From Chloroflexota bacterium (GTDB lineage: Bacteria > Chloroflexota > Dormibacteria > Dormibacterales > Dormibacteraceae): DNA of 34,078 nucleotides. How positions within the stretch are numbered: position 1 is the first letter of the stretch; each line of letters opens with the position of its first letter. The stretch is from NCBI GenBank assembly GCA_005883575.1, contig VBFH01000072.1, positions 1 through 34,078 on the forward strand. Reading direction: 5' to 3'. Positions 1 to 34,078 of the stretch are shown here, piece by piece. Under the pieces are notes generated by a model that saw only the letters and a program-made list of their open reading frames with translations, did no database searches and had not been told where the DNA came from. The translations under genes and the position numbers were made by a program.

Positions 1-2
1 TC

Positions 3-167
3 CCGATCTGGTCGCCGTCGCCGGCCCTCGAGCGGGTGCCGGCATCGATCAGCGGCAACTTCGCGATCGTGCTCAGCGGCGTCGCTTCCCTGCTGCTCGG
101 GATCTATCCCACGGCGTTGCTGATCGCCGGCCAGCTTGGCGCCAACCCGATCATCCCGAGCCCCTAG
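3..167 (+). CDS. nuoN: C-terminal end of a NuoN-like NADH-quinone oxidoreductase subunit (partial)
   Basis: The open frame runs in from the left edge and stops with TAG at 165-167, so only about 54 C-terminal residues are visible. They contain one clear membrane segment (FAIVLSGVASLLLGIYPTALL) followed by a short polar tail ending NPIIPSP. A last helix with an LGIYP turn and a short tail is typical of the antiporter-like complex I subunits, NuoN most of all. These subunits pump protons in the membrane arm of respiratory complex I. NuoM or NuoL or another antiporter-like protein cannot be excluded because the conserved charged helices lie outside the window. The stop codon is interlocked with that of the opposing gene in a shared CTAG. 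Confidence 0.55.
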   Translation, partial: PIWSPSPALERVPASISGNFAIVLSGVASLLLGIYPTALLIAGQLGANPIIPSP

Positions 168-613
168 GCCCGCAGCTTCTCGAGCGCCGCGGCGAGGCGC
201 CGCTCTCGTGTTTCCGGCTTCTTCGCCTCCTCGAGGCTCCGGGCGATCTCCTTCTTGTTGGTGAAGGAAAGCCTTTCCCACGCGCCGGACGCCCGCTTGT
301 CACGGGCCAGCGCCTTGGCGAGGTCCGCCGGCGGCTCGATGACGCGGGGCGCGGTGTCGAGCTCGATCTCGACCGTGACCTTGTCGCCCTGCTTGACGCC
401 GGCGGCCTCCTGGATGGACTTGAGCACACCCAGGCAGTAGGTCCCGTCACCCATCGGCATCAGCGACCCGCGGTAGGGCTGGCCGGCGATGACCGCCTGC
501 ACCCTTGGCATGCCTTTCAACCCCATCTTCGCGGCCACGTCCCTTGGCACCGGTACCAGGGTGCCTCCCCCGCCGCGCGGAGTCGACGTGAGCACCCCTT
601 TGAACCTGGGCAC
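164..613 (-). CDS. YdeI/OmpD-associated family protein with DUF1905 domain
   Basis: The protein has 149 residues if translation starts at the GTG at 613, the first plausible start after the upstream hydrolase gene ends at 625. Residues 1-85 resemble the DUF1905 fold, with TLVPVPRDVAAKMGLKG and later a CLGVLKSIQEAAGVKQGD segment. The last 50 residues (GAWERLSFTNKKEIARSLEEA ... RERRLAAALEKLRA) match the YdeI-type helical bundle. The family is cytosolic and poorly characterised; some members are called bacteriocin-protection proteins, a role not established here. The gene lies 11 nt downstream of the lipoprotein hydrolase and is probably cotranscribed with it. A much longer frame extends upstream but is only a shadow of that hydrolase gene. 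Confidence 0.8.
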   Translation of the reverse strand: MPRFKGVLTSTPRGGGGTLVPVPRDVAAKMGLKGMPRVQAVIAGQPYRGSLMPMGDGTYCLGVLKSIQEAAGVKQGDKVTVEIELDTAPRVIEPPADLAKALARDKRASGAWERLSFTNKKEIARSLEEAKKPETRERRLAAALEKLRA

Positions 614-624
614 TGCTCGAGATT

Positions 625-2046
625 CTAAGTCGGGATCGCCTGCCCCTTGGCGTGCGGCCGAGGGTAAGGCGCCGGCGTATGGGCGACGAACGACGGCTCG
701 AGCGCAAGGCCGAAAAACTGGTTCGCGCCGGCGCCTTGGGCCAGCGCCTCCGTATTCAACGCCGCGGGCTGCAGCGCCGACGCGTCCCACCGCCCGGTGT
801 CGAGGCGCTCGAGGAGGACTTGAAGTCCTGCGATCGTCTCCCCTGGCGTGAACGTACAGTGGCCGGCGCGGTGCACGAACAGCTGGCGGAGCATGTCGCC
901 TTTTGCCGCGGTTGCGACCACTTCTGCGTATGCGCTCTCGTTGGGAGGGATGACGAGGCCGTCCCCGGTCGTGTGCATCGACAGCATCGGCACCGACAGA
1001 TTGCCGTCGAAGCTGATGTAGCGGTCGAGGTACGCCGCGGCCCCGCGATCGGCCTTGATCGTCGCGCCGGCGTTCAGAGTTCGCAGATCCTTCTGCAGAT
1101 CCAGCCCGGCCTGCGCGTAAAGCGCGATGACTTCGGCGCGGTCTGGAGATTCCGCGAGAAGCGCGTTGTAGTTCACGCCGGCGTTCCACGACGGGTTGCC
1201 GCCGGCCCGGCGCTCGAGCTCCTGGCGATAGTCAAAGGCAAAGTTGAAGCCGACCCTCGACTCCCATTGCTGCTGGGCGGCGAGCTGGCCGGCGTAGTCA
1301 TCGGCCGCAGGCTCGGGCTGTCGGGGATCGAACCAGCCAGGCAGATCGATCAGCGCCGCGACCAGCCCGAGTCGGGCCCGGCCTAGAAGCGTCGAGGCCG
1401 CGGAGTTGAAGAGCTGCGCCGCAAGCTGCCTGTTGGCTTCGGCGTCGGTGATGTGCGTAAGCTGCAGAGCCGAGCCGGCGGCAAGCAAGGTCTTGAACGC
1501 GTACGCGGAATCGAGCTCCGCGTTCCAGGTGGCGATTCCTCCCGACAGCACCCCGCATAAAGGCATCGCGGCGGCGAAGCGGTCGGGATGAAGCTGGACG
1601 AGTCCGGCCGTGATGATGCCGCCCAGCGAAGCGCCCCATGCGATCACGCGTTTTGGCTTGTCGACGTGTGACCCGAAGTAATCGAGCAGCGCCATCTGGT
1701 CTCGGAATGCGTCCTCCAGCGCCCACCCGGTCGAGCTGTACGAGGAACCAGCAGCCGCATAGTGGTGGTCGAGCAACCACGTGCGCGCGAAGTCGACTGG
1801 CGCAGCCTGCGCGCCATTGGCTCCGCCGGGCGCTACGTAGCCGTGGCTGTACAGAAAGAGCGTCCCGTTCCAGCCGGCGGGGACGTCGATCTCGTACGAC
1901 GCAGCGCCGATCGCGCCGGTAAGGGTCCGTGGAGTCGGAGCCGCGGCTTTTGGTGTCGAGCCTTGCGAGCAGGCGGTGAAGACCACGAGCAGGACCAGCG
2001 CAGCGATCTGCGCGCGGTTAGATGTTCGAACGTCCCTGACCGCCAT
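625..2046 (-). CDS. Secreted lipoprotein alpha/beta-hydrolase
   Basis: The 473-residue protein starts at ATG 2046 with a short positive N-terminus, a hydrophobic stretch (IAALVLLVVF) and a lipobox TAC giving a lipidated Cys26. It is therefore expected to be membrane-anchored and exported. The mature part carries an early SHGY segment typical of the oxyanion region, the nucleophile elbow WGASLGG (Ser140), an acid candidate in TTGDGLVIP and a histidine in RAGHCTF, which together make a Ser-Asp-His triad. Size and layout resemble bacterial secreted esterases or peptidase-like hydrolases; the substrate cannot be read from the sequence. The start overlaps the end of the upstream SDR gene by 29 nt, so the two are probably translated from one message. 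An in-frame start 17 codons earlier is less natural for a signal peptide. Confidence 0.85.
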   Translation of the reverse strand: MAVRDVRTSNRAQIAALVLLVVFTACSQGSTPKAAAPTPRTLTGAIGAASYEIDVPAGWNGTLFLYSHGYVAPGGANGAQAAPVDFARTWLLDHHYAAAGSSYSSTGWALEDAFRDQMALLDYFGSHVDKPKRVIAWGASLGGIITAGLVQLHPDRFAAAMPLCGVLSGGIATWNAELDSAYAFKTLLAAGSALQLTHITDAEANRQLAAQLFNSAASTLLGRARLGLVAALIDLPGWFDPRQPEPAADDYAGQLAAQQQWESRVGFNFAFDYRQELERRAGGNPSWNAGVNYNALLAESPDRAEVIALYAQAGLDLQKDLRTLNAGATIKADRGAAAYLDRYISFDGNLSVPMLSMHTTGDGLVIPPNESAYAEVVATAAKGDMLRQLFVHRAGHCTFTPGETIAGLQVLLERLDTGRWDASALQPAALNTEALAQGAGANQFFGLALEPSFVAHTPAPYPRPHAKGQAIPT

Positions 2047-2773
2047 CAACAGCGATACTCGCCCCGGTGACAAGGCTCGCCTGCCGCGAGCACACAAACG
2101 CGACTACGCTCGCGACCTCTTCCGCGGTTCCAAAGTGGCCGAGCGGCATCTCGCGGCGAACGAATTCGGCGATACCTTGCGGGTCGGCCTGCAGGCGCCG
2201 GTGCCAACCGCCGCCCTCCCACAGGATCGAACCGGGGGCCACACCGTTGACCGTCACCCCTCCCGCCGCGACGTCGTGGGCCAGTGACTTGACCAGGCTG
2301 ATCTCGGCGGCTTTGGCTGCGTTGTAGGCCGGCGCTCCACCCGACTCGCGGCCGTAGACCGACGTGATGATGACGACGCGCCCCCAGCCGCGCTCCACCA
2401 TGCCGGGCAGCACGAGCTGCGTCATGCGTGCGCTGACGACGACGTTGCCCTCGAAGGCGGCCCGGAGCTGCTCCGTCCGGGTGTCATTCCAGGATGTGCC
2501 AGCACGGGCGCCGAAGTTGTTCACCAGGATGTCGATGGGGCCGAGATTTTCGCGCGTTTGCTCGACTGATCTCTTGCAACCTTCTTCGGTGGTGACGTCC
2601 GCGGCCACGCCGAAGCCCTTGAGCGATTCGGCGACGCTTTTCACGTCTGATGCGGTCCGGGCCACCACAGCGACTCGCGCTCCCTCGCGTGCCAGCGACT
2701 GCGCGATGGCGAGGCCAATGCCCCTGGTCCCAGCCGTGACCAAGGCGACCTTGCCGTCGATGCCGAAGTCCAC
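2018..2773 (-). CDS. SDR family oxidoreductase
   Basis: A 251-residue short-chain dehydrogenase/reductase. The N-terminal nucleotide-binding motif reads TAGTRGIG (variant of TGxxxGIG), followed by VNNFGAR in place of NNAG, the catalytic serine in IITSVYGRES, and YNAAK (YxxxK). The C-terminus ends in VDGGQGRSNI, normal for 3-oxoacyl-ACP-reductase-like SDRs. The substrate is unknown; NAD(P) dependence follows from the family. The GTG start at 2773 is supported by a TAGCAT hexamer (2786-2781) whose last base lies exactly 7 nt before it, a leaderless arrangement. The start faces the NUDIX gene across 33 bp or less. It is the first gene of a minus-strand run with the lipoprotein hydrolase and the YdeI-like protein. 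Confidence 0.88.
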   Translation of the reverse strand: MDFGIDGKVALVTAGTRGIGLAIAQSLAREGARVAVVARTASDVKSVAESLKGFGVAADVTTEEGCKRSVEQTRENLGPIDILVNNFGARAGTSWNDTRTEQLRAAFEGNVVVSARMTQLVLPGMVERGWGRVVIITSVYGRESGGAPAYNAAKAAEISLVKSLAHDVAAGGVTVNGVAPGSILWEGGGWHRRLQADPQGIAEFVRREMPLGHFGTAEEVASVVAFVCSRQASLVTGASIAVDGGQGRSNI

Positions 2774-2780
2774 GTGCCGA

Positions 2781-2799
2781 ATGCTAGAGACCGTAGAGT
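2781..2799. promoter_or_regulatory. Paired divergent leaderless promoters (SDR / NUDIX)
   Basis: The minus-strand -10 TAGCAT (2786-2781) stands 7 nt before the SDR GTG at 2773. The plus-strand -10 TAGAGT (2794-2799) stands 7 nt before the NUDIX ATG at 2807. The two hexamers are only 7 bp apart, so RNA polymerase bound at one promoter would cover the other. No good -35 is visible for either. Confidence 0.55.
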
Positions 2800-2806
2800 C
2801 GCCGTA

Positions 2807-3514
2807 ATGGCACTCCCGCCCGAGCTGTCAGGCCATCTCAATCTCGATGCTTCGCCTGTCACTCCGCGTCCCTCGGCGACGGTGTTGCTCGTGCGCGGCC
2901 GCAATCCCTGGGAGCTGCTCCTGGTTCACCGACCCGGTGGTGCCGACTTCGCGCCGGGGGCCTACGTCTTTCCCGGCGGCACGGTGCACGACGACGACCG
3001 GACGTTTGAGGACGAGATCCGCGCAGCGGCGGTGCGCGAGCTGTTCGAAGAGGTGGGAATTCTGCTTGCCCGGCGGGGTCGATCCTTTGCGCGCGACGTC
3101 GATGGCGAGCGGCTGCGTGCGACCGTGGCCGCCGGCGCTTCGTTCGGCGAGGCGATGCGCTCGCTGGCCCTCGAGCCGGCGTTCGACCGTCTGCAGATGT
3201 TCGCGCGCTGGGTCACCCCGGCGCAGCTCCGCAGGCGGTTCGACGCCCGGTTTTACCTGGCCCGATTACCGGCAGGTCAAGCGGTGCATGCGCAAGTGGG
3301 TGAGGTCGCCGACTGGTTGTGGATCGCACCTCGAACGGCGCTGCGCAAACCTGAGATCACGCTCGTCTACGCGACCCGCGCCGTCCTGGAGTCGGTCGCG
3401 GAGACAGCGGACGTCAGGGCTCTCTTTGCGCAGGCGCGCCGGCTCAAGGAGATCCCGATCGTGGAACCGCGGATCATCCGGGCCGAAAACGGCTGGGAGA
3501 TCGTGCGCGACTAG
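2807..3514 (+). CDS. NUDIX hydrolase
   Basis: The 235-residue protein contains a NUDIX box: GAYVFPGGTV at 51-60 followed after an acidic insert by AAVRELFEEVGILL at 74-87, giving the REx2EExG metal-binding core (Arg77, Glu78, Glu81, Glu82). The spacing between the first glycine and the RE is longer than in the canonical box, as in NUDT19/acyl-CoA-diphosphatase-like members. It would hydrolyse a nucleoside diphosphate linked to another moiety; the substrate is uncertain. Start choice: an upstream in-frame GTG at 2774 exists, but ATG 2807 has a TAGAGT hexamer exactly 7 nt before it and gives a normal N-terminus. The gene ends 12 bp from the convergent deaminase gene. Confidence 0.87.
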   Translation: MALPPELSGHLNLDASPVTPRPSATVLLVRGRNPWELLLVHRPGGADFAPGAYVFPGGTVHDDDRTFEDEIRAAAVRELFEEVGILLARRGRSFARDVDGERLRATVAAGASFGEAMRSLALEPAFDRLQMFARWVTPAQLRRRFDARFYLARLPAGQAVHAQVGEVADWLWIAPRTALRKPEITLVYATRAVLESVAETADVRALFAQARRLKEIPIVEPRIIRAENGWEIVRD

Positions 3515-3526
3515 CCTTTGACCGGC

Positions 3527-4000
3527 CTAACGCCAGTGCTCGCGCCAGCGGTTGTAGTGGACGACCTCCACCCCGCCCTGGCGCAGGACGTCAAGGCCCG
3601 CGGGGTCGCGGTACGCCTCTCGATAGTAAACCCGCGCGACGTTCGCGTTGATCGCCATCTTGGCGCACATCACGCAAGGAGAGGCGCTGACGAACATCAC
3701 CTTTCCCGGCTGCTGGGCGCCGGCCTTGACCAAGGCGTTGATCTCGCTGTGGATGCAACCGCACGACCCGGGCGTGGTCGAGTCGCACCGATTCGGCAGG
3801 CCGCGGGCGTTGCCGTTGTAGCCGATGCCGAGGACCTGGGTGAGGTCGCGCGTCGTGATCACGGTCCCCACCTGCAGCCGGGCGCACGTCGATCGCTTGG
3901 CCAGCTCCTCGGCCATGCGCATGTAGACCTCCTCCAGGGGGATCCGGTCGGGTGCCTGGTCGGGCCCCCGAAGAGGGTGAACTTCGGCCATCGAGCTCAT
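3527..4000 (-). CDS. dCMP deaminase family (ComEB-like) zinc enzyme
   Basis: A 157-residue cytidine/deoxycytidylate deaminase. The zinc site is complete: CGCIHSEIN supplies His84 and the proton-shuttling Glu86, and SPCVMCAK supplies Cys109 and Cys112. GYNGNARGLPNRCD upstream of it is the usual substrate-binding region of dCMP deaminases, and extra cysteines around residue 80 fit the second metal site of the ComEB group. The enzyme would turn dCMP into dUMP for dTTP synthesis, which fits the nearby ribonucleotide reductase. ATG 4000 was chosen over the longer frame starting at 4093, whose extra 31 residues would run through the rmuC promoter and its coding start. A TATAAA hexamer on this strand (4019-4014) lies 13 nt upstream of the ATG. 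Confidence 0.9.
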   Translation of the reverse strand: MSSMAEVHPLRGPDQAPDRIPLEEVYMRMAEELAKRSTCARLQVGTVITTRDLTQVLGIGYNGNARGLPNRCDSTTPGSCGCIHSEINALVKAGAQQPGKVMFVSASPCVMCAKMAINANVARVYYREAYRDPAGLDVLRQGGVEVVHYNRWREHWR

Positions 4001-4010
4001 GTTAACGGGC

Positions 4011-4039
4011 TTGTTTATACCCCGGATGACGGGTACAAT
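4011..4039 (+). promoter_or_regulatory. rmuC leaderless promoter, overlapping the deaminase promoter
   Basis: TTGTTT (4011-4016), a 17-bp spacer and TACAAT (4034-4039) form a good SigA-type promoter. The hexamer ends exactly 7 nt before ATG 4047, so the transcript should begin at or next to the A of the start codon. The same 46-bp region carries TATAAA on the other strand (4019-4014) for the divergent deaminase gene. Confidence 0.65.
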
Positions 4040-4046
4040 GCGCAAG

Positions 4047-5120
4047 ATGTCGGTGCTCGAACTTCTGTTCGCGCTGCTTCTGGTATGCCTCATGGCTGGG
4101 ATCGCGGTGGTGGGGGCTCTCGTCTGGAGCCTGGTCAGGCGGGCTGACGGTCAGGCGCGCGATGTGGCCGAGCTCAAGACGCGCCTCCAGGCGGGGGGCC
4201 AGACCCAGGAATCCCAGGCCGCCGAGATTCGCGATCGCCTGGTCCACGCGCAGTCGGCCATGGAGGGCTTGCGCTCGGCGATCTCGGCGCGGCAGCCGAT
4301 CGAGGAAGAGGCTCGTGCCAGCCTCAAGCGTCTGGAGAGCGTCATCGCGGGCAGTTCGAGCCGGGGCGCGGCCGGCGAGCACATCCTGGAGGAGGCGCTC
4401 CGCCACCTGCCGCCGGAGATGCTGCAGCGCAACGTCTGGGTGGGCGGCAAGGTGGTGGAGCTGGCCCTGCGCCTGCCAGGCGGCAAGCTGCTGCCGATGG
4501 ACTCGAAATGGGTTTCGAGCGTGGCCCTGGAGCAGCTTGGCGAGCCAGGGCTCGACGCCAACCGCCGGGCCCAGCTGATGGCCCAGGTGGAACGTGAGGT
4601 GGAGCGCCGGGTCCGTGAGGTCAGCCAGTACATCGATCCCGCCACCACCTCACCCTTTGCCCTGGCGGTCATCCCCGACGCGGCTTACGACGTCTGCCGG
4701 GGAGCCATCGTCAACGCCCACATGCGCCATGTGATGGTCGTCGGCTACGCCATGGCCCTCCCCTATCTGCTGACGCTGTACCAGCTGCACCTGCAGTTCG
4801 CCCGGACGGTCGACATGGAGAAGCTGCAGTCGGCCCTCATCGACATCGAGCGCCAGGTTGACGTGCTCGAGGGCATCCTGGAGAACAAGGTGCAGCGGTC
4901 GTTGACCGTCCTCCAGAACGCCTACACGGAAGGACGGCAGGCGACCGCCAAGATCCGCTCCTCGGCGCAAGGGGCTCAGCTTTCCTCCCCCTCGGATGGG
5001 GAGGTGGCGCGCGGCGCCGGAGGGGCCGCTGGGGACAACGTATCCACAGGCTCGCCCGATGCGTCCACCGAGGTTTCCACAGAGAGCTTCCGCCTGGCCC
5101 TGCTCGACTCGGTCCAGTAG
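4047..5120 (+). CDS. rmuC: RmuC family DNA recombination protein
   Basis: The 357-residue protein has an N-terminal membrane anchor (LLFALLLVCLMAGIAVVGALVW, about residues 4-27), a coiled-coil stretch to about residue 95, and the RmuC nuclease-like core beginning at SRGAAGEHILEEALRHLPP. The core continues with GGKLLPMDSKWVS and FALAVIPDAAYDVC, the conserved acidic/lysine region of the family. RmuC proteins limit rearrangements at inverted repeats; the biochemical activity is inferred from a restriction-endonuclease-like fold. The start at ATG 4047 is set by the TACAAT hexamer 7 nt upstream. The tail after about residue 310 (SSPSDGEVARGAGG...) is low-complexity and coincides with a dispersed hairpin repeat, so it probably reflects a repeat that invaded the 3' end of the gene. 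Confidence 0.88.
   Translation: MSVLELLFALLLVCLMAGIAVVGALVWSLVRRADGQARDVAELKTRLQAGGQTQESQAAEIRDRLVHAQSAMEGLRSAISARQPIEEEARASLKRLESVIAGSSSRGAAGEHILEEALRHLPPEMLQRNVWVGGKVVELALRLPGGKLLPMDSKWVSSVALEQLGEPGLDANRRAQLMAQVEREVERRVREVSQYIDPATTSPFALAVIPDAAYDVCRGAIVNAHMRHVMVVGYAMALPYLLTLYQLHLQFARTVDMEKLQSALIDIERQVDVLEGILENKVQRSLTVLQNAYTEGRQATAKIRSSAQGAQLSSPSDGEVARGAGGAAGDNVSTGSPDASTEVSTESFRLALLDSVQ
4983..5006. repeat. Dispersed hairpin repeat, copy 1 (inside rmuC)
   Basis: TCCTCCCC (4983-4990), a 5-nt gap and ATGGGGAGGTG (4996-5006) form a CCTCCCC/GGGGAGG stem. The same two blocks with a 4-nt gap occur at 26049-26071 in an intergenic region. The copy here is translated as part of the RmuC tail. Confidence 0.55.
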
Positions 5121-5189
5121 GCAAGGTTTGGCCGGTTTCCCCCAGGCAGTGCCCACCCTGTGCCCAATTCGTCCGCAGGGATATCCACA
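5040..5189 (+). promoter_or_regulatory. Cluster of DnaA-box-like sites upstream of nrdJ
   Basis: Three near matches to TTATCCACA are read on this strand: GTATCCACA (5040-5048), GTTTCCACA (5073-5081) and ATATCCACA (5181-5189). The first and third differ from the consensus at one base, the second at two. Two lie in the end of rmuC and one in the intergenic region, 60-210 bp before the nrdJ promoter. In E. coli, DnaA controls nrdAB through such boxes; a parallel role here is inference. Confidence 0.35.
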
Positions 5190-5228
5190 GGTATTCCACC
5201 AAGATGTAGGGGTTGAGAGGTCATTGAG

Positions 5229-5244
5229 GCCAAATATCTTGTGT
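5229..5244 (+). promoter_or_regulatory. Possible NrdR box upstream of nrdJ
   Basis: GCCAAATATCTTGTGT agrees with the NrdR-box consensus ACACWATATATWGTGT at 12 of 16 positions by eye. It ends 7 bp before the -35 hexamer. A much weaker second match (8 of 16) lies 31 bp downstream at 5260-5275, the usual three-turn spacing of paired NrdR boxes, and would fall inside the promoter spacer. NrdR represses ribonucleotide reductase genes; no nrdR gene is in the window. Confidence 0.4.
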
Positions 5245-5251
5245 TCAGGCC

Positions 5252-5280
5252 TTGACAAGCCCAAATCCCGATCGTATAGT
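5252..5280 (+). promoter_or_regulatory. nrdJ SigA-type promoter
   Basis: A perfect TTGACA (5252-5257), a 17-bp spacer and TATAGT (5275-5280). This is the best consensus promoter in the window and predicts a start near 5287. Confidence 0.75.
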
Positions 5281-5440
5281 CGAAGGCGTTACATCGAGGC
5301 CCTGGGGCATAAGTGGCGGGCATGCTCTGGGGCCTCTTGCATCCCCAAACGAATCAGTTCAACGACCCCACATACGTCACAGCAATCCGCTTCAAAAACA
5401 CCCACTCCGGGGATGATTTAAGGAGGCGCTCGCAACAAAG

Positions 5441-8242
5441 ATGGCCAAGAATCTCGCCGACCTCACCGGGGCTCGTGTTGTCAAGAACGGCAACGGGCAC
5501 TCGACCAAAGCCAAAGGACTTCGCTTTGGGCGATTCTTCACACCCCCGGGCAGCCACGCCTACGACCTCGTCGAGTGGGAGCGCCGAACCGCCGCGATCA
5601 CCGGTGAGAAGGGCCAGGTCATCTTCGAGCAAAAGGACGTGGAGGTCCCCCGCTCGTGGTCGCAGTTGGCGATCAACGTCGTCGCCCAAAAGTACTTCCG
5701 GGGCAGTCCCGGCAGCCCCGAGCGGGAAACGAGCGTGCGCCAGATCATCGACCGAGTGGTTGACACGCTGGCGAGATGGGGTCGCGATGGCGGCTACTTC
5801 GCCACCGAAGAGGACGTGCTCAACTGGGCCGAGGAGCTGCGCTTCCTGCTGGTCACCCAGCAGGCGTCGTTCAACAGCCCGGTCTGGTTCAACATCGGCG
5901 TTCCCGGTCGCTCGCAGCAGGCTTCGGCGTGCTTCATCAACTCGGTCAACGACTCGATGGAGTCGATCCTCGACCTCGCCAAGACCGAAGGCATGCTCTT
6001 CAAGTTCGGCAGCGGCACCGGCACGAACCTGTCGGTCCTGCGCTCGTCCAAGGAGCAGTTGTCGGGTGGCGGCACCGCGTCGGGCCCTGTCTCCTTCATG
6101 AAGGGCTACGACTCTTTTGCCGGCTCGATCAAGTCCGGCGGGACGACGCGGCGGGCGGCCAAGATGGTGATCCTCAACGCCGACCACCCAGATGTCATGG
6201 ACTTCATCCGCTGCAAGGCGGAGGAAGAGAAGAAGGCGTGGGCCTTGATCGAGGCGGGCTACAACGCGGGCTTCAATGTCCCGGGCGGCGCCTATGACTC
6301 GGTGCAGTTCCAGAACGCCAACCATTCCGTCCGCGTCGGCGACGACTTCATGCACGCAGTGATCGACGACAAGGAGTGGAAGACGAAGGCGGTGGTCGAC
6401 GGCCGGACGGTGGAGAACTACAAGGCGCGCGACGTCTGGCGAGAGATCGCCGACGCAGCGTGGATCTGCGGCGACCCCGGTCTCCAGTTCGACAGCACGA
6501 TCCAGGACTGGAACGTCGTCCCCAACACCGGCCGCATCAATGCCACGAACCCGTGCTCCGAGTTCGTCTTCCTGGACGACACCGCATGCAACCTGCTCTC
6601 GCTGAACTTGATGAAGTTCCAAAACGAGCTCGGCACGTTCGACGTCGAGCGGCTGCAGCGCGCGGTCGACGTCTGCTTCACCGGGCAGGAGATCCTCGTC
6701 TCCAACGCCTCCTACCCAACCCCGCAGATCGCCAAGAACTCAGAAGCGCTGCGCCCACTCGGGCTCGGCTACGCCAACATCGGCGCCCTGCTCATGTCGA
6801 TGGGACTCGCCTATGACTCCGACGAAGGAAGACGCTTCGCCGGCGCCCTGACGGCGATCATGACCGGGCGGGCTTTCGCCCAGTCGGCCCGGATGGCGCA
6901 GGTCAAGGGACCCTTCACCGAGTACGCGAAGAACCGCGAACCGATGCTGCGCGTGATGGAGAAGCACCGCGCCGCGGCCTACCAGCTCTCGACGTCGCCC
7001 GAGTCGGCGGAAGTCGTGAACGCTGCGCGCTCGACGTGGGACGACGCCGTCAAGCTAGGCCGGGCTCACGGCTATCGCAACGCCCAGGCCACCGTCCTCG
7101 CACCGACCGGCACGATCGGGCTGATGATGGACTGCGACACGACCGGCATCGAACCCGACCTGGCGCTGGTCAAGTACAAGAAGCTCGTCGGGGGCGGCCT
7201 CCTGAAGATCGTCAACACCACCGTCCCCGCCGCCCTCCGCAAGCTCGGCTACGACGAGGTCAAGGTCAAAGAGATCGTCGAGTACATCGACGAGAACGAC
7301 ACCATAGAGGGCGCGCCGCACCTGCAGGATGAGCACCTGAAGGTGTTCGACTGCGCGTTCAAGCCGGTCAAGGGCACGCGCTCGATCGCGCCGATGGGCC
7401 ACGTCCGGATGATGGCCGCCGTGCAGCCCTTCATCTCCGGCTCCATGTCCAAGACTGTGAACCTGCCCACCGACGCCACGGTCGAAGAGATCCAGCAGAC
7501 CTACGTGGAGTCGTGGAAGCTCGGCCTCAAGTGCATCGCGATCTACCGCGACGGCTGCAAGCGCTCACAGCCGCTCTCCACCTCGCTGGAGAAGGAGAAG
7601 AAGGTGGTCGCGGCCGCTCCGCAGGACGTCGAATACCGCGCGGTCCGGCGCAAGCTGCCCGACGAGCGAAAGGCGGTCACGCACAAGTTCGACATCGGCG
7701 GACACGAGGGCTACCTGACGGTCGGGCTCTACGAGGACGGCACCCCTGGCGAGCTGTTCGTGACCATGGCCAAGGAGGGTTCGACCATCTCGGGCCTGAT
7801 GGACGCGTTCGCCACCCAGACCTCCTACGCCCTGCAGTTCGGAGTCCCGCTCAAGTTCATGGTCGACAAGTTCAGCCACATGCGGTTTGAGCCCTCGGGC
7901 TTCACCAAGAACAGAGAGATCCCGATCGCCAAGTCGATCGTGGACTACATCTTCCGCTGGATGGCCAGCCACTTCCTTCCGGTGGAGGAGCAGGACGAGG
8001 TCGGCATCGTGCGGCGCGAAGACCCGAAGCCGGTTGAGCCCGAGTTCAAGGTCATCGCCGCGCCGGCAGCGCTGCCCGCGCAGGGCGCACAAGAAAGCAA
8101 AACCATCAACGGCACCGCGACCCAAAAGATCGCGTTCGTGAACACGGACGCGCCTGCGTGCCCGGACTGCGGTTCGATCACCGTGCGGTCAGGCTCTTGC
8201 TATAAGTGCCTGAACTGTGGAGCCACGACCGGCTGTAGCTGA
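5441..8242 (+). CDS. nrdJ: Vitamin B12-dependent (class II) ribonucleotide reductase
   Basis: The 933-residue protein reduces ribonucleotides to deoxyribonucleotides using adenosylcobalamin as the radical source, independently of oxygen. The catalytic barrel carries SACFIN (Cys164), NPCSE (370-374, with Cys372 and Glu374) and APTGTIGLMMDCDTTGIEP from residue 554. From about residue 720 comes the TSCPD-type domain (HKFDIGGHEGYLTVGLY...). The C-terminus is a cysteine-rich ribbon with CPDC (907-910), CYKCLNC (920-926) and a terminal Cys932, as in the long NrdJ type; these cysteines would shuttle reducing equivalents. Length and domain order are normal for the family. It is preceded by a strong promoter and long leader and followed by an excellent terminator, so it is probably monocistronic. 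A NiCoT-type permease at 22946-24022 could supply cobalt for the cofactor. Confidence 0.97.
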   Translation: MAKNLADLTGARVVKNGNGHSTKAKGLRFGRFFTPPGSHAYDLVEWERRTAAITGEKGQVIFEQKDVEVPRSWSQLAINVVAQKYFRGSPGSPERETSVRQIIDRVVDTLARWGRDGGYFATEEDVLNWAEELRFLLVTQQASFNSPVWFNIGVPGRSQQASACFINSVNDSMESILDLAKTEGMLFKFGSGTGTNLSVLRSSKEQLSGGGTASGPVSFMKGYDSFAGSIKSGGTTRRAAKMVILNADHPDVMDFIRCKAEEEKKAWALIEAGYNAGFNVPGGAYDSVQFQNANHSVRVGDDFMHAVIDDKEWKTKAVVDGRTVENYKARDVWREIADAAWICGDPGLQFDSTIQDWNVVPNTGRINATNPCSEFVFLDDTACNLLSLNLMKFQNELGTFDVERLQRAVDVCFTGQEILVSNASYPTPQIAKNSEALRPLGLGYANIGALLMSMGLAYDSDEGRRFAGALTAIMTGRAFAQSARMAQVKGPFTEYAKNREPMLRVMEKHRAAAYQLSTSPESAEVVNAARSTWDDAVKLGRAHGYRNAQATVLAPTGTIGLMMDCDTTGIEPDLALVKYKKLVGGGLLKIVNTTVPAALRKLGYDEVKVKEIVEYIDENDTIEGAPHLQDEHLKVFDCAFKPVKGTRSIAPMGHVRMMAAVQPFISGSMSKTVNLPTDATVEEIQQTYVESWKLGLKCIAIYRDGCKRSQPLSTSLEKEKKVVAAAPQDVEYRAVRRKLPDERKAVTHKFDIGGHEGYLTVGLYEDGTPGELFVTMAKEGSTISGLMDAFATQTSYALQFGVPLKFMVDKFSHMRFEPSGFTKNREIPIAKSIVDYIFRWMASHFLPVEEQDEVGIVRREDPKPVEPEFKVIAAPAALPAQGAQESKTINGTATQKIAFVNTDAPACPDCGSITVRSGSCYKCLNCGATTGCS

Positions 8243-8260
8243 AAGCCCCCTCCCCAACAG

Positions 8261-8292
8261 AGCGCCGTCCTGAGAAATCAGGCGGCGCTTTT
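8261..8292 (+). terminator. nrdJ intrinsic terminator
   Basis: AGCGCCG-T-CCTGA pairs with TCAGG-CGGCGCT around a GAAA loop (12 bp with one bulged T) and is followed by TTTT at 8289-8292. It lies 19 nt after the nrdJ stop codon. Confidence 0.85.
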
Positions 8293-8352
8293 CATATGCC
8301 GGGGGTGTCCTCCCAATCCACGGGAAGGGGCGCGCAGCCTTGGAGGGGCCGG

Positions 8353-8736
8353 TCAGGAACCGTTGGGCTGGAAGCTGACCTCGATCAGCGGGCTGTAGCG
8401 GACCATCCGCTCCAGGTCGTCCCGCTTCCAGGCACGCGCGATGTAAGGGAGGATCCTGCGCCGTTCGGCCCCATCGTCAATGACCCGAGCAGTCGCCAGC
8501 AGGTCGGCCTTTGTCTTGCCCTTGAGGTGAAAGATGAGATGCGGATCCGCTTCGAGGTTCAGCAGCCACCGGCGCTTCCTCGGATACGGGGTGCCGCTGA
8601 TGTAGATGCGGCCGTCGACGTTGTGGAAGACAATCTCCAGGCGTCTCGGTTCGCCGCTCCGCCGGCCGGTCGTCGTGATGTCGATCGTGTGACCTCGCTC
8701 CAGCGCCGCCTCGATCACGTCTTTTGTAGTCGCCAT
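8353..8736 (-). CDS. Deazaflavin-dependent nitroreductase-like / split-barrel flavoprotein
   Basis: A 127-residue protein starting at ATG 8736. The pattern TTGRRSGEPRRLEIVF, then ISGTPYPRKRRWLLNL and EADPHLIFHLKGK, is characteristic of the DUF385 / F420H2-dependent quinone reductase group with a pyridoxamine-oxidase-like split barrel. Members bind F420 or flavin and reduce quinones or nitro compounds, or may only bind the cofactor. The protein is near the short end of the family. The gene begins 11 nt after the acetyltransferase gene ends and is probably cotranscribed with it. Together with the F420-reductase-like gene at 10648 it hints that the cell makes F420, but neither gene proves it. 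Confidence 0.75.
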   Translation of the reverse strand: MATTKDVIEAALERGHTIDITTTGRRSGEPRRLEIVFHNVDGRIYISGTPYPRKRRWLLNLEADPHLIFHLKGKTKADLLATARVIDDGAERRRILPYIARAWKRDDLERMVRYSPLIEVSFQPNGS

Positions 8737-8747
8737 GTCAACTGGCT

Positions 8748-9434
8748 CTATCCGCTGGGCGCGGCGGGTATTCCATTGCGGATGTCCGCGAGGGACCGGC
8801 GCTGCTCGCCGTGGGCGTCGAAGTTCTCTGGGGCCAGCCAGGCCTCGAATGCGGCCCGGCAGCGCGGCCATTCCGTGTCGGTGATCGAGTACCAGGCAGT
8901 GTCCCGATTGCGGCCCTTGACGACTCGATGCTGGCGAAAGACGCCTTCGAAGGTGAATCCGAATCGTTGCGCGGCCCGCCGCGAGGCTGCGTTGGCCGCA
9001 TCGCATTTCCACTCCAGGCGCCTGTTGCCGAGCTCGTCGAACGCGTGCCGCGACATCAGGTAGATGGCCTCTGTAGCCTGTCGGGTGCGCTGCAGCTGGG
9101 GCGAAAGCCAGATGTGACCGATCTCGGTCACACCGTGCTCGGGCACGATGCTCATGAAGGTTGCGAGACCGCGAGCAACACCTGCCTCGCGGTCGATGAT
9201 CGTGAAGGCGAGCGGGTCGTCGAGGGCCTCGCGTTCGCGTAGCCAGGCGAAGAACTCGTCCTTCCCGGGGAAAGGACCGTAGGGCAGGTAGAACCAGGTC
9301 GCATCCGCCCCGACCGTGGAGGCGAAGAGGTCGTCACCGTGGCGCTCGGCGCTGAGAGGCTCGAGCAACACGCTTTCGCCCGCCAGCGGCACACGTTGCG
9401 GTGGTCTGGCAGGTCGCCAAACGAGGTCTTTCAT
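8748..9434 (-). CDS. GNAT family N-acetyltransferase (RimJ/RimL type)
   Basis: A 228-residue GNAT protein. The acetyl-CoA region is a degenerate Q/RxxGxA (QLQRTRQATEA) after the beta-strand EIGHIWLSP. The conserved end of the fold reads NAASRRAAQRFGFTFEGVFRQHRVVKGRNRD followed by WYSITDTEW, which is typical of RimJ/RimL-like enzymes of this length found in many soil bacteria. It should transfer acetyl from acetyl-CoA to an amine; the acceptor is unknown. It is divergent from the antiporter gene, the two starts being only 21 bp apart, and it is followed by the small reductase. Confidence 0.85.
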   Translation of the reverse strand: MKDLVWRPARPPQRVPLAGESVLLEPLSAERHGDDLFASTVGADATWFYLPYGPFPGKDEFFAWLREREALDDPLAFTIIDREAGVARGLATFMSIVPEHGVTEIGHIWLSPQLQRTRQATEAIYLMSRHAFDELGNRRLEWKCDAANAASRRAAQRFGFTFEGVFRQHRVVKGRNRDTAWYSITDTEWPRCRAAFEAWLAPENFDAHGEQRRSLADIRNGIPAAPSG

Positions 9435-9442
9435 CGGTCACC

Positions 9443-9448
9443 TATTCT
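9443..9448 (+). promoter_or_regulatory. Leaderless -10 of the antiporter gene
   Basis: TATTCT ends 7 nt before GTG 9456, the same geometry as at 2781-2799 and 4034-4039. No clear -35 is seen. The element lies in a 21-bp divergent gap. Confidence 0.5.
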
Positions 9449-9455
9449 CCCGGCA

Positions 9456-10616
9456 GTGGATCGCACTGCACCAGCCATCCTCGAGCTTGGGCTTCTCCTG
9501 ATGCTTGCGGCCCTCGCCGGCCGCGCGGCACGCGCGCTAGGCCTTCCGGCGGTGATCGGTTATCTGCTGGTCGGGGTCGTCGTCTCGCCTTTCACGCCAG
9601 GGTACGTCGCCAACCGCGAGCAGCTCTCCATCCTTGCCGACGTCGGCGTGGTTCTGCTCCTTTTCGAGGTCGGAATCGAGATCAACCCTCTTCGCCTCGC
9701 CCGCGAAGGGCGCCGACTTCTCCTGCTCGCGCCCCTGCAGGTGCTCGCGACGTGGGCCTTCAGTGCCGCGGCCTGCCTCGCTCTGGGCCTGCAGCCCGCG
9801 GGCGCGGCGATGATCGGCCTGTCGATCGCGATGTCATCGAGCGTCGTCGTCGTCAACATCACTCGCAGCCGAAGGCGCACCACCGACGCACGGACCGACG
9901 AAGTCCTGCTCGGTTGGAGCCTGATCCAGGATCTGGTTGGAGTCGGCGCGGCGCTGATCCTCGTCGTGGTGGTTGGCGTGGGCGGTCGCTCCGGTCTCGC
10001 CGCCGTGGCAGGCGTGCTCGCGTTCGCGCTCCTGTCCGCGGTCGCCGCGTTCCTCCTACCGTGGCTGCTGCGGAGGCTGCAGACGGAGCACGACCTGTTC
10101 CTGCTCGTCTCTGTGGCCAGCGGCCTGCTTGTCGCCGGCGTCGGGTCGCGCTACTTCGGCATCCCGCTCGCCTTGGCGGCATTCGTCGCCGGTGTCGCCA
10201 TCACCGAAAGTCCAGTGGCTGCCGAAGCCCGCCAGCGCCTGTTGCCGTTCCGCGATCTCTTCGCAGTCATGTTCTTCGTCGCCCTTGGAACGGTCATCGA
10301 CCCCAACCTGCTGCTTCAGGCGCTGCCGTGGTTGCTGGCCTTTCTCGCCATGGTCCTCCTCGCCAAGGTGCTGGTCGTCTGGCTGATGGCGCGCTTTACG
10401 CGAATTGGCGCTCGAAGGCTCCAGCTCGCAGTCGGACTGGGCCAGGTCGGCGAGTTCAGCTACGTGCTCGGCGCCCTGGCTCTCGGGGCGGGCCTCATCT
10501 CCGCGCAGGTGAGCTCTGCGCTGGTGGGCGCAGTGGTGATCTCCATAGCGGCCTCGTCGATCCTCGTCCGAGTCGCGCACCGCTCGAATAGACGTCTGCC
10601 CGCCGCTGTTCAATAA
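9456..10616 (+). CDS. CPA2 (KefB-type) cation:proton antiporter, membrane domain only
   Basis: The 386-residue protein is hydrophobic throughout, with about 11-12 membrane segments. LPAVIGYLLVGVVVSPF, LLFEVGIEINPLRL, IGLSIAMSSSVVVVN and WSLIQDLVGVG are typical of the Na+/H+ exchanger fold; SSSVVVV and the QD pair in the fifth-sixth helix region belong to the ion-binding crossover. FVALGTVIDPNLL and LGQVGEFSYVL in the second half are also conserved in KefB/YbaL-like proteins. There is no C-terminal TrkA-N/RCK domain, so it is a stand-alone transporter. The GTG 9456 start is supported by TATTCT 7 nt upstream; the longer frame from 9339 would overlap the acetyltransferase gene. The exact ion is unknown. 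Confidence 0.88.
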   Translation: MDRTAPAILELGLLLMLAALAGRAARALGLPAVIGYLLVGVVVSPFTPGYVANREQLSILADVGVVLLLFEVGIEINPLRLAREGRRLLLLAPLQVLATWAFSAAACLALGLQPAGAAMIGLSIAMSSSVVVVNITRSRRRTTDARTDEVLLGWSLIQDLVGVGAALILVVVVGVGGRSGLAAVAGVLAFALLSAVAAFLLPWLLRRLQTEHDLFLLVSVASGLLVAGVGSRYFGIPLALAAFVAGVAITESPVAAEARQRLLPFRDLFAVMFFVALGTVIDPNLLLQALPWLLAFLAMVLLAKVLVVWLMARFTRIGARRLQLAVGLGQVGEFSYVLGALALGAGLISAQVSSALVGAVVISIAASSILVRVAHRSNRRLPAAVQ

Positions 10617-10635
10617 CTCGGCGTATACCGGTCTC

Positions 10636-10641
10636 AGGAGG
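10636..10641 (+). promoter_or_regulatory. Consensus ribosome-binding site
   Basis: A full AGGAGG lies 6 nt before ATG 10648. It fixes the start of the F420-reductase-like gene and contrasts with the leaderless starts nearby. Confidence 0.8.
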
Positions 10642-10647
10642 TCTCAC

Positions 10648-11286
10648 ATGAAGGTTGCGATCATCGGCTCGGGGAACGTCGGCAAGGCGCTGGCCGGATC
10701 TGCGACGCGGGCGGGCCACAAAGTCACCATGGCGGCGAGCGACCCTGCTCACGCGGAAGAGGCGGCCAAGGCGACCAAGGCGCACGCGGCGCGCTCCAAC
10801 CAAGACGCGGTCAAGGACGCCGAGCTCGTGGTGCTGGCCGTACCTGCGAACAAGGTGGACGAGGTCGTCGGCGGCCTCGCACAAAAGCTCGACGGCAAGG
10901 TGATCATCGACGTCACCAACCGAGTCAACCCGAAGGACCCGGGTCAGGTGCTCGACGGCTCGTCCACCGCGGAGCGCATCCAGAAGCAGGCCCCGAAATC
11001 GCACGTCGTCAAGGCGTTCAACTACGCGTTTGCTTCGAAGATGGCGGACCCGATGGTGGACGGAACGAGGCTCGACGCCTATGTCGCCGGCGATGACGCG
11101 GGAGCGAAGCAGAAAGCCCTCGAGTTCGCGGAATCGATTGGTTTCCGGCCGGTCGACGCGGGACCGCTCGCCATGGCTCGAGCGCTCGAGGCGATGGCCA
11201 TGCTGAACATCCTGCTCCAGATTCAGAACAACTGGCCCTGGCAGAGCGGATGGAAGCTCGCCGGGCCGACAGGCGGCGACGAGTGA
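10648..11286 (+). CDS. NADPH-dependent F420 reductase-like NAD(P)-binding protein
   Basis: A 212-residue protein. It opens with a Rossmann strand and GSGNVGKAL (GxGxxG, residues 8-16), followed by ELVVLAVPANKVDEVV and DVTNRVNP, the pattern of F420:NADP oxidoreductases and their ProC/6PGDH-like relatives. KAFNYAFASKM matches the 'KAFNT' segment near the active site. The C-terminal helix (LEAMAMLNILLQIQNNWPW) would form the dimer or substrate lobe. True use of F420 cannot be decided; many homologues are simply annotated as NADPH-binding. The stop codon overlaps the GTG of the VOC gene (GTGA), so the two genes are translationally coupled. Confidence 0.82.
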   Translation: MKVAIIGSGNVGKALAGSATRAGHKVTMAASDPAHAEEAAKATKAHAARSNQDAVKDAELVVLAVPANKVDEVVGGLAQKLDGKVIIDVTNRVNPKDPGQVLDGSSTAERIQKQAPKSHVVKAFNYAFASKMADPMVDGTRLDAYVAGDDAGAKQKALEFAESIGFRPVDAGPLAMARALEAMAMLNILLQIQNNWPWQSGWKLAGPTGGDE

Positions 11287-11813
11287 GCAGCCAGACCAAA
11301 ACCCCGACTGGCGTCGGGCCGCTCGAGCGGAGTGAGCGGCCAATTGATCCCGCGGTCAACATCGGCCACGTCCACCTGAAGACGGCAGACATCGATCGCG
11401 TGCATCACTTCTATGTCGACATCCTCGGCTTCGACGTAGTGTGGCGCCATCCGACGGCGCTCTTCATCTCCGCCGGCGGCTACCACCATCACCTGGGCTT
11501 CAACACCTGGGAGTCGAAAGGCGGCTCTCCCCCGCCTCCCGGAACCACAGGGCTTTACCACGTCGCGATTCGCTACCCCACACGCGCCGCTCTCGGTGAC
11601 GCATTCCGCAGGCTCGTCGCCGCGGAGTGGCCGCTCGACGGCTTCAACGACCACGGAACCCACGAGGCGCTGTACCTTCGCGACCCTGACGGCAATGGGC
11701 TCGAGCTCTGCTGGGACCGACCCGAAGACCAGTGGCCGCGCGACGCTGAGGGTCGTCTTACTTTCAGCAACCACAACCTCGATCTCGAGGGCCTGCTGAA
11801 GGACGGCGCCTAG
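11283..11813 (+). CDS. VOC family protein (catechol 2,3-dioxygenase-like)
   Basis: The 176-residue protein has two glyoxalase/bleomycin-resistance half-domains: INIGHVHLKTADIDRVHHFY...GFDV in the first and GLYHVAIRYPTRAALGDAF...YLRDPDGNGLELCWD in the second. Metal ligand candidates are His29, His93 and Glu141. The pattern GYHHHLGFNTW and the DPDGNGLELCWDRP ending are typical of CatE-like proteins, which cleave catechols, but the substrate here is unknown. The start is GTG 11283, overlapping the previous stop. Its stop is interlocked with the fuconate dehydratase stop in CTAG at 11810-11813. Confidence 0.85.
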   Translation: MSSQTKTPTGVGPLERSERPIDPAVNIGHVHLKTADIDRVHHFYVDILGFDVVWRHPTALFISAGGYHHHLGFNTWESKGGSPPPPGTTGLYHVAIRYPTRAALGDAFRRLVAAEWPLDGFNDHGTHEALYLRDPDGNGLELCWDRPEDQWPRDAEGRLTFSNHNLDLEGLLKDGA

Positions 11814-13126
11814 GCGGACTTCGTGTCGGCGGCGCTCCAGACGGGGCCGGATGGAAACTCGAAATCACGGAGGGACTCGGGGCGCATCGTGATACTCCAA
11901 CCGGGCGCGCGAGGCGCGACGTAGCAGCCATCGCGGATGACCACCGGGTCGAGGAAATGCTCGTGTAGGTGCTCGACGTATTCGAGCACCCTGTTCTCCA
12001 GGGACCCGCTCACAGCGATGTAGTCGAACATCGAGACATGCTGCACGTACTCGCACAACCCGACGCCTCCCGCATGCGGGCACACGGGCACACCAAACTT
12101 AGCCGCCAGCAGCAACACGGCGAGCACCTCGTTGAGGCCGCCCAACCGGCAGGCGTCGAGCTGGCAGAAGCCGATCGCCTCCGCCTGGAACAGCTGCTTG
12201 AACATCACACGGTTCTGGCAATGCTCACCGGTGGCCACCTTGATCGGAGCGATGCCGCGCGCGATCGTGGCGTGGCCGAGGACGTCGTCGGGGCTTGTCG
12301 GCTCCTCGATCCAGTAAGGCTGGAACTCGGCCAGGCGCTTCACGTTGGCGATCGCGTCCCCAACCTCCCAGACCTGGTTGGCGTCCATCATGAGGCGGCG
12401 CTCGGGCCCGATCTCCTCACGCACGATCCGCGCGCGACGAACGTCGTCCTCGATCCGCTGGCCGACTTTCATCTTCACGTGCGACCAGCCCCCAGCCACC
12501 GCTTCGCGACACAGCGCGCGCAGCTTCTCGTCTGAGTAGCCGAGCCACCCCGCTGAGGTCGTGTAGGCCGGATAGCCTGAGCGCAGCATCTCTGCCTCGC
12601 GGTCAGCACGGGTTGGCGCCATTCGCTGCAGGATCGCGAGGGCCTCGTCCGGAGTCAGCGCGTCGCTGATGTAGCGGAAGTCGATGCAGGCAACGATCTG
12701 CTCCGGGGTCATGTCCACGACCAGCTTCCAGAGCGGTTTGCCCTCGACTTTTGCGTACAGGTCCCAGACCGCGTTCACGAGCGCGGCGGAAGCGAGATGG
12801 ATGACACCCTTCTCGGGTCCGATCCAGCGCAGCTGCTGCTCACCGGTGATGGACCGCCAGAAGCCGCGCATATCGGAAGTGATCGACTCGAGGGTCCGGC
12901 CGGCAACCATGGGAGCGAGAGCATTGATCGCCGCTACGCAGACCTCAGTGCCGCGACCAAGGGTGAATGTCAGTCCGTGCCCCTCGAGCCGGTCTTCGGA
13001 GTCGGTCCGCAGCACGACGTACGCGGCGGAATAGTCCGGTGTGGTGTGCATCGCGTCCGAGCCGGCAAGGGTCCGCGAGGTCGGAAATCGCACGTCGTGG
13101 GCTGTGACGCTGATGATGCGGCGCAC
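11810..13126 (-). CDS. fucD: L-fuconate dehydratase (enolase superfamily)
   Basis: Dehydrates L-fuconate to 2-keto-3-deoxy-L-fuconate. The 438-residue protein carries the N-terminal capping domain with YSAAYVVLRTD and EGHGLTFTLGRGTE, characteristic of FucD/ENOSF1, and the mandelate-racemase-type barrel. The catalytic KxK is Lys218-Met-Lys220 (HVKMKVG). Metal ligands are Asp248 (MDANQVW), Glu274 (YWIEEP) and Glu301 (ATGEHCQ), and the C-terminal base is His351 (CPHAGGVGL). From memory these numbers coincide with the characterised Xanthomonas enzyme, which supports the GTG start at 13126. A GTG six codons earlier, overlapping the permease gene, is the alternative. AAGGG precedes the chosen start by about 6 nt. 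It is the last gene of the sugar-binding-protein/permease operon. Confidence 0.93.
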   Translation of the reverse strand: MRRIISVTAHDVRFPTSRTLAGSDAMHTTPDYSAAYVVLRTDSEDRLEGHGLTFTLGRGTEVCVAAINALAPMVAGRTLESITSDMRGFWRSITGEQQLRWIGPEKGVIHLASAALVNAVWDLYAKVEGKPLWKLVVDMTPEQIVACIDFRYISDALTPDEALAILQRMAPTRADREAEMLRSGYPAYTTSAGWLGYSDEKLRALCREAVAGGWSHVKMKVGQRIEDDVRRARIVREEIGPERRLMMDANQVWEVGDAIANVKRLAEFQPYWIEEPTSPDDVLGHATIARGIAPIKVATGEHCQNRVMFKQLFQAEAIGFCQLDACRLGGLNEVLAVLLLAAKFGVPVCPHAGGVGLCEYVQHVSMFDYIAVSGSLENRVLEYVEHLHEHFLDPVVIRDGCYVAPRAPGWSITMRPESLRDFEFPSGPVWSAADTKSA

Positions 13127-13127
13127 G

Positions 13128-14162
13128 TCAGCCCTTGACCGCACCGACGAGCAGGCCGCGTGCGATGAACCGCTCGAGCGCGATCGCCATTGCGATCACC
13201 GGCCCGATCATGATCAGGATCAGCACCGACATGTACCACCACTGAGGACCGCGCGTGGCGTTCTGCGCCGCCACCGTGAGCGGCAGGGTCTGAGCGTTGG
13301 CGCTTGTGAGGAACAGCGCGATCAGGTACTCGTTCCAGGCGAACACCAGCACGAATAGGAACGTCGCCACGAGGCCGGGCACCGCGAGGGGAAGCACGAT
13401 CGAGCGAAAGATTCGGTAAGGAGATGCGCCGTCGATCGCCGCGCTCTCCTCGAGCTCGACGGGGATGCTCTGGAAGTAGTCGCGCATCAACCAGACCACG
13501 ATCGGGAGGTGCGAGGCGACGTAAGCGATGATCAGGGCCCCCCATGTGTCGAGCAGGTTTAGCTGCTGGAAGAAGATGTAGATCGGGATCACGACCGCGA
13601 CGGGCGGCAGCATGCGCTGCGAGATCATCCAGAACGCGATGTCGTCGTTCCCGACTGCCCTCTTCGAGCGTCGGGCAAGCGTGTTGAGCAGCAAGAGGAA
13701 GAGGCAAAATCCGCCCAGGGCCCCGATCTGCCACGGTGCGCGCGCGATCATCACGATGACCGCCAGCACCACCCCGGCGGCAAACGAGGCGATCGCCCCC
13801 AAACTCACCCGATAGCGCATACGCACGAGGCCGTATGCCGCCATGGAGCCCACGATCAACGTGATCGTGGTGCTGGTCAGCCCGACCACGACCGTGTTCA
13901 GGTAGGGCCGGAAGGTGTCCTCGCCCAGGTCGACGAAGATGTAGTGCCACGAGTCGAGGTTGGGCTGAAAGTCTCGAAACGGGATGTAGAACGGACCGCT
14001 GTTCACGTCGAGCGGGGTCTTCAGCGAGGTGACCGCGAGCCAGTACAGGGGGAACAGGACGACGAAGGCCCAGGCGAACAGGAGCACGTACGACACGACC
14101 ATGGTCGGGAACGGGATGGAGGTCGTGGAGACGGACTGTCGCCGCGTTCGCGTGAAAGCCAT
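13128..14162 (-). CDS. Carbohydrate ABC transporter permease (MalG type), pair 1
   Basis: The 344-residue membrane protein is the second permease of a CUT1 sugar importer. The ATPase-contacting EAA loop reads VELEESAAIDGASPYRIFRSI. The N-terminal half is typical up to MAAYGLVRMRYR, but the sequence then has roughly 60 extra residues containing two hydrophobic segments (LGAIASFAAGVVLAVIVMIA and IGALGGFCLFLLLLNTLA) before the usual FWMISQRMLPPVAVVIPIYI. It should therefore have about eight helices instead of six. It starts at ATG 14162, 5 nt after the partner permease, and ends 1 nt before the fuconate dehydratase start. Given its neighbours it most likely imports L-fucose or a fucose-containing sugar. 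Confidence 0.92.
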   Translation of the reverse strand: MAFTRTRRQSVSTTSIPFPTMVVSYVLLFAWAFVVLFPLYWLAVTSLKTPLDVNSGPFYIPFRDFQPNLDSWHYIFVDLGEDTFRPYLNTVVVGLTSTTITLIVGSMAAYGLVRMRYRVSLGAIASFAAGVVLAVIVMIARAPWQIGALGGFCLFLLLLNTLARRSKRAVGNDDIAFWMISQRMLPPVAVVIPIYIFFQQLNLLDTWGALIIAYVASHLPIVVWLMRDYFQSIPVELEESAAIDGASPYRIFRSIVLPLAVPGLVATFLFVLVFAWNEYLIALFLTSANAQTLPLTVAAQNATRGPQWWYMSVLILIMIGPVIAMAIALERFIARGLLVGAVKG

Positions 14163-14167
14163 GGAAC

Positions 14168-15337
14168 TCAGGTCATGGCCGTCACGCGACGGCGGAAAAG
14201 GTTGACGTAGCTGACGCCGACAAAAGTCACGAGGATCAGCAGCATGTAGGCGACCGCGGCCGAACCGCCGATGTCGAGGGCGCGCCAGATCGTGTAGGCG
14301 TGGAGCGTGAGCGACTCGGTCGCCGTGCCGGGACCACCGTTGGTCAGGACGTTCGGAAGGTCGACGATCTTAAAGCCTTCGATCAGCCGGATCAGGACCA
14401 CAGTCGAGGTCGCCGGCAGGATCAGCGGGAATGTGATCCTCCAGAACACCTGCAGGCGGTTGGCGCCGTCCACGACCGCCGCTTCGACTAGCTCGTGGGG
14501 CAGCGTCTCGATCGAGGCCAGTAAGACGATGAAGATGAATGGCGTCCACTGCCAGACGTCACCGATCATCACCGCCAGCCGCGCGGTCCACGCGTTGGTC
14601 ACCCACGACACGTCGGTCAGGCCGAAGTGGGCCCAAATCGGGTACAGGGGCCCTTTGTCCGTGTCGGTGAGCATCCGAAAGAGGTAGGCGACCCCAACCG
14701 GCGTGATCATCATCGGCAGCAGGAAGACCACGCGGAAGAACCGCCGCCCTGGTAGGTGCTGGACGACCAGCAGCGCAAGACCCAGTCCGATCAGGTACTG
14801 GACCGTCACGTCGACGGCGACGTAGACGATCGTCACGACCAGCGTCCCCGGGCGTCCGCTGGTGAGCACAGTGTTGACCACAAGCCAAAGCAACACGCCC
14901 GTGACCACAGCACCAAAGACGCGGCCGGCCAGCCCCGCGGCGGTCCGATCCGCGGAGCGGGCATATCTGTAGAGGAGGAAGACGAGGAGCGCACACCCCG
15001 CGCCCAGGACCAGGGTGCTCCACACGGTGGCCGGGCCCACGAGGCCGAGGAAATGCTCGTGATCGATGCCCACCAAGAGCTTGGCGTAGTTGCCGAGGCC
15101 GACGAACTTGAGCTCGACGCCGCCCTCGGAGAAGCTCAGGCGCGAGAGCGAGACGTAGAGGGACGCCAGCAGCGGGAAGATCGAAAACCCGAGGATGACC
15201 ACGACCGCGGGCAGGATGAACACAGACCCGGCCACACGATCGAGCCTGGCGGCGACAGGCCGCCAGCTCGAGGCCGCCAGGCGAAAGCCGTGCGGTGACA
15301 CGTAGCCGCTCACTTTAGTGAGGTCCTCTTCTTCCAC
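14168..15337 (-). CDS. Carbohydrate ABC transporter permease (MalF/UgpA type), pair 1
   Basis: The 389-residue membrane protein is the first permease of the importer. The EAA loop is HELVEAAVVDGANRLQVFWRI, and NVLTNGGPGTATESLTLHAY near the C-terminus is diagnostic for CUT1 permeases. Like its partner it is longer than usual. Between the first periplasmic loop and the LVVTIVYVAVDVTVQYLIG helix there is an insert of about 60 residues with two hydrophobic segments (VWSTLVLGAGCALLVFLLYR and FGAVVTGVLLWLVVNTVL). The start is GTG 15337; a GTG eight codons later is possible. The 51-nt gap from the binding-protein gene contains a strong hairpin. Confidence 0.92.
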   Translation of the reverse strand: MEEEDLTKVSGYVSPHGFRLAASSWRPVAARLDRVAGSVFILPAVVVILGFSIFPLLASLYVSLSRLSFSEGGVELKFVGLGNYAKLLVGIDHEHFLGLVGPATVWSTLVLGAGCALLVFLLYRYARSADRTAAGLAGRVFGAVVTGVLLWLVVNTVLTSGRPGTLVVTIVYVAVDVTVQYLIGLGLALLVVQHLPGRRFFRVVFLLPMMITPVGVAYLFRMLTDTDKGPLYPIWAHFGLTDVSWVTNAWTARLAVMIGDVWQWTPFIFIVLLASIETLPHELVEAAVVDGANRLQVFWRITFPLILPATSTVVLIRLIEGFKIVDLPNVLTNGGPGTATESLTLHAYTIWRALDIGGSAAVAYMLLILVTFVGVSYVNLFRRRVTAMT

Positions 15338-15355
15338 TGATGACCCTGAGAGGGA

Positions 15356-15380
15356 GCGGCGAGGCGCTTTGCCTCGCCGC
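15356..15380 (-). other. Intercistronic hairpin after the binding-protein gene
   Basis: GCGGCGAGGC and GCCTCGCCGC form a perfect 10-bp stem with a 5-nt loop, 8 nt after the binding-protein stop and 18 nt before the permease start. There is no U-run, so it is not a standard terminator. It probably protects the upstream message from 3' decay, raising the ratio of binding protein to permease. Confidence 0.65.
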
Positions 15381-15388
15381 GCTGCTTC

Positions 15389-16882
15389 CTACTTCGTGAC
15401 GCTCAGGCTCGCCTTATAGGCGTCGAGCTGCGATTGGCGCCCGATCTCGTCTGTCTTCGCGTTCCATTGGGTTGTGATTCGGGTCATGGTCTGACTGACC
15501 GAACCGTTGCCGGCAAGGAAGTCGGCGAGCGCCGTGTCGAGTGCCGTCTGCTGGTAGTAGGCGGTTTGCGGGATGCGCAGGTCGAGGACCATGTTCGGGC
15601 TCTGCAGGCTGGCCTGGATCGCGCCCAGGTAGTCCTTCGCCGCCTGCTCGCTCATGCCGGCCTTCGTCCAGGTATCGAGGTTGTTGAAGTGCGAGGTCCG
15701 ATACGGGTTGAACCCCGTCTTGCCGATGGTCACGTCGACGCTGGACTGCGCCGGCGCGGACATGTAGGAGAGGAAGGCGAAAGCTGCATCCTTGACCTTC
15801 GATGACGATGCCTTGTTGATCGCGCCGGACCAGCCGCCGAAGGCCGCGAAAGGCGCGTGGTTCACACCGTTGGTCGCGTAGGGACAAAGCGTGGCGTTGC
15901 AGTCGGCCAGCTGGCCGGTCGAGCGATCCAGCACCTGCTTCGAGCCGGGCAGGATCACCGCGCCCACCTTGTCCGCGACCTTCGACTGGGTCTTGTCGAT
16001 CGCGAGCGTGCCGATGTCGCCCCAGTCCAGGGAGAGCGCGCACCGGCCGCCGACGAACAGTCCGCGGGAGTCACCGACGTCGTTGTTCAGCTGGTCGGGC
16101 GGGCCGATCTTGGAAAGCTGCTTGTAGACATCGAGGGCCGCGGCGGCGGCCGGGTTGTTCGTGAGGGGCTGCATGTTGTCGATATTGAAGAAAGCGCCCT
16201 GCTTGGTCCCCTGGCTCTGCAGGTATGCCGCCGCGACTGAGATCCAGGCCCAGTACGACTGCGCGCTGCGCTTCATCGCCAGGCACGAGCCGTAATCTGC
16301 CTTGCCGTCACCGTTCAGGTCTTTGCCCTGAAAATGCTTGGCGATGGCGATGTAGTCCTGCCAAGTCACAGGGGGCTGGAGTCCGTCCTTCTGGAGCAGG
16401 TCCTTGCGGTAGTAGACCATCTGGAAGTCGCCGTCGAGAGGGATCGTGTAGACGCGGCCCTTGAAGGTCGCACTGAAATCGCGGAAGAAGGGCGCGATGT
16501 CGTTCCACTGCAGCGTCGAGTCGTTCTGGACGCGGTCAGTGAGGTCCTCGAGGTAGCCGGGCGGCACGTAGTCGCCCATCCACTGCGGGTCGAATACCGT
16601 GGCGTCGTAGGAGTTCGTCTTGGTCGCGAAGTCGGTAAGGACCTTCTGGTAGAGGTCCGAGAACGGCACCGTGATCACCTGGACCTTGGCGCCGGTGGCT
16701 TTCTCGAAGTCGGGAGCTCGGCGCTGCAGAGGTTCGGCGATCTGGGGACCGGTGAAGGTGACGACACGGACCGTGACCCCACTGAACTTATTGCCCGTGG
16801 AGGTGGTCGAACCGTTCGAGCATGACGCGATCACCGCGGCTCCCACCACCAGGACCAGGGCTTTCGCCAGGAGTCGGCTCAT
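15389..16882 (-). CDS. Sugar ABC transporter substrate-binding lipoprotein
   Basis: A 497-residue family-1 solute-binding protein. The N-terminus MSRLLAKALVLVVGAAVIASC is a lipoprotein signal with Cys21 as the anchor residue. VRVVTFTGPQIAEPLQRRAPDFEKATGAKVQVITVPF is the usual first lobe. GVNHAPFAAFGGWSGAINKAS and AFAFLSYMSAPAQS belong to the hinge and second lobe of CUT1 proteins. It is the only binding protein in the window, although two permease pairs are present. Start ATG 16882 follows a GAGGGGAAAAG Shine-Dalgarno region. Expression is expected from the promoter at 16958-16986, which is overlaid by the candidate GntR operator. The proposed ligand is L-fucose, by context only. Confidence 0.93.
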   Translation of the reverse strand: MSRLLAKALVLVVGAAVIASCSNGSTTSTGNKFSGVTVRVVTFTGPQIAEPLQRRAPDFEKATGAKVQVITVPFSDLYQKVLTDFATKTNSYDATVFDPQWMGDYVPPGYLEDLTDRVQNDSTLQWNDIAPFFRDFSATFKGRVYTIPLDGDFQMVYYRKDLLQKDGLQPPVTWQDYIAIAKHFQGKDLNGDGKADYGSCLAMKRSAQSYWAWISVAAAYLQSQGTKQGAFFNIDNMQPLTNNPAAAAALDVYKQLSKIGPPDQLNNDVGDSRGLFVGGRCALSLDWGDIGTLAIDKTQSKVADKVGAVILPGSKQVLDRSTGQLADCNATLCPYATNGVNHAPFAAFGGWSGAINKASSSKVKDAAFAFLSYMSAPAQSSVDVTIGKTGFNPYRTSHFNNLDTWTKAGMSEQAAKDYLGAIQASLQSPNMVLDLRIPQTAYYQQTALDTALADFLAGNGSVSQTMTRITTQWNAKTDEIGRQSQLDAYKASLSVTK

Positions 16883-16957
16883 TTGCTTCTTTTCCCCTCT
16901 CTCAAATCCGAGTAAGCCGGTGGCATCGGCCGGAAGCCGGCGGCCATGAATATGGGA

Positions 16958-16986
16958 TGTTTAGCCGCTTATGGCCGGTTTGTCAA
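16958..16986 (-). promoter_or_regulatory. Promoter of the binding-protein operon
   Basis: On the minus strand TTGACA (16986-16981), a 17-bp spacer and a weaker TAAACA (16963-16958), predicting a start near 16951 and a leader of about 70 nt. The -35 lies inside the 17-bp motif shared with the SDR promoter. Confidence 0.55.
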
Positions 16987-16994
16987 GCCTCCAA
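16978..16994. promoter_or_regulatory. Candidate GntR operator, copy 1
   Basis: GTTTGTCAAGCCTCCAA matches the copy at 19544-19560 at all 14 fixed positions of GTTTGTCAANNNTCCAA. It covers the -35 hexamer of the binding-protein operon, a position suited to repression. Confidence 0.6.
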
Positions 16995-17013
16995 TTGGCA
17001 GTTTGGCTCGAAG

Positions 17014-17850
17014 TCATCCGATGTCTCCTCCCGCCGGCGCCTGGAGCGTGAAGCGCTCCAGCACGCGGTGGAAGAGCGCCACCAGTACCGCCAGGGGCAC
17101 GAGCGACACCATCAGCGCCGCCGCGGCGGTCGGCCACTCGAGCTCACGCTCGAAGGTGAAAAAGTCGCTCATCGCCACCGGCACCGTCTTGACCTCGCCC
17201 GAGGTCAGCACCAGCGGCACCAGGAGCATGTTCCAGTCGAGGACGAATACGACGATCGCGGTCGCGGCCACACTCGGAGCGATGAGCGGGAGCACAACTC
17301 TTGCGAGTACGCGCAGCAGCCCGGCACCGTCCAGGACCGCTGCTTCCTCCCATTCGGTTGGAAGCTGGACGATCGCCCCATGGAGGACGAAGACCGCGAG
17401 CGGCGCCGTCACCGCCGCCTCCGCCAGGACGATGGTGGCGAACGAGTCGAGAAGGTGCAGTCGCCGGATCAGATCGCTGAGCGGGAGAACGTAGGCCATG
17501 GCGGGTAGGCTGGCGAGAACCAGAAAGACCTGCGTCAGTGATCGATCACCGGGCAGGCGCGCCCTCGCAAGGCCGAAAGCGGCGAGGAAGGAGACCGTGA
17601 CTGTTATAAGAGCCGCGCCGAGTGCCGATGTGGTGCTCGTCGCGAGCTCCTGCCAGAATGCCGGCTCGGCGCCGCCAATCTCGGAGAAGTGCTGGAGCGT
17701 CGCAGGTCCGGTCCACGATGGCGGGCGCGAGTTGTTGTCGGGCAGGACGCCCAGGGATGCGAGGCCGGTCCAGAGGAGCGGCACGAGAAACGCCGCCGTG
17801 ATCGCGGACAGAAGCAGAATGCGCACCGCTGTGTCACGCCTGCGGCTCAC
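17014..17850 (-). CDS. Carbohydrate ABC transporter permease (MalG type), pair 2
   Basis: A 278-residue CUT1 permease of normal length with six hydrophobic segments. The EAA loop reads EWEEAAVLDGAGLLRVLARV, followed by VLPLIAPSVAATAIVVFVLDWN. Unlike the pair-1 proteins it has no inserted helices, so it is not a recent duplicate of them. ATG 17850 overlaps the end of its partner gene by 4 nt, showing translational coupling. No terminator is visible before the binding-protein promoter, so some transcription may run on into that operon. Substrate is unknown but plausibly the same sugar or a related glycoside. Confidence 0.92.
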   Translation of the reverse strand: MSRRRDTAVRILLLSAITAAFLVPLLWTGLASLGVLPDNNSRPPSWTGPATLQHFSEIGGAEPAFWQELATSTTSALGAALITVTVSFLAAFGLARARLPGDRSLTQVFLVLASLPAMAYVLPLSDLIRRLHLLDSFATIVLAEAAVTAPLAVFVLHGAIVQLPTEWEEAAVLDGAGLLRVLARVVLPLIAPSVAATAIVVFVLDWNMLLVPLVLTSGEVKTVPVAMSDFFTFERELEWPTAAAALMVSLVPLAVLVALFHRVLERFTLQAPAGGDIG

Positions 17851-18716
17851 GACGCCGAGCGCCGCGTGGAAAGCCGGAGGTAGACCGCCCCTACCCCGAT
17901 GACGCCCGCGGCGATGAGCCAGGCTGACGCCGCGCCGATCGGCCAGTCATTGGTCTCGAAAGCGCGCTCATAGCTGTAGAGGGCGGGCGTCAACGTCGCC
18001 GTCCCTGGACCGCCTCCGGTCAAGATCAGGATCGTGTCGAAGGCGCCAAGCGAGAGGCCGGTGAGGAGCATCCCGACAGTCAGCAGCAAGGGCTTCGCGG
18101 CCGGGAGTGCGACCCTGGTGATCCGCCCAAACGTGGAGGCGCCGGCCAATGTCGCCTGCTCCCATCGTTCCTCGGGGACGGCCGCCAGGCCCGGAACCAG
18201 AAGAAAGGTCACGAAGGGCGCCACTCGCCAGACCTCCACGGCGATAAGCGTCGGCAGGGCCAGCCTCAGATCGCCAATGGGTGACGCCGCCTGATTGCCG
18301 CCGAACCAGCCGAAGACGAAATCGATCACGCCGGTTGCGCTGCCGAACAAGAAGTGCCACATCACTCCGCTCGCGATCGGACTCACCAGCCAGGGCAGGA
18401 GCATGAGCGCTCGCCACCAGGACCGGCCCCGGAAAGGTGGCCGAAGCAGGTAAGCGATGCCGAAACCAATCGCCAGTTCCAACGGGACAGCGATGACCGT
18501 GAAGAGCACAACGTTTCTCACCGCTTCACCGAACTCCGGATCGTGAATCACGGCGCTGTAGTTCGCCCAGCCGGCGAACTTGAAGGTCGTCGTCAAAGGC
18601 GAGTAGGTCGTCAGCGTCGCGCCCAGCCCGAGCAGTGCCGGCACGACCAGCCAACCGCCGAGGAGGATCGCCAGGGGCGCAAAGAGGAAAAGCTGATCGC
18701 ATCGCGTCAGCTTCAT
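17847..18716 (-). CDS. Carbohydrate ABC transporter permease (MalF/UgpA type), pair 2
   Basis: A 289-residue CUT1 permease. The first helix (LFLFAPLAILLGGWLVVPALL), the ALMLLPWLVSPIASGVMWHFLF helix pair and the LILTGGGPGTATLTPALYSY segment are family hallmarks. Its EAA loop is EERWEQATLAGASTFGRITRV, where the usual second-position acidic/alanine pair is altered, though the conserved glycine is kept. It lies 21 nt downstream of the SDR gene and overlaps the next permease by 4 nt, forming an SDR-permease-permease operon. No binding protein or ATPase accompanies it. Confidence 0.92.
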   Translation of the reverse strand: MKLTRCDQLFLFAPLAILLGGWLVVPALLGLGATLTTYSPLTTTFKFAGWANYSAVIHDPEFGEAVRNVVLFTVIAVPLELAIGFGIAYLLRPPFRGRSWWRALMLLPWLVSPIASGVMWHFLFGSATGVIDFVFGWFGGNQAASPIGDLRLALPTLIAVEVWRVAPFVTFLLVPGLAAVPEERWEQATLAGASTFGRITRVALPAAKPLLLTVGMLLTGLSLGAFDTILILTGGGPGTATLTPALYSYERAFETNDWPIGAASAWLIAAGVIGVGAVYLRLSTRRSAS

Positions 18717-18737
18717 CTCTTCACCGCTTCGGCCGGC

Positions 18738-19517
18738 TTACCTCGCGCCCGTCACCCCACCGTCGATGATCAAGCCGGATGCCATCATGAATTTCGACTC
18801 GTCCGAGGCGAGGAAGAGCGCCGCCCCGGCCACGTCCTCGGGGCGCCCGAGCTCGTTGCTCAGCTGGCGCTTGCGAATCGCCGCCATCCCCTCCTGAGGA
18901 TCGCTGTATGACTCCTCAAGGTACCGCTCGACGAACGGCGTCAGGATGGTTCCTGGGAGCAAGGCGTTGACTCGCACTCCATGTTGGGCGAGGTCGACCT
19001 GCATCGATCTGGTCATCGCCAGCACGGCGCCTTTCGAGGCGGCGTACGAAACGCGGCGCGCAAGACCAACGTCTGCAATGCACGAAGACATGTTGATGAT
19101 GCATCCCGACTGCTGCTTGATCATGTGCGGCACGACGGCGCGGCTCATCAGATAGACGCCGCGCACATTGACCCTCATCACCCGGTCGAAGAGATCAGGC
19201 TCCGTCTCCAGGACATCCCCGACGCCTGCGATGCCGGCGTTGTTGAAGAGGACGTCGATGCGGCCGAACCGCCGTGCGACCCGCTCCGCCAGGAGGACGG
19301 TCTGTGCCTGGTCGGTCACGTCGACCTCCTCGGCAACGGACTCGCCGCCGGCCATCGTTACCTCTTCCACGGTCGCGCGGGCCGCCTCGAGGTTGACGTC
19401 TGCCACCACGACCTGCGCACCCTCCCGTGCAAAAAGGCGTGCGCTTGCCTGGCCGATTCCGGAGCCGGCGCCGGTGATCAGGCAGACCTTGTCAGCGAGT
19501 CGGCTTCCCATCGCCAT
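18738..19517 (-). CDS. SDR oxidoreductase, probable 2-keto-3-deoxy-L-fuconate dehydrogenase
   Basis: A 259-residue classical SDR with GAGSGIG (16-22), NNAG (92-95), the catalytic serine in INMSSCIAD (144/145) and YAASK (Tyr158, Lys162), ending in LIIDGGVTGAR. The family oxidises or reduces hydroxyl groups with NAD(P). Next to FucD, a mutarotase, an aldo/keto reductase and a lactonase, the missing step is NAD-dependent oxidation of 2-keto-3-deoxy-L-fuconate at C4, the role of an SDR in the Xanthomonas route; this assignment is by context. An alternative is the first sugar dehydrogenase. Transcription should start at or near ATG 19517; an ATG two codons later (19511) is equally possible. Confidence 0.82.
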   Translation of the reverse strand: MAMGSRLADKVCLITGAGSGIGQASARLFAREGAQVVVADVNLEAARATVEEVTMAGGESVAEEVDVTDQAQTVLLAERVARRFGRIDVLFNNAGIAGVGDVLETEPDLFDRVMRVNVRGVYLMSRAVVPHMIKQQSGCIINMSSCIADVGLARRVSYAASKGAVLAMTRSMQVDLAQHGVRVNALLPGTILTPFVERYLEESYSDPQEGMAAIRKRQLSNELGRPEDVAGAALFLASDESKFMMASGLIIDGGVTGAR

Positions 19518-19522
19518 GCTTA

Positions 19523-19552
19523 GCTATATGCTGAAGCTCCGATGTTTGTCAA
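19523..19552 (-). promoter_or_regulatory. Promoter of the SDR-permease operon
   Basis: On the minus strand TTGACA (19552-19547), an 18-bp spacer and TATAGC (19528-19523). The predicted start falls within 1-2 nt of ATG 19517, so the message has little or no leader. Confidence 0.55.
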
Positions 19553-19560
19553 CTGTCCAA
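19544..19560. promoter_or_regulatory. Candidate GntR operator, copy 2
   Basis: GTTTGTCAACTGTCCAA lies in the gap between the SDR and GntR genes and overlaps the SDR -35. It shares GTTTGTCAANNNTCCAA with 16978-16994. Its place beside the regulator gene would also allow autoregulation. Confidence 0.6.
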
Positions 19561-19594
19561 GATCGTCGAGCCCGGGTGGAGCTTGACTGAAGGC

Positions 19595-20344
19595 GTGAAC
19601 GTCCGATCTCTTGCCGGCGCCACTACGGGGCGCGGCCGTAAGCCTGGCCGCGCTCCGCGCGTGACCGAGGGCGCGATCGACAAGATGCGGGAGAGGATCG
19701 TCTCTGGCGCCTGGGGTCCGGGGGACCGGCTGCCCAGGGAGAGCGAGCTGGCGGCCGAGCTGGGGCTGTCTCGCAACTCCCTGCGCGAGGCGGTGCGAGC
19801 GCTCTCCCAGCTGCGCGTGCTGGAGGTTCGACAGGGCGATGGCACTTACGTGAGCAGCCTGGAACCCGACCTTCTGCTGGAGAGCACAGGATTCATCAGC
19901 CACCTGCTGCTGGGCGAGACCGAGATCGAGCTTTACGAGGTGCGGCGCATCCTCGAGGCTGCAGCCGCCACGCTCGCAGCCGGCCGAATCGATGCGCAAG
20001 AGAAAACGGAGCTGGCGCTCAGCCTGGAACGCATGCGCGAGGCCAAGAACGTCGAGGAGCTCGTCGAGGCCGACGTTGCTTTTCACGCCGTTATCGCGAA
20101 GGCGGCCGGGAACGCGGTCCTCGCCTCGCTGCTTGCGAGCCTGTCGACGAGGACAATGCGGATCCGCCTATGGCATGGCCGTGCCGCCGACGATGCCCTG
20201 GACGAAACTCGGGCTGAGCATCGGCGCATCTACGAGGCGATCGTCGCCGGCGACCCCGAGCTTGCGCGGGCCGCGGCGACGGCGCACATCGCAAGCGGCG
20301 AGCGATGGCTTCGCGGTCAGCTCGCGGTCGGCAATTCGGCGTGA
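19595..20344 (+). CDS. GntR family transcriptional regulator (FadR/FCD type)
   Basis: A 249-residue regulator, counting from GTG 19595 (a TTG four codons earlier is the other option). Residues about 22-88 form the GntR winged helix: IDKMRERIVSGAWGPGDRLP, the recognition region ESELAAELGLSRNSLREAVR, and the wing LEVRQGDGTYV. Residues about 95-240 are an all-helical FCD effector domain. Its metal site is recognisable as DVAFH, then EHRRIYEA and ATAHI late in the domain. FCD-type GntR proteins usually sense sugar acids or their keto-derivatives and repress catabolic genes. Its location between the transport operons and the enzyme genes, plus a shared 17-bp motif at both minus-strand promoters, makes it the likely local repressor. 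It is the first gene of a tightly coupled five-gene plus-strand operon. Confidence 0.92.
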   Translation: MNVRSLAGATTGRGRKPGRAPRVTEGAIDKMRERIVSGAWGPGDRLPRESELAAELGLSRNSLREAVRALSQLRVLEVRQGDGTYVSSLEPDLLLESTGFISHLLLGETEIELYEVRRILEAAAATLAAGRIDAQEKTELALSLERMREAKNVEELVEADVAFHAVIAKAAGNAVLASLLASLSTRTMRIRLWHGRAADDALDETRAEHRRIYEAIVAGDPELARAAATAHIASGERWLRGQLAVGNSA

Positions 20345-20652
20345 TGCAGGTCGGACTTCACACCCGGCTCAAGCCCGGCGCCGAGGAACGCTACGAGGAG
20401 TACCACCGCGCGGTGTGGCCCGAGGTCCTGCAGGCGATCCGGCGCTCCGGCATCTCCACGTATGTGATCTTTCGCGACGGGCTCGATCTGTTCCACTTCA
20501 TCGAGTGCGACGACTATGACCGCGCGATCGCTGAATTGGCGCAGGATCCGATCAATATCAAATGGCAGGCCGAGATGGCTCCGATGATGGCGATCGCGCA
20601 CGACTTCAGCGGGAAAGGCGGCGATCGCCTTCCCATGATCTTCAAACTCTGA
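20344..20652 (+). CDS. RhaM/YiiL-like sugar mutarotase
   Basis: The 102-residue protein starts at ATG 20344, overlapping the GntR stop by one base (TGATG). It matches the L-rhamnose mutarotase fold (dimeric alpha/beta barrel): GLHTRLKPGAEERYEEYHRAVWPEV contains the catalytic-region His and Tyr, SGISTYVIFRDG and LFHFIECDDYDRA follow, and NIKWQAEMAPMM is the conserved end. The family interconverts alpha and beta anomers of 6-deoxy sugars such as L-rhamnose and L-fucose. In this operon it would supply the anomer used by the next enzyme, the aldo/keto reductase. L-fucose is preferred as substrate because of the fuconate dehydratase in the locus. Confidence 0.88.
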   Translation: MQVGLHTRLKPGAEERYEEYHRAVWPEVLQAIRRSGISTYVIFRDGLDLFHFIECDDYDRAIAELAQDPINIKWQAEMAPMMAIAHDFSGKGGDRLPMIFKL

Positions 20653-21596
20653 ACGCTGCCGAAAGGGCACCGCTAGGCAAGACGTCGCTGCGCGTCACGC
20701 GCCTCGGGCTCGGCACCGCGCCGCTCGGTGGTCTCTTCGAAGCCGTGACGGACGACGAGGCGCACAGGGTGGTCGAGGCCGCCTGGCAGGCGGGCATCCG
20801 ATTCTTCGACACGGCACCGCTCTACGGACACGGACTCGCGGAGAGACGGCTCGGCGAGGTGCTCCGGACCAAGCCACGCAACGAGTTCGTGCTGGCGACA
20901 AAGGTCGGCAGGCTCCTGCGCGCGGACGCGCCCGCCGACCCGGGCCAGTCGTACAAGGGCGTGCCGCCCGTCAATCCGGTGTTCGATTTTTCGTACGACG
21001 GTGTCATGCGGTCGGTCGAAGAAAGCCTCGCTCGATTCGGCCTCGATGGCGTCGACGTCCTCCACATCCATGATCCCGATGAGCATTTCGAAGAGGCGCT
21101 CGGTGGTGCCTATCCCGCGCTGGAACGCCTCCGAGCCGAGGGCTCGATCAAGGCGGTCGGCGCAGGGATGAACCAGGCGGAGATGCTTGCGCGATTCGCG
21201 CGCGAGGCCGACTTCGACTGCTTTCTGCTCGCGGGCCGGTACACCCTCCTCGATCACCTCGGGGCCAAAGAGCTCCTCGGTCTGTGCATCCAGCACGGGA
21301 TCGGAATCATCGCCGGCGGCGTATTCAACAGCGGCATCCTTGCCGATCCGCGCCCAGGCGCGAACTTCAACTACCAGCCCGCGCCCCCGGCGCTTGTGCG
21401 GCGCGCCGAGGAGCTGAAAGCGATATGCGAGCGCCACGGCGTCGAGCTCAAGGCGGCTGCCATCCAGTTTCCGCTGCGTCACCACGCGGTGGCGTCGGTG
21501 CTGACCGGCTGCCGATCCGTAGCCGAAGTCGAAGAGAACGTGCGCATGTTCCAGACTTCGATTCCCGACCAGTTGTGGGGAGCGCTCGGGGCATGA
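20649..21596 (+). CDS. Aldo/keto reductase, probable L-fucose (aldose) 1-dehydrogenase
   Basis: About 315 residues of AKR barrel. LGKTSLRVTRLGLGTAPLGG is the conserved first strand, and the tetrad is Asp54 and Tyr59 (FFDTAPLYGHG), Lys85 (ATKVGR) and a histidine in VLHIHDP. The overall pattern matches the D-threo-aldose/L-fucose dehydrogenase branch, which oxidises the sugar C1 to a lactone with NAD(P). Start is unsettled. The first residue that aligns with the family is a CTG at 20649 overlapping the mutarotase stop (CTGA). The nearest canonical start is ATG 20562, which would add a 29-residue charged, low-quality N-terminus and overlap the mutarotase by 91 nt. No Shine-Dalgarno is seen at 20649, so coupling is likely. 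Confidence 0.88.
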   Translation: MNAAERAPLGKTSLRVTRLGLGTAPLGGLFEAVTDDEAHRVVEAAWQAGIRFFDTAPLYGHGLAERRLGEVLRTKPRNEFVLATKVGRLLRADAPADPGQSYKGVPPVNPVFDFSYDGVMRSVEESLARFGLDGVDVLHIHDPDEHFEEALGGAYPALERLRAEGSIKAVGAGMNQAEMLARFAREADFDCFLLAGRYTLLDHLGAKELLGLCIQHGIGIIAGGVFNSGILADPRPGANFNYQPAPPALVRRAEELKAICERHGVELKAAAIQFPLRHHAVASVLTGCRSVAEVEENVRMFQTSIPDQLWGALGA

Positions 21597-22435
21597 CCGT
21601 CGATGCGCATCACCATTTCTGGGATCCGTCACGACGGGAGTATCCCTGGATGGGTGAAGAGCTGTCCGCAATTCGGAGGCGATTTGGTCCCGAAGAGCTG
21701 CGTCCGCTGCTGGCGCAGAACAAGGTCGACCAGACGGTGCTCGTGCAGACGATCTCGAGTGTGGACGAGACACGAGAGTTTCTCGAGACCGCCGGCGAGA
21801 CCGACTTCATCGCTGGCGTGGTCGGTTGGATAGACCTTACTGAGGGCTCCGTGACCGAAGCCATCGTGCGGCTCAAAGGCGAGAGCGGTGGGAATCGTCT
21901 TGTCGGCATCCGGCACCAGGTTCACGACGAACCCGACCCCCAGTGGCTCCTTCGCGAAGACGTGCAGAGGGGAATCGCCGCGGTCGGAAAGGCGGGCCTC
22001 GTCTACGACCTGCTGGTCCGGACGCGCGAGCTGCCCGCGGCCCTGGAGACGGTCAAGCGACACGACTGGATGCGCTTTGTGGTCGACCATGCCGCCAAGC
22101 CACGAATCGCCGGCGGCATGTGGGACCACGCCTGGGAAGCGGCGCTGGCGCCCCTAGCAGAGCAACCCAACGTGGCCTGCAAGCTGTCGGGCCTCGTCAC
22201 CGAAGCCGACTGGAAATCATGGACGGCGCAGCAGCTCGAGCCGTATATGAGCAGGGTCCTGGATTGGTTTGGGCCCGACAGATGCATCTTCGGATCGGAC
22301 TGGCCGGTCTGTCTGGTTGCTGCAGATTACGCTGGGGTCGTTGCGACTGCGCGCGCGATCGTCGGCGACGACGCCAACGTGTTTGGGGGGACGGCGACCA
22401 GGGTCTATGGGCTGGCGGGACGTGACACCGAGTGA
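21593..22435 (+). CDS. Amidohydrolase-2 family lactonase, probable L-fuconolactonase
   Basis: A 280-residue metal-dependent hydrolase starting at ATG 21593, which overlaps the AKR stop (ATGA). The N-terminus VDAHHHFWDP provides the HxH metal site; GIRHQVHDE, FVVDHAAKP and CKLSGLVTEADW are the middle conserved segments; and FGSDWPVCL holds the catalytic aspartate. This is the typical layout of COG3618 lactonases that open fucono-, rhamnono- or galactono-lactones. Following an aldose dehydrogenase and matched to a fuconate dehydratase, the predicted reaction is L-fuconolactone to L-fuconate in the cytoplasm. Confidence 0.9.
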   Translation: MTVDAHHHFWDPSRREYPWMGEELSAIRRRFGPEELRPLLAQNKVDQTVLVQTISSVDETREFLETAGETDFIAGVVGWIDLTEGSVTEAIVRLKGESGGNRLVGIRHQVHDEPDPQWLLREDVQRGIAAVGKAGLVYDLLVRTRELPAALETVKRHDWMRFVVDHAAKPRIAGGMWDHAWEAALAPLAEQPNVACKLSGLVTEADWKSWTAQQLEPYMSRVLDWFGPDRCIFGSDWPVCLVAADYAGVVATARAIVGDDANVFGGTATRVYGLAGRDTE

Positions 22436-22949
22436 TGCTGTGGAGGCGGGCGACTGGATCGAGTCCCGGTTGCAATCGTTCGGCAGCGGCACGGCCGGCT
22501 CCGTAGTTCCGACTGGTTTTCCCGCCTACGCGCGAAGCGAGTCACGCGCAGGCCTGGCCGCTGTGCTGGCTCGGCACACCTCGACGCCGCACCGGTGCTG
22601 GTTCTGTCTTTGGGATGGCTACGGCTATCTGCATGGCGCCTCGGCGGTCATGTACTTCTGGGCATCGGATGACCCTCATCCTCAACCTCCGCCCCCTCCG
22701 CCCCCGCCGCCGCTGCTCAGGAAGAGCCGAGTTCGGCTACCGAACCGCGACTACCTCCTCTTCACGGGATCAGCAGCTGAGGCCGAAGGCTGGGACGACG
22801 GACCTAACCTGTGGTGGCCGGACGACAGGGCCTGGTGCGCCGCTGCCGAGATCGATCTCGACTACACGCTGATCGGTGGATCCAGTGAGCTGCGCGATGA
22901 GCTGGTCCGTGCAGGGGCCAGGCCGATCAAAGTCGACGACCCGCTCTAG
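22422..22949 (+). CDS. Conserved hypothetical protein with polyproline run
   Basis: I do not recognise a function. The 175-residue protein (GTG 22422; ATG 22407 is the alternative) resembles an actinobacterial-type family of unknown role: DWIESRLQSF, SVVPTGFPAYAR, TPHRCWFCLWDGYG, LPNRDYLLFTG and NLWWPDDRAWCAAAEIDLDYTLIGGS are its conserved-looking blocks, rich in Trp. It has no signal peptide or membrane segment. Nine consecutive prolines (codons at 22686-22712) would stall ribosomes unless EF-P acts. It overlaps the lactonase by 14 nt and is probably cotranscribed, but whether it belongs to sugar metabolism is unknown. Its stop interlocks with that of the Ni/Co permease gene. Confidence 0.75.
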   Translation: MTPSDAVEAGDWIESRLQSFGSGTAGSVVPTGFPAYARSESRAGLAAVLARHTSTPHRCWFCLWDGYGYLHGASAVMYFWASDDPHPQPPPPPPPPPLLRKSRVRLPNRDYLLFTGSAAEAEGWDDGPNLWWPDDRAWCAAAEIDLDYTLIGGSSELRDELVRAGARPIKVDDPL

Positions 22950-24022
22950 GCGACCTTGTCGACGGCGGCGGACCAGCGCTCGTCGATCCTGCGGACCTTG
23001 TAGATCACGAACGCCGCTCCCCACGTGATCACAAACGCCGCGACGATGACGTAGCCGGCCACGCCGAGGAAGTTGAACCGCGCGACCTGGTCAAAGAAAG
23101 CACCATGGAGTCCAAGGACCTGGGTCAGGATCTGCATCAGCTCGACCACGCCGATAAACAGCGCCACGAACACGGACAGCGATGTGATCGTCAGGTTGTA
23201 GAACACCTTGCGGATTGGACTCGAGAAGGCCCACGAGTACGCCTTGGACATGAAAGCGCCATCCATCGTGTCCATCAACGACATGCCGGCGGCGAAGATC
23301 AACGGCAGGGAGATGATCGCGGCGAACGGCAAGCCCTGCGCCGCGGCGCCGGCGGAGACCGCAAGAAACGCAACCTCAGACGCGGTGTCGAAGCCAAGGC
23401 CGAACAGAAAACCAATGGGATACATCTGCCAGCTGTGCTCGATGACGCGGAACAAGCGGCCGAAGATCCTCGTCATCAGCCCACCGGCGGTCAGCTCGTG
23501 CTCGAGACCCTGGCGATCGTACTCACCGTTGCGCATCCTCCGATAGACCCGGATGAGGTCGACGAGGACGAGCAGGTTGAGGATGCCGATGAGGACCAGA
23601 AAGGCGCCGGAGACCGAGGTGCCGATCGCGCCGCCGATGCTGCGCAGCTCTCCACCATCGCCGACCACACCCTGGACGATCCACTTGACTGCGAGTCCCA
23701 AAGCGACCGCGACCACGAACACGACAGTGGAATGGCCGAGGGAGAAGAAGAATCCCACCCCGATCGGCTTCTGACCTCCCTGGAGCAGCCTGCGTGTCGT
23801 GTTGTCGATGGCTGAGATGTGGTCGGCGTCAAACGCATGTCTCAGGCCCAGCATGTAGGCGACGCCGCCCAGCCACACGAACCCTGGGTGGCTTGCCCCG
23901 TAGGCGAGCAATAAGCCCCAGCCCAGCAGATGGAGAAGGCCGACCGAGCCGAAGAACCCCGCCAGGCGCCTGCGCTCTCCGCGGTCAAAGGACTGGGTGA
24001 GCAGCATCCTCATGGAGGCCAC
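22946..24022 (-). CDS. NiCoT-family nickel/cobalt permease (HoxN/NixA)
   Basis: A 358-residue membrane protein with eight or so helices. The signature RHAFDADHISAIDN (61-74) in the second helix holds the metal-selecting histidines and aspartates, and FFFSLGHSTVVF is the second family motif. GLGFDTASEVAFLA and AAGMSLMDTMDGAFM complete the pattern. It imports Ni2+ or Co2+ using the proton motive force; selectivity cannot be told. Cobalt would suit the B12-dependent ribonucleotide reductase in this window. The start is GTG 24022, with ATG 24013 and 24007 possible; a TAGGCT hexamer 6 nt before the GTG suggests leaderless transcription. A large nested inverted repeat covers the promoter. Confidence 0.93.
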   Translation of the reverse strand: MASMRMLLTQSFDRGERRRLAGFFGSVGLLHLLGWGLLLAYGASHPGFVWLGGVAYMLGLRHAFDADHISAIDNTTRRLLQGGQKPIGVGFFFSLGHSTVVFVVAVALGLAVKWIVQGVVGDGGELRSIGGAIGTSVSGAFLVLIGILNLLVLVDLIRVYRRMRNGEYDRQGLEHELTAGGLMTRIFGRLFRVIEHSWQMYPIGFLFGLGFDTASEVAFLAVSAGAAAQGLPFAAIISLPLIFAAGMSLMDTMDGAFMSKAYSWAFSSPIRKVFYNLTITSLSVFVALFIGVVELMQILTQVLGLHGAFFDQVARFNFLGVAGYVIVAAFVITWGAAFVIYKVRRIDERWSAAVDKVA

Positions 24023-24028
24023 TGACAG

Positions 24029-24058
24029 AGCCTAAGCCTTATCGCGACAAGGTCGCAA
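24029..24058 (-). promoter_or_regulatory. Promoter of the Ni/Co permease gene
   Basis: On the minus strand TTGCGA (24058-24053), an 18-bp spacer and TAGGCT (24034-24029), ending 6 nt before GTG 24022. The -35 falls inside one arm of the inverted repeat at 24051-24094. Confidence 0.45.
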
Positions 24059-24094
24059 CTGGGTATTCAAATTACCCCCGGAATTGTTGCGACC
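24044..24094. promoter_or_regulatory. Nested inverted repeat, candidate metal-responsive operator or leader
   Basis: The outer arms GGTCGCAAC (24051-24059) and GTTGCGACC (24086-24094) are a perfect 9-bp inverted repeat. Inside lies GGGTA (24061-24065) / TACCC (24073-24077). A third partial arm GCGAC (24044-24048) can pair with GTCGC (24052-24056) instead. It sits upstream of and over the Ni/Co permease promoter. Confidence 0.6.
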
Positions 24095-24143
24095 GGTTCT
24101 CGGTAAATCTCGTGGTCCATCCCGCGCCGTTGGCGTGGGGCTG

Positions 24144-24157
24144 CCCCGCAAGCGGGG
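24144..24157. other. Short perfect palindrome before the EcsC-like gene
   Basis: CCCCGC-AA-GCGGGG, a 6-bp hairpin between the permease and EcsC-like genes. TAGGCT (24161-24166), a possible -10, follows it and ends 9 nt before ATG 24176. The role is unknown. Confidence 0.35.
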
Positions 24158-24175
24158 GAGTAGGCTTTCACGGCC

Positions 24176-24892
24176 ATGGACCTCGAACAACTTCCGCCCC
24201 AGCTCCGCCCCTTCCTCCGATCCCTTGACCACGCCATGAAGAGCCGCGAACCTGCGATCCGGGCCAGGGTGGATCATCTGCGCACGGCCAACCCGCTCTA
24301 CACGAACCATCAACTTGCCCTCGCGCTCATCCGTTCCACCCGGCGCAGAGTGGCGGCCACAGGCGCGCTGAGCGGCGCAGCGTCGGTGGTGCCGGCGGTG
24401 GGCACCGCGCTCGCCATCGGCACCGTCACCAGCCAAACGCTGTACGCGCTCGAGCAGGAGATCGAGCTCGTGCTCGGGATCGCCATGATCTTCGGCCACG
24501 AGCTCAGCGGTACGGACGACCGCGTGCTCGAGGCGCTTGTGGTGGTCGGCGTCACCAGCGGCGCGTTGAAGCTGCGCGAGGACGTGATGGTCGCGGGCGG
24601 AGAGCGGCTCGCGATCGCGGCCTTCCGGCGCATGCCGAGTCTCTTGCTCGTGCATGGTGGCGGCCGGATCGTGACCCGGATTCTCTTTCGTTTCGCGACC
24701 AGCGGAGCCGCCAAGGTGGTGGCGCGGGTCATCCCCCTTGGCGTCGGGATCGGAGTTGGCGCCGGGTTCGACTGGCTGGCCGTGACCGGACTCGGTCGCG
24801 CGGCCATGCGCTACTACGGTCCAGGCGGTCCTGGAGCGCGACCCCTGCTACTTGCTCACGAAGATGCCTCGCACGTCGAAACTGGCCGCTGA
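24176..24892 (+). CDS. EcsC-like helical protein of unknown function
   Basis: The 238-residue protein has a helical N-terminus (RARVDHLRTANPLYTNHQLALALIRSTRRR) followed by glycine/alanine-rich hydrophobic segments: VAATGALSGAASVVPAVGTALAIG, VLGIAMIFGHEL, and a later VVARVIPLGVGIGVGAGFDWL. This resembles EcsC-family proteins, which are membrane-associated and not biochemically defined. The resemblance is by pattern only, so the name is tentative. There is no signal peptide. The 3' end overlaps the convergent DNA ligase gene by 45 nt, and the last 15 residues (LLAHEDASHVETGR) look unlike the rest, so the natural end may have been extended by loss of an earlier stop. Confidence 0.7.
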   Translation: MDLEQLPPQLRPFLRSLDHAMKSREPAIRARVDHLRTANPLYTNHQLALALIRSTRRRVAATGALSGAASVVPAVGTALAIGTVTSQTLYALEQEIELVLGIAMIFGHELSGTDDRVLEALVVVGVTSGALKLREDVMVAGGERLAIAAFRRMPSLLLVHGGGRIVTRILFRFATSGAAKVVARVIPLGVGIGVGAGFDWLAVTGLGRAAMRYYGPGGPGARPLLLAHEDASHVETGR

Positions 24893-25900
24893 GGCGATCT
24901 GATCGAAGCCGCATTTCTTTGGGGGTTTGTCGGTTCGCCAGCGCAGAAAGCCGGTGGCGTGACGGAAGCGCTCGCCCGCCTCCAGCTTGTCGTACGTCAC
25001 CTCACAAACGAGCTCTGGACGAACCGCCACCCACTCCGTGTCCTTCCCGCGCGACCAGCGGCTGAGGCCGCCTGGCATGCGCCCAGGGTTGGCGCGCCAC
25101 TCCTCTTCCGGGATCTCCGTCTGCAGCGGCTTCAGCTTGGCGATCAGCTCTTTGCGTTCGGCCGCGTTGAAAGAAGACGTGTGGCCTACGTAATGAATGG
25201 TGCCCTTCTTGTCGTACAGCCCGAGAAGCAGCGCGCCGAGGGTTGAACCGTCGCTCGTCTTGCGCCAGCCTATGACCACGCAGTCAGCGGTGCGTTGGTG
25301 CTTGATCTTCACCCAGAAGCGCTTGCCGGAGACATATGGGCCGTCCCACGACTTGGCGATCAGTCCGTCGAGACCCGCGCCCTCGAACTTCTCGAACCAC
25401 TGCTCCGCCTTCTTGGGATCGCGCGTGTACGGCGTGAGAAAGATCGGCTTCTTGACGCCCTTCAGAAGCTTGTCCAGCCGCTTGCGGCGCTCGCCGAGAG
25501 GCAGCTTGCGCAGATCCTGGGCGCCCTCGGCCAGGAGGTCGAAGGCGACAAACCACGCCGGCGTGGCCTCACTTAGCATCCGCACCCGCGACTCCGCGGG
25601 GTGGACCCGCTGCTGGAGTGCGCCGAAATCGAGGCCGTTGGCGCCGACGACGATGAGCTCGCCGTCCAGGACCAGCTTTGGCTGCGAGAGGGCGCGAAAG
25701 GCCGGCAGCAGCTCCGGGAAGTAGCGGGTCATGGGGCGGCCGCCGCGGCTCAGGAGCGCCACCTCATCCCGGTCCCTGTAGACCAGCGTTCGGAACCCGT
25801 CCCACTTGGGCTCGTACTCCCAGCTGTCGCCCTTGGGAATGCCGGATTCGGAGATTGCGGACAGCATCGGCTCCATGTCGAGCGGCAGAGGCAGCTTCAC
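24848..25900 (-). CDS. ATP-dependent DNA ligase (LigC/LigD-ligase type)
   Basis: The 350-residue ligase has the nucleotidyl-transferase motif I EYEPKWDGFRTL with adenylated Lys32, motif III VAFDLLAEG, motif IV GLDGLIAKSWDGPY and motif V FWVKIKHQRTADCVV. An OB-fold domain follows (LGALLLGLYDKKGTIHYVGHTSSF). There is no polymerase or nuclease domain, so it corresponds to the stand-alone LigC-like ligases of mycobacteria used as backup repair enzymes. The GTG 25900 start has GGGGAG about 7 nt upstream. No Ku gene is nearby. Confidence 0.93.
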   Translation of the reverse strand: MKLPLPLDMEPMLSAISESGIPKGDSWEYEPKWDGFRTLVYRDRDEVALLSRGGRPMTRYFPELLPAFRALSQPKLVLDGELIVVGANGLDFGALQQRVHPAESRVRMLSEATPAWFVAFDLLAEGAQDLRKLPLGERRKRLDKLLKGVKKPIFLTPYTRDPKKAEQWFEKFEGAGLDGLIAKSWDGPYVSGKRFWVKIKHQRTADCVVIGWRKTSDGSTLGALLLGLYDKKGTIHYVGHTSSFNAAERKELIAKLKPLQTEIPEEEWRANPGRMPGGLSRWSRGKDTEWVAVRPELVCEVTYDKLEAGERFRHATGFLRWRTDKPPKKCGFDQIASAASFDVRGIFVSK

Positions 25901-25926
25901 GAAGGTTCTCCCCAGATGTCTATATC

Positions 25927-25955
25927 TTGTGGATGATTCATGCCTGTGGTACTAT
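25927..25955 (+). promoter_or_regulatory. Plus-strand promoter of a possible small RNA
   Basis: TTGTGG (25927-25932), a 17-bp spacer and TACTAT (25950-25955) predict a start near 25962. No plus-strand gene follows, but a terminator does. Confidence 0.55.
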
Positions 25956-25961
25956 ATCGTC

Positions 25962-26041
25962 GGCCGGTAAAGGCTCATTAATTCAACTCCACGCCCCCAC
26001 CCCAGCCTTGGGAAGCTCGCGCAAGCGGGCTTCCCCCTTTT
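25962..26041 (+). ncRNA. Candidate C-rich small RNA of about 80 nt
   Basis: The span runs from the predicted start of the promoter at 25927-25955 to the U-run of the terminator at 26010-26041, in a gap where both neighbouring genes read the other way. Its single-stranded part contains a C-rich stretch (CGCCCCCACCCCAGCC, 25992-26007) that could pair with G-rich ribosome-binding sites, as in the C-rich-loop sRNAs of actinobacteria. There is no homology evidence, and no convincing start codon with a Shine-Dalgarno sequence is seen. Confidence 0.45.
26010..26041 (+). terminator. Intrinsic terminator with GNRA loop
   Basis: GGGAAGCTCGC and GCGGGCTTCCC pair over 11 bp (one G-U) around a GCAA tetraloop. 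After two further Cs comes TTTT (26038-26041). The polarity is plus-strand, where no protein gene ends. Confidence 0.75.
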
Positions 26042-26048
26042 AGGGCAG

Positions 26049-26071
26049 TCCTCCCCATTTATGGGGAGGTG
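26049..26071. repeat. Dispersed hairpin repeat, copy 2
   Basis: TCCTCCCC (26049-26056), 4 nt, then ATGGGGAGGTG (26061-26071), sharing both blocks with 4983-5006. It lies 17 nt beyond the flotillin stop and may help end that message, though there is no U-run on the minus strand. Confidence 0.55.
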
Positions 26072-26087
26072 CCCGGGGAAGCCCTCC

Positions 26088-27914
26088 CTATTTCTGCAGG
26101 CCCTGGAACTCGGCCAGGAGGTCGTCCACCGTGACGTTGCCGTAGTCCTGGTTCAAGGCGTCCTTGGCCGTTGCCCACAATCCACGGGCCGCGACCGGGC
26201 CGCGCTGAGCCAGGTCGTTCAACCGGAGGCGGCCGTACACGCCGATGTCCGGCACCTGACGCAGCTGGTCGGCCATCCACTTCGCCCACTGCTTGGCGTT
26301 GGATTCGGTCGGCGCCGCTTTGGCGATGGCCGCCGCCACCTTTGACTGCGCCGCCACAGTCGCCTTGTCGGCGGTCTCCTTCGCCTTCTCGGCTGCCTTC
26401 TCCGCCTCGGCTTCAGCCTTGGCGGCGACGTCCTCTGCGGCCGACTTTGCCGCCGCCGCGTCGTGCGCCGCCTGGGACTTCATCGCCGTCAATCCCTGAC
26501 CGGCGATCTCACTGATCCGGCCCACGGCCGACTCGGTCGTGGCGTCGCCGTTGCCTTCTCCGGTGCGCAGCCGCTCGCCGAACCCACGGCCCAGCGCGCC
26601 GCCGACCAGGTTGGGGACATCGAGCCCGGTCAGCCCCTTGATCGCCGTCGTGGATTCGATCATGGCCCGCGTTGCGTTGCGCACGATGTCCGAGGCGCCG
26701 TCGGCGCTCATGACGGTCAGGGAGTCGATGTGGCTCATCGGCTCGGCCGCCGCGCGAACTATGTCCGGAAGCGCGGCCAGCACGGTCTGGATGATGGCCG
26801 CCTCGTTGAACTGCTTGTAGGCGTCCGCTCGCATGGCCAGGGCCTTGGCCTCCGCCTCGCCCTTGGTGAGGACGATCTGCGCCTCCGCCCCACCTTCCAG
26901 CCGCGTCGTCTCGGCGTCTGCCTCGGCGGAGGCGATCCGCGCCCGCTTGGCGCCTTCAGCCCGCGCGATGACGGCCTGCGCGTCAGCGGCCGCCGGCTTG
27001 ACTGTCGTGGAGAGAAGCTCCTTTTCCTTGCGCTCCGCTTCGAGCTGGGCGAGCTCGGTCTGCTTGCGAACGACCTCCTGGGTCGCCTCGGCCTGGGCCA
27101 GAGGTCCCGCCTGGTCGGCCCGCGCCTGCGCTGCCTGGACCTGTGTCCGCGTTTCCGCTTCCCGGAGCGAAACGTCCCGGGCTGCGTTGATCTTGATCTG
27201 CTGCGCTTCTGCCTCCCGGACCGCCGCCTCCTGGTCGGTGGACGCCTTGGCCATACGAGCGTCTCTCGACACAGTGGCTACGCTCTGCTGGCCGAGCAGT
27301 TCGATGTAGTTCGACTCGTCGGAGAAGCTCTGGATCGTGAAGGCATCGATCTGCAGGCCGCTCGTGGCGAGGTCGCCCTTGGCCGCGTCCTGCACTTGCT
27401 GGAGCAGCTTCTGCCGGTCACGGATCAGCTCTTCGATGGTCAGCGTGCCAACGATTGAGCGAAGCGAGCCCTCGAGCACGTTCTTGACGATCGAATCGAC
27501 CTGCTCTGGCTTGGCGTCGAGGAACCGCTCGGCGGCGTTGCGCAGGGACTCGACGTCGCGGCCGATCTTGAACGTCGCGACGCCCTGGACCTGGACCTTG
27601 ATGCCCTGGCTCGTCACGGCATCGGTCAGCTGGACTCCGATCTGGCGCGCGGTCAGCTTGAGCTTGCCGACGCGGTCCAGCAGGGGCCGGACGAACGTGC
27701 CGCCGCCCACCACGACCTTCACGCCCTTGTCACCGGGCGACGCGACCACCTGGCCGCGCTCGTCCCGGACCTTGGCTCCTCGCGACCCGGCGACGATCAG
27801 CGCCTCGTTGGCGCCGGCAACGTGGTAGCGGCTGGCCACGAATGCGATCAGGAGGAGGAGGATCACCACCCCCGTCACGACGAGAAATGGCGTTGACGTC
27901 AAGAATTCAGGCAT
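26088..27914 (-). CDS. Flotillin-like SPFH-domain protein with extended C-terminus
   Basis: The 608-residue protein has one N-terminal membrane segment (FLVVTGVVILLLLIAFVASRY). The SPFH/band-7 domain follows (GANEALIVAGSRGAKV..., to GLQIDAFTIQSF at about 200). A long Ala/Glu/Arg-rich coiled coil comes next, from about 225 to 370 (REAEAQQIKINAARD, AQLEAERKEKELL), and then the flotillin end region with SLTVMSADGASDIV. Flotillins scaffold ordered membrane microdomains. Bacterial FloT is usually near 500 residues; here another 100 or so follow. This extra part is an Ala/Lys/Glu helix (about 480-540) and a compact tail with WAKWMADQLRQVPDIGVYGR and VDDLLAEFQGL. The upstream NfeD gene overlaps it by 8 nt, the conserved YuaF-YuaG pairing. 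Confidence 0.93.
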   Translation of the reverse strand: MPEFLTSTPFLVVTGVVILLLLIAFVASRYHVAGANEALIVAGSRGAKVRDERGQVVASPGDKGVKVVVGGGTFVRPLLDRVGKLKLTARQIGVQLTDAVTSQGIKVQVQGVATFKIGRDVESLRNAAERFLDAKPEQVDSIVKNVLEGSLRSIVGTLTIEELIRDRQKLLQQVQDAAKGDLATSGLQIDAFTIQSFSDESNYIELLGQQSVATVSRDARMAKASTDQEAAVREAEAQQIKINAARDVSLREAETRTQVQAAQARADQAGPLAQAEATQEVVRKQTELAQLEAERKEKELLSTTVKPAAADAQAVIARAEGAKRARIASAEADAETTRLEGGAEAQIVLTKGEAEAKALAMRADAYKQFNEAAIIQTVLAALPDIVRAAAEPMSHIDSLTVMSADGASDIVRNATRAMIESTTAIKGLTGLDVPNLVGGALGRGFGERLRTGEGNGDATTESAVGRISEIAGQGLTAMKSQAAHDAAAAKSAAEDVAAKAEAEAEKAAEKAKETADKATVAAQSKVAAAIAKAAPTESNAKQWAKWMADQLRQVPDIGVYGRLRLNDLAQRGPVAARGLWATAKDALNQDYGNVTVDDLLAEFQGLQK

Positions 27915-28461
27915 CGGACCGTGCTCCTTCAGTGCTTACCGTTGATGTAATAGCCGCTACCACGAGGTTGTTGCCAGCGACCGCCACCACCTTGACCACG
28001 CGACCGGCTGGGATCTCCGTGTCCGCGGTGGCCGTCATGTTGTGAGACGCGCCGGCGAAGCTGATGAGGACCGTGCCGAAGTGATTGGCAGGTATGCCGA
28101 CGGAGACGCGGCCCGTCGAGCCGACCATGTCCTCCAGGCTGAACGTGTCGGTCGACTCCGCCCGGCGCAGCGCCGTGAAGGCTCCCAGCACCACGCCGGC
28201 ACCGATCACGCCCGCGACGACCCCGATCAGCGTGGCGAGGCCGACGCCGACCCCGAAGCCATGGATGCCCAGGAGCCCGCCCACCCCAAACATGGCCACA
28301 AAGCCCAGTAGGACGGGGGTTGGCGAAACGCCGCCAAGGTCGAGACCAAAGTGGATCGCGTTCAGGAAGCCACCGAACAGGTCGTCGAAGATCAACGTCA
28401 GCAGTAAGAGGCCGCCTCCTATTAGGAGACAACCGCCGAAGACGAGGTCAGCCGTGGTCAA
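27907..28461 (-). CDS. NfeD/YuaF-like membrane protein
   Basis: A 184-residue protein with about four N-terminal hydrophobic segments (DLVFGGCLLIGGGLLLLTLIF; VLLGFVAMFGVGGLLGIHGF; LATLIGVVAGVIGAGVVLG) and a C-terminal OB-like domain of about 75 residues (LEDMVGSTGRVSVGIPANHFG...AGRVVKVVAVAGNNLVV). That is the NfeD1b layout, whose partners are flotillins. The TTG start at 28461 follows GGAAGGGG closely. TAAGAT (28488-28483) is a possible -10. It is cotranscribed with the flotillin gene and probably needed for its assembly or stability. Confidence 0.88.
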   Translation of the reverse strand: MTTADLVFGGCLLIGGGLLLLTLIFDDLFGGFLNAIHFGLDLGGVSPTPVLLGFVAMFGVGGLLGIHGFGVGVGLATLIGVVAGVIGAGVVLGAFTALRRAESTDTFSLEDMVGSTGRVSVGIPANHFGTVLISFAGASHNMTATADTEIPAGRVVKVVAVAGNNLVVAAITSTVSTEGARSDA

Positions 28462-28509
28462 GCCCCTTCCACCAGCGACTGCATCTTAGGACGAGGGCGT
28501 GGAAAGGTT

Positions 28510-29652
28510 CTAGATGACGGTGAGAACGGCCTCGATCAGGCTCCTGGTGCGGGGATCCACGCCATAGACCGGGCGCATCTGGTTCATGACGTACCCGAAG
28601 GCCAAACCGAGCTCCGGGTGCGCGAACCCGACCGAGCCGCCGCTTCCATGGTGCCCGAAGGAGCCGTCGCCGGCCATGGGACGGAAGTGAAAAGGAAGCT
28701 GGAATCCGGTCGCGTAATGCGTCTCGAACCCCATCGTGAGGTCTTGGCCCTTCGCCTGGGTTCTGGTCGCACTCTCCAGCGTCCGCGGCTCCAGAAGCCG
28801 CACCCCGTCGACCTCGCCGATGCAGGCGGCATAGATTCGAGCCAGCGCGCGACCGTTTCCGATGCCGTTGCCGGCGGGGACCTCCGCCGACCGAAATGCG
28901 TATTCGTTGAACGCAACCGGAGGGATCGCCGGGTTGTTGAACGACTTATAGGTGAGCGAGCTCGGATCGGCGGCCCGGATGGAAAAGGGATCGGGCGGAT
29001 CGGTGGGCCTAGGCGGAATCACGGGCGCAACCCGTCCATTCAGGGGTTCAGGCAGGCCGATCCAGAACTCGGCGTCAAGCGGCTTGGTGATGCGCTCAGC
29101 CACGAGTGCGCCGACGCTCATGCCCGAGATTCGGCGGATCACCTCGCCCGCGAGCCAACCAAACGTGAAGGTGTGATAGCCATGGGCGGTCCCCGGCTCC
29201 CAAAAAGGTCTCTGCGCGGCGAGGGCCTCAACGACTGGTGTCCACGCGAGCACGTCGTCGAGGCCCAAGGGGCGATCGATCGCCGCCAGCCCGGACTGGT
29301 GGCTGAAAAGCCAGCGGACGGGAATTCGGCCCTTGCCCAGGGCGCCAAACTCGCGCCAGTACTCCGTAACTGGCGCGTCGAAGTCCAGCCGGCCCTCCTG
29401 GTTGAGCATGTGTGCCGCGATAGCCACGATGCCCTTGGTGCTGGACCAGACCATCTGCAGAGTTTCCGGCGTGTACGGAACGGAACCCCCGGGCGCGGTC
29501 ACACCGCCGGCCAGGTCGACCACACGGCGGCCGTGCAGGTACACGCAGCAAGCCGCGCCGACTTCGCCGAAGCGCTCGAAGTTGCCGGCGAACGCCTCCT
29601 GCACAGACTCGAAGCCAGCCGCGACCGACCCGCGGATCTGGGTGTCGATCAC
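28510..29652 (-). CDS. Serine hydrolase, beta-lactamase/EstB family
   Basis: A 380-residue class-C-like serine hydrolase. The SxxK motif is Ser70-Ser-Thr-Lys73 (MVWSSTKGIVAI), the tyrosine motif lies in AHGYHTFTFGWLAGEVI, and HHGSGGSVGFAHPELG near the C-terminus takes the place of the KTG box, as in EstB-type carboxylesterases. There is no signal peptide, so it is probably cytoplasmic and an esterase or amidase, not a resistance enzyme. The GTG 29652 start lies 12 nt after the small membrane protein gene, implying cotranscription. Confidence 0.88.
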   Translation of the reverse strand: MIDTQIRGSVAAGFESVQEAFAGNFERFGEVGAACCVYLHGRRVVDLAGGVTAPGGSVPYTPETLQMVWSSTKGIVAIAAHMLNQEGRLDFDAPVTEYWREFGALGKGRIPVRWLFSHQSGLAAIDRPLGLDDVLAWTPVVEALAAQRPFWEPGTAHGYHTFTFGWLAGEVIRRISGMSVGALVAERITKPLDAEFWIGLPEPLNGRVAPVIPPRPTDPPDPFSIRAADPSSLTYKSFNNPAIPPVAFNEYAFRSAEVPAGNGIGNGRALARIYAACIGEVDGVRLLEPRTLESATRTQAKGQDLTMGFETHYATGFQLPFHFRPMAGDGSFGHHGSGGSVGFAHPELGLAFGYVMNQMRPVYGVDPRTRSLIEAVLTVI

Positions 29653-29664
29653 GCGATCACGCTA

Positions 29665-30108
29665 CTACTCGCCGACCGCCTTCCGGCGCTTGGGCGGCCG
29701 CACGCGTCTGGTGACCGGCGGCACTTTGGAGATGCGCGCCGCGCGCCGGTAGACGTTGACCTCGATCGGCAGCACGCCCATGTTGACGAGCGTCGCCCAA
29801 AGCCCGCCCGCGAGGAGGCCGATGAAGGCGCCGAGCAAGCCGACGAGAAGGCCGACCGCGGGGATGACGAGAAACCAGCGGTCGGACACGGTCTCCAGCG
29901 AACCGACCTGGTTGCCCAGAGGCAAGAGCTGCTGGGCGATGCCGAGGCTGAAGCCGAGCTGGTTTTGCCAGTCGACGACCGCCCCCGCAAGCCAGCTGAT
30001 CAATGCCCCGAGGATGCTGCCCGCGAAGAGCCCGAACACGAACCCGGTGATGGCCCCTGCGAACATCGCGCTCCGAATCGACAGCCTGACCAGGTAGTCG
30101 TTCACCAT
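29665..30108 (-). CDS. Small membrane protein of unknown function
   Basis: I do not recognise a family. The 147-residue protein has two long glycine-rich hydrophobic regions (SAMFAGAITGFVFGLFAGSILGALISWLAG and WFLVIPAVGLLVGLLGAFIGLLAGGLWATLV), each able to form a helical hairpin, and a basic cytoplasmic tail (PPVTRRVRPPKRRKAVGE). The ATG at 30108 overlaps the end of the GH2 gene by 7 nt, so the two are translationally coupled. It may assist the GH2 protein at the membrane, but that is inference from position alone. Confidence 0.72.
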   Translation of the reverse strand: MVNDYLVRLSIRSAMFAGAITGFVFGLFAGSILGALISWLAGAVVDWQNQLGFSLGIAQQLLPLGNQVGSLETVSDRWFLVIPAVGLLVGLLGAFIGLLAGGLWATLVNMGVLPIEVNVYRRAARISKVPPVTRRVRPPKRRKAVGE

Positions 30109-32264
30109 GCGAGGCGCCTCGGTCTCACTCTAGATAGAAGGAAGATCAACAGGGCGAGCGCGATCGCCGGAACCGCAAAGCCGTAGGCGATGTAAGGCAG
30201 CAGCCGCGCGTGTCGCTCGCCGGGCACGATTGCGACCGCGACGCCCTTCGACCGGACGGCTGCCGGCGCCGAAGAGGGCCCTGTGCGGGCGAAGTCGCGG
30301 CTCGCCGCTGCACCTGCCTTGCGGAGCGAGCCGTCTGGCCGGTAAAGGCCGAACGTCTCGACCGTCAGCCCGGGCCGCTGCGTCCAGTAGTCGTCGAGCG
30401 TCCACCAGACCGCCGCTCCGACAAAGCCGTCTTGCTCGGTGTCGAAATCCGCCGAGAGCTGCGGGTAGTAGGTGTTGAACACGCGCAGCTGCTCATTTTC
30501 TTCCCTGGGATTGTCGGCCCAGTGGCCGAACTCGAGCACCACGATCGGTTTCTTCGGATATTTCTTGTGGGCCTGCTGCAGGGCGGTCTGAACGACCAGA
30601 CCCGACAGCCGGCCGCCGTATTGGACGCCGTAGTAGACCGTGTAGCCGGCGACGTCGAGGTTAGAGCTTGTCGGGTCCGAGGGGTCGGTGCCATACATGG
30701 CCTGACCCGTGAGTCGGGTTCCATCGATCCGCCGGTCGAGCGAGTGGAGCGCGTTCAGTGCGCTCGCGCGATCCCCCGATCCACCCGACTCGTTGGCGAA
30801 ACCATGAAAGAGGACGCTCGCGCGGTTGAAGTCGCGCAGGTCCATCTCGGCGAGCATCTGCTGCGGGATGCCGCGGTCCATCGCGATCGAGAAGGTCTGC
30901 GGCGAGAAGTGGTAGAGGGGGATCTCCTCCCAGAGCGCAATCCCACGCCGTTCGGCCAGGACCGGCAGGATCTGGTTCGGCGGATGGTGATCGACTCGAA
31001 TGAAATCCGCGTGAAGGTTGACGACGCGCGTCAGGATCGCGTCGATCTCCGCGGGCGAGCTCAATGGCCCGCCCCCCGGCGCACCCTGGTGGACGGGCAG
31101 CTGTCGCTCCTCATGGAGAGCGACGCCGTTGAAGGCGATGGGCTCACCATTCAGCAGAATGCGAGGCGCGGTCGAATCGACCCTCACCTGCCGCAGCCCG
31201 AAGCTCGTGTACAGGTCGTCGACCGGTTCGTCGTTGGCCAGGACCGTCACCTGCAGGACGTAGAGAGCGGGCAGGCTTGGGCTCCACAGGTCGGCTGACC
31301 GGATGGAGAAAGGTGCCGCAAGACGGAACACCGAATCGCCGCTGACGCCGCCGACGTTGATCTGGTGCTCGAGCAGCGGCTCGGCGTCTGGGGGTATGAG
31401 GCTGTTGGCTTCGGGATTCAAGAGGTTGCTCGAGTTGACCTGGGCCGGCCAGAGGCGCACCTGAACGGCGGTGTCCACGCTGTCGTTGCCGCGATGCTGG
31501 AGCACGATCGATACGTCGGCGCCATCGAGGTGCGGGATGACGTCGGTGCGCACGGTGCTCATCGCGGGAACCGCCTCGAGCCACACGTCGCCGACGATGC
31601 CGCCGTAGTTCCACCAGTCAGCGAGCCCCCACGGGACGATGTCGTCGCGGGTTCCCCATTCGGGGTTGTCGACGCGAACGACGAGGTTGTTGTAGGCGCC
31701 AGGGATAAGCGCTTGCGTGGCGTCGAGCGCGAACGGCGTGTCCCCGCCCTCGTGATAACCAAGGTACTGGCCGTTCAGCCACACGTCCGCGATGTAACGC
31801 ACCGCGCCGAACTTCAAAATCGCGTACTTGCCGCTCCAGACAGGTGGAACGAGGAAATCGAGACGGTAGTAGCCACCTGTCGCCGTGTGGTTCGGGGGCT
31901 GATTGAAACTGCCGGGCACGGCGATGGTCGACCAGCCGGAATCGTCGTACAGGGGGGCCGCGCGCTGGCCCAGCTCTGCGGTGATGGCTTTGAGCGAGGC
32001 CTTGCGGTCGGTCAGGCTCAGGCTGGTGGTGACCGCCCCAGGGTCGAACTGCCACGGGCCGTCGAGCTCGGCGCGAAGACGGGGCTGCCGGTCGAAGGTC
32101 GGCACGGGCTGACCCGACTCAAACGCCACAGGGCCGCCGGGCACGTCTTGAAAAGATAGTATCGGCGGGAGGTCGGCGCGACCCCCTGACAGGATGAGAC
32201 TGCACCCCGCCGCAAGCGGCAGGGCCAGGCACGCGATCAAGGCGGCAGCACATTTGTTCGGCAC
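30102..32264 (-). CDS. Glycoside hydrolase family 2 lipoprotein with C-terminal membrane helix
   Basis: The 720-residue protein begins with a lipoprotein signal (ALPLAAGC, Cys21). The sugar-binding jelly roll covers about residues 65-230 (DGPWQFDPG, GGYYRLDFLVP, DVWLNGQYLGYHEGG). An immunoglobulin-like domain follows to about 360, and a TIM barrel from about 365. In the barrel the acid/base is Glu492 (HGFANESGG) and the nucleophile is probably Glu578 (VVLEFGHW). The overall type is beta-galactosidase/beta-glucuronidase; the sugar is unknown. Residues about 688-712 form a membrane helix followed by RVRPRRLAW, so the enzyme should be fixed at both ends to the outer face of the membrane. GTG 32264 has GAGGTG upstream. 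It heads a minus-strand run that reaches the flotillin gene. Confidence 0.9.
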   Translation of the reverse strand: MPNKCAAALIACLALPLAAGCSLILSGGRADLPPILSFQDVPGGPVAFESGQPVPTFDRQPRLRAELDGPWQFDPGAVTTSLSLTDRKASLKAITAELGQRAAPLYDDSGWSTIAVPGSFNQPPNHTATGGYYRLDFLVPPVWSGKYAILKFGAVRYIADVWLNGQYLGYHEGGDTPFALDATQALIPGAYNNLVVRVDNPEWGTRDDIVPWGLADWWNYGGIVGDVWLEAVPAMSTVRTDVIPHLDGADVSIVLQHRGNDSVDTAVQVRLWPAQVNSSNLLNPEANSLIPPDAEPLLEHQINVGGVSGDSVFRLAAPFSIRSADLWSPSLPALYVLQVTVLANDEPVDDLYTSFGLRQVRVDSTAPRILLNGEPIAFNGVALHEERQLPVHQGAPGGGPLSSPAEIDAILTRVVNLHADFIRVDHHPPNQILPVLAERRGIALWEEIPLYHFSPQTFSIAMDRGIPQQMLAEMDLRDFNRASVLFHGFANESGGSGDRASALNALHSLDRRIDGTRLTGQAMYGTDPSDPTSSNLDVAGYTVYYGVQYGGRLSGLVVQTALQQAHKKYPKKPIVVLEFGHWADNPREENEQLRVFNTYYPQLSADFDTEQDGFVGAAVWWTLDDYWTQRPGLTVETFGLYRPDGSLRKAGAAASRDFARTGPSSAPAAVRSKGVAVAIVPGERHARLLPYIAYGFAVPAIALALLIFLLSRVRPRRLAW

Positions 32265-32347
32265 CCAGGCACCTCATTGGGAAGCGTTCTGCGCAGCCAA
32301 TGTACCGAGGCCGTGAGTAGGGCCACTTGCTCGCCCGTTCACGCCCT

Positions 32348-32638
32348 GTGGACAAGTCGAAGCGCTGGTCACGTGAGGTGACTGAGAAAAGCGACGCGCT
32401 CGACCTGGAATCGAACGTCTTCACCAGAGAGAACCCGCGCAGCATCGCCGAGTCGGTGAAGCGCTCGGCGGAGCACAGCAAACGGCGCAAGAGCGACCCG
32501 TATCGCTCCGCGATGTCGATGCTGACCTTCTACATCAATCGCGCGGGCAAGAACTTGCCGAAGCAGCGGCGCGAAAAGTTGGAAGCTGCTAAGGACGAGC
32601 TGCGGGCTATGTTCGGGAAGGCGGCCCGCCGCAAATAG
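32348..32638 (+). CDS. DUF3175 family small protein
   Basis: A 96-residue basic protein (GTG 32348; a TTG at 32327 would add seven residues). KRWSREVTEKSDALDLESNVFT, RSIAESVKRSAEHSKRRKSDP and YRSAMSMLTFYINRAGKNLP are the conserved blocks of DUF3175, a family of about this length found in many soil bacteria with no known function. No membrane segment is present; the high Lys/Arg content would permit nucleic-acid binding, but this is not shown. Confidence 0.82.
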   Translation: MDKSKRWSREVTEKSDALDLESNVFTRENPRSIAESVKRSAEHSKRRKSDPYRSAMSMLTFYINRAGKNLPKQRREKLEAAKDELRAMFGKAARRK

Positions 32639-32676
32639 CGCGGGAGCGATACGATCCCCGACGGAGGTGAAGTGAG

Positions 32677-32985
32677 ATGTTTGGGACGATCGCGAGGTAT
32701 CGGGTCAAGCCTGGGCACGAGAAGCAGCTGATGGAAGAGATGGGGTCCTTTGAAAGCGATCCGCCTGAGGGGTGGATGTACCACACCGCTTTCCGCAGCA
32801 CGAAGGATCCCAACGAGATCTGGCTCAGCGTTGTGTTCGAGAGCGAAGAGGCGTATCGGAAGAACGCCGACAGTCCCGACATGGATCGGGAGTACAAGCG
32901 GATGCTCGAACACCTGCAGGGCGAGCCGGAATGGCACGACGGCCAGGTCATCCATGAAGCTATGAGGCAGCCGGCGAAGAGCTGA
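32677..32985 (+). CDS. Antibiotic-biosynthesis-monooxygenase-like (ABM) domain protein
   Basis: The 102-residue protein has the pattern of a single dimeric alpha/beta-barrel domain: MFGTIARYRVKPGHEKQLMEEM, WMYHTAFRSTKDPNEIWLSVVFESEEAYRKNADSPDMDREYKRM. ABM-type proteins include heme-degrading and quinol monooxygenases and many of unknown role; no heme-binding asparagine or tryptophan pattern is evident, so the function is open. Start ATG 32677 is set by GGAGGTGA about 8 nt upstream. TACGAT near 32649 could be its -10. Confidence 0.78.
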   Translation: MFGTIARYRVKPGHEKQLMEEMGSFESDPPEGWMYHTAFRSTKDPNEIWLSVVFESEEAYRKNADSPDMDREYKRMLEHLQGEPEWHDGQVIHEAMRQPAKS

Positions 32986-33009
32986 CGAGCGCGGAGGCCG
33001 GCCAGGGAG

Positions 33010-33670
33010 TCAGAGCGTGACGCTCGAGGCGGCGGTGGGTGGAGTCTTGTGGATACCCAGCTCGGTCGTCACCCAGAGCTCGCCTCGCAGCGCCGGCCGC
33101 GTGCCTTCGCAGTGCTGCTCGAACAACACATCCATCACGGCGACAGTGCCTGCCGAAGCCCAGGTCAGGGTCGTGATCTCGAACCGTCCACCAAGCGTGT
33201 TGCACCCGCGGCCGTCGCCGTTGATGTCAATGCCTGGCGCCCTTAGGGTCACGAATGGCGCTCTTTCGGCATTGGTGAACTGGCCGGCGCCAAGCTGGCC
33301 CATTGTTTGGAGCGCGAAATTCCAGATACCACCAATCCCCCTGTCCTGACACGCTCGTGCGAATATCGCGGTTGTTGCCACCGACGGAGAAATCCGACTC
33401 CTTGAGCGTCCAGACCTGTTGCTTTCCCCCGCCGATGTAGTCCCCGGTGTCACTCTGGAAGTGCATCCAGGCGTCTGTTGCGGCCTGAGGAGCCTGCGGG
33501 ACGCTGGTCGTCGGTTCAGGTTGGGGCGATTCGGCCGGGCTCGCACCGGGCGCTGCCCGCGGGGGAAGCGTGACCACGGCAACCGTGGTGAGCCTCGCGT
33601 AAGTGGCGGATCCAAGAACCGCGCCGGTTGTTCCGCCAGCAAGACCGAGCCGCTGCTGATCGCGGCCCAT
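33010..33670 (-). pseudogene. Secreted protein gene with a one-base frameshift
   Basis: Two overlapping frames together spell one protein. The first part starts at ATG 33670 after a GGGAGG site. It has an N-terminal hydrophobic stretch, a Pro-rich linker and then HFQSDTGDYIGGG, NNRDIRTSVSG and WWYLEFRAPNNGP. The match then moves to the next frame with LGAGQFTNAERAPF, PGIDINGDGRGCN, FEQHCEGTRPALRGEL and a stop at 33010. The pieces fit a known secreted-domain pattern (SDxGDYIGxG ... GDGRGCN ... HCEGxxPALRG) of about 200 residues with unknown function. The break is at about 33297-33302, where a single extra base in GGGCCAG would explain it. It may be a real recent inactivation or an assembly error. 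Confidence 0.75.
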
Positions 33671-33825
33671 CTTGGCCTCCCTTGTAACGGGTTGGCCAGT
33701 GTCCAGGTCTCTTAACTCGGCATGTTCCGGGCGTTTTCCACAGCCGTTCCAACCCCGCGCCCAACGTGTTCCCAAACGGTCGAAACGAGATCGAAATCGC
33801 CCGTTTTCGGCGACGACACATGTGC
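33671..33825 (-). other. Short intergenic stretch before tRNA-Pro
   Basis: It holds the ribosome-binding site of the frameshifted gene next to 33671. At 33802-33818 it also holds a weak hairpin (TCGCC / GGCGA) followed on the minus strand by a short T-rich stretch that may end the tRNA transcript. I see no gene. Confidence 0.35.
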
Positions 33826-33902
33826 TGGTCGGGCGGGCGAGATTTGAACTCGCGGTCTCCTGGTCCCAAACCAGGCGCTTTTCCGAGCTAAGCTACCGCC
33901 CG
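33826..33902 (-). tRNA. tRNA-Pro (anticodon UGG), CCA encoded
   Basis: Read on the minus strand, the acceptor arms CGGGCGG and CCGCCCG pair perfectly, followed by discriminator A and an encoded CCA (33828-33826). The anticodon stem CCTGG/CCAGG encloses TTTGGGA, giving anticodon TGG. The T arm is GCGAG-TTCAAAT-CTCGC. Total length is 77 nt with CCA. No integrase or att-like duplication is seen beside it. Confidence 0.93.
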
Positions 33903-33954
33903 GTTTCGAGTGCGGTCAGATCGTGCGCGTCGGGTGATGGGCTACCGACGCGGG

Positions 33955-34078
33955 CTAAATTCTAGTCAGAAGCTTTCGCCGTTTCCCTCCGCCGGCGATA
34001 GACAACATCGATCCCGCGCCCCCAATGCTCAAGATCGACCCGGCGCTGCCGATGCTGAGAATCGAGCCCGCGCTCCCA
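33955..34078 (-). CDS. C-terminus of a GSAGSILSI-repeat protein (partial)
   Basis: The frame enters from the right edge and stops with TAG at 33957-33955. The visible 40 residues are successive 9-residue repeats: GSAGSILSI, GSAGSILSI, GGAGSMLSI, then AGGG and a basic end KRRKLLTRI. At the DNA level the unit is 27 bp with third-position and scattered changes, so the repeats are under coding constraint. Regular Gly-Ser with buried Ile/Leu every few residues suggests a solenoid such as a beta-helix or a membrane-associated ladder. I recall similar repeat proteins annotated as hypothetical in actinobacteria. Its full length and N-terminus are outside the window. Confidence 0.7.
   Translation of the reverse strand, partial: GSAGSILSIGSAGSILSIGGAGSMLSIAGGGKRRKLLTRI
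33955..34078. repeat. 27-bp tandem repeat array
   Basis: Units of ATCGANCCNGCGCNNCCNATGCTNA type begin near 34010 and run to the window end, at least two and a half copies. They encode the 9-residue repeats of the partial gene on the minus strand and probably continue beyond the window. Confidence 0.7.

Follow-up and report, generated by a model that had tools for sequence, protein, structure and literature searches.

The promoter of a nickel/cobalt permease (NiCoT) gene in this genome carries a conserved dyad, O1, which sequence comparison indicates is very probably a Nur-box-type operator through which a Fur-family metalloregulator represses the permease. This reading is favoured because the dyad is conserved over the -35 hexamer, because it is nearly unique in the genome and because Fur-family genes often lie near NiCoT. 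The window, by which we mean the whole stretch of 34,078 nucleotides analysed here, also contains a nested inverted repeat over the same promoter that an earlier note had put forward as the regulatory element. All of its arms (outer, inner and a third, competing one) are present exactly where they had been placed. However, the function does not lie in the nested hairpin, and the real conserved object is a different dyad, read on the minus strand, that is composed of one outer arm and what the earlier note called a third partial arm. The features are listed in Table 1.

Table 1. Features of the NiCoT promoter region and related genes (positions in the window unless another contig is named)
Feature	Position	Strand	Basis or remark
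NiCoT nickel/cobalt permease gene (HoxN/HupN/NixA family, NicT-like)	22946-24022	minus	Pfam and NCBIfam
-10 element TAGGCT, inferred, 6 nt before GTG start codon	24029-24034	minus	column identity 0.93
-35 hexamer TTGCGA, inferred, identical with O1 left half-site	24053-24058	minus	spacing
O1, TTGCGAC-CTT-GTCGCGA, Nur-box-type dyad (TTGC-N9-GCAA geometry)	24042-24058; extended 23-nt site 24039-24061	minus	column identity, profile match
Third arm TCGCGAC	24042-24048		can pair with 24052-24058 in place of the 24086 arm
Outer arm 1, GGTCGCAAC	24051-24059		pairs 9/9 with outer arm 2 in the window
Inner arms GGGTA (24061-24065) and TACCC (24073-24077)	24061-24077	none	chance, not conserved
Conserved TTTGAATAC between O1 and O2	24063-24071	minus	column identity about 0.5-0.9 per base
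Outer arm 2, GTTGCGACC	24086-24094		pairs 9/9 with outer arm 1 in the window
O2, GAGA-N5-TCGCA, weaker operator-like site	24088-24101	minus	holds part of outer arm 2
Divergent gene, 238 aa, function unassigned	24176-24892	plus	neighbour of NiCoT
Vitamin B12-dependent class II ribonucleotide reductase	5441-8242	plus	
Candidate Fur, 147 aa	contig C104 of the source genome, 15756-16199	minus	Fur-family gene

The permease gene matches PF03824 NicO (4.4e-97) and scores above the cut-off for TIGR00802, and its score for NF052500 NicT is 425.7 bits, which is under that model's cut-off of 450. There is a single copy in the source genome (G000, 95.5% complete), and 50 of the 61 genomes surveyed have a NiCoT match. 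The named relatives of the gene belong to MAGs classified as Chloroflexi, Candidatus Dormiibacterota or Dormiibacter, which makes Dormibacterota the most likely origin of the window. The divergent gene has no match in Pfam or NCBIfam, and it is retained beside NiCoT in most members of family f1 (L001-L013, L015-L020, L030 and others).

Judged as an inverted repeat alone, the outer-arm repeat is near chance. There are 32 perfect 9-bp inverted repeats with a loop of at most 60 in the window, compared with 12-31 in each of ten Markov shuffles, and 3.7% of shuffled intergenic regions hold such a repeat. Alignment with orthologous upstream regions, which had been proposed as a check on arm conservation, gives a split result, wherein the half-sites are conserved but the hairpin pairing is not. 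Outer-arm pairing is 9/9 in the window only and falls to 5-8/9 in 19 orthologues, and inner-arm pairing is likewise complete (5/5) in the window only and falls to 0-3/5 in the same 19. Because neither pairing is kept, the hairpin simply results from the proximity of two sites, O1 and O2, that have half-site sequence in common, and the proposed nested structure with alternative arms is abandoned. The GGGTA/TACCC arms were also considered as a CsoR/RcnR-like site, and this was rejected since they are not conserved.

The NiCoT transcript is probably leaderless, with the start codon 6 nt after the -10 element as judged by position. If the mRNA is indeed leaderless, the repeats lie outside the transcript, and thus the element would act as DNA rather than as RNA. 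A DNA or RNA structure that switches between the alternative arms of the nested repeat receives almost no credence from us. Although the 9-bp arms are perfect in the window, both pairings are lost in orthologues, the inferred transcription start is downstream of this region, and comparable repeats are about equally frequent in shuffled sequence.

The conserved footprint was defined by aligning 20 NiCoT upstream regions, all of them from family f1. Read along the coding strand, the block they share is A-g-TTGCGAC-NNN-GTCGCgAtAA-ggn-tTAGGCT, and the start codon comes next. The dyad core (24042-24058) has a mean pairwise column identity of 0.87 and the -10 element one of 0.93, compared with only 0.48 for the stretch between O1 and O2. 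Among the 14 half-site columns of O1, 13 are invariant or identical in 19 of 20 sequences, and between 5 and 7 of the 7 dyad pairs are kept in every one of the 20. With half-sites retained across all of these upstream regions, the suggestion that a conserved regulatory site overlies the NiCoT promoter is borne out. The O1 site is also present at NiCoT in most relatives, and one dyad pair is changed on both sides between families, from GAC..GTC in f1 to GAA..TTC in f3. In place of a complete dyad, Ca. Dormiibacter and related f1 genera (L024-L027, L048) carry only the half-conserved TTGCGAC-N3-GTCCTGATA or a weaker version of it. In two of these loci, a fur gene is nonetheless located directly after NiCoT.

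O1 covers the -35 hexamer and the spacer of the NiCoT promoter as predicted from sequence. The earlier placement of one hairpin arm over the -35 element agrees with this map, in that outer arm 1 spans the whole hexamer. The distance from TTGCGA to the -10 element is 18 nt in f1, where the latter is TAGGCT, and 16-18 nt in f3, where it is TATACT. In orthologues from genus g1, the -10 element is 6-8 nt from the start codon. A generic sigma-70 promoter scan gave no match at the NiCoT promoter, and the promoter call therefore rests on conservation and spacing.

It is quite improbable that the conserved block is promoter sequence alone (-35, spacer and -10) with no repressor binding to it. The left half-site of O1 does serve also as the -35 hexamer, and TTGCGAC-N3-GTC..GATA is retained in genera whose dyad is broken. 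However, a promoter spacer has no need of a palindrome, and the dyad symmetry survives a two-sided change between families. In addition, the sites in Actinomycetota described below are located at variable distances from the start codon (about -40 to -145), while their internal spacing is fixed at 9.

O2 is the weaker of the two sites. Its TCGCA and GA columns are invariant or identical in 19 of 20 orthologues, a full palindrome is present in L002 (TGCGAACAGTTCGCA), and there is good symmetry in L010, L011 and L017. The centres of O1 and O2 are 45 bp apart in the window, with O2 upstream, and about 44 bp apart in most relatives. O2 is retained in L014, where the divergent gene is absent, but is weak or lost in L013 and L021-L023; it may or may not be an operator of the divergent gene alone. 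The conserved TTTGAATAC between the two sites is perhaps a proximal UP element, to judge from its position only.

The architecture of O1 resembles that of the Nur box of Streptomyces coelicolor, which is published as a tTGCaa-N5-ttGCAA inverted repeat and thus has TTGC-N9-GCAA geometry (PMC3919588). Both dyads overlap a promoter, and the Nur system likewise joins a Fur-family regulator to metal uptake as its target. O1 itself reads TTGC-GACCTTGTC-GCGA, and so has the Nur-box geometry with one outer-base mismatch (G for A) and overlaps the predicted promoter of the NiCoT gene. The exact form, TTGC-N9-GCAA, is found in relatives including L013, L018, L019 and most members of f3. The inner bases of O1-type sites are GA..TC (TTGCGA-N5-TCGCAA), in contrast to aa..tt in the Nur box. 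There is also a difference in targets, since those named for Streptomyces Nur in the literature consulted are nikABCDE and sodF, and here the target is NiCoT.

To examine specificity, a sequence-only profile, R1, was built from 30 sites, including the window's own. R1 has one match in the source genome at E<=10, which is the NiCoT site; its own score is not independent because that site is in the training set, and the informative part of the scan is the absence of competing matches. At E<=0.5, R1 has matches in 37 of the 61 genomes, almost always at NiCoT, and it has none in the 11 genomes that lack a NiCoT match. A search with a looser pattern brought up a single additional good palindrome in the source genome, located where a dapF-like gene near fur begins.

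The same geometry recurs in Actinomycetota. YTGC-N9-GCAR is present in 39 of 58 actinobacterial NiCoT upstream regions and in 40 of 3861 control tiles (1%) from the same loci, an enrichment for which the Fisher p value is 8e-57 by a statistic that ignores relatedness. This pattern was chosen after some of the actinobacterial sites had been seen, and a spacing control guards against the resulting bias: other spacings occur in 0-4 of the 58 upstream regions. One geometry therefore marks NiCoT promoters in both Dormibacterota and Actinomycetota.

There are two Fur-family genes in the source genome, on contigs C9 and C104. The C9 gene and a metal ABC transporter ATPase/permease pair are divergently arranged, a gene context that makes this Fur Zur-like. 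The C104 gene is located after a pepQ-type peptidase gene, as are most of its f1 orthologues, and it is not adjacent to NiCoT in this genome; linkage between a Fur-family gene and NiCoT is seen in relatives only (Dormiibacter, f2, f3 and Actinomycetota). In Dormiibacter, a member of f1, NiCoT is followed immediately by a gene whose product is a Fur protein sharing 45-48% identity with the C104 protein. A fur gene is divergent from NiCoT in family f2, an Acidimicrobiaceae MAG, two Nocardia and Mycobacterium sherrisii, and the gap shared by the two genes holds a matching or near-matching site. In f3, fur is about 1-2 kb from NiCoT in most genomes and 12 kb away in one.

These observations suggest how the site might function. 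When cells have ample metal, a Fur-family dimer loaded with it (most likely of the C104 protein) would bind O1 and hide the -35 hexamer from RNA polymerase, such that transcription of NiCoT stops. When nickel or cobalt falls, the dimer would leave O1 and uptake would resume. Perhaps O2 provides for cooperative binding or for action on the divergent gene.

The earlier note had proposed that the site is read by a nickel or cobalt sensor of an unrecognised kind. A metal sensor is still the natural reader, but no new class of sensor is needed, because the geometry of the site, the genes around NiCoT and the few available candidates all point to a Fur-family, Nur-like repressor. It is improbable that a metal sensor from outside the Fur family (ArsR/SmtB, CsoR/RcnR or MerR) favours TTGC-N9-GCAA and reads O1. 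Searches by family covered Fur-family and NikR genes only, in the source genome and among the neighbours of NiCoT, which leaves some room for such a protein. However, the regulator genes found beside NiCoT and the site are of the Fur family in several separate lineages, and the O1 geometry agrees with the published Nur box. A very improbable reader is the Zur-like C9 protein, in which case the regulon that includes NiCoT would be a zinc or mixed one. No Fur-family protein besides this one and the C104 protein was found in the genome, but the C9 gene is divergent from a metal ABC transporter, which is the expected place for Zur, and the Furs encoded beside NiCoT are closer to the C104 protein than to the C9 protein.

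NikR operators carry the half-sites GTATGA..TCATAC. They also serve in the repression of nickel importers, but the site here does not match these half-sites, and there is no match to NikR_C in any of the 61 genomes, the source genome included, under conditions where positive controls gave matches. NikR was thus rejected as the reader, in agreement with the earlier statement that this is not a NikR site. In other bacteria, NikR is the predicted repressor of nickel-specific NiCoT (PMC2667541).

Cobalamin riboswitches are known regulators of cobalt transporters, and so have a target type in common with the NiCoT element. An Rfam scan of the window returned one tRNA only and no riboswitch. With no Rfam match upstream of the NiCoT gene, a riboswitch reading was rejected, as the earlier note had also concluded for the cobalamin class; unlike the targets of such riboswitches, the transcript here is apparently leaderless. 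Zur boxes likewise are Fur-family dyads over metal-importer promoters, but their half-site differs from that of O1, and the Zur-like gene here adjoins its own ABC transporter.

The C104 protein departs from S. coelicolor Nur at the nickel site, whose three histidines we take to be H70, H72 and H126. At the aligned positions it has A, H and E, and thus retains one of the three, with AAHLGEG and RTEV in place of HAHLGHG and MKHF in Nur. All three histidines are present in the Fur homologues of f2 and Acidimicrobiaceae, and these proteins join S. coelicolor Nur in the Fur tree (91/95). The C104 and f1 Furs are placed apart from Streptomyces Nur in this tree, whose deep forks are poorly supported and whose branches are long. 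S. coelicolor Nur has a four-histidine M site in addition to its three-histidine nickel site, and the geometry of the nickel site is possibly a crystallisation artefact (PMC7055735).

Nickel is the default guess for the metal that would be sensed, taken over from Nur, and cobalt is to be regarded as a real alternative. Searches of the source genome for urease, NiFe-hydrogenase and CobN found none, and nickel and cobalt enzymes are uninformative as a guide because of this absence. The B12-dependent ribonucleotide reductase encoded in the window indicates a possible cobalt demand. We consider it unlikely, yet worth stating, that the Nur-like, Fur-family regulator of f1 has changed its metal, sensing cobalt and repressing a cobalt importer. 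This is suggested because two of the three Nur nickel-site histidines are gone, urease, NiFe-hydrogenase and CobN were not found, and the B12-dependent reductase is present. If the f1 regulator does sense cobalt, it would be a Fur-family sensor in which the metal has changed and the operator geometry has been kept.

Nur-type control is a known kind of system, here most likely in a new lineage and with NiCoT as its target. No description of Nur control of NiCoT was found in the literature searched, and most subscription papers and regulon databases were outside that search. As far as found, the element is ordinary in principle and newly mapped in this bacterial group. For nickel/cobalt uptake in a soil phylum with few cultured members, it provides an operator that can be tested and a specific candidate for the regulator, and a single Nur-type signature ties the NiCoT promoters of Dormibacterota to those of Actinomycetota.

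The second Nur-type palindrome (L058:4214-4236, equivalent to C104 13213-13235 in the source genome) covers the GTG start of the dapF-like gene, which is separated from fur by about 2.6 kb. Since the right half of the palindrome is coding, some of its conservation may be at the protein level. It is kept in the g1 relatives that cover this region and is degraded in one. The gene itself (L058:4225-5058) is the only DapF found in the source genome, and its product, like those of relatives, has Ser at two positions (KSGNGLR and LASGTS) that presumably correspond to the catalytic Cys residues of DapF.
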